The translations under genes were made by a program, and so were the position numbers. A stretch of 64,000 bases of DNA, from positions 1,736,001 to 1,800,000 of the forward strand of contig NZ_CP071870.1 in NCBI RefSeq assembly GCF_017569205.1, written 5' to 3'. Numbering within the stretch: position 1 is the first letter of the stretch; each line of letters starts with the position of its first letter. The stretch is from Propioniciclava sp. MC1595 (GTDB lineage: Bacteria > Actinomycetota > Actinomycetes > Propionibacteriales > Propionibacteriaceae). This document shows positions 1 through 64,000 of the stretch, one piece after another. The notes beneath the pieces were generated by a model. The model had not been told where the DNA came from and searched no databases. It saw only the letters and a program-made list of their open reading frames with translations.

Positions 1-413
<413 letters not shown>

Positions 414-417
<4 letters not shown>

Positions 418-1694
418 GCAGACAGCGCCTTGTCGAGGTCGGCGATCAGGTCGTCGACGTTCTCGATGCCGATCGAGAGCCGGACGCCCTCGGGCGCCAC
501 GCCGGCGTCCACGAGCTCGGACTCGGTCAGCTGGCTGTGCGTGGTCGTCGCGTTGTGGATCGCGAGCGACTTCGCGTCACCGATGTTGGCCAGGTGGCTG
601 AACAGCTCGAGCGCCTCGACGAACTTCGAGCCGCCCTCGCGCCCGGTCTTGAGGCCGAAGGCGACCAGCCCGCTGTTGCCCCTGGTGAGCATGCGCCCGG
701 CGACCTCGTGGTACGGGTCGTCGGCCAGGCCCGGGTAGCGGACCCAGGCCACGCGGTCGTCGTTCGCCAGGAACTGGGCGACCTTGAGGGCGTTCTCGCT
801 GTGACGCTCCATGCGCAGGTGGAGGGTCTCCAGGCCGAGCAGGATCTGGAACGCGTTCATCGGTGCGATCGCCGCGCCCGTGTTGCGCAGCATGACCGTG
901 CGGGCGCGGATGATGAACGCGGCGGGGCCGGCCGCCTCGGTCCAGACGACGCCGTGGTAGGCGTGGTCGGGGGCGGTCAGGTTCGGGAAGCGCTCGGCAT
1001 GGGCGGCCCAGTCGAAGCGCCCGGAGTCGACGATCACGCCGCCCATCGAGGTGCCGTTGCCGGCGAAGTACTTGGTGGCGGCGTGGACGGCGATGTCGGC
1101 GCCGTGGTCGAACACGCGGCACAGGTACGGCGTGGCGGCGGTGTTGTCGACGATGAGCGGCAGGCCCAGCGCGTGCGCGGCCTCGGCCCAGGCACGGATG
1201 TCGAGGACGTTCAACGCCGGGTTGCCGAGGCTCTCGGCGAAGACGAGCTTGGTGCGCTCGTCGACGTGCTCGGCGAGGGCCGCCGGGTCGTCGGGGTCGA
1301 CGAAGCGGGTCTCGACGCCGAACTGCGGCAGCGTGTGGGCGAAGAGCGCGTAGGTGCCGCCGTACAGCTTGGAGCTGGCGACGATGTTGTCGCCCGTGCC
1401 GGCCAGGGTCAGCACGGCGTAGGTGATCGCCGCGGCGCCGGACGCCGTGGCCAGCGAGGCCAGCCCGCCCTCGAGCGCGGTGACGCGCTTCTCCAGGACG
1501 TCCTGGGTCGGGTTCATGATCCGGGTGTAGATGTTGCCGGACTTGCGCAGCGCGAACAGGTCGGCGGCGTGCTGGGTGTCGTCGAAGACGTAGCTGGTGG
1601 TCTGGTAGATCGGCACCGCGCGGGCGTTGGTGGCCGGGTCGGCCTGCTCCTGCCCGGCGTGCACCGCCAGGGTCTCGATGCTGTAGTCGGTCAT
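414..1694 (-). CDS. metY: O-acetylhomoserine aminocarboxypropyltransferase (sulfhydrylase)
   Basis: PLP enzyme of the Cys/Met metabolism family that makes homocysteine from O-acetylhomoserine and sulfide. About 426 residues, the family's normal length. Signs include ETLAVHAGQ at the N-terminus, [13 protein letters not shown], the substrate/PLP region SSKLYGGTY, and [11 protein letters not shown] followed by the PLP lysine in [11 protein letters not shown]. The window offers two ATGs six bases apart. I chose the inner one because AAGG sits six bases before it, while the outer ATG directly abuts that site. It lies upstream of metX and its stop codon overlaps the metX start. Its product feeds MetH, encoded at 52652-56134. 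Confidence 0.95.
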
Positions 1695-1727
1695 GGTCAT
1701 CCTTCGGGTCCCGGAAAGCGTGGGGCC

Positions 1728-1733
1728 ACCCTA
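1728..1733 (-). promoter_or_regulatory. Putative -10 box of metYX
   Basis: Read on the minus strand this is TAGGGT, a TANNNT actinobacterial -10, about 33 bases upstream of the metY start. It would give a short leader that contains the ribosome site. No clear -35 was identified. Confidence 0.4.
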
Positions 1734-1756
1734 GGGCTTGAGGGGTGGTCCAAGCT

Positions 1757-2326
1757 TCAATCTCGGCTGCCGGTCGACAGGGCGAAGCGGTGCAGCACCT
1801 CGTACCGGTTGCCGCGGTCGCGCAGGTGGCTCTGGATCAGGACCAGCTCCTCGGCGGTCCACCCGTCCGCGTCGAACGTGTCGAGCACGCGCACCAGGCG
1901 GGTGCTGTCGATGGCGCGGTTGGCCCGGGCCAGCGTCAGGTGGGGCACGAACCGCGCCCCGTCCACCCGCACCCCGGCCCGCACGGCGGCGTTGCGCGAG
2001 CGCTCGGCCAGGCTCGTCAGCTCGGACGCCCCCTCGGCCAGGCCGAGCCACAGGACCTTGGTCTCCAGCGGCCAGGGGAACGCGCCTCCCCCGGCCAGCC
2101 GGAGCCGGAAGACCGGCGTCCGGTCGGCTGCTTCGCCGAGCGCCTCGACCAGCGGGTCGAGGGCCCGCTCGGGCACGTCGCCCATGAACGCGGTCGTGAG
2201 GTGCCAGCCCTCGGGTCGGGTCCAGCGCAGCCGTGGTTCGGCGGGCCGGCGCGGGGTGAGGAAGGCGTCCAGCTCCTCCACCAGCTCGGTCGGCGGGACA
2301 AGGGCCGTGAACAGGCGAGCTCCCAT
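1757..2326 (-). CDS. thpR: RNA 2',3'-cyclic phosphodiesterase (2H/LigT family)
   Basis: A 2H phosphoesterase of 189 residues, the family's usual size. The two defining HxTx motifs are present: HLTT near residue 42 and HLTL near residue 127. It begins MGARLFTALVPP. Members hydrolyse 2',3'-cyclic phosphate ends of RNA; the in vivo substrate is unknown. The open frame continues upstream, but I chose the ATG at 2326 because the family begins there and a TACGCT -10 box lies exactly six bases before it, fitting leaderless transcription. It is convergent with nothing and sits between metY and a decayed transporter gene. Confidence 0.88.
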   Translation of the reverse strand: MGARLFTALVPPTELVEELDAFLTPRRPAEPRLRWTRPEGWHLTTAFMGDVPERALDPLVEALGEAADRTPVFRLRLAGGGAFPWPLETKVLWLGLAEGASELTSLAERSRNAAVRAGVRVDGARFVPHLTLARANRAIDSTRLVRVLDTFDADGWTAEELVLIQSHLRDRGNRYEVLHRFALSTGSRD

Positions 2327-2332
2327 GCGCCC

Positions 2333-2338
2333 AGCGTA
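2333..2338 (-). promoter_or_regulatory. Leaderless -10 box of thpR
   Basis: TACGCT on the minus strand, with a six-base spacer to the thpR ATG and no Shine-Dalgarno sequence between. One of a set of similar signals in this window. Confidence 0.45.
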
Positions 2339-3252
2339 CGCAGCGCGGGCACCACCGCCGCAGCCCCCGCCGAGGGTGGCGCGGGCGGCGACGTCGGCGT
2401 GTTCACCTGGTGGGCCGAGGGTTCGGAGAAGGACGGCCTCGCCGAGCTGGGGAAGCTCTTCGTCGCCGAGTACCCGAACGACACGTTCGTCAACCTGGCC
2501 GTCGCCGGCGGCGCGGGCTCGAACGCCAAGGCCAAGCTGGCCGCCGACCTGCAGAACAACAATCCGCCGGAGTCCTTCCAGGGCCACGCCGGTGCGGAGC
2601 TGACGGACCACATCGACGCCGACCAGATCGAGCCCGTCAACGACATCATCGAGGCGCTCGGTGGAGCCTCGGTGTTCCCGCAGAACCTGCTCGACCTCAT
2701 CACGGTCGACGGTGACATCTACTCCGTGTCCTCCAACGTCCACCGCTCGAACGTGGTGTGGGTGAACCCCGAGGTCCTCGCCAAGGCCCAGGTCGCCACC
2801 GAGGCGCCCGCCGACCTCGACGCCTGGATCGCCGACATGGAGAAGCTGAAGGCCGCCGGCGTCGACACCCCGCTGTCGGTCGGCACCGCCGCGTGGACCC
2901 AGCTGCACCTGTTCGAGAGCATCCTGCTCTCCGAGCTCGGCACCGACGAGTACAACAAGCTGTTCACCCCGGGCGCCGCCTGGGACACCGACGCTGTCAA
3001 GTCGACGGTCAGCAAGTACGCCAAGGCCCTGAGCGTCGCCAACACCGGTGGCGCTGACGACTGGCCCGCCGCCACCGTCATGGTCATCGACGGCAAGGCC
3101 GGCTACAACGTCATGGGCGACTGGGCCGTGGCCGAGTTCAACTCCAAGAACAAGACCTACGGCACTGACTACCTCGCGTGGCCGACCCCCGGCACCGACG
3201 GCAGCTGGGCAAGTACTTCATCAGCGGACTGATGAGCGGCTCGGTGAAGTAG
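2339..3252 (+). pseudogene. Decayed sugar ABC-transporter substrate-binding protein
   Basis: The remnant reads GDVGVFTWWAEGSEKDGL, then KLAADLQNNNPPESFQGHAGAE, VDGDIYSVSSNVHR and VIDGKAGYNVMGDW, typical of extracellular solute-binding family 1 proteins. The signal peptide and lipobox are missing; coding sequence begins abruptly next to thpR. After PTPGTDG near 3200 the reading frame breaks, and the family's C-terminal end (LGKYFISGLMSGSVK, then TAG at 3250-3252) follows in another frame, with roughly 100 residues between these parts lost. Both a 5' truncation and an internal deletion are therefore seen. No permease genes remain beside it. Not expected to be functional. Confidence 0.82.
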
Positions 3253-3299
3253 CCGATCGGCGACGGCGTGCCAAGATGGACGCCGACGAAAGGACGGGC

Positions 3300-3764
3300 A
3301 TGAGCCTCGAGGAGAAGCTGCACACCGACATGGTCGCCGCGCTGAAGGCGCGCGACTCCGAGCTGGTCACCACGCTGCGCATGGCGATCGGCGCGCTGAA
3401 GAACGAGAAGGTGGCCGGCAAGTCCGCCCGCGAGCTCACCGAGGCCGACGAGGTCGCGGTGTTGCAGCGCGAGGTGCGCACCCGCAAGGACTCCGCCCAG
3501 GCCTACACCGACGGCAACCGGCCCGAGCTGGCCGCCAAGGAGCTCGCCGAGGCCGACGTGATCGCCCGCTACCTGCCCGCCATGCTGGGCGACGACGAAC
3601 TGGACGCCCTCGTGGCCGAGGAGCTCGCGGCCGCCGAGGCCGCGGCCGGGGAGAAGCCCACGATGCGGCAGATGGGCGCCATCATGAAGGCCGTGAACGC
3701 GCGCGTGGCCGGCCGGGCCGACGGCTCGGCGGTGGCGGCCAAGGTGAAGGCCGCCCTGGCCTGA
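3300..3764 (+). CDS. yqeY: GatB/YqeY domain protein
   Basis: A 154-residue protein of the YqeY family, related to the tRNA-binding tail domain of GatB. It begins MSLEEKLHTDMVAALKARD and shows the family signatures LRMAIGALKNEKVA, AELAEADVIARYLP and GAIMKAVNARVAGRADGS. It may bind tRNA or a tRNA-dependent amidotransferase; its exact role is not established. The ATG at 3300 is preceded by AAAGGA at good spacing, whereas the in-frame ATG at 3276 has no such site. Confidence 0.9.
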   Translation: MSLEEKLHTDMVAALKARDSELVTTLRMAIGALKNEKVAGKSARELTEADEVAVLQREVRTRKDSAQAYTDGNRPELAAKELAEADVIARYLPAMLGDDELDALVAEELAAAEAAAGEKPTMRQMGAIMKAVNARVAGRADGSAVAAKVKAALA

Positions 3765-3824
3765 GCGACCTCTGGGCCGGATCCCTCCTTGACAAGGTGG
3801 GATGCGGCGGGGAGTCTGGCGACC

Positions 3825-3980
3825 ATGAGTGAGAAGCCCATGGACCCCCGTATCAACCCGAACGAGGCCGACGAGGACCTCGACAACACCAACGCGGCGG
3901 AGCGCCGCGGCGACGGTGGCCACCCGGTCAACCCGACCGACGCCGAGGGCGAGCAGCCGATGCCCGACGAGAACTCCTGA
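3825..3980 (+). CDS. Small acidic hypothetical protein
   Basis: A 51-residue, strongly acidic protein (MSEKPMDPRINPNEADEDLD...) with no recognisable domain, rich in Asp, Glu, Asn and Pro and so probably disordered. A GGGGAG site precedes the ATG, and a strong terminator follows the stop within 20 bases, both of which support a real gene. Function unknown. It resembles in composition the acidic protein at 19530-19829, but no clear homology is visible. Confidence 0.6.
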   Translation: MSEKPMDPRINPNEADEDLDNTNAAERRGDGGHPVNPTDAEGEQPMPDENS

Positions 3981-3995
3981 CACCCCCGAACAGGA

Positions 3996-4033
3996 CGAGG
4001 GCCGTCCCGCAGGTCGCGGGACGGCCCTCGTTT
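3996..4033. terminator. Rho-independent terminator, probably bidirectional
   Basis: CGAGGGCCGTCCCG and its exact reverse complement form a 14-bp stem around a short loop, followed by TTTCGT on the plus strand. It lies between the convergent small genes at 3825-3980 and 4040-4180. Confidence 0.85.
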
Positions 4034-4039
4034 CGTCAC

Positions 4040-4180
4040 TCAGGCGGCCAGGGTTAGGACGCTCTTGCTCTGGGCGCACCAAGGGCAGAACGCGGAAGCC
4101 TCGCCGCGCCGGACGGACAGGGTGTGGCCGCAGCTGAGCTCGGCCTGGTCTAGGCGCCACTGCGCCGTGTGGTTGGTCAT
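4040..4180 (-). CDS. 46-residue putative zinc-binding protein
   Basis: A very short gene with a clear AGGAG six bases before its ATG. The protein reads MTNHTAQWRLDQAELSCGHT, then RRGEASAFCPWCAQSK and ends in SVLTLAA. Cys and His in SCGH and the CPWC pair form a plausible Cys/His zinc knuckle (C-x-H ... C-x2-C). It is convergent with the small acidic gene and shares its terminator. No function can be assigned; a nucleic-acid- or protein-binding zinc ribbon is the likeliest type. Confidence 0.6.
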   Translation of the reverse strand: MTNHTAQWRLDQAELSCGHTLSVRRGEASAFCPWCAQSKSVLTLAA

Positions 4181-4320
4181 GGATACTCCTTCAACCGCAC
4201 GCCTCGCGGGGTCGCGCCGGCGGCGGGTACTTCAGCAATGGACCCATCGCGCGGTTCGGCGACGGGCGAGGGCGGCTCCGGCCCGGGGGGAAGCGGCCGG
4301 CACGACGTCCGTTGGGTTCG

Positions 4321-4339
4321 GCCCAGCACCGTGCTGGGC
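4321..4339. repeat. Perfect 19-base inverted repeat in intergenic gap
   Basis: GCCCAGCAC, one central base, then GTGCTGGGC. It lies about 65 bases upstream of the start at 4403 and could be an operator or a hairpin. There is no T-run after it. Confidence 0.4.
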
Positions 4340-4390
4340 AAGGACCCAGTATAGCCGATCGGCGTCCGACGTGCTGGGAATCGCCTCCAC

Positions 4391-4396
4391 TAGGGT
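4391..4396 (+). promoter_or_regulatory. Leaderless -10 box (TAGGGT)
   Basis: TAGGGT, six bases, then the ATG at 4403, with no ribosome-binding site. Fits a leaderless transcript. Confidence 0.5.
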
Positions 4397-4402
4397 GGAT
4401 GC

Positions 4403-5092
4403 ATGAGCCGGGTTGCCCTCTGGCGACGTACCGACGCCATCGCGGAGCCCCGGCTCAACCGCGCCAAGGCCTTGTTGCTGACCCTCATCGCGGTCACGTC
4501 GCTGCTGGCGCTGGCCTTCGTGCGCCCCGAGGAGGCGCCCCTGGTGGTCAACGTCTACAAATACCGGGCCAAGACGGGTGCGTTCCTGGGCAGCATGTTC
4601 ATGATCTGGCAGTTCCTGCTGGGCTTCCGCGGCGCCGTGTCGCCCGTCCTGCCCGACCTCGCGTGGGTCGGCATCGTGCACCAGCGGCTGGGCCAGTTCG
4701 GCGTCCTGATCATCGTCCTGCACCCGGTCTTCATCGGCCTGTACTGCCTGGAGACCCGCGGGCAGAACATCTTCGCGCTGAAGATGTCCGACCCGTTCTC
4801 CCAGCGCGTGCTGCTCGGCATGCTCGCTCTGGCGGTGGTCGGGTTCATCATCGTGACGAGCCTGGTGCGCTCGAAGATGGGCTTCTACCGCTGGCTGTGC
4901 ACCCACCTGTCGGCCTACCTCGTCCCGCCGCTGGCGTTCGTGCACAGCTTCCTGCTCGGCCCCACCATCCGGGGCACGTGGCTGCAGGCGTACTGGTGGC
5001 TGCTCGGCGCGCGAGGTCTTTCCACCAGACGGGGCGCCGACGCGGTCCCCGTGGGTGGCCCTGAGCTCTGGCGAGACCGGCGAAGACCCTGA
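4403..5092 (+). pseudogene. Truncated ferric-reductase-like transmembrane protein
   Basis: The first 200 residues form a multi-span membrane domain of the ferric reductase-like family: helices around residues 24-42, 56-74, 95-115, 133-152 and 165-180, with histidines in GIVHQRLGQFGV, VLHPVFIGL and FVHSFLLGPT placed as heme ligands. After WLQAYWWLLGA near 5010 the sequence turns into an unrelated Arg/Gly-rich tail. The FAD- and NAD(P)-binding domains that complete the family are absent. I read this as a gene cut by deletion; a shortened membrane protein could still be made. The complete relative at 6901-8295 lies in the same cluster. Confidence 0.7.
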
Positions 5093-5246
5093 CGGCAGCG
5101 ACCCATGGCGCCGGAGGGCTGAGGAGCCGACGACGCCCGGACGGCTTCGACCCTCTGTGGTTGGGAACAGCGGGATCACAGGAAGTGGACAGGCTGGCTG
5201 GCTAGCGTCGCTCCCGACGAACGATCCGAACCATGAAAGGCCTCCC

Positions 5247-5891
5247 ATGGATCCCATCTCCCGCTATTCCGCCGTCACCCGTAGGGCGTTCCTCGGCGGA
5301 CTCTCCGCCGCGGCGATCGTGGCCACGGTGGGCTGCGCGACAGAAGCGTCCACCTCCTCGGTTCCCGCCAGTTCGGCCTCCTCCGCATCCCCGTCCGCAA
5401 CCGCCACCGCGACGGCATCCGCCTCCTCCAGCGCCTCGGCGAGCACGTCGGGCACGGAGTTGCCGGCGAGCGCACAGGCGACCGTGTCCTGGACGTTCAC
5501 CTCCAGCGGTGGACGCTCCCGCAACCCGTACATGGCGGTATGGATCGAGGACGCCGACGGCAATTTCGTGAAGACCCTCGCGCTCTACCACAGGGCCAAC
5601 GGCGACAACTGGCTGAAAACCCTGTCGGCCTGGTACGCCGCGTCGGGCGGCACCGACACCACCACCAGTGGCACCGTGCCCGCTGGCAGCTTCACCGCGG
5701 TCTGGGACGGCTCCACCGCGGCGGGAGCCCGCGCAGCCCAGGGCAGCTACTACGTGTGCGTTGAGTCCGTGGTCGAGCACGGCTCAGAGAGCCTCGTCCG
5801 CCAGCAGGTGGAGTTCGCCACCTCGGCGGCCCAGACCACCCTCACGCCGGCCGGCGACATCGCAGCCGCCGCCGTCGCCTACACCGTCTGA
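5247..5891 (+). CDS. Tat-exported DUF2271 protein
   Basis: A 214-residue secreted protein. It opens with a twin-arginine signal (TRRAFLGGLSAAAIVATVGC) whose Cys gives a possible lipobox, followed by a Ser/Ala/Thr-rich linker of about 50 residues. The DUF2271 domain follows: VSWTFTSSGGRSRNPYMAVWIED, a tryptophan-rich stretch and VPAGSFTAVWDGS. This domain recurs beside ApbE flavin transferases and membrane flavin reductases, as here, so a role in extracytoplasmic flavin or heme electron transfer is inferred. The ATG at 5247 has AAAGG six bases upstream. The 3' end overlaps apbE tail-to-tail by 13 bases. Confidence 0.82.
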   Translation: MDPISRYSAVTRRAFLGGLSAAAIVATVGCATEASTSSVPASSASSASPSATATATASASSSASASTSGTELPASAQATVSWTFTSSGGRSRNPYMAVWIEDADGNFVKTLALYHRANGDNWLKTLSAWYAASGGTDTTTSGTVPAGSFTAVWDGSTAAGARAAQGSYYVCVESVVEHGSESLVRQQVEFATSAAQTTLTPAGDIAAAAVAYTV

Positions 5892-6814
5892 TGCCACTCC
5901 CCAACGCTGAGCAACTCGCCGCCTGAGCGGACGGCGAGCGCCGCGGCGCCTGACACCTGCTCCAGCAAGGGGACGGCCTCGGACCAGGCCAGCACGCCGA
6001 CAACCGTAGCGAGCGCGTCCGCAGTGATGGCGCTCGCTGCGCGGACAGTGGTGGACGGCCGGTTGGGCACCGGCCGGCCCGTCCGTGGGTCGATGACGTG
6101 TCCGTACCACTGGTCGGCGATCCGGAACCCGCGGTACACCGAGCCGCTGGTGGCCATCGCGCCGTCGCCGAGCACAACCGCGGCCAGTGGCCGCCCGCCG
6201 ATCGCGTCCGGGTTCTCAACCCCGACGCGGACGACCTCGTCGCCGACGTGCCGCAGGTCGCCGCCGGCGTTCACCAGAACGTCGCACACGCCGTCCCGCC
6301 GCCCCGCCGCGACGCCGCGGTCGACGATGTAGCCCTTGGCGATGGCGTTCAGGTCGACGCCCGCACAGTCGCCGATCCGCTCCACCCGTCGGCCTGCCAC
6401 ACGAAACGGCAGGACGGCCAGTCGCGCGGCCAACTCGTCCAGCTCGGCCGCCGACGGCAGTTCCTGCTCGGCCTCCGCGCGCAGCCAGCGCTGACGGAAC
6501 GCCCCCGCGGCCGGATGGAAAGCGCCGCCGGAGAACTCCCACCAGTGCTGGGCGGCGCCCAGGACGTCGCTGAGTTCCGCCGACACCGCGTCCAGCCGTC
6601 CGGAGCGCCAGCGACAGAGTTCGCTCCCGGGGTCGTAGACGGTGAACACGTCCTGCAGCCGCTCCATCTCCGCCACGACGGCGGCCTCCGCGTCCGCGGC
6701 GACAGCGCGTGCCACCGCCGGAGTTCCGCCCCGGGCGACCACACGGACCTCGACGTTGGTTCCCAGCAGCGGGTGGTAGATGCCGCGGGAGGTTGCGCGG
6801 ACGGGAACACTCAT
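5879..6814 (-). CDS. apbE: FAD:protein FMN transferase
   Basis: ApbE moves FMN from FAD onto a Ser/Thr of target flavoproteins outside the membrane. The protein has 311 residues. Family marks: GTNVEVRVVARG, FTVYDPGSELCRW, HPAAGAFRQRW, the Mg/FAD region DLNAIAKGYIVDR, LVNAGGDLRHVG, and GHVIDPRTGRPVPN. No signal peptide is evident, which is unusual for a periplasmic type but common in actinobacterial forms. No FMN-acceptor (FMN-binding domain) protein is encoded in the window, so its target is elsewhere. A TAGGGT -10 box six bases upstream suggests leaderless expression, divergent from the reductase at 6901. Confidence 0.93.
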   Translation of the reverse strand: MSVPVRATSRGIYHPLLGTNVEVRVVARGGTPAVARAVAADAEAAVVAEMERLQDVFTVYDPGSELCRWRSGRLDAVSAELSDVLGAAQHWWEFSGGAFHPAAGAFRQRWLRAEAEQELPSAAELDELAARLAVLPFRVAGRRVERIGDCAGVDLNAIAKGYIVDRGVAAGRRDGVCDVLVNAGGDLRHVGDEVVRVGVENPDAIGGRPLAAVVLGDGAMATSGSVYRGFRIADQWYGHVIDPRTGRPVPNRPSTTVRAASAITADALATVVGVLAWSEAVPLLEQVSGAAALAVRSGGELLSVGEWHQTV

Positions 6815-6820
6815 GACGCC

Positions 6821-6826
6821 ACCCTA
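6821..6826 (-). promoter_or_regulatory. Leaderless -10 box of apbE (TAGGGT)
   Basis: Minus-strand TAGGGT with a six-base spacer to the apbE ATG; no Shine-Dalgarno sequence. Confidence 0.5.
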
Positions 6827-6876
6827 GAGACGCTCGTTCCCACACGAACCTTCCACGTGGTGCACAGCCGAGCCAC

Positions 6877-6894
6877 AGGCTCTCCTGAGAGCCT
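6877..6894. promoter_or_regulatory. Perfect inverted repeat just before the flavin reductase gene
   Basis: AGGCTCTC-CT-GAGAGCCT, then CTTTCC and the ATG at 6901. It occupies the place of a ribosome site, in the divergent promoter region shared with apbE. It could be an operator or a translation-blocking hairpin. Confidence 0.45.
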
Positions 6895-6900
6895 CTTTCC

Positions 6901-8295
6901 ATGGCAGTCGAAACCCTCGTAGCCCCGCTCGCGCGCGGGCACTACGCACGGCAGGCGCGCGCGAACCGGGTCCGTGCGGGCGCCGTCGTCGGCGCCGGCT
7001 GGCTGGTGCTGGCGATGAGTGTGGTCCTGTTCCTCGCCGAGGACGGCCTGGGCAGGTTCTCCCACCTCGGTTCCTCGATCAACGCGCTCGGCATCATCGC
7101 CGGGCTGATCGCCACCAGCGCCTTGCTGCTGATGCTGCTGCTCGCCGCACGTGTGCCGCTGATCGACCGCGCCCTCGGCCAGCCGCGAGCCACCGCTCTG
7201 CACTCCCAACTGGGCGACACGGTGGTGATCGGGCTCGGCCTGCACGCGGTGCTGGTCCTGGTCGGCTACGCGGCCATGGACGCCATCTCGATCATCGACG
7301 AGTTCGTCTACCTGTGGGCGCAGAGCGACTTCATCCTGGCCGTCGTGGCCATGGCGCTGCTCGTGGCCGTGGTCGTTTCGTCCATCGCCGCGGCCCGCAG
7401 GCGGCTGCCGTACGAGGTCTGGCACGCGGTGCACCTCGCCAGCTATGTCGCGGTGGGCCTGTCGATACCCCACATGTTCTCGATGAGCGGCCTGCTGGCG
7501 CAGGGCGCATGGCAGCGCAGCTACTGGATCGCGCTGCTCGTGGTCACCGGCGGCTGCCTGCTGGCGTTCCGGTGCCTGCGGCCCGCCTGGGTCTCGCTGC
7601 GGCACCGGGTGCGGGTGACCGCAGTGACGTCGGCGGGGCCCAACGTCTTCCACATCGAGGTCAGCGGACGCAGGCTCGACCGACTGGGAGTGCAGGCGGG
7701 CCAGTACCTGCACTGGCGCTTCCTCGCCCCCGGCCTGTGGTGGCACCAGCACCCCTTCTCCGTCTCCGCGGCTCCCTCGGCGGCCCGGCTGCGGATCACG
7801 GTCCGGGTGCTGGGCGCGGGTACGGCGGCGCTGCGTGACCTCCGGGTGGGCACCAAGGTGTTCATCGAAGGCCCCTACGGTACGTTCACCGACGGCGCCA
7901 GGACCACCGACGCGGTCACTCTGGTCGGTGCCGGTGCTGGCATCGCCCCGATCCGGACGATCCTCGAGTCCACCGCCTTCGATCCCGGCGCGGCCACGGT
8001 CGTCCTGCGCGGCTCGCGCGCCGACGACGTCGTGCTCGGCGACGAAGTCGCTGCACTGTGCGATCGTCGGGGGGCGCGTCTGGTCGAGCTGGTGGGGCAT
8101 CGGGCGCCCGGCGACCGCTGGGTGCCGGCCGATCAACCCCGACTCACGCTCGTCGATGTCGTCCCCGGGGTCGCCGGCACAGACCTCTACGTGTGCGGCC
8201 CCGAGGGCTTCATGGCCTCGGTGATCGCCGACGCCCGGGCGGCCGGGGTGCCGGAAGAGCAGATCCACACCGCGGCGTTCGGATTCGCAGCCTGA
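6901..8295 (+). CDS. Membrane ferric-reductase-like flavin oxidoreductase
   Basis: 464 residues: six membrane spans in the first 230 residues (ferric reductase-like domain, histidines in LHAVLVL, WHAVHLASY and IPHMF as probable heme ligands), then a ferredoxin-reductase-type module. The FAD site is HQHPFSVSAAP, the NAD(P) site is LVGAGAGIAPIRTI, and the end carries YVCGPEGFMASV. It should pass electrons from NAD(P)H through FAD and heme across the membrane. With ApbE and the DUF2271 protein it forms a probable extracytoplasmic electron-transfer unit. No ribosome site is seen before the ATG; a perfect inverted repeat is there instead. Confidence 0.88.
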   Translation: MAVETLVAPLARGHYARQARANRVRAGAVVGAGWLVLAMSVVLFLAEDGLGRFSHLGSSINALGIIAGLIATSALLLMLLLAARVPLIDRALGQPRATALHSQLGDTVVIGLGLHAVLVLVGYAAMDAISIIDEFVYLWAQSDFILAVVAMALLVAVVVSSIAAARRRLPYEVWHAVHLASYVAVGLSIPHMFSMSGLLAQGAWQRSYWIALLVVTGGCLLAFRCLRPAWVSLRHRVRVTAVTSAGPNVFHIEVSGRRLDRLGVQAGQYLHWRFLAPGLWWHQHPFSVSAAPSAARLRITVRVLGAGTAALRDLRVGTKVFIEGPYGTFTDGARTTDAVTLVGAGAGIAPIRTILESTAFDPGAATVVLRGSRADDVVLGDEVAALCDRRGARLVELVGHRAPGDRWVPADQPRLTLVDVVPGVAGTDLYVCGPEGFMASVIADARAAGVPEEQIHTAAFGFAA

Positions 8296-8526
8296 TCAGC
8301 GTCAGGACGTGACCCCCTCCGTCCCTCAGCCCGGAGGAGGAACCGCCCGTCGCCGGTAGCCGGCGAGGAGCAGGTCTTCACTCCCCCGTCGCCCATCGAC
8401 CAGCGCACGGTGTGAGTCCCGCTGAGTGGTGGGCTTTGGAGGAGGGCGTGTCCTGAGCTGATGGGTGGGCCATCGGCGAGATCTTCGGTGTGTACGGCCA
8501 AGCACGCATCGAAGGAGTTCTCACCG

Positions 8527-8746
8527 ATGACCCAGTTCCAGTCTGCCCTGTCCGGGTTGCTGACGTCTGTCCAGAAACGGCGAGGGGGTCGATCTCGTGC
8601 GCGAGTCGGTCCGGATCGTGTTGCAGGAGTTGATCGGCGCCGACCGCTACGAGCGCACTCCCGAGCGAACGAATGAACGCAACGGCACCCGCCCCAAGGA
8701 GGTGATGACCAAGGGCGGCACCGTCGAGGTGCAGATCCCGAAGCTA
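8527..8746 (+). pseudogene. IS256-family transposase remnant (N-terminal, frameshifted)
   Basis: The piece starts MTQFQSALSGLLTSVQKR, loses one base near 8580, and continues in the next frame as VRESVRIVLQEL, RYERTPERTNERNGTRP and VEVQIPKL. This is the N-terminal DNA-binding part of IS256-type transposases. The catalytic core is gone. It ends at a junction with IS21-like sequence near 8750. The 230 bases between 8296 and 8526 hold no other gene; the part from about 8440 is probably the left end of this IS. Confidence 0.7.
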
Positions 8747-8858
8747 GGGACTGCTGCACGATTAGGTGACAACCGATCTGTGGGGCCCTGCGGGTGACGG
8801 CGCTCAGCGAAAGTCCTCAGTGGTGCTCACCGAAGTTCCTCAGGTCGCGGGGGTAACG

Positions 8859-9098
8859 CTAGCGCAGGTTTGTGCCGGTTGTGGCGCGGCGGAGTTCGTC
8901 GGCTGCGGTGGCGTGGTGGCGGAGTCGGTAGGAGGCTCCGTCGAGCGTGACGACGACGGATCGGTGGAGGAGCCTGTCGAGCATGGCTGCGGCGACTGTG
9001 GTGTCGCCGAGGATGTCGCCCCAGGCGCCGACGGGCCGGTTCGTGGTGATCACGATCGAGGTCTTCAGGTAGCGCTGGTTGATAACTTGGAAGACTCG
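8859..9098 (-). pseudogene. IS21-family helper ATPase (IstB) C-terminal remnant
   Basis: Minus-strand reading gives RVFQVINQRYLKTSIVITTN, then RPVGAWGDILGDTTVAAAML and a normal stop at 8859. This matches the last third of IstB, with the sensor motif TTN. The Walker A part and the IstA transposase are absent. A deletion junction lies near 9100, where the frame meets a stop and nucleotidyltransferase-like sequence begins on the other strand. Confidence 0.75.
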
Positions 9099-9121
9099 TC
9101 ACTCTCCCATCCGGGAGACTG

Positions 9122-9511
9122 TTGCCCGTCGCACCCCTCGAACTCATCGCCGTGATGAAGCTCATCGCGTTCGCGGGACGCCAGCCCGCGGAAACCAAGG
9201 ACGCCGACGATCTCTTCACGGTGTTGCGCGCTGCCTCCGACGGCATCTACGGCGACGAGACTTGGGACGACGAACTTGCCATGGCAGCGACCGATTTCGA
9301 CCACGAACTTGCCGGAGCCTACCGGCTCCGACGCCGCGGTATCGCTTGCTTCCCCGCTGACCGAGCCCGACGGGTGCTCGATCAGGCAACACAGACTCAC
9401 CCCACAATGCGGAGAGCCTGGCGCGGAGCCCACGACGGACTCTTGGATGCGTGGCTAATCGGCCTACGAGCAGGCCGTTCACCGGACGGAGCAAGGGGAA
9501 CGTCCGGCTGA
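9122..9511 (+). pseudogene. C-terminal part of a nucleotidyltransferase-like protein
   Basis: The frame reads PLELIAVMKLIAFAGRQPAE, then TKDADDLFTVLRAA, a pattern seen in the second half of AbiEii/DUF2204-type nucleotidyltransferases (K...R...KD.DDL). The catalytic GS...D..D motif would lie upstream and is missing, removed by the IS21 junction near 9100. The only possible start is a TTG. The rest, up to the stop at 9509-9511, is intact. The family match is tentative. If correct, this is a remnant of a toxin-antitoxin or abortive-infection gene next to the reverse transcriptase. Confidence 0.5.
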
Positions 9512-9706
9512 TCTCAGCCCTTCGCTACGTCTCCACGCCGACATCGGTCGGCCTAATGAATGGACCGTCCGTGCCCCTACGCGCCGGGCGGTCTGGCGCA
9601 CACGCTCGGCCTCACCTCCGGGGGATACCACGCGCGGAACCCTGCTGTCGAAGGTCCCCGTGGCGTCATCGAACCAAGGCGCGGCGCGTTCGAGATACTG
9701 TGACGC
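9512..9706. other. Noncoding leader of the reverse transcriptase gene
   Basis: No convincing gene. TACTGT lies five bases before the ATG at 9707 and may be a near-leaderless -10. Several defence reverse transcriptases use a noncoding RNA made next to the gene, so this stretch is the first place to look for one; I see no strong long hairpin by eye. Confidence 0.3.
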
Positions 9707-11254
9707 ATGGATCTCGTGCGTGCCCTGGGCGTTGGGTACCTCCCCAAGGAACTCCCGCCAATCTTCACGAGCCTGACCTTCGCGAACGTTAGCGGTGGCC
9801 TCAAGCAAACACGGCCGAATGATGAGACGTATCCAGCAAAGTTCAGCTTGGCGCGAACCGGCGGCCTCAGGCGGGCGACTGAGATACCGAATCCGTTCTC
9901 TCAACTGTCGCTAGTGGAGCACTGCTCAAGAAACTGGGCAACCCTTCGGTCCATCGCGGGCCTAAGTGGGATCTCCACCAGCCGCCCCGTTCGTGCAAGC
10001 CAGAAGTCAGAGCGCTCCCTGAAGCACATCGGATCACCTGAGAAATATGAACGTGTGCTTCGATCGGTCGGAGCGCGCTTCACCCTCACCACGGATGTAT
10101 CGAACTTCTTCCCTTCCACCTACACCCACGCGGTTGACTGGGCCGTGCGAGGACGGGCGACAGCGAAGAGGGATCGATCGGCGAAGTCGGTGGGCGGAAA
10201 GCTCGACCTCCTATTGCGTAAAGGGCGGGGCGGTCAGACGGTCGGAATATCGATCGGCCCAGACACGTCGTGGCTGATCTCTGAGCTCGTCCTGGGCCGG
10301 GTCGACTCCGCGCTTCAGCGGCGGCACCCGGGCATAGGCCGGCATGCTCTGCGTTGGGTAGACGACATGGTCTTCTATGCAAGCTCTCACGGCCTCGCTG
10401 AGGAGGTCCTTGGTCACTATGAGGAGGAACTTGGCAGGTTTGAACTTTCGCTGAACCCGCTCAAGACCACTATCCAGGCTGGCATCAAGCCGTACCAGGA
10501 TGAATGGCTCATCAGGCTGCGTCAGGCCCGCTATCGTGACGACAATGAGGCGCACCAAGCAGACGATATTGTTGATCTGTTCAGCTTGGCATTCGACATC
10601 CAGAGCGCTCTGCCCAACTCGGGGGCAATCAGCTACGCTGTGAAGCGCTGCAACCCGTTCCCTTCCGGTCGCGCTTGGGAGGTATTCCAAGAGTTGCTCA
10701 TGGCGTCCATGGCTCTTGAGCCGAGCTCGATCAGGCATGTCTTCGACGTAATGTCTTTTGCGAAAGACATTGGCCTCGCCGTAAAGGATCGGGAGTTCGG
10801 TGAAGCGTGCAACGAACTCATTATGCGGCACGCGCCGCTGGAGCATGGGTTCGAAGTTGCCTGGCTCCTCCTCATGTTGCGCGAACTTGGTCTCGAACCT
10901 TCAGAGGAGAGCGCCGATGCAGCTCTGCTCATGCACTGCAACGCGAGCAATCTCCTAGCGTGGGCAGCGCTCAAAGACTCGGTCTGGCTCCAGCTCTCGT
11001 GCACCAATCTCGACGCTGTCGTGAAGCGAGCGGAGGCGGCCGACGCGTTGCAGAGCGAAGACTGGCTGTTGGCGTATGAAGCGCGCGCAAGACGGTGGTG
11101 TGCGCCGAAGAACTGGGCCGGAAGCTCGGCTTGGCGCGAGGTCAAGAGCGCTGGAGTGCTCTTCATGGACATCCCTGACCCCAAGGCGGCACGACCCAAG
11201 CGCTGGCGCCTCAGACGGATGAGACCGGCGTTCGTATCGACTTGGGGAAGTTGA
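9707..11254 (+). CDS. Defence-type (Abi/DRT-like) reverse transcriptase
   Basis: 515 residues with RT palm motifs: motif A TTDVSNFFPSTYTHAVDWAV with Asp130, motif B GGQTVGISIGPDTSW near 175-189, and motif C RWVDDMV with Asp219 and Asp220. The YTHAVDWAV run after motif A and the N-terminal GYLPKELPPIF are seen in unknown-group RTs linked to phage defence rather than in group II introns or retrons. There is no maturase or endonuclease domain. The remaining ~200 residues look helical and unassigned, as in AbiA/AbiK-type proteins. GC content is clearly lower than in neighbouring genes, a sign of transfer. It stands alone between IS scars and the tRNA-Pro island. I cannot name the DRT class. Confidence 0.82.
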   Translation: MDLVRALGVGYLPKELPPIFTSLTFANVSGGLKQTRPNDETYPAKFSLARTGGLRRATEIPNPFSQLSLVEHCSRNWATLRSIAGLSGISTSRPVRASQKSERSLKHIGSPEKYERVLRSVGARFTLTTDVSNFFPSTYTHAVDWAVRGRATAKRDRSAKSVGGKLDLLLRKGRGGQTVGISIGPDTSWLISELVLGRVDSALQRRHPGIGRHALRWVDDMVFYASSHGLAEEVLGHYEEELGRFELSLNPLKTTIQAGIKPYQDEWLIRLRQARYRDDNEAHQADDIVDLFSLAFDIQSALPNSGAISYAVKRCNPFPSGRAWEVFQELLMASMALEPSSIRHVFDVMSFAKDIGLAVKDREFGEACNELIMRHAPLEHGFEVAWLLLMLRELGLEPSEESADAALLMHCNASNLLAWAALKDSVWLQLSCTNLDAVVKRAEAADALQSEDWLLAYEARARRWCAPKNWAGSSAWREVKSAGVLFMDIPDPKAARPKRWRLRRMRPAFVSTWGS

Positions 11255-11364
11255 ACGACGAGCTGCATGGATTTCGCGTCACACCGCGCGGGAGCCAGTT
11301 CCACGTATGTTCCACGCGGGCCTGATACCGACTCCAAAGATGCCTCTGACAAGGCTAAACACCA

Positions 11365-11387
11365 GTCGGGCTGACAGGATTTGAACC
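11365..11387. repeat. attL: 23-bp duplicate of the tRNA-Pro 3' end
   Basis: Identical to 19265-19287, covering the T-arm side and acceptor end of tRNA-Pro; the flanking bases differ on both sides, so the shared core is exactly this length. It lies 110 bases after the reverse transcriptase stop. The gap from 11388 to the integrase start holds the arm-type repeats and the int promoter region and no gene. Confidence 0.85.
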
Positions 11388-11518
11388 GGATTTCACAGAC
11401 AGTCTCCGATGTGGCCGTGACGGCCGACGATGGTCCGTTTACGCGTGGTGACAACGGGTTTTGTCCTCGTCGTGGGGTGTCTCTGTTTGACACACTGTGA
11501 CTCCCGAGTACATTCGAT

Positions 11519-11537
11519 CTTGCACGAATCTTGCACG
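11519..11537. repeat. Left integrase arm-type repeat pair
   Basis: CTTGCACGAATCTTGCACG, a tandem pair of CTTGCACG, located 132 bases inside attL. A 19-base copy with one mismatch lies near attR (19187-19205). Paired short repeats near both att sites are the usual layout of tyrosine-integrase arm sites. Confidence 0.6.
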
Positions 11538-11555
11538 ACCGACCGGGAGGGCCCC

Positions 11556-12746
11556 ATGCCGACCGACAACGTGATCGCCCTCGACGACCATCGACCGAAG
11601 CCGCAACGAGGCGGCAACAACAAGGGCACCCGGCGACGGTTCGGGAACGTCCGCAAGCTCCCGTCAAAGCGGTTCCAAGCGTCCTACCTCGGGCCGGACG
11701 GCATCCGGCACAACGCGCCCGTGACCTTCCTCACGAAGGGCGACGCCGAGACGTGGCTCGCGATGGAGTCGGCCGCGATCACCGAGCACCGATGGAAGCC
11801 CGCTCCCCCGCCTGGGCCGTCGTCGAGGACGTTCGGCGACTACGCCGACGAGTGGCTCGAGAAGCGGACCAAGCTCAAGCCCTTGAAGCCGCGGACGGCC
11901 GCCGGCTACCGGCACCTGCTCGACGCGAAGATCCTCCCGACGTTCAAGGACGTTCCGCTGGCCGATCTCACGCCCGAGGGGGTCGAGGCGTGGTTCCTGT
12001 CGCTCGACCCGGCGAAGGCGACGACGCGCGGACACGCCTACTCGCTCATGTGGTCGGTCTGCCAGTCCGCGATGCAGGGCCGGTTGATCCCGGCGAACCC
12101 GTGCCAGATCGAGAACGGGTCGCGGGTGAACCGGGCGCACAACCTCCGGCCCGCGTCCCCGGCCGAGGTGAACGCGATCGCGGACGCGATGCCCGACCGG
12201 TATCGGCTCATGGTTCACATGGCGGCGTGGTGTGCTCTCCGGTTCGGCGAGCTGACCGAGCTACGTCGCCGCGACCTCGACCTCGACGGGGGCGTGATCC
12301 GGGTTCGTCGCGCGGTGACGTGGATCAAGGGCGAGACCGACGCCGTCGCGGCCCCGATCGTGGGCACGCCCAAGTCGGACGCCGGGCAGCGCGACGTCAC
12401 GATCCCCCCGCACCTGGTGAAGCCGATCCGCGAGCACGTGAAGGCGTGGGCCCAACCGGGCCCTGACGGGCTCGTGTTCCCGAACACCGAGGGCGAGCAC
12501 ATGCACCACGGGAGCCTGTACAAGGTGTTCAAGCCCGCCCGGTTGAAGGCCGGACGTCCGGATCTCCGGTGGCACGACCTCCGGCACACCGGCGCGACGC
12601 TGGCTGCGCAAGCTGGGGCGACGACGCGGGAACTCATGGACCGGCTCGGGCACTCCTCCCCCGCTATGGCGATGCGCTACCAGCACGTCGCGGACGGCCG
12701 GGCGGCCGAGATCGCTCGACGCCTGTCGGAACTCGCGAAGGGATGA
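11556..12746 (+). CDS. int: Tyrosine-family site-specific integrase
   Basis: 396 residues. Order: Arg-rich AP2-like N-terminal arm-binding region (about 25-80), SAM-like core-binding domain (about 90-175), catalytic domain (about 195-390). Active-site residues visible: Arg229 in ALRFGEL, Lys273, His340 and Arg343 in HDLRHTGA, His366 in LGHSSPA and the nucleophile Tyr375 in MRYQHV. The ATG at 11556 follows GGGAGG, so I chose it over the longer open frame that begins at 11430. It recombines the tRNA-Pro attB site. Its gene lies next to attL, the end distal to the tRNA gene. Confidence 0.95.
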   Translation: MPTDNVIALDDHRPKPQRGGNNKGTRRRFGNVRKLPSKRFQASYLGPDGIRHNAPVTFLTKGDAETWLAMESAAITEHRWKPAPPPGPSSRTFGDYADEWLEKRTKLKPLKPRTAAGYRHLLDAKILPTFKDVPLADLTPEGVEAWFLSLDPAKATTRGHAYSLMWSVCQSAMQGRLIPANPCQIENGSRVNRAHNLRPASPAEVNAIADAMPDRYRLMVHMAAWCALRFGELTELRRRDLDLDGGVIRVRRAVTWIKGETDAVAAPIVGTPKSDAGQRDVTIPPHLVKPIREHVKAWAQPGPDGLVFPNTEGEHMHHGSLYKVFKPARLKAGRPDLRWHDLRHTGATLAAQAGATTRELMDRLGHSSPAMAMRYQHVADGRAAEIARRLSELAKG

Positions 12747-13203
12747 ACCGGACGGATCGCGGGTGTCGTTGTTGGACTCGACGCGACCCGCGAGCTACCT
12801 TTCTCGAAACGGCGTGATCCGCTACGGGCGGACTCCGGGGCTCACGACCCCGGGCACGCACTGCACATGTCGCCCTTCCTCGTGGCGCATTGACTCGGGC
12901 CGGTTCACCGGTTCGGAACGAGGGACGGAACACGTGCCGGAAGCTCGGGTGACGCCGAGCATTCCGAAGCAAGGACGCACCCCCCGACCAGGTGACGGGA
13001 GGGGGAACGGCGAGGGACTCCCACGAAGGGAGCACCGAACCCCGGTTCGGTGGGGTCGCACCTACCCGCGAAGTCCCGGCTGGCCCTCGTGGCCGAGCGC
13101 GGGGACCGCTCGCGACAAGAACGCCGGCGTCCTGGCTCGGATAGTCGGCCGTGACAGTTGAGCACGCCCCGTTGCGGGCTGCTCGCCAGTCACGGAGGCG
13201 ACA
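12747..13203. promoter_or_regulatory. 457-base gap between int and the island operon, with repeats
   Basis: I find no credible gene here. CCGGTTC occurs twice in tandem at 12900-12906 and 12908-12914, and a palindrome CACCGAACC-CC-GGTTCGGTG lies at 13033-13052, which carries the same GGTTC core. The 3' end leads to GGAGG before the excisionase-like gene. This is the likely control region of the island's long operon, where a repressor or a helper-phage activator would act. Confidence 0.45.
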
Positions 13204-13452
13204 GTGCGAACCAGCACCACGACCAAGAAGACCAAGACCCCCGAGACCGTGACCGAGGTTGCCCCTCGGTTCGTGTCCCTCAACGTTGCCGGCGACCGCG
13301 TCGGCCTCTGCTCCCGAACGATCCGCCGCGCGATCGGCCGCGGGGAACTCACCGGCTACAAGCTCGGATCCGCGCTCCGCGTGGACCTCGACGAACTCGA
13401 CGCCTGGGTGCGTTCGCAGGCCCTCCCGACCGCTCGGGCCGGTGCCCGATGA
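13204..13452 (+). CDS. Excisionase-like helix-turn-helix protein
   Basis: 82 residues with a MerR/excisionase-type helix-turn-helix: FVSLNVAGDRVGLCSRTIRR, then AIGRGELTGYKLGSALRVDL and DELDAWVRS. This LVLRYRVG-like fold (HTH_17) is typical of phage excisionases, which bend DNA at att sites and drive excision, but regulators share it. GTG start with GGAGG six bases upstream. First gene of the coupled operon; the stop overlaps the next start (ATGA). Confidence 0.75.
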   Translation: MRTSTTTKKTKTPETVTEVAPRFVSLNVAGDRVGLCSRTIRRAIGRGELTGYKLGSALRVDLDELDAWVRSQALPTARAGAR

Positions 13453-13667
13453 ACGTGACGAGCGGCCGACGCGCGCACCACGCCGACCGCCCGAAGCGAG
13501 TCGCCCCTGACCCTGTGACCAGCGTAGGCGAGCCGTCCGACACGGGCGCGGACGCCGCGCGCGGGTCGGGGCGTGTTCTCGGCGAGATCGGGGACCGGTT
13601 CGAGGCGAAGCGGGGAACGCGATCGCTCGCGGTCCCCGAGGGGGCGACCTCCGATGGTGCGCGATGA
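13449..13667 (+). CDS. Small island protein, unknown function
   Basis: 72 residues, basic N-terminal half (MNVTSGRRAHHADRPKRV) and no recognised domain. The ATG overlaps the stop of the excisionase-like gene as ATGA, and its 3' end overlaps the next gene by 14 bases. The coupling is the main support for it being translated. Confidence 0.5.
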   Translation: MNVTSGRRAHHADRPKRVAPDPVTSVGEPSDTGADAARGSGRVLGEIGDRFEAKRGTRSLAVPEGATSDGAR

Positions 13668-14661
13668 CGAGACCGCCCGAGTCCCCCGGGTGGACAAGAT
13701 GACGTACCTCACCCAGCTACGCGGACGCCATGACCTGACACCGGCCGACGTTCGCCTACTCGTGGCCGTCTGGACCTACACCGACGCCTGGGGCCGAAAC
13801 GCGTTCCCCGGGAACAAGAAGCTCGCGGCCGACGTGTGCCTAAGCCCGCGAAACGGTCCGAAGGAGATCACCGCGCGACTCCGCGACCTGGTCGCGCGCG
13901 GCTACCTCGTCGTGACCGCACCCGGCGGTTCCGTCGCCGGCGGTGAACGTCGAGCGACGAACTACGCCTTGGCGCTTCCGCCGGCCACCCGGGGGGCTGA
14001 CACCCCCCGGTCCGACCCGACCACAGGGGGGGCTGAGCCCCCCCTGTCGGGCGACGACGACCGGGGGGGCTGGGACCTCCCGACCGGGGGGGCTGACGCC
14101 TCCCGACCGGGGGGGCTGAGCCCCACCCCATCAAGTCATAGATCAGATCAAGATCATCATCACGCGCGCGAGTTCGACACGGGGCCCCGTGATGATGATG
14201 ATCGAGGGCTCAAAGAACACACCGACGACGTCGGACCCGTCACGGCCGCCGAGGTCGCCGAGATCATCGCCGAAGCCGCTCGGGCCGGGAAGTCGTGGCA
14301 AGCGTCCGGCGTCCGATCGAACGCCTCGACCCTGACCGCCGAGATTGGCCGTGCCGAGGCCGTGCGCCGTCTCCTGGCCGCCGCAGCAGACCCGGCCGCC
14401 CGAACGCCGAGGGTCGCGGGGTTCTCGAAGTACGCCGCGGCGTCCGCCGAGCGCGTCGAGACGGTCGAGGGGCCGCGGGAACCCGCGTGCCGGACGTGTG
14501 GGCTCGTGGAACGTGTCTGCTCCCGCACCCTGGGCAGCGATCACGAGTTCGAGCCGGCCGACGACACCCGCGACGACGTCGAGCCGACACCGACCCGTCG
14601 AGGCGCGGCCGGTGACCCCGACACGCTCGGGAACCTCGTCGAGGGGGTGCTCCGACGATGA
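13654..14661 (+). CDS. Winged-helix replication-type protein of the island
   Basis: 335 residues. The first ~110 form a winged helix-turn-helix (LTPADVRLLVAVWTYTDAWG, NKKLAADVCLSP, ITARLRDLVARGYLVV) like the N-terminal domains of plasmid and phage replication initiators. A Gly/Asp/Pro-rich linker (about 115-175) is encoded by G-rich repeats. The C-terminal part (about 190-310) contains ARAGKSWQASG, AAADPAARTPRV and a CRTC...C...H cluster that probably binds zinc. This C-terminal part is homologous to the whole of the next gene product. The ATG at 13654 was chosen because family homology starts there; the longer frame to 13573 only shadows the previous gene. A role in island replication is inferred. 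Confidence 0.7.
   Translation: MVRDDETARVPRVDKMTYLTQLRGRHDLTPADVRLLVAVWTYTDAWGRNAFPGNKKLAADVCLSPRNGPKEITARLRDLVARGYLVVTAPGGSVAGGERRATNYALALPPATRGADTPRSDPTTGGAEPPLSGDDDRGGWDLPTGGADASRPGGLSPTPSSHRSDQDHHHAREFDTGPRDDDDRGLKEHTDDVGPVTAAEVAEIIAEAARAGKSWQASGVRSNASTLTAEIGRAEAVRRLLAAAADPAARTPRVAGFSKYAAASAERVETVEGPREPACRTCGLVERVCSRTLGSDHEFEPADDTRDDVEPTPTRRGAAGDPDTLGNLVEGVLRR
13991..14163. repeat. Iteron-like G-rich repeats followed by an AT-richer stretch (candidate origin)
   Basis: Five copies of G6-7CTG(A/G) start at 13991, 14026, 14063, 14086 and 14109, spaced 36, 37, 23 and 23 bases at the CTG. The last three sit in a near-exact 23-base unit. Directly after them, about 14128-14163 (ATCAAGTCATAGATCAGATC and on) is the least GC-rich stretch of the island. 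Iterons plus an AT-rich unwinding region inside a rep gene are a common origin layout. It also encodes the linker of the protein above. Confidence 0.5.
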
Positions 14662-15104
14662 CGACCCTCACCGACCCCGAGGGGCAGGCCCTCGTCGCCC
14701 TCGGGATCGCGGTCGCCGCACGTGCCGGGAAGACGTGGGATCCGCCCGGCACGGCCGCGGCCGTCCGCAAGCTCGCCGAACAAGGCGACCGACCCTCGAC
14801 GATCCTCGCGAAGCTCGAAACCGCCGCAGCGGATCCGAACGCGCGAACGCCGGACGCCGCCCTGTGGACCAAGTTCGGGAACGCCCGGCCGCGCGCGAAC
14901 GCCGACGATCCGGCCGAACCCGTGTGCGTCCACTGCCGGCACACCCGGGAGGGGTGCGCGCGAGCGCAGGCCCTCGTCCCACCGGCGCAACGGTTCGCCC
15001 ACGAGTTCACGACGCGCAGCGGGACGCACGAGCCGAGGCCGACCCGCCTCCGACCCTCCGAACGGACGCCGGACGCCCTGGACGACGTCGGGGGGCCGTC
15101 GTGA
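14658..15104 (+). CDS. Paralogue of the C-terminal domain of the preceding protein
   Basis: 148 residues. ARAGKTWDPPG, AAADPNARTPDA and the CVHC...C...H cluster match ARAGKSWQASG, AAADPAARTPRV and CRTC...C...H of the previous protein in order and spacing. The two therefore arose by duplication, or by splitting of a two-domain protein. Probably a small zinc-binding partner of the replication-type protein. The ATG overlaps the previous stop as ATGA, and the stop overlaps the next GTG start. Function unknown. Confidence 0.65.
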   Translation: MTTLTDPEGQALVALGIAVAARAGKTWDPPGTAAAVRKLAEQGDRPSTILAKLETAAADPNARTPDAALWTKFGNARPRANADDPAEPVCVHCRHTREGCARAQALVPPAQRFAHEFTTRSGTHEPRPTRLRPSERTPDALDDVGGPS

Positions 15105-15469
15105 GCCGCCGCAACGAGACGCCGCGCGGGCCCGGGCCGCAGCTCGTCGCCCTGCTCGACGCGATCCGCCAGCTCGACGAGCCGCCCCCCTGCACCGAGC
15201 CGAGCATCCGCGACGAGTTCACCCATGACGACGCGACCCGCCGGGCCGTCGCCCGCCGGCACTGCGAGGGCTGTCCCGTCCTCGTCGCGTGCCTGGACGC
15301 CGCCCGAGCCGAACGCGCGTTCGGCGTGTGGGCCGGCCGAGACCACGACCCGACACGACCCGATCGCGACACCACCGGAGAGGACACCACACCATGCCCA
15401 AGCGCGACCCGTTCAAGCTCCCGACGACCGACGCCCGGATCCACGAGGACGACCACGACGCGGCCGTGA
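15101..15469 (+). CDS. WhiB-like iron-sulfur protein of the island
   Basis: 122 residues. Four cysteines with canonical Wbl spacing: Cys31, Cys55, Cys58 and Cys64 (C-x23-C-x2-C-x5-C), followed by the turn FGVWAGR that corresponds to the Wbl G(V/I)WGG turn. WhiB proteins bind a 4Fe-4S cluster and the sigma-A domain 4 and alter transcription. Phage-borne WhiB (such as in TM4) can block the host protein. The acidic N-terminus (PSIRDEFTHDD) replaces the usual LFFP motif. GTG start, coupled to the previous stop. The last 25 codons overlap the next gene, so the true end could be shorter only if an unseen frame change exists. Confidence 0.75.
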   Translation: MSRRNETPRGPGPQLVALLDAIRQLDEPPPCTEPSIRDEFTHDDATRRAVARRHCEGCPVLVACLDAARAERAFGVWAGRDHDPTRPDRDTTGEDTTPCPSATRSSSRRPTPGSTRTTTTRP

Positions 15470-15765
15470 CCCGTGTCGCCCGCCGGATCCTGGCCGGCGT
15501 CCCGTTCGAGGGAGCCAACCCGGCCGACCTCCGACGCGCGCTCGCTGGCCGCGACCGGCACCTGTTCGACGAGGCCCTGCGCCGGCTCACGTGGGGGCAA
15601 CGCGTCGAGATCGTCGAGACGTGGAACGGCGAGCGGCTCGTCGTCCCCGTGTACGCGCTGGACGGGCTCGACGCGCCCGGGATCCTCCGCGACGTCCTCG
15701 ACGAGGTCGGCCGCCTGCAGGACACGGTCCGGACGCTGCTCCGGGCCGTCGAGGGCCGACCGTGA
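15394..15765 (+). CDS. Island protein, unknown function
   Basis: 123 residues, predicted largely helical and acidic, beginning MPKRDPFKLPTTDARIHEDD. No domain recognised. The C-terminal region DVLDEVGRLQDTVRTLLRAV looks like a short coiled coil. A GGAGAGG site lies ten bases before the ATG, which makes this a real start although it overlaps the WhiB-like frame by 76 bases. Confidence 0.55.
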   Translation: MPKRDPFKLPTTDARIHEDDHDAAVTRVARRILAGVPFEGANPADLRRALAGRDRHLFDEALRRLTWGQRVEIVETWNGERLVVPVYALDGLDAPGILRDVLDEVGRLQDTVRTLLRAVEGRP

Positions 15766-16157
15766 GCACCAGCGGCCGCCCGTACGCCTACCGGGAGCCG
15801 GCCGGGAGCCTGGTCCGCGCGCCGCTCCCGCTCGCGTGCGGCCGTTGCGGGGCGCGGATCGAACCGGGCCGCTACCTCGTCCTCGAGCACGACGAGGTCC
15901 CCGTGTGCGGCCGCGACCTGGCCCGCCTGGGGCTCGCCGACGTGCTCACGGTGGCTGAGGCCGCCGACGAGCTCGCGCGGCTCGTGGACGCCGGACGCCT
16001 CCCCGAGGGGCTCGCCACGATCGCCGCGACCGCCGGACGTGCGGCCGCCTCGTGGGCCCGCGATCGTGTGGACGCCGCCCTCCGCGCGCACCGAACGGCC
16101 CGGACGCCCCGACCCCTCGACGACGAGGACGAGCCGGACGGGCTCGACGATGGGTAG
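15762..16157 (+). CDS. Island protein with a putative zinc site
   Basis: 131 residues. The N-terminal third has CGRCGARI and a later VCGRD cysteine, a likely three- or four-ligand zinc site; the rest is Ala-rich helix ending in an acidic tail (LDDEDEPDGLDDG). No family recognised. GTG start overlaps the previous stop (GTGA). The stop overlaps the next ATG by eight bases. Confidence 0.55.
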   Translation: MSTSGRPYAYREPAGSLVRAPLPLACGRCGARIEPGRYLVLEHDEVPVCGRDLARLGLADVLTVAEAADELARLVDAGRLPEGLATIAATAGRAAASWARDRVDAALRAHRTARTPRPLDDEDEPDGLDDG

Positions 16158-16626
16158 GCCGACGCTCGTCGAGGACGTCCCCCTCGACGCCGAGTTCGTC
16201 GCCGACGCGCTCGCGGCCGCCCGCGACGCCCGCCTGCTCGACGACGTCCGCGCCCGGGCCGGCACCCGGACCGCGTTCCGATCCGCGCCGATCGACGAGG
16301 CGATTCGACGACTCCGCGCCGTAGTCGTGCGCGCCGACGCACAACAAGGGGCCGTTGCCTCGACCCCGGCCGCCTGGGTGACGCCTACTGAGTACGGAAG
16401 GATCCACGACCGGCACCCCGAGACCGTGCGCCGTTGGATCCGACAAGGCCGATTCACCGCCGGCGAGACCCGGAACGACAACACCGGGCGGACCCTCGTC
16501 CGGCTCGACGCGGAACCCCCGCGAGACAGGAGAACCAACCATGAACCGCACCCGGGCACTGTCCGTCAAGCTGAACGCCCCCGTCGACGACCGCACGGCC
16601 GACGACCTCCGAACCGGCGTGACTGA
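16150..16626 (+). CDS. Island protein with helix-turn-helix, unknown role
   Basis: 158 residues. Around residues 75-115 it reads WVTPTEYGRIHDRHPETVRR, then WIRQGRFTAGETR, a MerR/excisionase-like winged helix-turn-helix, so it probably binds DNA. N-terminal part acidic-helical, C-terminal 40 residues Arg/Pro-rich and overlapping the capsid-like gene by 86 bases. The start overlaps the previous stop. It could be a regulator or a DNA-packaging factor such as a small-terminase-like protein; nothing in the sequence decides this. Confidence 0.55.
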   Translation: MGRPTLVEDVPLDAEFVADALAAARDARLLDDVRARAGTRTAFRSAPIDEAIRRLRAVVVRADAQQGAVASTPAAWVTPTEYGRIHDRHPETVRRWIRQGRFTAGETRNDNTGRTLVRLDAEPPRDRRTNHEPHPGTVRQAERPRRRPHGRRPPNRRD

Positions 16627-17602
16627 CCTCGCGGCATCCGCCACCGCCCCCAGCATCGGCCGGGCCGAACGCCTGGCCCGCGCCGCCCGTGCGGCCGAGC
16701 ACGCCCGCAACCTGGCCGACGTCGTCCCCCTCCTCGACCCCTACGCGGGCACCGAGCACAACCGGATGGCCGACCTCCAGACCGTCGCCACCCGAGCACT
16801 CGCCGGCGAGACCGAACTCGACGGCGCGGTCGCCGAGCGCCTCCTCCGCGCCGAACAGTTCGACCGGCTCACCCACGCCACCCGCGCGGCCGCGAACCTG
16901 ACCGGCCTCCGGCCCGGCTCGATCGCGCCCACCGTCGAGTTCGTGACCCCGGCCCGCTGGCTCGCCGCCTACGCCCTCCCCGCGGCCGGACTCGGACCGA
17001 TCGACACCATCCCCGCCTGGGGCAACGGCATCCCCGCCGCAACGCTCAACCCCGGATTCGACAACCCGATCACCGGGGCCGACCTCGACGTCGCCGGCGA
17101 CCCCCTGCCCTGGTCGCTCGTCGGGTTCGGCGTGAACACGTCGCGCCAGCGGTTCGACTGGGCCGCCGACAAGGGAGCCGAGTCCGAGCGCCTGTTCCTC
17201 GCGGCCGTGCACAAGGGACTGGAGAAGGCCCTCCTCGACGCCCTCGCGGCCGCCGCACCCGCGGCCGCGTCGTTCGAGGCCGCCGAGGTCGCCGCCGGCG
17301 CAACCGACTACGCCGCCGACCTCGTCGTCGTGAACCCGCAGGACGCCCCCAAGGTCACCCGCGCCTACGCGACCGCGTTCGACGGCTCCGACACCCTTCC
17401 GCCGCGGATCCTCCCGACCGCCGGCGCAACCAAGGGGACCGCGCTCGTCATGGCCTCCCCGGCCGTGTACGCCGTCGCCTCCCGCGTCGAGTGGGTTTCC
17501 GCGACCCGGCCCCGTGAGTGGGGCGTGGACGTCGCCGCCCTCATGTGGGGCCGCGCTCGCGTCCGGATCCCCGGGGCCGTGCAGAAGGTCGTCGTCGCGT
17601 GA
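16541..17602 (+). CDS. Putative HK97-type major capsid protein
   Basis: 353 residues. The first ~115 are helical and Ala-rich, like the delta domain of HK97 capsid precursors. The core then follows: LRPGSIAPTVEFVTPARW, IPAWGNGIPAATLNPGFDNP, a long helix (ESERLFLAAVHKGLEKALLD), the P-domain-like TDYAADLVVVNPQDAPKVTR, PRILPTAGATKGTALVMAS and a terminal beta strand (VRIPGAVQKVVVA). This order fits small actinophage capsid proteins. A strong AGGAGA site precedes the ATG. No separate protease is seen, so maturation cleavage, if any, would rely on a helper. It is the only virion structural gene visible. Assignment rests on fold-level pattern, not a close match. Confidence 0.65.
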   Translation: MNRTRALSVKLNAPVDDRTADDLRTGVTDLAASATAPSIGRAERLARAARAAEHARNLADVVPLLDPYAGTEHNRMADLQTVATRALAGETELDGAVAERLLRAEQFDRLTHATRAAANLTGLRPGSIAPTVEFVTPARWLAAYALPAAGLGPIDTIPAWGNGIPAATLNPGFDNPITGADLDVAGDPLPWSLVGFGVNTSRQRFDWAADKGAESERLFLAAVHKGLEKALLDALAAAAPAAASFEAAEVAAGATDYAADLVVVNPQDAPKVTRAYATAFDGSDTLPPRILPTAGATKGTALVMASPAVYAVASRVEWVSATRPREWGVDVAALMWGRARVRIPGAVQKVVVA

Positions 17603-17886
17603 TCGCCGTCGAGCCCCAGCGCACCGCGCCCACCGTCGAGTGGATGCCCGACCGGGCCCGCTCCGAACGGGAACCCGCCTACGCCGACACGGTCCGCGAG
17701 TTCGTCGCCCACCGGCTGCCCTGGGCAACCTGGACGACCGCCGCGATCATCGTCGAGGACGGCGTCCGCTGGCTCGTCGCCGAGTCCCGGTTCGACACGG
17801 ACGGCGACGCGCTCCGCGACCGGGCCGGACGACCCACCACCCGGACGGCGTCCGTCCCGCTGGCCCCCGACGAGGTCGGACCATGA
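17599..17886 (+). CDS. Small protein after the capsid-like gene
   Basis: 95 residues, beginning MIAVEPQRTAPTVEWMPDRA. Mixed alpha/beta with a beta-rich middle (AAIIVEDGVRWLVAESRF). In phages this position often holds a head-tail connector or decoration protein, but no motif shows it. GTG start overlaps the capsid-like stop; the stop overlaps the next ATG. Confidence 0.5.
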   Translation: MIAVEPQRTAPTVEWMPDRARSEREPAYADTVREFVAHRLPWATWTTAAIIVEDGVRWLVAESRFDTDGDALRDRAGRPTTRTASVPLAPDEVGP

Positions 17887-18131
17887 CCGGCCGCTACCAC
17901 GCCGACCTCGTCGCCCCCACCCCGAGCACTCGACCGGCGAACCCGGACCCGTTCGTGCGGGCCGTCGCGGCCCTCCTCGAGGACGGCGTCCCCACCCGCG
18001 ACGCCCAGCGCACCGTGGACGCGATCCGCAACCGGGAGCCCGACGCCTACCCGGACGCCCTCGCCCGCCACGGCCGACACGTTCACCCGCTCACCGCCGC
18101 GCACCACGCGGCCCAAACCCGGACGCCCTGA
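17883..18131 (+). CDS. Small island protein, unknown function
   Basis: 82 residues, helical, beginning MTGRYHADLVAPTP, with His-rich C-terminal part (RHGRHVHPLTAAHHAA). No family recognised. ATGA overlap with the previous gene. Last member of the coupled run; a hairpin follows. Confidence 0.45.
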   Translation: MTGRYHADLVAPTPSTRPANPDPFVRAVAALLEDGVPTRDAQRTVDAIRNREPDAYPDALARHGRHVHPLTAAHHAAQTRTP

Positions 18132-18185
18132 GCGTCCGAACCGCCGCGATGCTGGCCCGCTAGTCGTGGGCGGGCCCCGCGGCCG

Positions 18186-18224
18186 CCGGCCCCGAGACGA
18201 CTCCTCGGGAACCCTCGGGGCCGG
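18186..18224. terminator. Hairpin between island genes (possible attenuator)
   Basis: CCGGCCCCGAG and its exact complement CTCGGGGCCGG form an 11-bp stem with a 17-base loop. It lies between the end of the coupled gene run and the HNH gene. No T-run, so termination is uncertain. Confidence 0.4.
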
Positions 18225-18364
18225 CACCCCCAGACGGCCGCGAGTGGAACCGCGGTCCGTGGCCCGGGGCTCCCCCTGCTGCACCTTCGGATCGGGCGCG
18301 TTCCGCAGGGGTCGAGCCCCGGACCACACCCCCCACCCCCACCACCGGAAGGGAGACCCCCACC

Positions 18365-18679
18365 ATGAACCCCGGCACCCTCGCCCCCCGCCGCGGCACC
18401 CACGCCTGGAAACAACTCCGCCACGCCTGGCAACTCCGCATCGACACCAACAACGGCTGGCACTGCCGACGCTGCCTCGGACCAATCCCGCCACTCGACC
18501 CCAACGCCTGGCAACTCGGACACCCCGACGACACCACCAACCCAACCGACCGGATCCTCCTCGTCGAGATCGAACCCGAACACCCGAACTGCAACGCAAG
18601 CGCCGGCGCGGCCGAAGGAAACCGCAACCGCGACCCCGACCGACGCAAACCACCACCACCAAGCCGACAATGGCTCTGA
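18365..18679 (+). CDS. HNH endonuclease-like protein
   Basis: 104 residues with the HNH pattern: a CRRC zinc pair, a central WQLGHPDD for the first His, and EHPNCNASAGA for the Asn/Cys end, as in phage HNH proteins. Start ATG with GGAAGGGAG upstream. HNH proteins next to capsid and terminase genes are needed for DNA packaging in many phages; here there is no terminase, so it may work with a helper phage's terminase, or may bias packaging. It is one of only two virion-related genes of the island. Confidence 0.75.
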   Translation: MNPGTLAPRRGTHAWKQLRHAWQLRIDTNNGWHCRRCLGPIPPLDPNAWQLGHPDDTTNPTDRILLVEIEPEHPNCNASAGAAEGNRNRDPDRRKPPPPSRQWL

Positions 18680-18689
18680 ACGACCCCCG

Positions 18690-18720
18690 GAACGGCCCGT
18701 GAGACGATCACGGGCCGTTC
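18690..18720 (+). terminator. Hairpin after the HNH gene
   Basis: GAACGGCCCGTGA and its exact complement flank a five-base loop, ten bases after the HNH stop. A 13-bp stem without a T-run, typical of many high-GC terminators. Confidence 0.55.
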
Positions 18721-19186
18721 GCGTGTCCGTGGTCGTAGGCGAGCGCCGGGGGCCGCAGGACGGCCGCGTCGGGCCGGAGGGGGCCGTTTTTTCCTCGTCG
18801 AGGGGGTCGAGCGCAACCCCGGCCGCGATGTTGTCTCTCTCTCCCGGCCGTCGCCCTCGTCTGTCGGGTGGGCCTTGACGCCCCGTTGCCCGTGGGCGGC
18901 CCGTAACGGGCCCTAGGACGGCCGAACGGGTCGAGTCCGAGGACACGCGGAAGTGTCCGTGATCGCGTCAGAACGGCCGGGGGTGTCCTCGTGGGTTCGT
19001 CGGCGTCCGGCCCCTCGTGGTCCGGTTCCTCGTCGGCGTCCGGCCCTGGTCGGCGTCGGGCCGAGCGTGACGGTTCGTCGGCGACCGGGGTGTCACGCCC
19101 CCGTCACGGGCTCGTCACGGCGTGACAGGCGGTTCTGACTTGGGCGGCCGTCGAGCGACGGCACCCCGCCGGGAGCACGATCGCTA
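18721..19186. other. Noncoding right end of the island with direct and inverted repeats
   Basis: No gene is supported. TCGTCGGCGTCCGGCCC occurs twice exactly (18997-19013 and 19030-19046, 33 bases apart), with two partial copies at about 19048 and 19075. TGTCACGCC at 19091-19099 and its complement GGCGTGACA at 19119-19127 flank two CGTCACGG units. Such clustered repeats at an element end suit protein binding: integration, regulation or packaging. Confidence 0.5.
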
Positions 19187-19205
19187 CTTGCACGGATCTT
19201 GCACG
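19187..19205. repeat. Right integrase arm-type repeat pair
   Basis: CTTGCACGGATCTTGCACG, one mismatch from the left copy at 11519-11537, and 59 bases from attR. Confidence 0.6.
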
Positions 19206-19229
19206 CGGCCCCGATCCTGGGCATGAAAG

Positions 19230-19258
19230 AACCCGCTCCCCCTAGTGGGAAGCGGGTT
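19230..19258 (-). terminator. Terminator of tRNA-Pro carried by the island
   Basis: AACCCGCT and AGCGGGTT form a stem around a 13-base loop; on the minus strand it is followed by CTTTC. It lies just downstream of tRNA-Pro but on the island side of attR, so the island supplies the present terminator. Confidence 0.65.
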
Positions 19259-19265
19259 CGGCACG

Positions 19266-19339
<74 letters not shown>

Positions 19340-19529
19340 CCCGCGGTCAGGGTGACCCGACCACGGCGATGAACGTTACACCACCGGGGCCCCGCATGCA
19401 GAATCGGCCCACACCGCGTGGCGCGCCGAGAATCTCGGTTCGGTCACGAAGCACTATTGCCAAGGCGAGATGGCAGCCCCGAAGCTGGTCCGACCGGGCG
19501 CCGTGCCCGGTTGTGAACAGGAGGACCCG

Positions 19530-19829
19530 ATGACTGACCAGCCGCTGGATCCCCGCGACGACCGTCTCGACGACGTGGACGCCCCGCGCGACGCGGTGCT
19601 CGACCCCGACCAGCCCGTGGTCGACCTCGACCGCGTCGACGACGAGGTCGACGGCGAGCACGAGACCGCTGACGACAAGTACATCCAGGTGGTCGATGGA
19701 CGCCCCGAGACCCTCGGCGTGGAGCCGAAGGACGGCGCCGTCCCGGACGCGCCCCGTGACGACGAGCTCGGCTTCAAGGGCGACATGTACACCACCGAAC
19801 CCGGCACCGAGGGCTCCTCGCGCGCCTGA
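19530..19829 (+). CDS. Acidic hypothetical protein
   Basis: 99 residues, extremely Asp/Glu-rich (for example DDRLDDVDAPRDAVLDPDQP), with no recognised domain. A textbook AGGAGG precedes the ATG by five bases, which supports expression. It lies directly upstream of the broken methyltransferase and after tRNA-Pro, outside the island. Probably soluble and partly disordered. Confidence 0.65.
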   Translation: MTDQPLDPRDDRLDDVDAPRDAVLDPDQPVVDLDRVDDEVDGEHETADDKYIQVVDGRPETLGVEPKDGAVPDAPRDDELGFKGDMYTTEPGTEGSSRA

Positions 19830-19896
19830 GTGGCCCCTGTCGGCGATCGCGCCGACGGCACCCCGATCCCGGTCCGGGCGGTGGCAGGATGGCCCC

Positions 19897-20393
19897 ATGG
19901 CCACCGACTTCGACGCCGCCGCCCGGACGTGGGACTCCCCCGAGAAGGTGGACCGCTCCTCCAGGATCGCCGAGGCGATTGCGGACGCCGTGCCCCTCGA
20001 CCCCACTGGAGCGGCCTGGACTACGGCTGCGGCACCGGGCAGCTCACCTGGCACCTCGGGGACCGGATCCACCACCCGGTCGACCTGGCCTACTCGGCGA
20101 TGGCGTTGCACCACATCCCTGACACCGCAGCGGTGCTCGGGAACCTGACCGCGAGCCTGCACCCGGGAGGCTGGGTGGCACTGGCCGACCTCGACGCCGA
20201 CCCCGCGAACACGTTCCACGCCGACGACTTCGACGGCCACCGGGGCATCGACCGGCACGCCCTGGCCGCCTCACTGCGCGAGCTGGGCTACCTCGATGTC
20301 GCCGAGCGCACCGCGCTGCGGGTCACCAAGGCCAAGCACGGGACGGACCACACCCACGACATCTTCCTGGTCACGGGGCGACGGCCGGGCTGA
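19897..20393 (+). pseudogene. Broken class I SAM-dependent methyltransferase
   Basis: The start MATDFDAAARTWDSPEKVDR and the SAM motif LDYGCGTGQLTWHL lie in different frames, with the shift near 20000. After the motif, GDRIHHPVDLAYSAMALHHI follows directly, so about 40-50 residues that normally carry SAM motifs II and III are deleted. The C-terminal part (LHPGGWVALADLDAD to LVTGRRPG) is intact to its stop. One frameshift and one deletion are therefore visible. The 3' end overlaps eamA on the other strand by 23 bases. Confidence 0.8.
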
Positions 20394-21327
20394 GCTCCTC
20401 GCGCGCACGCTCCGCGTCCCGCCCGCTGCCGGCCTGGACGGCCGCCACGCCCGCGAGCAGCACCGTGCCGCCCAGCAGTTGCACCGGTCCGGGCAGCTCG
20501 CCCAGCAGGAGCCAAGCCCACGCGACGGCGAACACGACCTCCGTGAGGCCCACGAACGACGCCACCGTGGGGCCCAGGCGCCGGGCGGCGATGAACCCGG
20601 TCACGTAGGCCAGTGCGGCCGCCACGACGACGAGTTCGAGCAGCGGCACCCACCACGGGTACGTGCCGCCGAAGAGCCGGACGTCGGCGGTCCCGAACCG
20701 CAGCGGCACCAGCCCGGTGAGGCCGGCCACGAGCAGGGCCACCGCCCCCACGCCGAGCCCGGCCGACACGAAGGCCAGCGGCGGGATGCCGGAGGTCTCG
20801 GCCGAGGTCACGTAGTAGACCGCCATGCCGGTGGCGGCGAACAGGCCCCAGGCGACGCCCCGCAGGTCGGCCCCGGCTAGGTCGGCCGGGTTCAGGATCA
20901 CGGCCAGCCCGGCCACCGCCAACGCCATGCCCACCAGGGTCAGCGGCCCCGGGCGGCGCAACGTCCGCGCCCAGACGTAGAGCACGACCAGCACCACGCC
21001 GAGGTACTCCAGCATCAGGGCGATGCCGACCTCGATGTAGGTGATGGCGTTGAAGTAGGCCACCTGGACGGCGGCGCCACCGAAGAGCCCGTACATGAGG
21101 ATGGGGCGCCACTTCTCGCGCAGGACGTGCCAGCGCCCGCGTAGCGCGAGGGCCGCCAGCGGCGCCAGCACCAGCGAGGCGAGCCCGAGCCGCACGATCA
21201 CCGCGGCGGCGGGCGACCAGCCCGACTCCAGCAGCGGCCGGGCGAAGGAGCCGGACGTGGCGAACATCGCCGCCGAGGCGAGCGCGACCGCCAGCCCGAC
21301 GGCGCGGACCCCGGGCTGTGGCGTCAT
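20371..21327 (-). CDS. EamA/DMT-family transporter
   Basis: 318 residues with ten predicted membrane spans arranged as two EamA repeats: the first begins AVALASAAMFATSGSFARPL, the second around ADLRGVAWGLFAATGMAVYY. The repeat ends show the family pattern LEYLGVVLVVLYVW and GLTEVVFAVAWAWLLLGE. DMT carriers export metabolites or amino acids; the substrate is unknown. The ATG overlaps the stop of the upstream D-amino-acid enzyme (ATGA), so the two are co-translated and the carrier may move a related compound. Confidence 0.88.
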   Translation of the reverse strand: MTPQPGVRAVGLAVALASAAMFATSGSFARPLLESGWSPAAAVIVRLGLASLVLAPLAALALRGRWHVLREKWRPILMYGLFGGAAVQVAYFNAITYIEVGIALMLEYLGVVLVVLYVWARTLRRPGPLTLVGMALAVAGLAVILNPADLAGADLRGVAWGLFAATGMAVYYVTSAETSGIPPLAFVSAGLGVGAVALLVAGLTGLVPLRFGTADVRLFGGTYPWWVPLLELVVVAAALAYVTGFIAARRLGPTVASFVGLTEVVFAVAWAWLLLGELPGPVQLLGGTVLLAGVAAVQAGSGRDAERAREELSPAVAP

Positions 21328-22376
21328 GCGTTCATCCCGCGGGCGGCGACCGCCCACCGGTCCACGAGGCCGCCGTCGGCGAGGACCGCGTACTCGTCGA
21401 CCAGGTTGACCGCGTTGCACGCGTGGTTGGGCACGACCCGCACGGTCGAACCCAGCGGCGGCAGCGGGCGTCCGGCCAGGTCGGCCACCGCGTGGTGCTC
21501 GGACAGGATGACGATCCGCGCCTCGGGGTGGTCCAGCAGGCGACCGAACCCGGACGCCCACGCCGGCCGGTCCGCGCCCAGCACCTTGGAGCCCGAGTCG
21601 AGCACGAGGCGGCCGCCCGCGTGGCTGACCACGGTGGCGTGGCAGGTCAGCGCGATCTGGTCGGGGGTGCAGGAACCCAGCTCCCACTGCTGGGCGTCGT
21701 TGAAGACGTACACGCCGGGCCGCGACTCGGTCAGGCCGTCGCCGGTCTCGGCCAGGCTGGGCGTCGACCCGCCCGACAGCACCACCGGCTCGATCCCGGC
21801 GGCGCGCAGGGCCTCGGCCGCGGACGCCAGCGCCCCGGCCTCTCCCCCTGCCGCCGCCGCCCGGCCGCCCGGGGCGTAGCTGTGGCCCGGGAACGTGAAC
21901 GCCCCGAGCACCTCCAGCCCGCCCTCGACGGCACCGGCCGCCACCTCGCCTGCGGCCTCGGGCGCCACACCGGAGCGGTGGTGGCCCGAGTCGACCTCCA
22001 CGAGCCCGGTGACCCCCGTGCCGGCCAACCGGCGTGCCGCCTCGACCGAGTCGAAGCCGACCCGGAGCGTGGCCCGCTCGGCCAACCGCGCCAACCGACG
22101 CCGGCGGTCGTCGTCGAGCCACAGCGGGTACGCGACGAAGAGGTCGTCGAAGCCCTGCTGGGCGAACACCTCGGCCTCGCCGACGGTGGCCACGGTGAGG
22201 CCGCCGACCCCGGCGTCCTCCTGCATGTGGGCGATCTCGGGGCTCTTGTGCGTCTTCACGTGGGGGCGCAAGGCGAGGCCGCGGTCGTCGGCCCAGGCCG
22301 CGACGCGCTCGATGTTGGCCTGCAGGACGGGAAGGTCGATCGCCAGGAACGGCGTTGGGGGCAGACGGTCGACCAT
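21324..22376 (-). CDS. D-threonine aldolase / D-serine dehydratase-like PLP enzyme
   Basis: 350 residues of the fold III PLP family (alanine racemase N-terminal domain plus metal-binding D-serine dehydratase-like domain). PLP lysine is in LRPHVKTHKSPEIA near residue 42. EVDSGHHRSGV and VVLSGGSTPS mark the barrel. The metal site is given by SEHHA and VPNHACNAVNL. These enzymes cleave or dehydrate D-3-hydroxy amino acids. Substrate cannot be told from sequence. It starts one base after der's stop and is coupled to the EamA carrier. Confidence 0.82.
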   Translation of the reverse strand: MVDRLPPTPFLAIDLPVLQANIERVAAWADDRGLALRPHVKTHKSPEIAHMQEDAGVGGLTVATVGEAEVFAQQGFDDLFVAYPLWLDDDRRRRLARLAERATLRVGFDSVEAARRLAGTGVTGLVEVDSGHHRSGVAPEAAGEVAAGAVEGGLEVLGAFTFPGHSYAPGGRAAAAGGEAGALASAAEALRAAGIEPVVLSGGSTPSLAETGDGLTESRPGVYVFNDAQQWELGSCTPDQIALTCHATVVSHAGGRLVLDSGSKVLGADRPAWASGFGRLLDHPEARIVILSEHHAVADLAGRPLPPLGSTVRVVPNHACNAVNLVDEYAVLADGGLVDRWAVAARGMNA

Positions 22377-22377
22377 G

Positions 22378-23700
22378 TCAGCGCTTGCGCTTCTCCCGCG
22401 CCCGGACCTCGACGTTCACCGGGCTGCCCACGAAGCCGAACTCCTCGCGCAGGCGACGCTCGACGAACCGCTCGTACTGCGGGTCGAGCTTGCCGGAGGT
22501 GAACAGCACGAAGGTCGGCGGGCAAGCCTGCGCCTGCGTGCCGAAGAGGATCCGCGGCTGCTTGCCCGACCGCACGGGGTGCGGGTGGGCGGCGGCCACG
22601 CGGCCCAGGAAGCTGTTGAGGTTGCCCGTGGTGACGCGGGTCTCCCAGCCCTCGAGGGCGGCGTCCACGGCCTTCTTGAGCTTGTCGACGTTGCGGCCGG
22701 TCAGGGCCGAGATGTTCACGTGCGGCGCCCAGCTGAAGGCGTGGATGTCGCGCTCGACCTCGCGCTCGAGGTAGCGGCGGCGCTCGTCGTCGGTGAGGTC
22801 CCACTTGTTGTAGGCGATGACCATGGCCTTGCCGGCGTCCTCGACCATGCTCAGGATCTTGAGGTCCTGGTCGGAGATCGTCTCGGAGGCGTCGATGATC
22901 ACCACGCACACCTCGGCGCGCTCGATCGCCTGCTGGGTGCGCAGCGAGGCGTAGTACTCGTGGCCCGAGGCCTCCTTGACCCGGCGGCGCAGGCCGGCGG
23001 TGTCGATGAAGCGGTAGACCTCGCCGCCCAGCTCGACCAGCTCGTCGACCGGGTCGACGGTGGTGCCGGACGCGTTGTCGACCACCGAGCGCTGCTGGCC
23101 CGACAGCTTGTTCAGCAGCGAGCTCTTGCCGACGTTGGGCTTGCCGACGATCGCGACACGGCGGGGCCCCCCGATCTCGTCGTAGTCGGCCTCGGGCGCC
23201 TCCGGCAGGGCGTCCAGGACGGCGTCCAGCAGGTCGCCGGACCCACGGCCGTGCAGCGCCGAGACCGGGTAGGGCTCGCCCAGACCGAGGTTCCACATGG
23301 ACGCCGCCTCGGCCTCCAGGCGCTGGTCGTCGACCTTGTTCGCCGCGAGCACCACCGGCTTCTTGGCACGGCGCAGCACGCGCACGACGGCCTCGTCCTC
23401 GTCGGTGATGCCGACGGTCGCGTCGACGACGAACAGCACTGCGTCGGCGGCGCCGATGGCCAGCTCGGCCTGCTCGGCGATCTGCGCGGCCATGCCCTGG
23501 GCGTCCGAGACCCAGCCGCCGGTGTCGACGATCACGAAGTCGCGGCCGTTCCAGGTCGCGTCGTAGCTCACCCGGTCGCGGGTGACGCCGGGCTTGTCCT
23601 GCACGACGGCCTCGCGGCGGCCGATGACGCGGTTGACGAGCTGGGACTTGCCGACGTTCGGGCGTCCGACGACGGCCAGGACGGGCTTGATCTCGGTCAC
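22378..23700 (-). CDS. der: Ribosome-assembly GTPase Der (EngA)
   Basis: 440 residues with two G domains in tandem, the hallmark of Der: GRPNVGKS with DTGGW and ANKVD, then [10 protein letters not shown] with DTAGL and YNKWD. The C-terminal KH-like domain ([20 protein letters not shown]) is present. Der acts in 50S subunit maturation. The start is a GTG that overlaps the cmk stop (GTGA), a conserved cmk-der arrangement. The much longer open frame upstream is a shadow of cmk. Confidence 0.96.
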
Positions 23701-24368
23701 GGGCGGGACTCCTCGGCCAGGTCGGTGATGGCGTCGACGACCTCGGCCAGGGTCATGTCGGACGTGTCGAGCAGCTGGACGCCGTCGGCGGCGGTCTGGA
23801 AGTCCACCAGCGTGGAGTCGTCGCGGTCGCGACGCAGGACCTGGTCGCGCAGCTGGTCCTCGGTGATCTTCCCGGCCATGTCGCCGGCGCGGCGGCGCAG
23901 GCGCGCCTCGGGCGAGGCGGTGAGCAGGATGCGCAGGTCGGCGTCGGGGTAGACGACGGTGGTGATGTCGCGGCCCTCGGCGACGCAACCGCGCGGGTCG
24001 GAGTCCATGAGCGCCCGCTGGCGCCGCACCATGTCGGCACGGCACTCGGGGATCGTGGAGACCGCCGAGACGTTCTGCGCGGTGCGCGGCTCGCGGATCT
24101 CGGCGGTGACGTCGCGCCCGTTCACCCGCACCCAGCGCTCGTCGGGGTCGAGGCTGAGCTCGATGTCGGCGCTCGTGGTGGCCTCGATCACGGCCGCGGT
24201 GTCGTCGGGGCTGACCCCGGCGTCCAGGAACGCCACGGCCACCGCGCGGTACATCGCGCCGGTGTCGAGGTAGGACAGTCCCAGGCGCCGGGCCACCGCG
24301 CGGGCGGTCGTCGACTTGCCGGACCCGCTGGGTCCGTCGATGGCGATCACGAGGCGGTCGTCGGGCAC
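23697..24368 (-). CDS. cmk: Cytidylate kinase
   Basis: 223 residues. Converts CMP/dCMP to diphosphates. Walker A is [17 protein letters not shown], followed by [16 protein letters not shown], the CMP-binding insert, [20 protein letters not shown] and the lid RDRDDS. GTG start preceded, at six bases, by TAGACT, so this is probably another leaderless transcript and the head of the cmk-der-aldolase-carrier run. Confidence 0.96.
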
Positions 24369-24374
24369 CGGGGC

Positions 24375-24380
24375 AGTCTA
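24375..24380 (-). promoter_or_regulatory. Leaderless -10 box of cmk (TAGACT)
   Basis: Minus-strand TAGACT, six bases before the cmk GTG. Confidence 0.45.
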
Positions 24381-24391
24381 CCGGCGCAGGG

Positions 24392-25465
24392 TCACGCCGT
24401 GGGACGCACGTTCCAGCCGGCCGCCGTCATCGCCGCGGTCAGAGGCTCGGCGGCCGTGGCCTCGACGTGCACGGCCAGCCAGCCGCGCTCGGCCTGGGTG
24501 TCGTGGTCGATGGTGACGTCCTCGACGTTGACCCCGGCGGCCTCCACGTCGGCGAACAGGCGCGCGAGTGAGCCGGGGGCGTCCGGGATCTCGACGACGA
24601 CCTCGGCCCAGTCGGCCGGCAGCGAGCCGTGCTTGCCCGGGATCGCGCGCGTGCCGGTGCGGCCGCGGTCGAGGAAGGCCTCGACCGCGTCGGGGTCGTC
24701 GATGGTCTCGATGAGGCGGCCGAGGTCGGCGTGCAGCTCCTGCAGCTCGATGCGCAGGGCGCGGTGGTTGGCCGAGATGATCTGACGCCACAGCTTGGGA
24801 TCGCCGCCCGCGATGCGGGTGACGTCGCGCAGGCCCTGGCCGGCCAGCGTGAGGTGCTCGGCGGGCAGGTCGAGCAGGCCCCCGGCCACGAGGGCGCTCA
24901 TCAGCTGGGGCACGTGGGAGACCTGGCCGACGGCCTCGTCGTGGTGCTGGGCGGCCATGGTCGTCAGGCGGGCGCCGCACACCTCGGCGACGCGGCGGAC
25001 CACGAGCACCGACTGGGCCGCCGACGTGTCGTGGGGCGTGATCACCCAGGTCCGGTCTTCGAAGAGGTCGGCCCGGGCGGTGAGGGGCCCGTCCTTGGCG
25101 GAGCCGGCCATGGGGTGCGACCCGCAGTAGCGGGCCAGGTCGGCGCCGGTCGCGCGCAGCGCCTGCAGCACGACGCCCTTGACCGAGCCCACGTCGGTGA
25201 CCGTGGCCTCGGGGAAGCGCTGCAGCGCCTCGAAGATGACCCCGGCGAGGGCCTGCGGCGGCGTCGCGACAACGACGAGGCGCACGGCCGTGGGGTCGAC
25301 CGGCTCGACGCTCCCCGCACCGCGGGAGGCGGCCACGAGCGCGTGCGAGCGGCGCTTGTCCTCCAGGTGCACCTCGATGCCGGCGCGGCTCAGTGCCATC
25401 GCCACGGACGCCCCGACCAGCCCCGAGCCGATGACCACGGCCGGGCTGAGGTTGACCTCGATCAC
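24392..25465 (-). CDS. tyrA: Prephenate dehydrogenase with ACT domain
   Basis: 357 residues. Makes 4-hydroxyphenylpyruvate for tyrosine from prephenate with NAD+. Rossmann start [20 protein letters not shown], active-site region GSHPMAGS, later [15 protein letters not shown]. The end (from about 270) is an ACT domain, [19 protein letters not shown], which usually gives feedback control by tyrosine. The GTG start overlaps the pup stop. This coupling of tyrA to the pupylation genes is an odd operon membership. Confidence 0.93.
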
Positions 25466-25641
25466 TGGCCGCCCTTCTGCACGAACCCCTTGACGTAGCT
25501 CTCGGCGTCCGACTCGAGCACCGTGTCGATCTCGTCGAGCAGCGCGTCGAGGTCGTCGACCTGCGCCTGCTTCACCACGAGCGGGGCCTCCTGCTCGCGC
25601 TCGACCGACGGCGTGCGCTGGCGCTGGATGCGTTCGCTCAT
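25462..25641 (-). CDS. pup: Prokaryotic ubiquitin-like protein Pup
   Basis: 59 residues, disordered and charged: MSERIQRQRTPSVEREQEA, then the coiled-coil region DDLDALLDEIDTVLE bound by ARC/Mpa, and the C-terminus [12 protein letters not shown]. It ends in Gln, so Dop must deamidate it to Glu before ligation to target lysines. ATG with GGAGGG upstream. The gene lies between dop (ATGA overlap) and tyrA (GTGA overlap). Confidence 0.96.
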   Translation of the reverse strand: MSERIQRQRTPSVEREQEAPLVVKQAQVDDLDALLDEIDTVLESDAESYVKGFVQKGGQ

Positions 25642-27011
25642 GGTTCCCTCCGGTCGTGGCTCCGCACGAGTCTATCGACGCCGCCCTCGGTGGGTGCCCC
25701 GGCCGCCGTGTGCCGGAACGGGTCGGGCATCCGCAGGGTGTGCAGGGCGCGGCCGGAGTCGCGCACCAGCAGGGAGTCCCAGCCGGCGGCGACCACGTGG
25801 TCGACGTGGTCGCGCACCCACGTGCCGCGCGTGTGGGCGCGGGTGTCCGCGGGCGCGGTGGTCATGGCCCGTTCGACGTCGGCGGCGGCCGGGCCGGGTG
25901 CGAGGCGTCCGACGGCCAGGAGGCGTTCGGCGATGCCGCGCTCCCCCAGCTCGGCCCACGCGAGGTCGACCTGGGCCAGCTTGGGGTGGTCCCAGCCCAG
26001 CCCCTCGCGCTCGCGGTAGCCCTCGAGCAGGGCGAGCTTGGCTGCCCAGTCGAGCCGGTCGGCGACCCGGGCCGGGTCCGCGCGCAGGTCGTCCAGCACG
26101 GCGGTCCACGCGGTCAGGAGCTCGGACGCCTCGGCGAACGGCTCGCGCTCGGCCCACGCCGCGGCGGCGTCGCGGAGCCCCTCCTGGAGGTCGAGGACGG
26201 TGGCGGTCATGCCGTCCACGAGGGCCAGCGGGGCGGCGAGGGTGAGGTCGCGGCTCACGGCCCGGAACGCGCCGACCGGGTCGGCGAGGCGAGCCGCCGG
26301 GAGCGCCCCGTCCTCGAGCGCGCCCAGGCACAGCCCGAGCACCCCGACCGCGAGCCACGTCGCGAAGGGCGAGCGGGTGGCGTCCCCGGCGATGACGTGG
26401 AGGCGCCGCCAGTCCCGCGGCAGCGCGTGCGGCTCGTCGCGGGTGTTGACGATGCCACGCCGCTGGGTGGTGTCCAGGCCGCTCACGCGTTCGAAGAAGT
26501 CGGCGCGCTGGGACAGCTGGAAGCCGGGTCGCTCCGAGCCTTGGCCCAGGCCCACCCGGCCGGCGCCCCCGAGCACGGCGCGGGTGACGAGGATCGTGGG
26601 CAGGGTGCCCTCGACCGCCTCCCACGGGGTCGACCGGCGTAGCAGCACGTTCTCGTGGTAGCCGTAGCTGTTGCCCTTGCCGTCGGTGTTGTTCTTGTAG
26701 ACCCGCACCGGCGTCCCCAGCTCGGCGCTCACGCGTGCGGCGGCCTCGGCGACGATGCGGTCCCCGGCCAGCTCGTGGACCAGCAGGTCGGTGGCCGAGG
26801 TGGTCTCGGGCGTGCAGTACTCGGGGTGGCCGTGGTCGACGTAGAAGCGGGCCCCGTTGCCCAGCACGCGGTGCCGGGAGTCCTCGACCACCGGGGTGGC
26901 CGGCACCCCGCACGCCTCGACGACGAGCGCCGAGAGGGCATGCGCGTCGAGGTCGGGACGCCCGGGCGCGGCGATCCCGTACTCGGTCTCGGTCCCCAGC
27001 AGGAGTGGCAT
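25638..27011 (-). CDS. dop: Pup deamidase/depupylase
   Basis: 457 residues of the glutamine-synthetase-like Dop/PafA family. MPLLLGTETEYGIA and its position immediately upstream of pup mark it as Dop rather than PafA, which starts with a GLENEYG-type motif. Other conserved parts: GARFYVDHGHPEYCTPET, VYKNNTDGKGNSYGYHEN, RGIVNTRDEPHA and RLHVIAGD. It deamidates Pup-Gln and removes Pup from targets using ATP as cofactor. The gene is divergent from the DUF3054 gene. The longer frame to 27908 is a shadow. Confidence 0.95.
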   Translation of the reverse strand: MPLLLGTETEYGIAAPGRPDLDAHALSALVVEACGVPATPVVEDSRHRVLGNGARFYVDHGHPEYCTPETTSATDLLVHELAGDRIVAEAAARVSAELGTPVRVYKNNTDGKGNSYGYHENVLLRRSTPWEAVEGTLPTILVTRAVLGGAGRVGLGQGSERPGFQLSQRADFFERVSGLDTTQRRGIVNTRDEPHALPRDWRRLHVIAGDATRSPFATWLAVGVLGLCLGALEDGALPAARLADPVGAFRAVSRDLTLAAPLALVDGMTATVLDLQEGLRDAAAAWAEREPFAEASELLTAWTAVLDDLRADPARVADRLDWAAKLALLEGYREREGLGWDHPKLAQVDLAWAELGERGIAERLLAVGRLAPGPAAADVERAMTTAPADTRAHTRGTWVRDHVDHVVAAGWDSLLVRDSGRALHTLRMPDPFRHTAAGAPTEGGVDRLVRSHDRREP

Positions 27012-27035
27012 GCGGGCATTGTCGCACCGCGCCGC

Positions 27036-27041
27036 TAGGGT
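27036..27041 (+). promoter_or_regulatory. Leaderless -10 box (TAGGGT)
   Basis: TAGGGT, seven bases, then the ATG at 27049, in the divergent gap with dop. Confidence 0.5.
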
Positions 27042-27048
27042 GCTGGCC

Positions 27049-27465
27049 ATGGGCCGCATCGCCGCTATCCTCGCCGACCTCGCGCTGGTCATCGTGTTCG
27101 TCATCATCGGTCGGGCCTCGCACAGCGAGGCCCTCGACTTCGACGGCATCCAGCGCACCGCGCTCCCGTTCCTGGCGGGCACGCTCATGGCGTGGATCGG
27201 CTTCCTGCTCAAGAAGCACAGCGGCCTCACGCTGAAGAACGGCCTGTTCGTCTGGGCGATGACGGTCGTGCTCGGCCTGACCTTCCGCCTGCTGCTCGGC
27301 GACACCGCCGAGATCGGTTTCGTCGTCGTCACCGCGCTCGTGCTGGCAGCGTTCCTGATCGGCTGGCGCGCCGTGCGGTGGCTGCTGCAGCGCAACAAGC
27401 CCGTGCCCCAGCGGGCGAAGGACCCGCGGCGGTCCGGCAACCCGGCCCGCCGCAACGCGGGCTGA
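27049..27465 (+). CDS. DUF3054 membrane protein
   Basis: 138 residues with four predicted membrane spans (about 7-23, 40-56, 66-82, 89-108) and a basic tail (QRAKDPRRSGNPARRNAG). The opening ILADLALVIVFVIIGRASH and the later GLTLKNGLFVWAMTVVLGLTFR are the DUF3054 pattern, common in actinobacteria. Function unknown. It lies between the divergent dop and the convergent ARC gene, with one base between its stop and that of ARC. Confidence 0.82.
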   Translation: MGRIAAILADLALVIVFVIIGRASHSEALDFDGIQRTALPFLAGTLMAWIGFLLKKHSGLTLKNGLFVWAMTVVLGLTFRLLLGDTAEIGFVVVTALVLAAFLIGWRAVRWLLQRNKPVPQRAKDPRRSGNPARRNAG

Positions 27466-27466
27466 C

Positions 27467-29065
27467 TTAACTGCCCGCCCGGGCGTCCAGAGCCCGCACT
27501 CCCCCGCCGCGCGTCCCGCCGGCCAGGGTCCGCATGAACACGATCCGCTCGCCGCGGCGTCCGGACAGCTTCGCCCAGTCGTCGGGGTTGGTGGTGTTGG
27601 GCAGGTCCTCGTTCTGCTCGACCTCGGCCCGCACGGCGTCCAGCACGTGACCGCGGCGCACCCCGCGCTCGCCCCCGTCGAGCAGCTCCTTGATGGCGGC
27701 CTTCTTCGCCCGTGAGGCGATGTTGGCCAGCATCGCGCCCGAGGCGAAGTCGCCCACGTGGAGCACCTCGCGGTCGCCGCTGGCGTAGGTGACCTCGACG
27801 AACTCGTTGCGCGGGGTCTCGGCGTACAGGTCGGCCACCGCGTCGGCGATCACGGACGCCCTCAGCGCGGCCACACCGCCTGCCGAGGCCGCCTCGGCCC
27901 CGTTCCACGGCGTGGCGTCGGTGAGGGACAGCCCGAGGATCTCCGCCGCCCCGTCGCGGCTGGGCCGGTCGAGGCGGATCTTCACGTCGAGGCGTCCGGG
28001 GCGCAGGATGGCGGGATCAATCAGGTCCTCGCGGTTGGTCGCGCCGATCACGATGACGTTGGCCAGCGACTCGACGCCGTCGATCTCGGCGAGCAGCTGC
28101 GGCACGATCGTCGACTCGACGTCGGAGCTGACGCCCGAGCCGCGGGTGCGGAACAGCGAGTCCATCTCGTCGAAGAACACGATCACGGGGCGGCCGGCCT
28201 CGGCGACCTCGCGGGCGCGGGCGAAGGTGAGCCGGATCTGGCGCTCGGTCTCGCCGACGTACTTGTTGAGCAGCTCGGGGCCCTTGATGTTCAGGAACGA
28301 CGACCCGGCCGAGTTGGCCACCGCCTTGGCGACCATGGTCTTGCCGCAGCCGGGGGGCCCGTAGAGCAGCACGCCCTTGGGGGCGGCCAGCCCGAACTCG
28401 GTGAACAGGTCCCGGTGCCGGAAGGGCAGCTCGACCGCGTCGCGGACCTGCGCGATCTGGTCGTCGAGCCCGCCGATGTCGGCCCAGCTCACGTCGGGGA
28501 CCTCCTCCAGCGTGAGCTCCTCGACGTCGGTGCGGGCGACCGACGCCCAGGCGACCAGCGCGCGCCGGTCGGCCAGGAGCGACTCGCCCGGCGTGATCTC
28601 GGCGTCGCGCAGGGCGGCGCCCAGCTGGACGACGACCTCCTCGTCATTGGCGCCCGCCACCAAGGCCGACGTGGCGTCGAGGCGCTCGCGCACCCGCACC
28701 ACCTCCCCGGCGGGCCGGTGGTCGGTGACGGCGACGACGACGAGGGCCTCGTTGACCAGGACCCCGGCCCCGACGCCCAGGCGCTCGACGGCGACGACCT
28801 CGGGGGCCACGGCGGCGCGCACGAGGCGTCCGCCGACGTGGACGTCGGCCAGCCCCGCCTCGGGCAGCCCGACCACGATCCCGAACTGCTGCGGCGGCAG
28901 CGCGAGCGCGGCCACCTGCTCCCGCAGGGCGAGGAGCTGGTCGCGGGCCTCCCGCAGGGTGACGTTGAGCTTGTCGTTGTGCTGGGCCAGGGCCCGGGCG
29001 TCCGCCCGCGCCTGCGCGAGCCGCCGTTCGGCGACCTCGGCGCGCAGGGCGACTTCGTCAGTCAT
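27467..29065 (-). CDS. arc: Pup-receptor AAA ATPase (ARC/Mpa)
   Basis: 532 residues: N-terminal coiled coil (about 5-50) that captures Pup, two OB-type domains (about 55-200), then one AAA domain with Walker A GPPGCGKTMVAKA, Walker B VIVFFDEMDSLF and GATNREDLIDPAILRPGR. It unfolds pupylated proteins. The end reads GERIVFMRTLAGG and stops at ARAGS. The GQYL tail, through which Mpa docks to the 20S proteasome, is absent. No prcA, prcB or pafA is seen in the window. It may therefore act without a proteasome, as in corynebacterial ferritin disassembly. Confidence 0.93.
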   Translation of the reverse strand: MTDEVALRAEVAERRLAQARADARALAQHNDKLNVTLREARDQLLALREQVAALALPPQQFGIVVGLPEAGLADVHVGGRLVRAAVAPEVVAVERLGVGAGVLVNEALVVVAVTDHRPAGEVVRVRERLDATSALVAGANDEEVVVQLGAALRDAEITPGESLLADRRALVAWASVARTDVEELTLEEVPDVSWADIGGLDDQIAQVRDAVELPFRHRDLFTEFGLAAPKGVLLYGPPGCGKTMVAKAVANSAGSSFLNIKGPELLNKYVGETERQIRLTFARAREVAEAGRPVIVFFDEMDSLFRTRGSGVSSDVESTIVPQLLAEIDGVESLANVIVIGATNREDLIDPAILRPGRLDVKIRLDRPSRDGAAEILGLSLTDATPWNGAEAASAGGVAALRASVIADAVADLYAETPRNEFVEVTYASGDREVLHVGDFASGAMLANIASRAKKAAIKELLDGGERGVRRGHVLDAVRAEVEQNEDLPNTTNPDDWAKLSGRRGERIVFMRTLAGGTRGGGVRALDARAGS

Positions 29066-29071
29066 GGGGGC

Positions 29072-29077
29072 AGCGTA
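29072..29077 (-). promoter_or_regulatory. Leaderless -10 box of arc (TACGCT)
   Basis: Minus-strand TACGCT six bases before the arc ATG. It lies only 20 bases from the IS110 left end, so any -35 element may partly come from flanking or IS sequence. Confidence 0.45.
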
Positions 29078-29096
29078 GCCATTTCAGTGGCAACTT

Positions 29097-29330
29097 CCCC
29101 GTTACCTTTCTGGTGACCCCGTAGGGCGGGGTTACGGTCGCCGGGCCCGGCATGACTTACTGCCCCTGTCTCACGCATGATCCGGGGGGTGTTGTCACCG
29201 GGCCTGGTGGCGCCAGATGACCGCTGATAGGGACACGGCCTCAACACAGGTCTCTTCGTAACGTGGGTGCCGGCAGCTGACGCATCACCACTCCGACGAC
29301 CGTCGTTTCGATGGAAGGATGGTGGCCGTC
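29097..29330 (+). ncRNA. Predicted bridge RNA region of IS110 copy 1
   Basis: IS110-group elements make a bridge RNA from the noncoding left end that pairs with donor and target DNA. Seen here: a hairpin ACCCCG-TAGGG-CGGGGT at 29116-29132, a CACCGGGCCTGGTG hairpin near 29192, and ATAGGGACAC at 29227-29236, which repeats the right terminus of the IS (30554-30563). That repeat fits a donor-binding guide. The exact RNA ends cannot be set by eye. Confidence 0.5.
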
Positions 29331-30545
29331 ATGCACAACGACCTCGGCTTCGACATCTGGTGCGGGCTCGACGTGGGCAAGCAAGCCCACCATGCCTGCG
29401 CCCTCGACGCCGCCGGCAAGAAGGTGTTCGACAAGCCCTTGCCGCAGGACCAGTCCAAGCTCGAAGACTTGTTCACGAGGCTGTCCGAGCACGGTCGGGT
29501 GTTGGTGATCGTCGACCAGCCCAACACGATCGGCGCGCTGCCCATCGCCGTCGCCCGGTCGATGGGCATCCAGGTCGCCTACCTGCCAGGCCTCGCGATG
29601 CGAAGGGCCGCCGATCTCTATCCGGGCAACGCGAAGACCGACGCGCGCGACGCGTTCGTCATCGCCGACGCCGCTCGAACGATGCCGCACACCCTTCGCC
29701 GGGTCGACCTGGGCGAAGAGACCTTGGCGGAGTTGAAGGTTCTGGTCGGGTTCGATGAGGACCTGGCTGCGGAAGCGACTCGGTTGTCGAACCGGATCCG
29801 GGGACTGCTCACGCAGATCCATCCCGCGCTGGAACGCGTTGTCGGACCCCGATTGGCCACCAGGCAAGGCCTCGCTGTGATCGAGCAGCTCGGCGGACCC
29901 CAAGGCATGACCGCAGCATCGAAGTCCAAGCTGCTGCGGGTCATCACCAAAGCCAACCCGCGTCACGCCCAGAACTTCGCCGACGCCATCACCCAGGCCC
30001 TGTCCGAGCAGACCGTTGTTGTTGCCGGGACTGCCGCGGCCGAACAGGTTCTGCCGAAGCTCGCCGCTTCCCTGCGCCAGACGTTGGACCAGCGCTCCGA
30101 GTTGGCTGCGCAGGTCGAGAAGGTCGTTGATGCTCACCCTCTTGCCGAGGTCCTGACCTCGATGCCAGGCGTCGGGGTCAGGACCGCAGCACGGATCCTG
30201 CTCGACGTTGGCAACGCCTCCTTGTTCCCGACCGCCGGACACCTGGCCGCCTACGCCGGCCTCGCACCCATCACGCACCGCTCCGGAACCAGCATCCGGG
30301 GCGAGTTCCCAGCCAGATCGGGAAACAAGCACCTCAAACGGGCCCTGTTCCTGTCATCGTCCGCCGCGCTCAGATCCGATCCCGTCAGCAGGGCCTACTA
30401 CGACCGGAAACGAGCCCAAGGCAAGAAACACAACGCCGCACTCATCTGCCTCTCCCGGCGCCGAGTCGATGTCCTGTTCGCCATGCTCAGAAACCGCGAG
30501 CCCTACCGGGCCCCCAACCCGACGCCACAACCCCTCGCAGCTTGA
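29331..30545 (+). CDS. IS110-family transposase (DEDD recombinase)
   Basis: 404 residues. N-terminal RuvC-like domain with acidic residues in WCGLDVGK, VLVIVDQP and NAKTDARDAFVIADAA; central coiled region; C-terminal Tnp_20 domain with MPGVGVRTAARIL and the catalytic serine region HRSGTSIRGEF, followed by ARSGNKHLKRALFL. The ATG at 29319 directly abuts its only AAGG; the one at 29331 is better spaced, so I chose it. The frame is intact, so this copy may be active. Confidence 0.93.
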   Translation: MHNDLGFDIWCGLDVGKQAHHACALDAAGKKVFDKPLPQDQSKLEDLFTRLSEHGRVLVIVDQPNTIGALPIAVARSMGIQVAYLPGLAMRRAADLYPGNAKTDARDAFVIADAARTMPHTLRRVDLGEETLAELKVLVGFDEDLAAEATRLSNRIRGLLTQIHPALERVVGPRLATRQGLAVIEQLGGPQGMTAASKSKLLRVITKANPRHAQNFADAITQALSEQTVVVAGTAAAEQVLPKLAASLRQTLDQRSELAAQVEKVVDAHPLAEVLTSMPGVGVRTAARILLDVGNASLFPTAGHLAAYAGLAPITHRSGTSIRGEFPARSGNKHLKRALFLSSSAALRSDPVSRAYYDRKRAQGKKHNAALICLSRRRVDVLFAMLRNREPYRAPNPTPQPLAA

Positions 30546-30569
30546 CGAGAAACATAGGGACACCCCCCA

Positions 30570-30735
30570 TCGGCACGAGCCGATCAGCCACGACCCCTGG
30601 CACACGCACGACGAACACCACCAGCACGAGCACGGCACGGCCGTGCCGACGGGAACCCGGCATCGGCATCGGCACCCGCCCATCGAGCACACCCACGAGC
30701 ACGACCCGGACGCCCACCACCGACACCACGACCGG
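30570..30735 (+). pseudogene. Remnant of a histidine-rich protein
   Basis: In the frame that continues from the IS, the sequence reads HEPISHDPWHTHDEHHQHEH, then HRHRHPPIEHTHEHDPDAHH. This is the C-terminal His-rich part of a small actinobacterial protein, probably metal-binding. The 5' part was removed at the IS110 junction and no stop follows in frame, so the gene is dead. 52 unassigned bases separate it from the alpha-galactosidase gene. Confidence 0.5.
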
Positions 30736-30787
30736 TGGGTCCGGCAGGTCGTCGACCCCGGCGGCTCCGCGGACGCCGGCCCGTCGG

Positions 30788-33022
30788 TCAGCCGACGGCG
30801 TCCACGGCGAAGAGCACCACCTGGTCGGGGTCGACCGGCGCGTGGGCCAGCCCCACCTCGGTCAGGATCCTTCCGGGGAGCTCGACCCCGGCGTGCGCCC
30901 CCTCGGGGCCGCCGCCGGACCTCTGTCCCACGGCCGTCCCCACGCCCCACCACGGAGGCGGGAACAGGCCGGATGGGGGGGTGCCCACCATCAGGGGGCG
31001 CACCCGGTACCGGCGGTCGGGGTCGAGGCCCGGGAAGCGCAGCCGGCCCAGCAGCACGACGTCCGCACGGTCCACGCTGGCGAAGGAGTAGAGCGCCCGC
31101 GACCGGTCCGGCGCGATGACGGCGGTCGCCGTCAGCGAGGCGTCGGGGAAGTCGAGCCGCACCAGGTCGCCACGGTGGAGCAGGTCGCGCTGCTGCTTGT
31201 GGAACGCGACCCATGCGGACAGCTCGGCCAGGTCACGCTCGGAGGCACGACGCAGGTCCCACTCGATGCCGAAGTGGCCGAAGAGCGCGGTGGCCGCGCG
31301 GAAGCCGAGGTCGTGGGTGCGGCCCGTGGTGTGCGAGGTGGGTGAGGCGACGTGGGAGCCCAGCAACTCGGGGGGGAGGAGTTGCGCCGTCCAGCGCTGC
31401 ATCATCTGGCGTTCGTGGGGGTCGATGCAGTCCGACACCCACACCCGGTCGGTGCGCTGGAGGATGCCGAGGTCCACCCGCCCCCCGCCCGAGGAACACG
31501 ACTCGATCTCCAACCGTGGGTGGGCCGCGCGGAGCTCGTCCAGCAGCCGGTAGACGGCCAGGGTCTGCGCGTGGACGCCGGGACGCCCGTCGGGGTGGCT
31601 GCCCGCGTCGACGAGGTCGCGGTTGTGGTCCCATTTCAGGTAGGCGATGTCGTACTCCGCGAGGATCGCGAACAGGGCGTCGCGGATGTGGGCGTAGCAC
31701 TCCGGAATGCCCAGGTTCAGCACCTGCTGGTGGCGCGACGGGACGGGGGTCCGCCCTCCGGTCGCCATGACCCACTCCGGATGGGCGCGGGCGATGTCGG
31801 AGTCCAGGTTGACCATCTCCGGCTCGACCCACAGGCCGAACTGCATCCCCAACTGCGTGACCCTGTCGACCAGCGGGTGCAGCCCTTGCGGCCACACCTC
31901 GGGCGAGACCCACCAGTCGCCCAGCCCGGCGTGGTCGTCGCGGCGCGATCCGAACCAGCCGTCATCCAGGACGAACCGTTCGACGCCGATCGCGGCCGCC
32001 TTCTCGGCCAGTTCCACCAGCGGCTCCAGCCGGTGGTCGAAGTACACGGCCTCCCATGTGTTGAGGGTCACCGGCCGGGGCGTGGCGGGGTGCTGCGGCC
32101 GTGAGCGCAGGTAGCGGTGGAAGCGCCGGGCGACGGCGTCCAGCCCCGTCCCGTACGAGCCGTACACCCACGGCGAGGTGTAGCTCTCACCCTCGGTGAG
32201 CACCACCTCACCGGGGAGCAGCAGCTCCCCGCCGCCGACGACCTGCTCGCCAGTGGCCAAGCGTTCGGCGTAGTGGGTGTGGTTGCCGCTCCATCCGGTG
32301 TGCACCCCCCACACCTCCCCGTGGGCGAAGCCGAACCCCGGCGTCCCGGCGTGCAGCACGGTGGCCGCGTCGGCGCCCGTCCGGCCGCGGCGTCCCTCCC
32401 GGAGGTGGACGCCGACCGTGAAGCCGCGCCGTTGGGGCGAGCGTTCCCGGCCCCAGCGGCCGGAGAGGTCGAGGAGCTCCCGCGTCACCGGGGGGACGGG
32501 GTAGGCCAGCACCAGATCGTCCAGCTGGTAGGCCGTGGCGGCCAGGTTGGTGACCCGGGCCCGGGAGCGCAGCACGCCACCCGGCAGCAGTTCGACAAGC
32601 AGCAGCAGCCTCAGGCGGGCCACGTCGTCGACGGCGGCGACCTCGACGAGCGCGCACCCCCCGGCGACGACGGTCGCGTCGCCGCCCGGCGACTCGACCG
32701 CCCGGCCGGCCACGGTGAGGGCCGTGGTGGTGAACCTCGGTGACCAGTCCCGCCCGCCCCGCGAACCGCTGAGACCCGGGCGGCCGGCCCAGCCGGTCCA
32801 CGACTCGGGGAGCAGCGCCACGCGGACCGGCTCGTCCACGATGTTCTGGGGGATGGGGTGGACGCCGCCCTCGACGAGGCGGAGGGCGTCCGCGGCGGAC
32901 ACCTCCCCGAGGTCGGCACCCCAGTGGGCGAGAGCCGGCAGCCGGCCCCGGGTGCAGTCCAGCAGCACGCTCACGCCTTCGGAGCGCAGGTGGACGAAGG
33001 CGTGGAGGGGGGTCGTGGTCAT
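30788..33022 (-). CDS. GH36 alpha-galactosidase
   Basis: 744 residues, normal for GH36. Domains: N-terminal beta-supersandwich (to about 300), TIM barrel (about 310-620), C-terminal beta domain. Catalytic signs: LDDGWFGSRRDD, nucleophile Asp in AYLKWDHNRD, ESCSSGGGRVDLG, and acid/base Asp in VWVSDCIDPHE. It should release galactose from raffinose-type sugars or melibiose. No signal peptide, so it acts in the cytoplasm. ATG at 33022 chosen because GGAGG precedes it; the longer frame begins in the end of lacZ. Last gene of the galactoside operon. Confidence 0.93.
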   Translation of the reverse strand: MTTTPLHAFVHLRSEGVSVLLDCTRGRLPALAHWGADLGEVSAADALRLVEGGVHPIPQNIVDEPVRVALLPESWTGWAGRPGLSGSRGGRDWSPRFTTTALTVAGRAVESPGGDATVVAGGCALVEVAAVDDVARLRLLLLVELLPGGVLRSRARVTNLAATAYQLDDLVLAYPVPPVTRELLDLSGRWGRERSPQRRGFTVGVHLREGRRGRTGADAATVLHAGTPGFGFAHGEVWGVHTGWSGNHTHYAERLATGEQVVGGGELLLPGEVVLTEGESYTSPWVYGSYGTGLDAVARRFHRYLRSRPQHPATPRPVTLNTWEAVYFDHRLEPLVELAEKAAAIGVERFVLDDGWFGSRRDDHAGLGDWWVSPEVWPQGLHPLVDRVTQLGMQFGLWVEPEMVNLDSDIARAHPEWVMATGGRTPVPSRHQQVLNLGIPECYAHIRDALFAILAEYDIAYLKWDHNRDLVDAGSHPDGRPGVHAQTLAVYRLLDELRAAHPRLEIESCSSGGGRVDLGILQRTDRVWVSDCIDPHERQMMQRWTAQLLPPELLGSHVASPTSHTTGRTHDLGFRAATALFGHFGIEWDLRRASERDLAELSAWVAFHKQQRDLLHRGDLVRLDFPDASLTATAVIAPDRSRALYSFASVDRADVVLLGRLRFPGLDPDRRYRVRPLMVGTPPSGLFPPPWWGVGTAVGQRSGGGPEGAHAGVELPGRILTEVGLAHAPVDPDQVVLFAVDAVG

Positions 33023-33047
33023 CGGGTCCTCCGGTGGGCGGGGGTGG

Positions 33048-37222
<4,175 letters not shown>

Positions 37223-37266
37223 ATTTCGCATGTGGCAAGGGTTCCGGAAAAGTCGCTCCGTGGCTT

Positions 37267-38310
37267 TCAGGGTGCGGGGATGCCCCCGCCCGGGCGGCCC
37301 GTGGACGCGCGCGGGACGAGCTCCCCGACCGGCATCCCCAGGTCGGGCGGCCCGCCGCCGCCCTCCAGCGCCAAGAGCGCCTGCACCGTGTTGCGTCCCA
37401 TACGGGGGAAGTCGACGGCCACCGTGGTGAGCGGCGGCCAGTAGTACGCCGTGTCCGCGATGCCGTCGTAGCCCGACACGCTGACGTCGTCCGGGACCCG
37501 GACGCCGTGCTCCTGCAGCCAGAACAGCGCCCCCAGAGCCAGTTGGTCGCTCGCCGCGACGATCGCGGTGGGGGCGTCCGCGTGGGGGTAGGACGCCATG
37601 GCCTCGTAGCCGGCGGCGGCGCCCCACAGCCCCTGGGTCTCGCCGCAGTTCGTCAGGCCCCGGCGGGCGAGCGTCTGCCGGTAGGCCTCGCGGCGGTTCC
37701 GTTCCGCCGGCCAGGAGACCGGGCCCCCGATGTGGAAGAAGCGTTCGTGGCCCAGGTCGGCGAGGTGGCTCACGACCCGGGCGAAGGGGTGTTGGAGGGC
37801 GCGGTCGTCGTCCGGGCCCAGGACGGGCTCGGCCTCCACGACCCACGGGACCCTCAGCCGTTCGAGCTGCAGCAGCCGCAGGATCGGGTCGGAGGGCGAG
37901 ATGACCACGACCCCCGCCAGCATGGTGCGGTTCATCAGGCGGACGGCGTTCCGCAACGACACGTAGTCCTCCGGGTCGACGCGGAGGATGTCGAGGATGT
38001 AGCCCGCGGAGCGCGCGGCCTTGGCCGCCCCGGCCAGGATGCGCTGCGGCGCCCAGTCGTCGATGTCGAACACGAACGCACCGATCCGGTGCGACTTCTT
38101 CGTGGAGAGGGCCTGCGCGACGTCGTTGACCTGGTAGTCCAGGGCCTTCACCGCCTGCTCCACCCGCTCGCGGTTGCCGGGTCGCAGGGAATCGCCCTTG
38201 AGGTAGCGGGACACCGTCTGGTGGCTCACGCCCGCCGCCTCCGCGACGGTGTAGATCGTGGCGGGCCGGTCGGGCGGGCCGCCCTCCGGAGCGGAGGCCT
38301 CGATCGCCAT
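37267..38310 (-). CDS. LacI-family transcriptional repressor (galactoside)
   Basis: 347 residues. N-terminal HTH and hinge: TIYTVAEAAGVSHQTVSRYL, RERVEQAVKALDYQVNDVAQ, then a periplasmic-binding-type sensor domain (IGAFVFDIDDW to the end). It should bind the GTTA-CGGTAAC-type sites beside it and release them on a galactoside or galactose. I start it at the ATG at 38310 because AGGAGG stands 11 bases before; the in-frame GTG at 38322 overlaps that site. Between galK and the galactosidase genes, all on one strand. Confidence 0.9.
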   Translation of the reverse strand: MAIEASAPEGGPPDRPATIYTVAEAAGVSHQTVSRYLKGDSLRPGNRERVEQAVKALDYQVNDVAQALSTKKSHRIGAFVFDIDDWAPQRILAGAAKAARSAGYILDILRVDPEDYVSLRNAVRLMNRTMLAGVVVISPSDPILRLLQLERLRVPWVVEAEPVLGPDDDRALQHPFARVVSHLADLGHERFFHIGGPVSWPAERNRREAYRQTLARRGLTNCGETQGLWGAAAGYEAMASYPHADAPTAIVAASDQLALGALFWLQEHGVRVPDDVSVSGYDGIADTAYYWPPLTTVAVDFPRMGRNTVQALLALEGGGGPPDLGMPVGELVPRASTGRPGGGIPAP

Positions 38311-38354
38311 GCTCGCCGTCACCTCCTCACGGGCGCCCGCGGCCCACCCGGAAC

Positions 38355-38366
38355 GTTAGCGGTAAC
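38355..38366. promoter_or_regulatory. LacI-family operator upstream of lacI
   Basis: GTTAGCGGTAAC, one mismatch from the perfect palindrome at 37211-37222. It lies 45 bases before lacI and just past the galK stop, fitting autoregulation. Confidence 0.6.
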
Positions 38367-38374
38367 GCGTTGGC

Positions 38375-39580
38375 TCAGGCCACCCGGCCGCCGGGCGCGG
38401 ACGCGCGGGCAACGAGGAACGCCGGGGGGTTGAACCCGTGCTCGGCGAAGGCCGAAGCCACGGCGTCCGCCACCCGCGACTCGGCCCCCCGCTCGACGAG
38501 CGCGATGGCCGAGCCCCCGAACCCGCCGCCGGTCATCCGGGCACCCCGGGCCCCGGCGTCGCGGGCGGCCGACACCGCGACGTCGAGCTCGCGGCAGCTG
38601 ACCTCGTAGTCGCCCGCCAGCGAGGCGTGGGAGCCGTCCAGGTCGGGCCCGATCTCGGACAGCCGCGAGGCCGACACGAGGTCGATCACGCGGCGCACGC
38701 GCTCCTGCTCCGTGAAGACGTGCCGCGCGCGGCGAACCTCCTCCGGGTCGTCCAGCCGCGCGAGGGCGGCCTCCGGGTCGGCCACCTCGCACAGCGTCCG
38801 GACGGCGAGGCGCGCGGCCGCCCGCTCGCACGCGGCCCGCCGGCTCGCGTACTGGCCGTCGGCGAGGGCATGGGGGGCGCGGGTGTCGATCACCAGCACG
38901 GCGAGGCCCGCGGCGTCCAGGTCGAGCGGGACCTGCCGGACGGAGGCGTCACGGCTGTCGATGAGCAGGGCGTGCCCGGCGGTGGTGCGGAGCGCTGCGG
39001 CCTGGTCCATGCCGCCGGTCGCGGCCCCGGCCACCTCGTTCTCGGCGCGCACGCAGGCGGCCGCGAGCCGGGTGCGGCCCGCGTCGTCGGCGCCGAGGGT
39101 CCCGTCGTGGAAGAGCTCGTCGAGGGCCAGGGCGACCGCGGTCTCGAGGGCCGCGGAGGAGGAGAGCCCGGCGCCCAGGGGCACGCAGGAGGCGATCGCC
39201 GCGTCGAACCCGCCCACGGGGAGGCCCTCGTCGCGCAGGACCCAGGCGGGCCCGCCCGCGTACGCGATCCAGCCGGCCGCCCGGCCCGGGCCGAGGTCGT
39301 CCAGAGAGCCGGTCCACGGCTCGCCCGCGCCGAGATCCGAGACCAGCCGGACGAACTCGTCGTCGCGGCGCGCCAGCGCCACGAACGTGCGGTGGGGCAG
39401 CGCGAACGGCAGGCTGAAGCCGCCGTTGTAGTCGAGGTGCTCGCCGATCAGGTTCACCCGGCCGGGTGCGGCCCACACGCCGTCGGGCCGGCTGCCGTAC
39501 GTGGCGAGGAAGAGTTCCGAGGCCCTCCGGACGCCTTCCGCGTCGTCCCAGGCGGGCAGGAGGGAAATGTGGTTCGACAT
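38375..39580 (-). CDS. galK: Galactokinase
   Basis: 401 residues of the GHMP kinase family. Galactose signature PGRVNLIGEHLDYNGG near residue 35, ATP-binding loop VPLGAGLSSSAALETA, and the third motif RMTGGGFGGSAIAL. It phosphorylates galactose released by the galactosidases downstream. The ATG at 39580 was chosen because family homology starts there. TAGGCT stands seven bases upstream, and the IS110 copy 2 left end is only 18 bases from the ATG, so its -35 region is IS sequence. Confidence 0.95.
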   Translation of the reverse strand: MSNHISLLPAWDDAEGVRRASELFLATYGSRPDGVWAAPGRVNLIGEHLDYNGGFSLPFALPHRTFVALARRDDEFVRLVSDLGAGEPWTGSLDDLGPGRAAGWIAYAGGPAWVLRDEGLPVGGFDAAIASCVPLGAGLSSSAALETAVALALDELFHDGTLGADDAGRTRLAAACVRAENEVAGAATGGMDQAAALRTTAGHALLIDSRDASVRQVPLDLDAAGLAVLVIDTRAPHALADGQYASRRAACERAAARLAVRTLCEVADPEAALARLDDPEEVRRARHVFTEQERVRRVIDLVSASRLSEIGPDLDGSHASLAGDYEVSCRELDVAVSAARDAGARGARMTGGGFGGSAIALVERGAESRVADAVASAFAEHGFNPPAFLVARASAPGGRVA

Positions 39581-39587
39581 GACCCGC

Positions 39588-39593
39588 AGCCTA
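39588..39593 (-). promoter_or_regulatory. Putative leaderless -10 box of galK (TAGGCT)
   Basis: Minus-strand TAGGCT, seven bases before the galK ATG. IS110 begins at 39599, so a -35 box would have to come from the insertion sequence. Confidence 0.4.
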
Positions 39594-40998
39594 ATGCGCC
39601 CCGTTACCTTTCTGGTGACCCCGTAGGGCGGGGTTACGGTCGCCGGGCCCGGCATGACTTACTGCCCCTGTCTCACGCATGATCCGGGGGGTGTTGTCAC
39701 CGGGCCTGGTGGCGCCAGATGACCGCTGATAGGGACACGGCCTCAACACAGGTCTCTTCGTAACGTGGGTGCCGGCAGCTGACGCATCACCACTCCGACG
39801 ACCGTCGTTTCGATGGAAGGATGGTGGCCGTCATGCACAACGACCTCGGCTTCGACATCTGGTGCGGGCTCGACGTGGGCAAGCAAGCCCACCATGCCTG
39901 CGCCCTCGACGCCGCCGGCAAGAAGGTGTTCGACAAGCCCTTGCCGCAGGACCAGTCCAAGCTCGAAGACTTGTTCACGAGGCTGTCCGAGCACGGTCGG
40001 GTGTTGGTGATCGTCGACCAGCCCAACACGATCGGCGCGCTGCCCATCGCCGTCGCCCGGTCGATGGGCATCCAGGTCGCCTACCTGCCAGGCCTCGCGA
40101 TGCGAAGGGCCGCCGATCTCTATCCGGGCAACGCGAAGACCGACGCGCGCGACGCGTTCGTCATCGCCGACGCCGCTCGAACGATGCCGCACACCCTTCG
40201 CCGGGTCGACCTGGGCGAAGAGACCTTGGCGGAGTTGAAGGTTCTGGTCGGGTTCGATGAGGACCTGGCTGCGGAAGCGACTCGGTTGTCGAACCGGATC
40301 CGGGGACTGCTCACGCAGATCCATCCCGCGCTGGAACGCGTTGTCGGACCCCGATTGGCCACCAGGCAAGGCCTCGCTGTGATCGAGCAGCTCGGCGGAC
40401 CCCAAGGCATGACCGCAGCATCGAAGTCCAAGCTGCTGCGGGTCATCACCAAAGCCAACCCGCGTCACGCCCAGAACTTCGCCGACGCCATCACCCAGGC
40501 CCTGTCCGAGCAGACCGTTGTTGTTGCCGGGACTGCCGCGGCCGAACAGGTTCTGCCGAAGCTCGCCGCTTCCCTGCGCCAGACGTTGGACCAGCGCTCC
40601 GAGTTGGCTGCGCAGGTCGAGAAGGTTGTTGATGCTCACCCTCTTGCCGAGGTCCTGACCTCGATGCCAGGCGTCGGGGTCAGGACCGCAGCACGGATCC
40701 TGCTCGACGTTGGCGACGCCTCCTTGTTCCCGACCGCCGGACACCTGGCCGCCTACGCCGGCCTCGCACCCGTCACGCACCGCTCCGGAACCAGCATCCG
40801 GGGCGAGTTCCCAGCCAGATCGGGAAACAAGCACCTCAAACGGGCCCTGTTCCTGTCATCGTTCGCCGCGCTCAGATCCGATCCCGTCAGCAGGGCCTAG
40901 TACGACCGGAAACGAGCCCAAGGCAAGAAACACAACGCCGCACTCATCTGCCTCTCCCGGTGAGGTTGACCCCGAATCCCGGACAGGTGGTTGTTTGG

Positions 40999-41892
40999 TC
41001 AGGCGGCTTGGAGGGCCGTCTGGTCGGCCTGTCGGGCCAGGTGGTGTTCGTACTGTAGTGGGCTGAGGTAGCCGATGCTGGAGTGGCGTCGGCGGGCGTT
41101 GTACCAGGCGTCGATCCAGGTGTAGGCGCCGCGGCGGGCGGCGCCGATCGTGGCGAACACGTGCCGGTGGTAGTACTCGTTCTTGAACGTTGACCAGAAC
41201 GATTCGGCGGCCGCGTTATCCCAGCACACCCCGGTGCGTCCCATGGAGCGGAGCAGGTCCAGCTCGCCGCACAGGTCGGCCAGCTGCTGGCTGGTGTACT
41301 GGCAGCCCCGATCGGCGTGGAAGATGACTTTGCCGGGCAACTCGCCGCGTAGGGCGACGGCCTGGCGGAGCGCATCCTCGACCAGGTCGGCCCTGAGGTG
41401 GTCGGCGACGGTGCGGCCCAGGACCCGGCGGGTGTGGCCGTCACGGACGGTGCACAGGTAGGCCCAGCCCTCACCGGTGGCCAGGTAGGTGATGTCGGAG
41501 AACCAGGCGGCATCGCGGCGGCCTTGGTCGAACCGGCGCTTGACCAGGTCGGGTGCCGGGTCGGGGTTCGGGCCGGGCACCGTGGTCGGGGGATGCCAGG
41601 TACGCGGGCTGATCCCGGCTATCTCGGCTTGCCGCATGCATTTCGCGACCGTCTTGACCGACACCGTCTCCCCGGCGTCGCGCAGGTCGTGCAGGATCCT
41701 CGGCGCCCCGTAGGTGCCATCAGAGGCCTTGTGGAACTCCACGATCTTGCTGGTCAGCTCAGCCCGCCGTTGCTCGGCCCGGGTACGCCCGGCCGCTTGG
41801 CGCCGACACCATTCGTAGTAGCGGCGCCGATCAACCTTGAGCAGCCGGCACATCCGGCTGATCGTGTAGTTCGCCTTCTCCGCGTCGATCAC
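40999..41892 (-). CDS. IS3-family transposase OrfB (DDE integrase)
   Basis: 297 residues with an HTH_21 region (YTISRMCRLLKVDRRRYYEW) and an rve integrase core. DDE residues: Asp in AAWFSDITYLATGEG, Asp in VIFHADRGCQYTS, Glu in CWDNAAAESFWSTFKNE. The GTG at 41892 overlaps the OrfA stop (GTGA) with AGGAG upstream, so it may be translated by coupling; the frame also stays open upstream, so a -1 frameshift OrfAB fusion is equally possible, as is usual in the family. Confidence 0.92.
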   Translation of the reverse strand: MIDAEKANYTISRMCRLLKVDRRRYYEWCRRQAAGRTRAEQRRAELTSKIVEFHKASDGTYGAPRILHDLRDAGETVSVKTVAKCMRQAEIAGISPRTWHPPTTVPGPNPDPAPDLVKRRFDQGRRDAAWFSDITYLATGEGWAYLCTVRDGHTRRVLGRTVADHLRADLVEDALRQAVALRGELPGKVIFHADRGCQYTSQQLADLCGELDLLRSMGRTGVCWDNAAAESFWSTFKNEYYHRHVFATIGAARRGAYTWIDAWYNARRRHSSIGYLSPLQYEHHLARQADQTALQAA

Positions 41893-42218
41893 CTCGAAGC
41901 ACTCCTGCCGGGAGTGTTCTTCGCTGCGAAGAAGGCTGCGGCTTTTCCCAGGAACTCGTTGTCCAACCGCAGCTCGGTGTTCTCCCGCCGCAGCCGCTCC
42001 AACTCGGCCCGCTCCGAGGCGTCCAGCGGCGCCTCCGGTGGGGCACCGATCCGGTCGCGCTCCTGCTGGACCCAGCGGCCCAACAGCTGCGCACCCACGT
42101 TGATCTCGCCGGCGACGGTTGCGATCGTCCGGTCGGTGTCGATCACCAGATGCGCGGCCTCCCGCCGATACTCCGGCGTGTACGTCCTTCTCTTCCTCGT
42201 CGATCCCATCGAGGACAT
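41889..42218 (-). CDS. IS3-family transposase OrfA
   Basis: 109 residues: helix-turn-helix (RRTYTPEYRREAAHLVIDTD, TIATVAGEINVGAQLLGRWV) and a leucine-zipper-like coil (RAELERLRRENTELRLDNEF), then LGKAAAFFAAK. It recognises the IS ends. Stop overlaps the OrfB start. Confidence 0.9.
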   Translation of the reverse strand: MSSMGSTRKRRTYTPEYRREAAHLVIDTDRTIATVAGEINVGAQLLGRWVQQERDRIGAPPEAPLDASERAELERLRRENTELRLDNEFLGKAAAFFAAKNTPGRSASR

Positions 42219-42447
42219 CCTCTCCGGCGGTCCCCGACAAGGGAACCCGCCAAGTCGGTGTCCGGGTTACGGGGTCAACCTCACGGCGCCGAGTCGATGT
42301 CCTGTTCGCCATGCTCAGAAACCGCGAGCCCTACCGGGCCCCCAACCCGACGCCAAAACCCCTCGCAGCTTGACGAGAAACATAGGGACACCCCCCACCG
42401 GCGCCGTAACCCCGTTTCCCTCCCCCGGGTCTGGTCAGGAGCACAAC

Positions 42448-42504
42448 ATGAGCGAGCACGCCGAGCCCCATACGACGGGACACCACATCGACGATGTCCA
42501 CTAG
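42448..42504 (+). pseudogene. Short frame with good ribosome site, ended by a TAG
   Basis: AGGAG seven bases before ATG, then MSEHAEPHTTGHHIDDVH and TAG. In the same frame, sequence continues DPYVMDRKKIQEPPKGWG and merges into the tctC remnant. It looks like the start of an unidentified gene fused by deletion to tctC and then stopped by a point mutation. I cannot name the protein. Confidence 0.35.
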
Positions 42505-42513
42505 GACCCGTAT

Positions 42514-42810
42514 GTGATGGATCGCAAGAAGATTCAGGAACCGCCCAAGGGGTGGGGACCGAGCCTGAGATTCCTCGGCGTGAACCAGGTCAACTGGCGG
42601 GGGCTGGTCGGGGCACCCGGCATCACCGACGCCGAGCGCCAGCAGTTGACGACCATCGTCACCGAGATGGTCGCCACGCCCGAGTGGGCAGCTACGGTGG
42701 CGCGCAACCAGTGGCAGGAGAGCTTCCTGACCGGCGAGGAGTTCGAGGTGTTCATCACCGAGGAGCAACAATCCATCGCCGACCTGCTGAAGGAGTTGGG
42801 ACTGGCATGA
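42514..42810 (+). pseudogene. tctC: TctC tricarboxylate-binding protein, C-terminal remnant
   Basis: Only the last ~75 residues of a Bug/TctC binding protein remain: VNWRGLVGAPGITDAERQQL, NQWQESFLTGEEFEVFITEE and the end LLKELGLA. The signal peptide and most of both lobes are lost, in a deletion that lies next to the right end of IS110 copy 2. The stop overlaps the tctB start (ATGA). Without the binding protein the transporter should not capture its substrate unless another locus supplies one. Confidence 0.75.
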
Positions 42811-43399
42811 GCGACAGCACCGAGCCCACGACGGGCACGGCCAAGGGCTTCCTGGTCTTCGCCGCGCTCCTGGCCACCACCGGGGGCTGCTGATCTACGG
42901 CAACATCACCATGCGGGTGCCGACCGCGGGGGCGTTCGGGCCCCAGACGTTCCCCTGGATCGTGGCAGCGTTGTGCCTGCTCACCGCGGCGCTGGTCGTC
43001 GTCGAGGTCTTCCGGCACCCGGAGCGGGTCATCGACGACCCCGATCAGGACCAGTTCAGCGGCGTCTCGGCACTGCACGACCCGTTCGACCCCACGTTCG
43101 CCCCCGCCGCCCACCTGGAGGCGGAGGCGGAGGCCGGAGCACAGGCTGGGCCCGACCCCGGAACGAAGTGGCGACTGTTAGGCATCGGCCTGGCCACGCT
43201 GGTGGCTTTCACTCTGGTGCTGGAACCACTGGGCTGGCTGATCAGTGCGACCCTGCTGTTCGTGGGAATGTCCCTGGCCCTGGGCGGGCGGCACCACCTC
43301 CGTGCCTTGGTCATCGGCCTGGGACTGGCGTCGTTGATCCAGGTGGTGTTCAGCGGACTGCTGGGCATGCAATTGCCGGCCGGAATCCTGGGGGTCTGA
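42807..43399 (+). pseudogene. tctB: TctB tricarboxylate transporter small subunit, frameshifted
   Basis: Starts MSDSTEPTTGTAKGFLVFAA and meets a TGA at about codon 29. In the next frame the family sequence continues LLIYGNITMRVPTAGAFGPQ, with spans at the C-terminal half and the end LGMQLPAGILGV. One base appears to be missing in the GGGGGC run near 42888, so this is either a real frameshift or a sequencing error in a homopolymer. Four membrane spans are expected; all are present if the frame is restored. Confidence 0.75.
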
Positions 43400-43402
43400 G
43401 CC

Positions 43403-44929
43403 GTGAACCAGTTGATGGACCTGCTCGCCGGTTTCGGCACCGTCCTGACGCCCACCAACCTGCTGTGGGTCGCCGTCGGGGCGTTCCTGGGCACCGCGGT
43501 GGGCGTCCTGCCCGGCCTGGGCTCCGCGATGGCGGTCGCCCTGCTCCTGCCGTTGACGTTCACCCTCGAGCCCATCTCGGCGTTGACCATGTTCGCCGGC
43601 ATCTACTTCGGCGGGCTGTTCGGCGACTCCATCGCCGGCATCCTGATGAACACGCCCGGCAACAGCACCGCGATCGCCAGTTCGTTCGAGGGCCACCAGA
43701 TGGCCCTGAGCGGCCGGGCGCCCCAAGCGTTGGCCACCGCGGCCATCGGCGCGTTCCTGGGCGGGATGATCGCGACCGTCCTGGTGGTGTTCTTCGCCCC
43801 GTCGATGGCCGACCTCGCCACGTCCTTCGGACCCGCGGAGTACTTCGCCCTCGCGCTGTTCGCCTTCGTCGCCATCTCGACCGTCGTGGCCGACTCGGTG
43901 ATCCGGGGCCTCGCGGCCCTCGCGATCGGGTTGGCCCTGTCGGTCGTCGGCATCGACCAGTCCACCGGCACGGCCCGGTTCACGTTCGGTATCCCGGCGC
44001 TGTTCGACGGCATCTTGGTCGTCGTCATCACGGTCGCACTGCTGGCGGTGGGCGAGGTGCTCCACGTGGCGTCCAATGTCGGACGCCCCGACGACAAGAA
44101 GCTGATCCCCGCCAAGGGCCGCCCGTGGCTCAGCGGCGCGGAGTTCCGGGCGGCGTTGCCGGCCTGGCTGCGTGGGACGGGCTTCGGCGTCCCCTTCGGA
44201 ATCATCCCGGCCGGCGGGGCGGAGGTGCCGACCTTCCTGGCGTACGGCACCGAGCGCAAGCTGGACGCGCGTCGCCCCGAGCCGATGTTCGGCAAGGGAT
44301 CCATCCAGGGCGTCGCGGGTCCGGAGGCGGCCGGCAACGCCACCGCCGGAACGGCGATGGGCGCCCTGCTGGCCCTCGGTCTGCCCACCTCGGCCACGGC
44401 GGCGCTGCTGCTGGCGGCCTTCCAGCAGTACGGCATGCAACCCGGCCCGCTGCTGTTCGAGCGCAGCGGCGACGTGGTGTGGGCGCTGCTGGCCTCGTTG
44501 TTCGTCGCCATGATCATCCTGCTGATCCTCAACCTGCCGTTCGCCCCGATGTGGGCGATGCTGCTGCCGGTCCCCAAGGAGTACCTGTACGCCGGCATCA
44601 GCGTCTTCGCCGCGTTCGGCGTCTACGCCGCCGGCGCGTCCACCGTCGACCTGGCCGTCATGATCGCGATTGGCGTGATCGGCTTCGTGATGCGGCGCTA
44701 CGACGTGCCGCTCGCCCCGGTGCTGATCGCGCTCATCCTGGGGCCGCTGGCCGAGTACTCCCTGCGCGACGCCATGGCCAACTCGTCCAACAACGCTGCC
44801 GTGCTGGTCAGTTCCCCAATCACGATCGCGCTGTACCTGATCCTGATCGCCGGCGTGGTGTGGAATGCCTACCGGCGCGTTCAGGAGAAGAACGTGCTCG
44901 CCGCCCTGGAGGCCGCCCAGGACCGGTGA
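43403..44929 (+). CDS. tctA: TctA tricarboxylate transporter large membrane subunit
   Basis: 508 residues with about 11-12 membrane spans. Family motifs: VGVLPGLGSAMAVALLLPLT, IYFGGLFGDSIAGILMNTPG, GFGVPFGIIPAGGAEVPTFL and LGLPTSATAALLLAAFQQYG, the two glycine/proline-rich repeats of TctA. GTG start four bases after the tctB stop. It is the intact member of an operon whose other two genes are damaged. Confidence 0.9.
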   Translation: MNQLMDLLAGFGTVLTPTNLLWVAVGAFLGTAVGVLPGLGSAMAVALLLPLTFTLEPISALTMFAGIYFGGLFGDSIAGILMNTPGNSTAIASSFEGHQMALSGRAPQALATAAIGAFLGGMIATVLVVFFAPSMADLATSFGPAEYFALALFAFVAISTVVADSVIRGLAALAIGLALSVVGIDQSTGTARFTFGIPALFDGILVVVITVALLAVGEVLHVASNVGRPDDKKLIPAKGRPWLSGAEFRAALPAWLRGTGFGVPFGIIPAGGAEVPTFLAYGTERKLDARRPEPMFGKGSIQGVAGPEAAGNATAGTAMGALLALGLPTSATAALLLAAFQQYGMQPGPLLFERSGDVVWALLASLFVAMIILLILNLPFAPMWAMLLPVPKEYLYAGISVFAAFGVYAAGASTVDLAVMIAIGVIGFVMRRYDVPLAPVLIALILGPLAEYSLRDAMANSSNNAAVLVSSPITIALYLILIAGVVWNAYRRVQEKNVLAALEAAQDR

Positions 44930-44941
44930 TCGTCGGGCGTC

Positions 44942-45856
44942 TCAGTCCTTCGTGGCGCCCAGCGTCAGGCCCGACACGAACTGTTTCTGCAGCACGAAGA
45001 AGATCAGCAACACGGGCAGCGCCGCAATGATCGAGCCTGCGGACAACAGGTTGGCGTCGGTGAAGAACGTGCCCTTCAGGTTGTTCAGCGAGCTGGTCAC
45101 CGGCATCTTGTCACCGGATTGCAGCAGCACCGTTGCCCAGAAGAACTCGTTGTAGATCCACGCGACCTGCAGCGTCGCCAGAGCTGCCAGAGCGGGCCGG
45201 ATCAACGGCAGGGTGATGCCGTAGAACTGACGCCACAGGGACGCCCCATCGATCTCGGCGGCCTCGTACATGGCGGCCGGCAGACCGATCATGTAGTTCC
45301 GCAGCACGAACGTGCAGAAGCCCGTCTGGAACGCGACGTTGATCAGGATCACGCTCGCGTGGGTGTCCAGAAGCGAGCCCGACTCCGACAACCACTGCGG
45401 CAGGGGCATGGAGCGGAAAATCCGGTAGATCGGGGAGAGCAGCGACTGGGGCGGCAGCAGGTTCGCCGCCACGAAGATGGCCAACAGCGTGAAGTTGAAG
45501 CGCATCTTCACCCGGGCGAGCACGAACGCCATCGAGCTCGACAGCGCGAGGGTCACGATCACCGCGACGATCGTGATGATCGCCGAGTTGCCGAAGCTCA
45601 TGGAGAACCCGCCCCGACGCCAGGCGTTGGGGTAGTTGTCGAGCGTGAAGCCACCGAACGACACGTACCCGTGCTCCAGCGTGTAGCCGAAGTCGCGGAA
45701 CGAGTTGTAGAGGGCGAGCAACATGGGGAGCAGCCACAGCAGGGCCATGACGGTGAGGAAGACGTACAGCAGCACGCGCGCGGGCGTCATTCTGTTCTTG
45801 CGGAGGTCGTACTGGCTCCAGTCGGTGGTCGTGGTGTCAGCGACGATGGCACTCAT
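44942..45856 (-). CDS. Sugar ABC-transporter permease (MalG type)
   Basis: 304 residues, six spans, CUT1 family. Coupling motif MYEAAEIDGASLWRQFYGITLPLIRP (EAA loop) near residue 200; end LQKQFVSGLTLGATKD. Forms the membrane channel with the permease upstream, from which one base separates it. The shared ATPase (MsiK-like) is not in the window, which is normal for actinobacterial sugar transporters. Confidence 0.93.
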   Translation of the reverse strand: MSAIVADTTTTDWSQYDLRKNRMTPARVLLYVFLTVMALLWLLPMLLALYNSFRDFGYTLEHGYVSFGGFTLDNYPNAWRRGGFSMSFGNSAIITIVAVIVTLALSSSMAFVLARVKMRFNFTLLAIFVAANLLPPQSLLSPIYRIFRSMPLPQWLSESGSLLDTHASVILINVAFQTGFCTFVLRNYMIGLPAAMYEAAEIDGASLWRQFYGITLPLIRPALAALATLQVAWIYNEFFWATVLLQSGDKMPVTSSLNNLKGTFFTDANLLSAGSIIAALPVLLIFFVLQKQFVSGLTLGATKD

Positions 45857-45857
45857 G

Positions 45858-46796
45858 TCAGTTGTCTCCCTTCACCATGATGCGCAGTTGAATGATGATG
45901 AAGATCGAACTGAGGATCAGCATCAGGGTCGCCAGGGCCGAGCCGAAACCGACCCGGCTGGCCTCGCCCGCGATGTTGGCGGTGACCAACGTCGCGATCA
46001 ATTCCAGTCCGTTCCTGCCCTGGTTGATGATCCAGACCAGATCGAAGGCTCTCAACGCATCGATGAAGGTGATCACCAGGACGATCATGTTGGTGGGGCG
46101 AAGCACCGGGAAGGTGATGAGGAAGAAGGTCTTGACCTGGCCGGCTCCGTCGATGGCCGCCGCCTCGCCGAGTGCGGGGTCGAAGCCCTTCAGCCCGGCC
46201 AAGTACAACAGCATGATGTAACCCGTGTGACGCCAGCCGTTGGCGACCATGGCGGCGTACAGGTTCACGTCCGGGTTTCCGTACCAGTCGATCGACGTCC
46301 CGAGCACTACGTTCAGCAGGCCCTGATCACGGGAGTAGATCAGCTGCCAGATGAACCCGATGAGCGCCCCCGAGAGCACGACCGGCAGGTAGAACGAAGT
46401 CTGGTAGAACCGGCTCGCCCTGATCTCGCGGTCGACCAGCACTGCCAGGAACATGCCGAGTGGCGTGAAGATCACGAACAGCGAGAGAAGCCACAACACG
46501 TTGTGTGTCAGCGCCGGCCAGAACGGCGGGTAGATCGTGAGAATGTCGACATAGTTCTGCACCCCGATGAACTGGATGCCGCTCAACGGACCGATGCCGT
46601 TCCAGTTGGTGAAGGACAGGATTACGGAGAACAACGCCGGGAACCAGATCAATCCGACCACCAGGACCGTCGGTACGGCGGCCATGAGGATCATCGTCGT
46701 CCTGTCCCGGGAGTTGAGCTTCGTCATCGGCACCGGGACCTTCTTCTTGTGGCCTGTCGCCGTGCCCTTGCTCATTGCGGGCGTATTGACTGACAT
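45858..46796 (-). CDS. Sugar ABC-transporter permease (MalF type)
   Basis: 312 residues, six spans after a basic cytoplasmic N-terminus (GHKKKVPVPMTKLNSRDR). The EAA loop reads LGEAAAIDGAGQVKTFFLIT. Partner of the MalG-type permease and the binding protein on either side; together they form one CUT1 importer. An ATG with GGAGGTGG upstream. Confidence 0.93.
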   Translation of the reverse strand: MSVNTPAMSKGTATGHKKKVPVPMTKLNSRDRTTMILMAAVPTVLVVGLIWFPALFSVILSFTNWNGIGPLSGIQFIGVQNYVDILTIYPPFWPALTHNVLWLLSLFVIFTPLGMFLAVLVDREIRASRFYQTSFYLPVVLSGALIGFIWQLIYSRDQGLLNVVLGTSIDWYGNPDVNLYAAMVANGWRHTGYIMLLYLAGLKGFDPALGEAAAIDGAGQVKTFFLITFPVLRPTNMIVLVITFIDALRAFDLVWIINQGRNGLELIATLVTANIAGEASRVGFGSALATLMLILSSIFIIIQLRIMVKGDN

Positions 46797-46814
46797 CTGT
46801 CCACCTCCTGGGTA

Positions 46815-48122
46815 TCAGTTGGCCTGGTTGCCGAAGATCGACTGCTTCTGGCGTTCCACGCTGCGCAGGATCGAGTCGATGTCACCGGGGTTCTGGATGT
46901 ACGCCTGGAGCGCCGGACCGACCACGGTGGACGCGAAGTCCGGTCGGGTGTCGCGGTCGAGGAACTGCGAGAGATTCTTCGCCTCCTCGATCGTCCGCAC
47001 CGCCTTCTTCTGCAGCGCCGAATACGAACTCTGGTCTGCGCGGCTGTTCGCCGCGATGACCGACGGGTCGTACTTCAGCGTGATGTTCACGGCCTCCGGC
47101 GTGGCCAGGTACGACAACAGCGCCTTCGCGCCATCGGGGTACCGCGGCCTGCTGGACATCATGAAGCCATCGATCGGGGCCTCCACCACGTCGGCGCCGA
47201 TGGCCGCATCGAACTCGGGGTAGACGAAGAAGTCGAGGTCCTCGGCGTACTGCGTGGTCTCGAACTGCTGTCCGATGAACATGCCGATCGTCATCATTCC
47301 GGCCTGCTCGGTGAGCAGCGCCTGGGCGGCCTCCTGCCACGTGCGGCCGTTAGCGTCCGGCTGCTCGAAGGGCCGGAACTCCCCCCACGCCTTGAAGACG
47401 TTCTTGACCTGCGCACCGTCCCAGGCTTCGTCGCCGGCCATGAGTGAGATGTGGAAGTCGTAGCCGTTGACCCGAAGGTTCATCATGTCGAAGGTGCCCA
47501 TCGACTCCCAGCCGCCCTTGTTGGCGAAGGCCATCGGGGTCAGACCGTCACCCTGGATCCTCTCGCACAAGGTCAGCCACTCATCCTTGTTCTTCGGCTC
47601 GGTGTAGCCCCGCGCCTTCCAGACGCTCGGGCGGTAGAAGACCGCCCACGGGTAGTAGGTGGACGGGGCCAGCACCTGCCGACCGTCGACGGACGAAGAC
47701 GCGCTTCTGATCGACTCGGGAAATCCCTCGAAACCGGCCCAGATGTCGCTCAGGTCGCTGACCAGGCCGTTCTCGGCGAAGAACCGGGCCCGGTATCCGG
47801 CGAACCACGTGAAGATGTCGTCCGCGTTTCCCTGCAGGTAGTTGTTCAGGTTGTTCTTGAACGTCTCGTGGTCGACGAAGTTGATCCTGGTGTCGATGTC
47901 GACCGACCCGTCGTAGCCGTCGATCATGGCCGTCAGCGCCCGACGCGGCACCTCGTCGCCCTGGTAGGCGCCGATTCGGACGGTGTTGGGCGAGGACGCG
48001 CCGCCGGAGCACGACGTGAGGAGGCCGGCTCCTCCCGCCGCCAGTCCGGCGGCCAGCATTCCTCTCAACAGTGTGCGTCGGCTGAAGCTCGGCAGCGGTG
48101 TTGTTCGCAGGGGCTGGGACAT
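46815..48122 (-). CDS. Sugar ABC-transporter substrate-binding lipoprotein
   Basis: 435 residues. Twin-arginine type signal (FSRRTLLRGMLAAGLAAGGA) with lipobox LLTSC, so probably folded before export and anchored. Family 1 solute-binding features: NNYLQGNADDIFTWFAGYRA, YYPWAVFYRPSVWKARGY, FANKGGWESMGTFDMM and EAPIDGFMMSSRP. Substrate is not readable from sequence; the adjacent lacZ remnant and LacI operator suggest a beta-galactoside. Confidence 0.92.
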   Translation of the reverse strand: MSQPLRTTPLPSFSRRTLLRGMLAAGLAAGGAGLLTSCSGGASSPNTVRIGAYQGDEVPRRALTAMIDGYDGSVDIDTRINFVDHETFKNNLNNYLQGNADDIFTWFAGYRARFFAENGLVSDLSDIWAGFEGFPESIRSASSSVDGRQVLAPSTYYPWAVFYRPSVWKARGYTEPKNKDEWLTLCERIQGDGLTPMAFANKGGWESMGTFDMMNLRVNGYDFHISLMAGDEAWDGAQVKNVFKAWGEFRPFEQPDANGRTWQEAAQALLTEQAGMMTIGMFIGQQFETTQYAEDLDFFVYPEFDAAIGADVVEAPIDGFMMSSRPRYPDGAKALLSYLATPEAVNITLKYDPSVIAANSRADQSSYSALQKKAVRTIEEAKNLSQFLDRDTRPDFASTVVGPALQAYIQNPGDIDSILRSVERQKQSIFGNQAN

Positions 48123-48134
48123 TGGTACACGTCC

Positions 48135-49172
48135 TTAGGGTGAAGGGAGAGGACTCGCGTCGGCTTTCACGCCCGAGCTGTCGCGCACGACCAGGCTGGT
48201 GGGAAAGACGGTGTCTGAGGGGGACGCGCCGGACAGCGCCGCCATGAGTGTGGCGACCGCCGTACGGCCGACTTGTCGGATCGGCTGGTGGATCGTGCTG
48301 AGTTGCGGGGTGGTGGTCGCAGCGAGTCGTTGGTCGTCGAATCCCATGACGAGCAGGTCGTCCGGAACGGTCAGTCCTCGGTTGCGGGCGGCCTCCATCG
48401 CCCCTTTGGCCATGCGGTCGGAGGCGCAGAAGACCGCATCCAGATCCGGACGCCGATCGAACAACCTTTCGAAGGCCTGCCGCCCGGATTCCGAGCTGTA
48501 GTCGCCGGGCTCGTACAGCTCCGCGTCGTAGTCCTCGCCCAGCCACGCGCGGTAGGCGTCGTGGCGGACCGACGCTGACGTCCCGCGCGGGTGGCCGCCG
48601 ATCATCGCAATTTTCCTCGCCCCCTGGTCGGCGAGGTGATCCAGGGCCTGCAGCACCCCTTCCCGATCCTGGATCGTGACCATCCAGTTCGCCGAAGGCA
48701 ACGCATGCGGAGGGCGTGGGCCGCAGAACACCATGGGGAGGGGAGAGTCCGCGAGTCCCTCGGTGATGGGATCGTCCACGTACGGGTTAAGGTGGATCAG
48801 GCCGTCCACGTGCCCGGCGTGGACGTACGCCACCGTTCGCCGGTCCTCCACATCGGTGCCGCCCATGAGCAGAACCAGGTTGGCCTCCGTGCCGGCCAGC
48901 CCGTCCCGGACGCCCTCGATGAGTACGAAGAAGGTCGGGTCCCGGAACAACTGGTAGCGGGCGTCCGCGACGATGAGGGCGATCGCGTCGTTCCAGCCGG
49001 TGGCGAGGGAGCGGGCGTGCACGTTCCGGCGATAGCCGAGGAGCTCGATGGCCGCGAGCACCTCCTGCCGGGCTGCATCGGACACCTTCGGGTGGTGGTT
49101 CAGGACGCGGGAGACCGTGCCCTTGGACACCCCCGCGACGCGCGCGACGTCCGCCATCGTCGGCCGGGTCAT
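48135..49172 (-). CDS. LacI-family transcriptional repressor
   Basis: 345 residues. HTH TMADVARVAGVSKGTVSRVL, hinge YRRNVHARSLATGWND, then a sugar-binding sensor with FCASDRMAKGAMEAARNRGL and VMGFDDQRLAATTTPQLSTI. Likely controls this transporter through the palindrome at 49468-49481. The ATG overlaps the stop of the lacZ remnant (ATGA), so the repressor sits inside the operon it probably controls. Confidence 0.93.
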   Translation of the reverse strand: MTRPTMADVARVAGVSKGTVSRVLNHHPKVSDAARQEVLAAIELLGYRRNVHARSLATGWNDAIALIVADARYQLFRDPTFFVLIEGVRDGLAGTEANLVLLMGGTDVEDRRTVAYVHAGHVDGLIHLNPYVDDPITEGLADSPLPMVFCGPRPPHALPSANWMVTIQDREGVLQALDHLADQGARKIAMIGGHPRGTSASVRHDAYRAWLGEDYDAELYEPGDYSSESGRQAFERLFDRRPDLDAVFCASDRMAKGAMEAARNRGLTVPDDLLVMGFDDQRLAATTTPQLSTIHQPIRQVGRTAVATLMAALSGASPSDTVFPTSLVVRDSSGVKADASPLPSP

Positions 49173-49441
49173 GCGCGTGCCCCCAGGGTGACGTCGATCC
49201 GCACCGCCTTCGCCCAGAGCTGGTGCTCCGGGCGCACGTCCGGGCCGCAGGAGCGCGACCCGAGCCCGTGCTGTGCGGCGTCCAGATAGAGGTGAACGCC
49301 CCGGCTGTCCGGCAGCTCGCTGCGGTGCCCTGCGGCGTCCACCTCGTGCGCGTCGTGGCGAGTGTGGCTCGCCACGCGGTGGTGGTCGCCGGACGCCGTC
49401 GAAGCCACGTACCCGAAGGACTCCGCGTCGCGGATCGCCAT
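49169..49441 (-). pseudogene. lacZ reduced to 90 codons by internal deletion
   Basis: The frame begins MAIRDAESFGYVASTASGDH, which resembles the short N-terminal lead of LacZ, and then passes directly into the LacZ C-terminus: [20 protein letters not shown] and [13 protein letters not shown]. The latter half matches the last 50 residues of LacZ at 33048-36038 ([20 protein letters not shown]). About 2.7 kb including both catalytic glutamates is gone, and the reading frame was kept. Translation of the stub would still be coupled to lacI. Confidence 0.8.
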
Positions 49442-49467
49442 GGGTGCCTCCCGCGGTGAGGGAACGG

Positions 49468-49481
49468 TGTAACCGGTTACA
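49468..49481. promoter_or_regulatory. LacI-family operator of the second sugar locus
   Basis: TGTAACCGGTTACA, a perfect 14-base palindrome 26 bases before the ATG of the lacZ stub. The half-site order (TAACC/GGTTA) differs from the GTTACC/GGTAAC sites of the other locus, so the two repressors may not cross-bind. Confidence 0.75.
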
Positions 49482-49588
49482 TCAGTGGATTTAGTAGACA
49501 CCCGCCCCTGTGTCTCACAGATCGGCGGTGGTCTTTCGTGATGAAATCGTTACAGGGTCGCGGAGAGGACGCGGCGGTGCGCGGCCAC

Positions 49589-50476
49589 TCAGGACGGGCG
49601 CGGCCCCACGTAGTCGGGGCCGTAGGCGCCCGGGGCCGGACGCCGCTTCTTGCGTGGCGCCTGGTGGCCCGGCGCGAGCCGACGGGTGAACAGCAGGAAG
49701 CCGGTGTGGCCGCTGGTGGCGTGGCCGGGCCGGATGGCGAGGCCCTCGGCGTGCCAGTCGCGGCCGGTGTACTCCTTGAGCACGGGCTCGGTGAACCCGC
49801 CGTGGGTGCGCAGGGTGTCGGCGGTGCGACCCAACTGGGTGGCGGTGGCGACGTAGCAGCACAGCACCCCGCCGGGCACGAGGCGCTCGGCCACGGCGTC
49901 GATGCAGTCCCAGGGGGCGAGCATGTCGAGGATCGCGCGGTCGACATCCTCGGGGCCGATGACCTCGGCGAGGTCGCCCAGGCGCACCTCCCAGGAGGCC
50001 GGCTCGTCACCGTAGAACGCGCGCACGTTCTTCCTGGCCACCTCGGCGAACTCGGGGCGGCGCTCGTAGCTCCACAGCCGCCCGGTGGGGCCGAGGGCGC
50101 GCAGCAGCGCCATGGTCAGCGCGCCCGAGCCCACGCCAGCCTCGAGCACCCGGGCGCCAGGGAAGATGTCGGTCTGCATCAGGATGTGCGCGGCGTCCTT
50201 GGGGTAGATGACCGCGGCCTCGCGGGGCATCGAGACCATCACGTCGTGCATCAGCGGCCGGAACACCAGGAACTGGTCGCCGCCGACCGACGTGGCCACG
50301 ACCCCCTCGGGGCCGCCGATGAGGTCGTCGTGCTGGATGCCGCCCTTGGTGGTGTGGAACACCCCGCCGGCGCGCAGCTTCACCGAGTGGCGGCGCCCCT
50401 TGGCGTCGCTCATCGTGACCCGCTCGCCCTCCTGGAGGGGGCCGGTGGTGGTCGGGTAGGTCGGGTGGTCAGTCAC
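49589..50476 (-). CDS. trmI: tRNA (adenine-58-N1)-methyltransferase
   Basis: 295 residues of the TrmI/GCD14 family, which methylates A58 in the T-loop of tRNA. N-terminal small barrel (LQEGERVTMSDAKGRRHSVK), then a Rossmann domain with VIYPKDAAHILMQTDIFPGA, the SAM motif VLEAGVGSGALTMALLRALG and DVDRAILDMLAPWDCIDAVA. Basic C-terminal tail. GTG start overlapping the stop of the upstream lipoprotein gene by eight bases. Confidence 0.94.
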   Translation of the reverse strand: MTDHPTYPTTTGPLQEGERVTMSDAKGRRHSVKLRAGGVFHTTKGGIQHDDLIGGPEGVVATSVGGDQFLVFRPLMHDVMVSMPREAAVIYPKDAAHILMQTDIFPGARVLEAGVGSGALTMALLRALGPTGRLWSYERRPEFAEVARKNVRAFYGDEPASWEVRLGDLAEVIGPEDVDRAILDMLAPWDCIDAVAERLVPGGVLCCYVATATQLGRTADTLRTHGGFTEPVLKEYTGRDWHAEGLAIRPGHATSGHTGFLLFTRRLAPGHQAPRKKRRPAPGAYGPDYVGPRPS

Positions 50477-51971
50477 GCAGGCTCCAGAGTCCGAGTTGCC
50501 AGGCGGGGCCGAAGGGCTGGCCCTGCAGGGTGGTGCCGGGGCCGAGGAACATCGTCTCGGGCCCGACGGAGAGGGGCAGGACCGTCAGGTCCGCGGCCGC
50601 CTGCTGCTGGATCTCGGCCAGCAGGGCCAGGCGGGTGGGTGGGTCGGTGGTCTCCCGGGCGTGCCGGACGAGGTCGTCCACCTTCTCGCGCGAGCCGGGC
50701 AGCGCGTCGTCGACGTAGGACTGCAACCAGCCGAACGCGGTGTTGACCCACGCCGGGCGGTCGGTGAGCAGCAGGTCGGCGTCGTTGGTGTCGGGCACGA
50801 GCTGCACCGACATGCCGGCCCGCTCCTCGAGCCGGTCGCGCAGCATCGAGGCGAGGTCGCGCTGCCCCGGCGCCTTCGACGAGTAGGCCAGCCTGAGCCG
50901 CAGCCGCTGGCCGCCCAGGTCGGGGACCTCGGCGGTCCCGCCGACCGGGAACGCGTCCACCGCGCCCTCGACGGTGGGCGGCACGATCGAGGCCAGCGAG
51001 CGGTCGGCCTGCAGCGCGGCGGCCACGGCGGTCCGCACGGCGGGGTCCTCGCGATAGGCCGAGTCGGGCCGGAACAGCAGCCGCTGCACGCGCGCCTGCG
51101 GCAGGTCCACGCGGGTGAAGCCGGTCCGGGTGGCGTCGTCGTGGGTGGCCATCTCGGTGGCCAGCCTCTGCAGCGCTGACTCGTTCAGGCTGCGCCACAC
51201 CACGTCGGTGGACGCCGCGGCCATCGCCTCCTCCACCGCCCCGCTGTCGGCGGCGAAGCTGACCCTGACCTCGTCGATGGTCCCGCCCTGGGCGCCCCGG
51301 TAGTCCTCGAACCGCTCGAACACGAGGTGGTCGGGGGCCGTGGTCACCAGCTGGTAGGGGCCCGAGCCGACGACCTGGCCCTCGTTGCTGCGCACCGCGT
51401 CGGGGTCGTAGAGCTCCTCGTCGACGATGGACGCCGCGGGCGTGGCCAGGGCGTGCCCGAACTGGCTGTCGGCGTACTTGAGCACGAAGGCCACGGTCTT
51501 CTCGTCGACCACGTCGACCCGCTGGAGGGAGTCGAACAGCTGGATCGAGCTGCGTGGCACGCTCAGCCGGTACGCGCGCTCGATGCTGAACTTCACGTCG
51601 GAGGCCGTCAGCTCGTGCCCGTTGTGGAAGGTGAGCCCCTCGGGCAGGTCGCACTGGTAGGTGGTGGGCGACGTGTAGAGGCAGTCGCTGGCCAGGTCGG
51701 GCTTGAGCTCGGCCCCCTCGGGGTGCACCACCATGAGCCGGCTGAACGCGTTGAGGGCGACCAGCGCGTCGGCCGCGGTCGTCGCCGCGGCGGGGTCGAA
51801 CGTGGTGGGCACCTCGGTGGTGGTCACGGTGAACGGACGCGGCGGCGGCGTGGGCGTCGGGCTCGGCGTCTCCACGGTGCTGGGCGCGGGCGCCGGCTCC
51901 TCGGGCGCCTGCGGCATCGTGCAGCCGGCCAGCAGCGCGACGCCGGCGGCGAGGGCTGCGAGCCTACGCAT
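50469..51971 (-). CDS. Peptide-type (family 5) ABC substrate-binding lipoprotein
   Basis: 500 residues. Signal peptide MRRLAALAAGVALLAGC with lipobox LLAGC, then a Pro/Thr-rich linker (residues ~20-45). Family 5 features: TFDPAAATTAADALVALNAF, LTFHNGHELTASDVKFSIER and VGSGPYQLV. Family 5 proteins bind peptides, nickel or other solutes; no permease or ATPase genes accompany it here. It lies between the HAD phosphatase and trmI in a run of overlapping genes, a housekeeping context in actinobacteria. Confidence 0.88.
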   Translation of the reverse strand: MRRLAALAAGVALLAGCTMPQAPEEPAPAPSTVETPSPTPTPPPRPFTVTTTEVPTTFDPAAATTAADALVALNAFSRLMVVHPEGAELKPDLASDCLYTSPTTYQCDLPEGLTFHNGHELTASDVKFSIERAYRLSVPRSSIQLFDSLQRVDVVDEKTVAFVLKYADSQFGHALATPAASIVDEELYDPDAVRSNEGQVVGSGPYQLVTTAPDHLVFERFEDYRGAQGGTIDEVRVSFAADSGAVEEAMAAASTDVVWRSLNESALQRLATEMATHDDATRTGFTRVDLPQARVQRLLFRPDSAYREDPAVRTAVAAALQADRSLASIVPPTVEGAVDAFPVGGTAEVPDLGGQRLRLRLAYSSKAPGQRDLASMLRDRLEERAGMSVQLVPDTNDADLLLTDRPAWVNTAFGWLQSYVDDALPGSREKVDDLVRHARETTDPPTRLALLAEIQQQAAADLTVLPLSVGPETMFLGPGTTLQGQPFGPAWQLGLWSLRD

Positions 51972-52651
51972 CGCGGAGCTCCTGCCAGAGGGCGCCCACC
52001 TCGGCGAGGGTCAGCCCCTCGAGGGTCGGGACGAGGCGGCGGCGGGTGGCGGGCACGATCACCTGCTCGAACGGCACCGCGATCGTGGCGAGGCCGGCGT
52101 TCTCGGCCGAGGCGGTCCCCGGCAGGGAGTCCTCCAGGGCGAGGCAGTCGCGGACCGCCAGCCCGAGGCGCTGCGCCGCGAGCAGGTAGGGCTCGGGGTC
52201 GGGCTTGCCGTGGGTGACCTGGTCGCCGCCGACGATGACCTCGAAGCTCCCCGCGGGCATGGTGTCGACCACGTGCTCCAGCACCTGGGTCCAGGACGCC
52301 GACACCAGCGCGCAGCGGATACCGGCCGCCCGGGCCGTCGCCAGGAACTCCCGCGCGCCGGGCCGGTAGTCGACCCCGACCTCGACCATGTCCTCCAGCG
52401 CCCAGTCGTTCAGGACGGCGGCCCAGTGGTCGGGGTCCTCCCCCGTGACGCCGCTCCAGCCCATGATCGCCAGCGCGCTGTCGCGCAGCGAGTTGCCCAC
52501 CAGCGCGTGGTGCTGGACGGGCGTCATCGTGCCGCCACCCCAGGTGCGCATGAGCCGGGCCTCGGCCGCGTGCCACGACTTCTCCGAGTCGACGAGCGTG
52601 CCGTCGAAGTCCCACAGCAAGGCTGCGGGGACGTCGACGCCGGGGACCAAC

Positions 52652-52662
<11 letters not shown>
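51964..52662 (-). CDS. HAD-family phosphatase
   Basis: 232 residues, beta-phosphoglucomutase-like HAD subfamily. Motif I LLWDFDGTLVDSEKSW with nucleophile Asp, helical cap, motif II ALVSAS, motif III/IV GKPDPEPYLLAAQRLG and ALEDSLPGTASAENAG. Substrate unknown, probably a small phosphate ester. It overlaps metH upstream by 11 bases and the lipoprotein gene downstream by eight, so it belongs to the metH transcript. Confidence 0.9.
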
Positions 52663-56134
<3,472 letters not shown>

Positions 56135-56140
56135 CGGGCA

Positions 56141-56146
56141 AGGATA
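56141..56146 (-). promoter_or_regulatory. Leaderless -10 box of metH (TATCCT)
   Basis: Minus-strand TATCCT, six bases before the metH GTG; the divergent box for the PAC2 gene lies 40 bases away. Confidence 0.5.
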
Positions 56147-56185
56147 GCCAGCGGGCACCTCCGCGGGCGGTCGCGCCCACCGCGC

Positions 56186-56191
56186 TAGGGT
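56186..56191 (+). promoter_or_regulatory. Leaderless -10 box of the PAC2 gene (TAGGGT)
   Basis: TAGGGT, seven bases, then ATG at 56199. Confidence 0.5.
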
Positions 56192-56198
56192 GGCGCGC

Positions 56199-56984
56199 AT
56201 GGTTCCCACGCGGCTCACCGACCTGCGGCGTCCGGTGGTGCTGTTCGCCTTCAGCGGGTGGAACGATGCCGGGGACGCCGCCACGGGTGTCATCGACCAC
56301 CTCACCGAGGGCTACGAGACGGAGTTCAGCTTCCAGCTCGACCCCGACGAGTACTACGACCTCACCGAGAACCGGCCGGTGCTGGTGCGCCAGGACAACG
56401 GCGAGCGGTCGATCCAGTGGGCCACCACCGAGGTGCTCGTCGCGCGGCTGCCCGACCAGGACCTCGTCCTGGTCAACGGCCCCGAGCCCAACCTGCGTTG
56501 GAAGGCGTTCTGCGCGGCCCTCGTCTCGGCCTTCCGCTCGATCGACCCCGAGCGTGTGATCGCCATGGGCGCGATGCTCGCCGACGCCCCGCACTCGCGC
56601 CCGGTGCCGGTGTCGGAGGACGGCACCGACTACGAGGGCCCCACGGGCATCGTGGGCGTCCTCGCCCAGGCCTGCCGCGACGCCGGGCTGACGACGACGA
56701 GCCTGTGGGCGTCCGTGCCCCACTACGTCGCCGAGCCGCCCAACCCGAAGGCGACGCTCGCGCTGCTGCAGCGCGTCGGGGAATTCCTCGACAACGAGCT
56801 CGAGCCCGGCGAGCTGGTCGACCGCGCGGCCACGTGGGAGTCCCGCGTCACCGACCTGGTCGCCGAGGACCCCGACGTCGCCGAGTACGTGGCCTCCCTC
56901 GAGGTCCGCTACGACACCGCCGAGGCCACCGGCGACGAGATCGCCTGGGAGTTCGAGCGCTACCTGCGCCGCCGCGGCCGCTAG
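56199..56984 (+). CDS. PAC2-family protein
   Basis: 261 residues. Opens with VVLFAFSGWNDAGDAATGVI, the PAC2 signature, and continues IDPERVIAMGAMLADAPHSR, GPTGIVGVLAQACRDAGL and SVPHYVAEPPNPKATLALLQ. PAC2 proteins include a eukaryotic proteasome assembly chaperone; the bacterial role is unknown, though the family is common in actinobacteria. The ATG at 56199 was preferred to a GTG nine bases earlier because of the leaderless -10 box. Confidence 0.9.
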   Translation: MVPTRLTDLRRPVVLFAFSGWNDAGDAATGVIDHLTEGYETEFSFQLDPDEYYDLTENRPVLVRQDNGERSIQWATTEVLVARLPDQDLVLVNGPEPNLRWKAFCAALVSAFRSIDPERVIAMGAMLADAPHSRPVPVSEDGTDYEGPTGIVGVLAQACRDAGLTTTSLWASVPHYVAEPPNPKATLALLQRVGEFLDNELEPGELVDRAATWESRVTDLVAEDPDVAEYVASLEVRYDTAEATGDEIAWEFERYLRRRGR

Positions 56985-57053
56985 GGGCAGCCGGAATCGT
57001 GGCCCGCCCGGCCCGGGACTAGCCTCGTCGGAGAGCCCGAACCGGAGGAAGCA

Positions 57054-58487
57054 ATGGCGCGCCTGTCCGTCCACGACCTGTTGTCCGCGGTGTTCGAGGA
57101 GCGCTCCGTCTGGGAGTTCCCCGTCACCGATCCCGCCGTGCTGGCCGGCGAGGCCCGCCTGCGCGGCCGCCGCGTGGCCTGGGTGGCCGGCGACGGGGAC
57201 CACATGGGCGGCTCGATCGGCGTCAACGGCGGCGAGTTCATCACCGCAGCCCTGGAGCGGGCGACCGCCGAGCGGCTGCCGGTCATCGCGTTCCCCATCG
57301 GGGGCGGCACCCGGATGCAGGAGGGCACGCCCGCCTTCCTCCAGATGGTGAAGATCACCGGCGCGGTCATGGCGCACAAGGCCGAGAACCTGCCCTACCT
57401 CACGTACCTGCGCCACCCCACCATGGGCGGGGTGTTCGCCTCGTGGGGGTCGCTCGGACACGTCACCTTCGCCGAGCCCGGCGCCCTCGTCGGCTTCCTC
57501 GGGCCTCGGGTCTACGAGGCCCTGTACGGCGAGCCGTTCCCGTCCGGGGTGCAGCTGTCCGACAACCTGGCCGAGCGGGGCGTCATCGACGCGGTCTGCA
57601 CGCCCGCCGAGCTCGCCGAGGCGCTCGACCGCCTGCTCACCGTGATGATGGCGCGGCGTGACGCCCACCTCACCTCGGAGGACCACGCGGTGGCGCCCCC
57701 GGCCGCGGCCGCCGTGGACCTGCCGGACGTCCCCGCCTGGGAGTCGGTGCTGCGGACCCGCCGCGACGACCGGCCCGGCATCCGCGAGCTGCTGGCGCTG
57801 GCGGCCACCGACGTGACCCTGCTCAACGGCACCGGCGACGGCGAGTCGCACCCCGGGTCGGTGCTGGCGCTGGCCCGGTTCGGCGAGGCGCCCTGCGTGG
57901 TCGTCGGTCAGGATCGCGACGACCAGGCCACCCCGCTGGACGCCGCCGCGCTGCGCGAGGTCCGGCGCGGTATCCGGCTGGCCCGCGAGCTGCGCCTGCC
58001 GCTGGTGAGCGTCATCGACACCCCCGGGGCGGCGCTGAGCAAGGAGGCCGAGGAGCGGGGGCTCGCCCCCGAGATCGCGCGCACGCTGAGCGACCTGATC
58101 ACCCTGCCCACGCCCACGGTGAGCCTGCTCATGGGGCAGGGCACCGGTGGCATCGCGCTGGCGCTCAACCCGGCCGACCGGGTCCTGGCCAGCCAGCACG
58201 CGTGGCTCGCCCCGCTGCCGCCCGAGGGGGCGTCCGCGATCATGCACCGCACGGTCGACCGGGCCCCCGACATGGCCGAGGCCCAGGGCGTCCGTTCGGC
58301 GGACCTGCTGGCCGCCGGCATCGTGGACCGGGTCGTGCCCGAGCCCGACGACCCCGCCGCCGAGCGGGAGGCCTTCTGCCGGGGCCTGGGCGACGCGCTG
58401 CGCGAGGAGCTGCTGCGCGTCATGGCCCAGGACAGGCGGAAGCGCCGGGCCCAGCGGGCCCGACGCTACCGGTCGTTGGGTCTGTAG
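57054..58487 (+). CDS. Acetyl-CoA carboxylase carboxyltransferase, fused beta-alpha subunits
   Basis: 477 residues with two crotonase-like halves. First half, AccD-like without the zinc finger: VAGDGDHMGGSIGVNGGEF, FPIGGGTRMQEGTPAFLQMV, HPTMGGVFASWGSLG. Second half, AccA-like: LALARFGEAPCVVVGQDRDD, VIDTPGAALSKEAEERG and GQGTGGIALALNPADRVL. It should transfer carboxyl from biotin to acetyl- or another acyl-CoA. The fused layout without zinc ribbon is frequent in actinobacteria. No biotin carboxylase is nearby. GGAGG before the ATG. Acyl-CoA preference cannot be told. Confidence 0.9.
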   Translation: MARLSVHDLLSAVFEERSVWEFPVTDPAVLAGEARLRGRRVAWVAGDGDHMGGSIGVNGGEFITAALERATAERLPVIAFPIGGGTRMQEGTPAFLQMVKITGAVMAHKAENLPYLTYLRHPTMGGVFASWGSLGHVTFAEPGALVGFLGPRVYEALYGEPFPSGVQLSDNLAERGVIDAVCTPAELAEALDRLLTVMMARRDAHLTSEDHAVAPPAAAAVDLPDVPAWESVLRTRRDDRPGIRELLALAATDVTLLNGTGDGESHPGSVLALARFGEAPCVVVGQDRDDQATPLDAAALREVRRGIRLARELRLPLVSVIDTPGAALSKEAEERGLAPEIARTLSDLITLPTPTVSLLMGQGTGGIALALNPADRVLASQHAWLAPLPPEGASAIMHRTVDRAPDMAEAQGVRSADLLAAGIVDRVVPEPDDPAAEREAFCRGLGDALREELLRVMAQDRRKRRAQRARRYRSLGL

Positions 58488-58493
58488 CCAGGC

Positions 58494-58886
58494 TCAGGCG
58501 AGCGCGGCGCGGATCTTCTCGACGGCCTGCTGCTCCTCGGGGCTCACGCCCTTGGACGCCTCGGCGACCTGCTGCGCGGCGGCCAGGACGACGTCCTTGA
58601 GCGCCTGGGCGTCGGCGGGGTCCTTCGCGGCGACCGCGCTCACTGCGGCCTGCAGGTCGGGCACCACGCTGGCGTCGAACTCCTCGGGGGACTGCGCCTC
58701 GGGGAGGATGAAGCCGCCGGTGAGGAGGGTGCGGAGGCCCTCGGGGGCGGCGGCGAGCGCGCGGGCCCCCGCGGCGCTCTCGGAGAAGGCGGCGAAGAAC
58801 CCGGGGTCGGCCTTCGAGACGTAGGCGATCGCGTTCAGGACGGCGCGACGGACCTGCTCTTGCTCTTGCTCGGTGTATTCAGCCAT
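58494..58886 (-). CDS. Hypothetical helical protein
   Basis: 130 residues, nearly all predicted helix, acidic and Ala-rich. Starts MAEYTEQEQEQVRRAVLNAI and ends EEQQAVEKIRAALA. No domain recognised; a tellurite-resistance-like or chaperone-like helical bundle is possible but unsupported. Convergent with the carboxyltransferase gene (six-base gap) and 31 bases downstream of the acyltransferase gene. Confidence 0.65.
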   Translation of the reverse strand: MAEYTEQEQEQVRRAVLNAIAYVSKADPGFFAAFSESAAGARALAAAPEGLRTLLTGGFILPEAQSPEEFDASVVPDLQAAVSAVAAKDPADAQALKDVVLAAAQQVAEASKGVSPEEQQAVEKIRAALA

Positions 58887-58917
58887 GCGTCATCCTTGCG
58901 CGCCGCATCGGGCGTTG

Positions 58918-59688
58918 TCACGCCTTTGTGACGCGTTCACCCTTTCGGGGGTCCCAGACACCGGCCGGCCGCGTCTCGCCGCGGAGGCCCTCGACGAGGA
59001 TCGTCACGGCGTCCATGATGCGGTCGGTGGCGATGCGCATGGCCTCGACGTCGGTGCGCCCGTGCAGGTCGGACAGCGGCACCGGATCGCCCATGACCAC
59101 GCGGATGGTCTTGCGCGGCCACAGCCGCGGCCACGTGAGCCGGCGCCCGGGCATGATCAGGTGGGTGCCCCAGTTGGCCGTCGGGATCACCGGCACGCCT
59201 GTGGAGAGCGCCAGCCGGGCGACGCCGGTGCGGGCCGTCATGGGCCACAGGTCGGGATCGCGCGTGCGCCCGCCCTCGGGGTAGATGCCGACGCACTCCC
59301 CCCGCTCGAGGGCGGCCTGGGCCGGGGCGAGGGCGTCCCGGGCCTGGGCGGTGTTGCGCAGCACGGGGATCTGGCCGCACTTGCGGGCGAACCAGCCGAC
59401 GACCGGGGTGCTCCACAGCTCGGCCTTGCCGAGGTAACGGGGCCAGCGGCCCGACCAGATCACGTAGCGGCCCACGGCCAGCACGTCGGCGTAGCTGACG
59501 TGGTTGCTCACCAGCAGCATGCCGCCGGTGGCCGGCAGGGCGGCCGCGTCGTCCCAGACCTCGCGGGAGGTGGCGCGCAGGACGACCCCGGCGAACGCGG
59601 CGAGGCGCCGGTAGACCGGGCCGTCGCCCGGGGCGCTGGGGGTGCGGAGCGGCTGCTGGCTGCGGTTGCGGTCGAGCTCCTTGCCCAT
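58918..59688 (-). CDS. 1-acyl-sn-glycerol-3-phosphate acyltransferase-like protein
   Basis: 256 residues of the PlsC/LPLAT family. Block I catalytic HX4D is in LLVSNHVSYADVLAVG, block II around LGKAELWSTPVVGWFARKCG, block III in VGIYPEGGRTRDP, block IV in GVPVIPTANWG. It acylates lysophosphatidate or a similar acceptor in membrane lipid synthesis. Starts one base after the rpe stop, so it is co-transcribed with rpe. Confidence 0.9.
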   Translation of the reverse strand: MGKELDRNRSQQPLRTPSAPGDGPVYRRLAAFAGVVLRATSREVWDDAAALPATGGMLLVSNHVSYADVLAVGRYVIWSGRWPRYLGKAELWSTPVVGWFARKCGQIPVLRNTAQARDALAPAQAALERGECVGIYPEGGRTRDPDLWPMTARTGVARLALSTGVPVIPTANWGTHLIMPGRRLTWPRLWPRKTIRVVMGDPVPLSDLHGRTDVEAMRIATDRIMDAVTILVEGLRGETRPAGVWDPRKGERVTKA

Positions 59689-59689
59689 C

Positions 59690-60361
59690 TCAGTGCCCCG
59701 CGCAGCGGGCGTCGGCGAGGTCCTTCAGGGAGCGCACCATGGCGTCGGGGTCCTCGGCCCGGAACACCGCCGACCCCGCGACGAAGACGTCGGCGCCGGC
59801 GTCCACGGCCCGCTCGATGGTCGACTCGGCGATGCCGCCGTCGACCTGGATCCAGATCTCCTGGCCGGAGCCCTTCACGATCTCGCGGGTGCGCCGGATC
59901 TTGCCGAGCATGCCGTCGAGGAAGCTCTGCCCGCCGAAGCCCGGGTCGACGGTCATGATCAGCACCATGTCGAACTCGGTGATGATGTCGGCCAGGGGCT
60001 CGATCGGCGTCTGGGGCCGCAGGCCGATGGACGCCCGCGAGCCCACCGAGCGGATCTGCCGCGCCGTGCGGATCGGCGCGTTCGACGCCTCGAGGTGGAA
60101 GGTGACCGACTCGCAGCCCAGCTCGGCGTAGGCCGGGGCGTGCACGTCGGCGTTCTCGATCATCAGGTGGATGTCGAGGAAGGCGTCGCGGTGGTTGTTC
60201 CGCAGGCACTCCACGACCGGGAGCCCGAGCGTGAGGTTCGGCACGAAGTGGTTGTCCATCACGTCGATGTGGATCCCCGCCGAGCTGGGGATCCGGCGGA
60301 TCTCGTCGTCGAGGCCGGCCAGGTTCGCGTTCAGGATGCTGGGATGGATGCGGTTCGCCAC
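59690..60361 (-). CDS. rpe: Ribulose-phosphate 3-epimerase
   Basis: 223 residues, TIM barrel. Interconverts ribulose-5-phosphate and xylulose-5-phosphate. Conserved pieces: [30 protein letters not shown] (metal His/Asp), [21 protein letters not shown] with the catalytic Asp region, and [11 protein letters not shown], then [11 protein letters not shown] start with TAGAGT exactly six bases upstream, so it has its own leaderless promoter although it follows rsmB by only 23 bases. Confidence 0.95.
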
Positions 60362-60367
60362 GAGGCG

Positions 60368-60373
60368 ACTCTA
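60368..60373 (-). promoter_or_regulatory. Leaderless -10 box of rpe (TAGAGT)
   Basis: Minus-strand TAGAGT between the rsmB stop and the rpe GTG, six-base spacer. Confidence 0.5.
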
Positions 60374-60384
60374 TCCGTTGGGCC

Positions 60385-61686
60385 TCATGCGCGGCGGCGG
60401 AGCAGCGCGCAGAACATCGCGTCGGTCCCGTCGCGGTGCGGCCACAGCTGTGTGGTCGACTCGCGGGTGACGTCGTCCCGGTCGGCCAGCACCGCCGCGA
60501 GGACGCCCTCGGTCTCGTCGCGGTGCGGCGAGCAGGTCACGTAGGCGACCACCCCGCCGGGGGCGGCGGAGTCGAGGGCCGAGGTGAGCAGGCGGCGCTG
60601 CAGGGGCACGAGTTCGGCGAGGTGCTCGGGCGTGCGGCGCCACCGCGATTCCGGACGCCGGCGCAGGGCCCCCAGACCGGTGCAGGGCACGTCGGCCATC
60701 ACCCGGGCGAAACGGCCGGACGCCCACGCGGGCCGGGTGCCGTCCGCCGCGATCGCCTGCGGCCGGTGGGGGCCGTCGTAGGCGCGCAGGGCCTGGGCGA
60801 CCAGCTCGGCGCGGTGCGGCTGGAGCTCGGAGGCCAGCAGCGTGCTCTCCTGCTGCATCGCCAGGCCGGCGAGCAGGGCCGCCTTGCCGCCGGGGCCGGC
60901 ACAGAGGTCGAGCCACGGACCTTCGGGCGCGTCGGACTCGGCGAGCGCGAGCACCACGAGCTGGCTGCCCTCGTCCTGGACGCCGGCGCGGCCCTCGCGG
61001 ACGGCGGGCAGGTCGCCCGGGTTGCCGGGGCGCCGGGCGCCGAACGGGGAGCGGCTGGTCGGTTCGCCTTCGAGCTCGGAGACCTCCGCCAGGCCGGGCC
61101 GCACGACGAGCGTCGGCACGGGCGGGACGTTGTTGGCGGACAGCGCCTCATCGGCCTCGTCGCCGAGCAGGTCGATGTAGGCCTGGGCGATCCAGCGGGG
61201 GTGGTGGGTGCGCAGCGCGAGGCGTCCGAGGGCGTCCTCGTCGCGGGCGAGGTGGTCGACCCAGCCGTCGAGGTCGCGGGCGGCGACCTTGCGCAGCACC
61301 GCGTTGGTGAGCCCGGCGACCTTCTCGCCCACGGTGGCCGCGGCGAGGTCGACGGTGGTGCTGATGGCGGCGTGGTGCCCCACCCGCATGCTGAGCAGCT
61401 GGTGGGTGCCCAGGCGCAGGGCGTCGGCGAGCGCGGGGTCGAAGGAGTCGCGCCCGGACGCTGCGGCCAGGATGCGGTCGTAGGTGCCGAGCAGGCGGCA
61501 CGTGCCGGAGACGAGCTCGGTGACGAATCCTGCGTCGCGGGGGTCGAGGCCGGCGTCGGACAGGACCCGGGCGGTCTCGAGGTTGGCGTAGGCGTCCTGC
61601 TGGGTGACCGCACCCAGGATGCGATGGGCGAGCAGCCGCGGCCGGTCAGGTCGCCGGCGGCGGAGCGTGCGGTTGCCGGCGGCCAT
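60385..61686 (-). CDS. rsmB: 16S rRNA (cytosine-967-C5)-methyltransferase
   Basis: 433 residues. N-terminal NusB-like domain (about 15-145: RLLAHRILGAVTQQDAYANL, LTNAVLRKVA), then the RsmB/NOL1 methyltransferase domain: GVQDEGSQLVVLAL, the SAM motif WLDLCAGPGGKAALLAGLA, catalytic cysteines in DVPCTGLGALRRRPESRWRR and VVAYVTCSPHRDETEGV. ATG at 61686 shares one base with the fmt stop. The very long open frame upstream is a shadow of fmt and pip. Confidence 0.94.
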   Translation of the reverse strand: MAAGNRTLRRRRPDRPRLLAHRILGAVTQQDAYANLETARVLSDAGLDPRDAGFVTELVSGTCRLLGTYDRILAAASGRDSFDPALADALRLGTHQLLSMRVGHHAAISTTVDLAAATVGEKVAGLTNAVLRKVAARDLDGWVDHLARDEDALGRLALRTHHPRWIAQAYIDLLGDEADEALSANNVPPVPTLVVRPGLAEVSELEGEPTSRSPFGARRPGNPGDLPAVREGRAGVQDEGSQLVVLALAESDAPEGPWLDLCAGPGGKAALLAGLAMQQESTLLASELQPHRAELVAQALRAYDGPHRPQAIAADGTRPAWASGRFARVMADVPCTGLGALRRRPESRWRRTPEHLAELVPLQRRLLTSALDSAAPGGVVAYVTCSPHRDETEGVLAAVLADRDDVTRESTTQLWPHRDGTDAMFCALLRRRA

Positions 61687-62603
61687 CAGGCGAACCGCAC
61701 CGCGGCGTCGCGCAGGCCGCGGCCCCAGTCCGCCCCGGCCATCTCCTTCTTGCCCTGGGGCTGGACGCGCACCAGCTCCAGCGCCGTCGTGCCGCTGCCG
61801 ACCAGGACCCGTCGCTTCTCGACCCGCACCTCGCCGGGGGCCAGCCCGGCCTCGTCGGTGGGGCGTCCGAGAGCGACCTTGAACCGCTCGTCGCCGATGG
61901 TCGTCCACGCCATGGGTTCGGGCGAGCAGCCGCGGACCAGCCGGTCGATCTCGTCGGCCTGCCGGGTCCAGTCGATGCGGGCCTCCTCGACCGTGATCTT
62001 GGGCGCGAGCGTGACCGCGGCCTCGTCGTCCTGCTCGGCCGGCTCGGTGGTGGCCAGGGCGTCGATGGTGTCGAGGAGCAACCTGGCGCCGGTGTGGGCG
62101 AGAGCCTCCAGCACCTCGCCGGCGGTCTCGGTGCCGGTGAGCGCCATCTCCGTCGTGCCGTACACGGGGCCGGCGTCCAGCTCGCGCACGAGGCGGAAGG
62201 TCGTGGCGCCGGTCACTCCGTCGCCGGCCATGACGGCCCGCTGGACGGGAGCGGCGCCTCGCCAGCGCGGGAGCAGGGAGAAGTGCAGGTTGACCCACCC
62301 GTACCGCGGGATGTCGAGGACGTGCTGCGGCACCAGCGCGCCGTAGGCCACGACCGGGCAGGCGTCGGGGGCGAGCTCGGTGAGGGCGGCCACGAACTCG
62401 GGGTCGCGGGGGTGCATGGGCTTCAACGCCGGGATGCCGTGGTCGGCCGCCCACTGCCCCACCTCGCTCGGCACGAGCCGCTTGCTGCGGCCCCGGGCCG
62501 CGTCGGGCCGGGTCACGACGGCGGTCACCTCGTGGTCGGAGGCGAGCAGGGCCTCGAACGAGGGGATGGCGACGGACGGGGTTCCGGCAAGGACGAGGCG
62601 CAC
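61686..62603 (-). CDS. fmt: Methionyl-tRNA formyltransferase
   Basis: 305 residues. Formylates initiator Met-tRNA with 10-formyl-THF. N-terminal Rossmann-like domain: LVLAGTPSVAIPSFEALL, the folate/catalytic loop LPRWRGAAPVQRAVMAGD (equivalent of SLLPRWRGAAPI), and TGATTFRLVRELDAGPV; C-terminal OB domain from about 205. GTG start with TAAGCT six bases upstream, another leaderless signal. Followed without gap by rsmB. Confidence 0.96.
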   Translation of the reverse strand: MRLVLAGTPSVAIPSFEALLASDHEVTAVVTRPDAARGRSKRLVPSEVGQWAADHGIPALKPMHPRDPEFVAALTELAPDACPVVAYGALVPQHVLDIPRYGWVNLHFSLLPRWRGAAPVQRAVMAGDGVTGATTFRLVRELDAGPVYGTTEMALTGTETAGEVLEALAHTGARLLLDTIDALATTEPAEQDDEAAVTLAPKITVEEARIDWTRQADEIDRLVRGCSPEPMAWTTIGDERFKVALGRPTDEAGLAPGEVRVEKRRVLVGSGTTALELVRVQPQGKKEMAGADWGRGLRDAAVRFA

Positions 62604-62609
62604 CCGACC

Positions 62610-62615
62610 AGCTTA
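62610..62615 (-). promoter_or_regulatory. Leaderless -10 box of fmt (TAAGCT)
   Basis: Minus-strand TAAGCT, six bases before the fmt GTG; it overlaps the stop region of the preceding pip gene. Confidence 0.5.
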
Positions 62616-63605
62616 GGCCCGCGCCGCCACCCGGTCGTGGAAGTCGGTGACCGCCCGCATCATCCGGGGTCCGCCGTGGCCCTCGTCCTCGACGATGACC
62701 AGCTCGCTGCCGGGCCAGGCCCGGTGCAGGCGCCACGCGGTCACGACCGGACCGGACACGTCCAGGCGCCCGTGCACGAGCTGGGCGGGCACCCGCGGCA
62801 GGGCGGACGCCTTGCCCAGGACGTCTGCGGGCGCGGCCCCGCCGGGTGCCCCGAAGGCGATGTGGTTCCACAGGCGGGCCACCAGCACCGTGAAGGCCTC
62901 CTGCTCGGCGGGTGGCCACTCCGAGAGCACCGGGGTGAAGCCGCCGGCACCGAGGGACACGTGGTGGTCCTCCCAGAGCGTCCAGGCCGCCGCCACGGCG
63001 CGCCGCACCGTCGCGTCGGGCGAACCCATGAGGCGGTCCAGGGCGGTGACGAGCGGCTCCTCCCCCGGCCGGTACCCCTCGGGCTGGCCGCAGAGCGTGT
63101 CCACGAGGACAGCGTGGGCCTCGGGGTGGATCCGACCGACGCCCTCGCTGAGCCACGTCACCTCCTCCGCCGAGGTCGTGGTCACCGCGGCCAGCGACAC
63201 GGCGAGCACCCGCCCGGGGTGTGCCTGCGCGTAGGCCAGCGCCAGCGTCGACCCCCACGACACGCCGTACAGCAGCCAGGCCTCCACCCCGAGGTGCCGG
63301 CGGAGCTCCTCCAGGTCCGCGACGTACCGCTCGAGCGTGTGCGCGTCCCGCCCGTGGACCGGGTCGACGCGCGGGAGCGAGGCGCCGCACCCCCGCTGGT
63401 CGTAGGCGATGACCCGGTACCGCTCCGGGTCGAACGTGCGCACGAAGCCCCGCCGGCCCCGGCCCCCGCCCGGACCGCCGTGGAGGTGGACGGCCGGGAT
63501 CCCCGTCGGGTTGCCCGAGCACTCCCAGGCGAGCTCGGCCCCGTCGGAGAGGGTCAGCATCCCGGCCACGTGCGGCTCGGTGCGCGGGTACACCGGCGCC
63601 GTCAT
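62613..63605 (-). CDS. pip: Proline iminopeptidase-like alpha/beta hydrolase (S33)
   Basis: 330 residues. HLHGGPGGGRGRRGFVRTFD gives the oxyanion GGPGG motif, YDQRGCGASLP is the family's DQRG motif, and the nucleophile is the serine in LYGVSWGSTLALAYAQAHP. Asp in HGRLDVSGPV and His in VEDEGHGG complete the triad. It should remove N-terminal proline from peptides. Cytoplasmic, no signal. The ATG overlaps the priA stop (ATGA); the ORF can be read longer into priA but the homology starts here. Confidence 0.9.
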   Translation of the reverse strand: MTAPVYPRTEPHVAGMLTLSDGAELAWECSGNPTGIPAVHLHGGPGGGRGRRGFVRTFDPERYRVIAYDQRGCGASLPRVDPVHGRDAHTLERYVADLEELRRHLGVEAWLLYGVSWGSTLALAYAQAHPGRVLAVSLAAVTTTSAEEVTWLSEGVGRIHPEAHAVLVDTLCGQPEGYRPGEEPLVTALDRLMGSPDATVRRAVAAAWTLWEDHHVSLGAGGFTPVLSEWPPAEQEAFTVLVARLWNHIAFGAPGGAAPADVLGKASALPRVPAQLVHGRLDVSGPVVTAWRLHRAWPGSELVIVEDEGHGGPRMMRAVTDFHDRVAARA

Positions 63606-64000
63606 GACGGGTCCACCTGCAGGCGCAGCGCCCCCGGCGCCTTGCGGGCCAGCCGGTCGGCCACGACCTCCTTCAGTCCCGCCACCAGCGCATCGCCGTG
63701 GGCGGGCGGGCACCGGACGGTCAGCCGCCACGTCTCCCCCTCGCCGGTGGTCTCCAGTGGCACCGGGCCGAAGTGCTCGGCACCCGGCACGGGGCGCCAT
63801 GCGGCCTCGGCCTCGTCCAGCGCAGCCCGCGGGCCGTCGAACTGCACCAGCCGTGCCGCGGGCGGGAAGCGCGTGGCCACGCGCTCGGCGAGTTCCCGCG
63901 CCGCGAACCCGGGCGCGTCCAGCCGGATCAGGGCCTGGATCGCGCGGGCGTCCGGCTCCCCCACCGCCATCACGGTGCCCTGGTGGGAGCCCGGCCGCAC
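63602..64000 (-). CDS. priA: Primosomal protein N' (PriA), C-terminal end
   Basis: The last 132 residues of actinobacterial PriA, cut by the window edge: GTVMAVGEPDARAIQALIRL, DAPGFAARELAERVATRFPP and LVQFDGPRAALDEAEAAW. The helicase motifs and zinc cysteines lie beyond the window. Actinobacterial PriA often has lost ATPase residues, which cannot be checked here. Head of the priA-pip-fmt-rsmB-rpe gene order. Confidence 0.8.
   Translation of the reverse strand: MRPGSHQGTVMAVGEPDARAIQALIRLDAPGFAARELAERVATRFPPAARLVQFDGPRAALDEAEAAWRPVPGAEHFGPVPLETTGEGETWRLTVRCPPAHGDALVAGLKEVVADRLARKAPGALRLQVDPS

Follow-up and report, generated by a model that had tools for sequence, protein, structure and literature searches.

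A complete IS110-group insertion sequence of Propioniciclava with a predicted two-loop bridge RNA, and C-tract insertion sites among its relatives

The 64,000-nucleotide stretch of Propioniciclava sp. MC1595 analysed here (contig NZ_CP071870.1, positions 1,736,001 to 1,800,000; the window) contains a complete IS110-type insertion sequence at approximately 29097-30568 (+), and we are highly confident that it is an IS110-group element with its own guide RNA, to be read as a two-loop bridge RNA. The element belongs to a kind that is already known and was recently discovered, the bridge-RNA or seekRNA elements of IS110. An earlier note on this DNA had described an IS110 element with an intact transposase at 29097-30569; the element and an intact recombinase gene of the IS110 group are there, but the right end lies at approximately 30568, and the C-runs at the two junctions (29097-29100 and 30563-30568) leave the exact position of each end ambiguous. 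The parts of the element outside the predicted RNA are:

29097-29106 (+): left terminus, a C-run (left target and core, partly element-borne) followed by the right-donor GTTACC
29319-30545 (+): intact IS110-group recombinase gene, 408 aa; the start codon may sit slightly further downstream
30554-30562 (+): left donor (LD), ATAGGGACA, predicted to be paired by the left donor guide (LDG)
30563-30568 (+): core (most likely CC) and right-target C-run, with an ambiguous boundary within the run

The element has all testable defining features of the IS110 group and lacks those tested for the IS1111 group and for TIGR-Tas. The recombinase combines a RuvC-like DEDD domain (PF01548, 4.4e-52 in a profile search) with a Tnp domain carrying the conserved Ser (PF02371, 5.5e-22) and scores 231.7 bits against NF033542 'IS110 family RNA-guided transposase' (cut-off 140). 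The noncoding ends are long on the left (222 nt 5' of the reading frame) and short on the right (23 nt 3' of it), the left end has a predicted RNA structure with two internal loops, and the donor loop is complementary to both joined ends. The target loop corresponds to the insertion sites in the C-tracts of relatives and in two retargeted relatives, with complementarity that is partial outside the C-tract and predicted sites that are not unique. The right-end RNA that, along with long subterminal inverted repeats, characterizes the IS1111 group is absent, this end being 23 nt long and the structured RNA lying in the left end, and the score against the TIGR-Tas model NF052498 (55.8 bits) is below the cut-off of 100.

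Structural comparisons point in the same direction. Searched as a single protein against solved structures, the recombinase matches IS621 and ISCro4 (2/2), with the match limited to its C-terminal part, and a profile search additionally matches a TIGR-Tas chain (1.4e-4). The 11 best Foldseek matches of an AlphaFold model (mean pLDDT 84.6, pTM 0.66) are IS621 and ISCro4 chains, with TM-scores by target length of 0.60-0.66, and TIGR-TasR comes next. In 16 relatives D66, D108, D111 and S322-G323 are invariant and D18 is nearly invariant; judged by motif position, D66, D108 and D111 would correspond to the acidic residues of IS621.

The left noncoding end is predicted to encode the bridge RNA, and the fold that the earlier note had called for was found. 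It has the order published for IS110-group bridge RNAs, i.e. in the left end a 5' stem-loop, a target loop and a donor loop, as described in the consulted sections of PMC11208160 and PMC11208158. The stems below are from the RNAalifold alignment structure, and the left target guide was placed by the published architecture:

29113-29135 (+): predicted bridge RNA, 5' stem-loop (helix 1; double changes in 3/3 pairs counted)
29137-29156 (+): 5' strand of the stem of the target-binding loop (helix 2; 16 pairs, 11 with double changes)
29157-29166 (+): left target guide (LTG), TTACTGCCCC
29184-29189 (+): right target guide (RTG), GGGGGG
29194-29211 (+): 3' strand of the stem of the target-binding loop
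29210-29224 (+): 5' strand of the stem of the donor-binding loop (helices 3 and 4; 11 pairs, 10 with double changes)
29227-29236 (+): left donor guide (LDG), ATAGGGACAC, with the sense of the element's right end
29258-29263 (+): right donor guide (RDG), GTAACG, reverse complement of the left-end CGTTAC and followed by a conserved UGG
29267-29283 (+): 3' strand of the stem of the donor-binding loop

The fold was derived from 37 left ends picked from 47 non-redundant rows (of 85), the ten rows left out having long donor-loop hairpins, a deletion or a miscut end or being a near-duplicate of a kept row. RNAalifold returned the 5' hairpin and one stem for each loop, that of the target loop being long; of its 40 pairs, ten lying within the loops were set aside before counting, leaving 30 stem pairs. 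Over these pairs 94.4% of the cells in the 37 relatives are paired (85.0% in shuffled alignments), 24 pairs have double changes (13.9 in shuffles) and 126 cells are doubly changed (32.3 in shuffles), and none of 500 shuffles equalled the real alignment on any of these three counts, in a comparison in which related sequences can exceed shuffles. Sliding the pairing partners gave 31-53% paired cells, a control that favours the real structure given that this was derived from the same alignment. The covariance model built from the alignment scores the window copy at 198.6 bits, the window copy being one of its building rows. A single-sequence fold of the window RNA is weakly better than shuffles (z -1.56), and the conserved UG after the RTG is without an obvious partner. 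Searches of the window and of 29000-29400 with Rfam gave no matching bridge-RNA family, and the RNA call therefore rests on the model built here and on the published architecture.

The terminal repeats on which the earlier note had based its donor-loop reading are present as it described them: ATAGGGACAC forms the right end at 30554-30563 and recurs at 29227-29236 in the left noncoding end, and CGTTAC at 29100-29105 in the left terminus has its complement GTAACG at 29258-29263. The first of these is the longest substring that the right terminus (30546-30563) has in common with the noncoding left side (29107-29318). First-order simulations of the left side gave a match of at least 10 bases in only 15 of 20,000 runs, making it unlikely to be due to chance; the 6-base match has little meaning alone, yet it is conserved. 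The arrangement is that of the published geometry, in which the LDG has the sense of the right end and the RDG, here 21 nt beyond the LDG, is the reverse complement of the left end, the 3'-side segment of each loop pairing with the top strand according to the sections of PMC11208160 and PMC11208158 that treat the loops.

Across actinobacterial relatives, guides and ends agree more often than in shuffles. Counted over 74 non-redundant elements, 59 of them with a recognisable right end, the LDG agrees with its own right end in five bases in 58/59 cases (shuffle mean 35.8, maximum 46 in 10,000), only four variants being possible because the search pattern was restricted to AG[AG]G[AG] on both sides. 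The RDG matches the left end exactly in 66/74 (shuffle mean 47.2, maximum 57) and mismatches it in 8/74; the row of L050 was cut at the wrong place by the search pattern. Relatedness was allowed for with a recombinase tree of 83 of the 85 elements, with LDG states on the 70 that have both ends. On this tree seven of the eight changes in the right terminus coincide with the same LDG change on the same branch, with no guide-only changes, and six of the seven changes in the left terminus are matched by the RDG, with six further guide-only changes in single elements; the matched changes include back-changes. The unmatched right-end change is that of L199, whose right end lies approximately 250 nt farther than in L196 and probably belongs to another element. 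As judged from sequence comparison, this covariation on the tree is the strongest evidence that the terminal motifs act as guides, and it agrees with the earlier reading that the matches mark the donor loop.

The target loop carries CCCC and GGGGGG, from which C-tract targets are predicted, and most of the relatives listed have C3-C8 and a G-run in this loop. The sites of the nearest relatives fit the prediction: all six reconstructed insertion sites lie in tracts of 4-7 C, and C-runs of at least 4 cover 0.6-4.3% of positions per strand in five empty loci. In the empty state the site of L170 is C6 in two relatives (95-96% identity), and three that are more distant have C3-C4 there, the site shared by L174 and L175 is C6 in one relative, that of L177 is C5, C4 and C4 in three relatives, that of L176 is C5 and C4 in two relatives and C4 in a more distant one, and that of L171 is C4 in one relative (78% identity on the left, 90% on the right). 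In L186 (NZ_CP108665.1:514454-515915, Streptomyces) a full element lies within the C-run left target guide of the bridge-RNA gene of a relic sibling; judged by the sibling guides, among them one with C8, its empty form would be C7. Targets of 7-8 C, as the flanks of filled sites had suggested, were dropped, the empty relatives having mostly 4-6. For the window copy an empty site was not found: its left flank was matched in 13/13 same-genus genomes (own included), and in 4 of the twelve others, which were examined, the downstream regions differ. A flank search with L173 returned only its own record and one with L172 two relatives at 74-77%. A cluster of G6-7 / C6-7 tracts in repeated GGGGGGG-CTGA units at 13991-14115 of the window would offer candidate targets.

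Changes in the target guides are in part mirrored at the junctions. In L029 (Sciscionella) the RTG is AAAAGG and the right flank CCTTTTT, and in L193 (on a Streptomyces globisporus plasmid) the RTG is AAAAAG and the right flank CCTTTTA; both thus show a matched retargeting of RTG (G6 to A4-5) and flank, and in L193 the LTG stretch TCGCCCCC is also identical to the element's own left flank. Ten right ends have a run of under five Cs, and L029 and L193 are the only two of them with an RTG changed to match, the other eight (L013, L025, L031, L033, L044, L056, L100, L177) having a G-rich RTG and a mismatch. In L046 the right guide CAGGGGG and the right flank CCCCCTG fit, and in L028 the RTG is AGGGGG but the flank is CCCCCCC, not CCCCCT, so that the changed base is unmirrored. 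Of the remaining elements with unusual right guides, L032, L037 and L042 show no recognisable right end within their loci and L036 stops at the end of its contig. On the left side, the length of the C-run in the LTG correlates with that in the left flank (r = 0.63, 85 left flanks, kinship uncorrected, part of the flanking Cs belonging to the element itself), and the base just upstream of the C-run agrees with the LTG in 50/85 (shuffle mean 37.5; kinship uncorrected); upstream of the C-run, the copies in the own genome agree with the LTG in part only. Scoring LTG and RTG together along the empty loci of ten filled/empty pairs (1,696-3,966 local positions scanned per locus) ranked the true site 1 to 13, with 2-57 ties. 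The comparison of insertion sites with the other loop that the earlier note had proposed thus comes out in its favour for the relatives, by a match that, on these scores, is informative but partial and not unique.

Both junctions are C-rich throughout the relatives: the C-run directly before GTTAC has at least three Cs in 82/85 distinct left flanks, and that after ..GGGACA is 5-9 long in 60/70 distinct right ends. An enriched base after the right C-run was considered and dropped, G in 42 of the 69 right ends counted being near the expectation from base composition. Taken together, the two junctions contain 3 to 12 Cs more than the empty tract. This variable excess is not predicted by a simple two-base core and may arise by slippage, by recombination in a shifting register, or from a C-run that the circle brings along. 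From the repeated bases alone the core is ambiguous. A CA core, which was considered first, pairs without mismatch with both the LDG and the RDG, and a junction-like GGGACACGTTACC occurs in L033; CC is preferred because the empty C-tracts have no A at the junction and the right sides of L029 and L193 read CC-TTTT, and on these sequences the core is most likely CC. The right ends of L033 and L031 continue into ACGTTACC and ACGTTCCC, not into AC-runs, much as would be seen if a right end were joined directly to a left end or if the element had inserted beside another left end.

Three other explanations were weighed against the bridge-RNA reading. The repeated terminal motif could be a binding site for a protein, recombinase or host factor, or a subterminal repeat, as repeated end motifs of mobile elements often are protein sites and the motif columns are highly conserved; we regard this as extremely unlikely in view of the opposite sense of the two motifs, which the bridge-RNA model requires, of their position in an internal loop between covarying stems, and of the joint changes of termini and guides on the tree, back-changes included. 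More weight, though still little, is due to the idea that the C-runs are merely element sequence and that the first loop of the RNA does not set the choice of target. That junction C-runs are longer than the empty tract, by 3 to 12 (C8 on the left and C8 on the right in L171, versus C4 in its relative L233), does imply that many Cs are element-borne, and the eight right ends that depart from a G-rich RTG agree with this idea. The location of six out of six reconstructed sites in 4-7 C, against the small share of positions that C-runs occupy, and the matching right flanks of the changed RTGs of L029 and L193 make it unlikely as an account of target choice.

Damage to the recombinase genes of two of the three copies in this genome would be expected if the element were a dead relic whose RNA features are merely inherited sequence, which we consider very unlikely given the intact reading frame of the window copy and the near-identical copies of the element that occupy unrelated sites in other genomes. 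The three own-genome copies lie at unrelated sites (window 29097, window 39599-42396 and C1:3272781), and they account for all matches in the genome to the RNA model (3) and to PF02371 (3). The long pieces of the other two copies are 99.6% identical to the window copy and their short 3' pieces 97.6% and 100%. Neither of these two copies, one of them in the same window and with a damaged transposase gene, had been mentioned in the earlier note. The parts of the second copy are:

39599-40960 (+): 5' part, with a bridge RNA that fits the model and an in-frame TAG in the recombinase gene
42284-42396 (+): 3' part and right end, separated from the 5' part by a 1.3-kb rve-type insertion sequence at 40961-42283

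The intervening 1.3-kb element has terminal inverted repeats (TGAGGTTGACCCCG / CGGGGTCAACCTCA), an rve-type transposase reading frame and a 3-bp CGG repeat, and sits inside the recombinase gene of the second copy. The third copy is split, at a point approximately 10 bases from that of the second, by 3.6 kb (L009 2635-6232; C1:3274134-3277731) encoding a DcuC-type transporter and an M20 peptidase. It keeps both ends of the insertion sequence and a bridge RNA fitting the model, and could be a cargo-loaded element that is movable in trans. Matches to the element were found in 9/13 genomes of the genus (own included, several partial) and in 62/197 of the family (own included, many short). In L178, L016, L021, L028, L030, L093 and L182 the first recognisable right end is displaced downstream of its usual place by approximately 0.3-1.2 kb; L178, on the Rhodococcus plasmid pRDE02, has an annotated GNAT acetyltransferase in the extra space (2928-3499), and the distant right ends of the other six may belong to another element. 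Where additional DNA separates the recombinase gene from the right end, the relatives concerned may carry cargo naturally. In the window, an AAA ATPase reading frame (27467-29065, -), which we take to resemble a proteasome-associated ATPase, has the beginning of the element approximately 30 bp upstream of its start, and by virtue of this position the element may separate the ATPase gene from its promoter.

The enzyme family and predicted fold, the conserved RNA fold, the covariation of donor guides and ends, the C-tract sites and the two retargetings can all be read, as predictions or patterns, from the sequences compared here; RNA expression, circle formation, strand exchange and the exact core we infer by analogy with published work on IS621 and ISEc21. 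According to the relevant section of PMC11208160, a promoter forms across the joined ends of IS110 circles, and candidate parts of such a promoter are present in the window element:

30542-30547 (+): TTGACG, candidate -35 box of the circle-junction promoter (putative function)
29103-29108 (+): TACCTT, candidate -10 box of the circle-junction promoter, within the left terminus

TTGAC lies 14-15 nt before the end of ..GGGACA in 70/70 element rows with both ends, redundant copies included, and TANNNT occurs at a fixed left-end position in 70/70 two-ended rows, the row-finding pattern having already required ..TTA; with two junction Cs the spacer would be 18-19 nt, which is slightly long. We suggest that the recombinase would excise the element as a circle, that the joined ends would place the right-end TTGACG before the left-end TACCTT and so create a promoter from which the left-end bridge RNA and the recombinase gene could be transcribed, and that strand exchange by the recombinase would take place at the shared core, most likely CC.

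The element resembles IS621, as far as the consulted parts of PMC11208160 and PMC11208158 describe it, in having a left-end RNA with a 5' stem-loop followed by target and donor loops, in the sense of the LDG relative to the right end and the complementarity of the RDG to the left end (PMC11208160), in its PF01548 and PF02371 enzyme with a matching predicted fold, and in the promoter parts across the joined ends. It differs in its low sequence similarity, in its apparent CC core and C-tract target, as opposed to the CT core and REP element target reported for IS621, and apparently in having Asp66 (assigned by motif position, not by residue-by-residue alignment) where IS621 has Glu as second acidic residue. 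For ISEc21 and the seekRNA elements, target matching is treated in the part of PMC11187229 consulted; the window element adds donor-guide covariation and has a different target. ISRhosp7, an IS110-like element of Rhodococcus jostii RHA1 pRHL2 (L175), has 69.0% DNA identity over 98% of the element; its loops and ends are the same, and the empty relative of its site contains a C6 tract. It differs in genus, in site and slightly in its guides. The same part of PMC11187229 states that more than 30% of ISfinder entries allowed no logo to be made and that target bases may be counted into recorded ends, an effect that C-run ends would cause, and an excerpt of PMC12500396 allows that the estimated length of a Kocuria IS110 element might include the target site. 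In the literature searched by title and abstract start, we found no C-tract-targeting IS110 elements, which may nevertheless be in print, nor a homopolymeric clade-wide target guide, variable C-runs or insertion into a guide. What is new here is modest: a homopolymer target guide common to a clade, variable C-runs at the junctions, and self-targeting of the guide.

Based on these comparisons, we tentatively suggest, as a possibility that we hold at somewhat short of even chances, that an actinobacterial clade of IS110 elements combines a homopolymer (C-run) target guide with a C-run at its own junction. With C-runs in both places recombination would not be fixed to one register, each move could lengthen the C-tracts at the junctions, and the guide-coding DNA would itself be a target, so that copies could knock out each other's guide RNA; occasionally, the guide would switch to a C/T boundary with matching sites. 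The element and its relatives provide an independent, evolution-based check of the pairing rules of bridge RNAs in actinobacteria, far from IS621, and in L029 and L193 guides retargeted in nature (G6 to A4-5) stand beside flanks that match them. A bridge recombinase specific for C-tracts would represent a testable low-specificity extreme of the bridge-RNA system.
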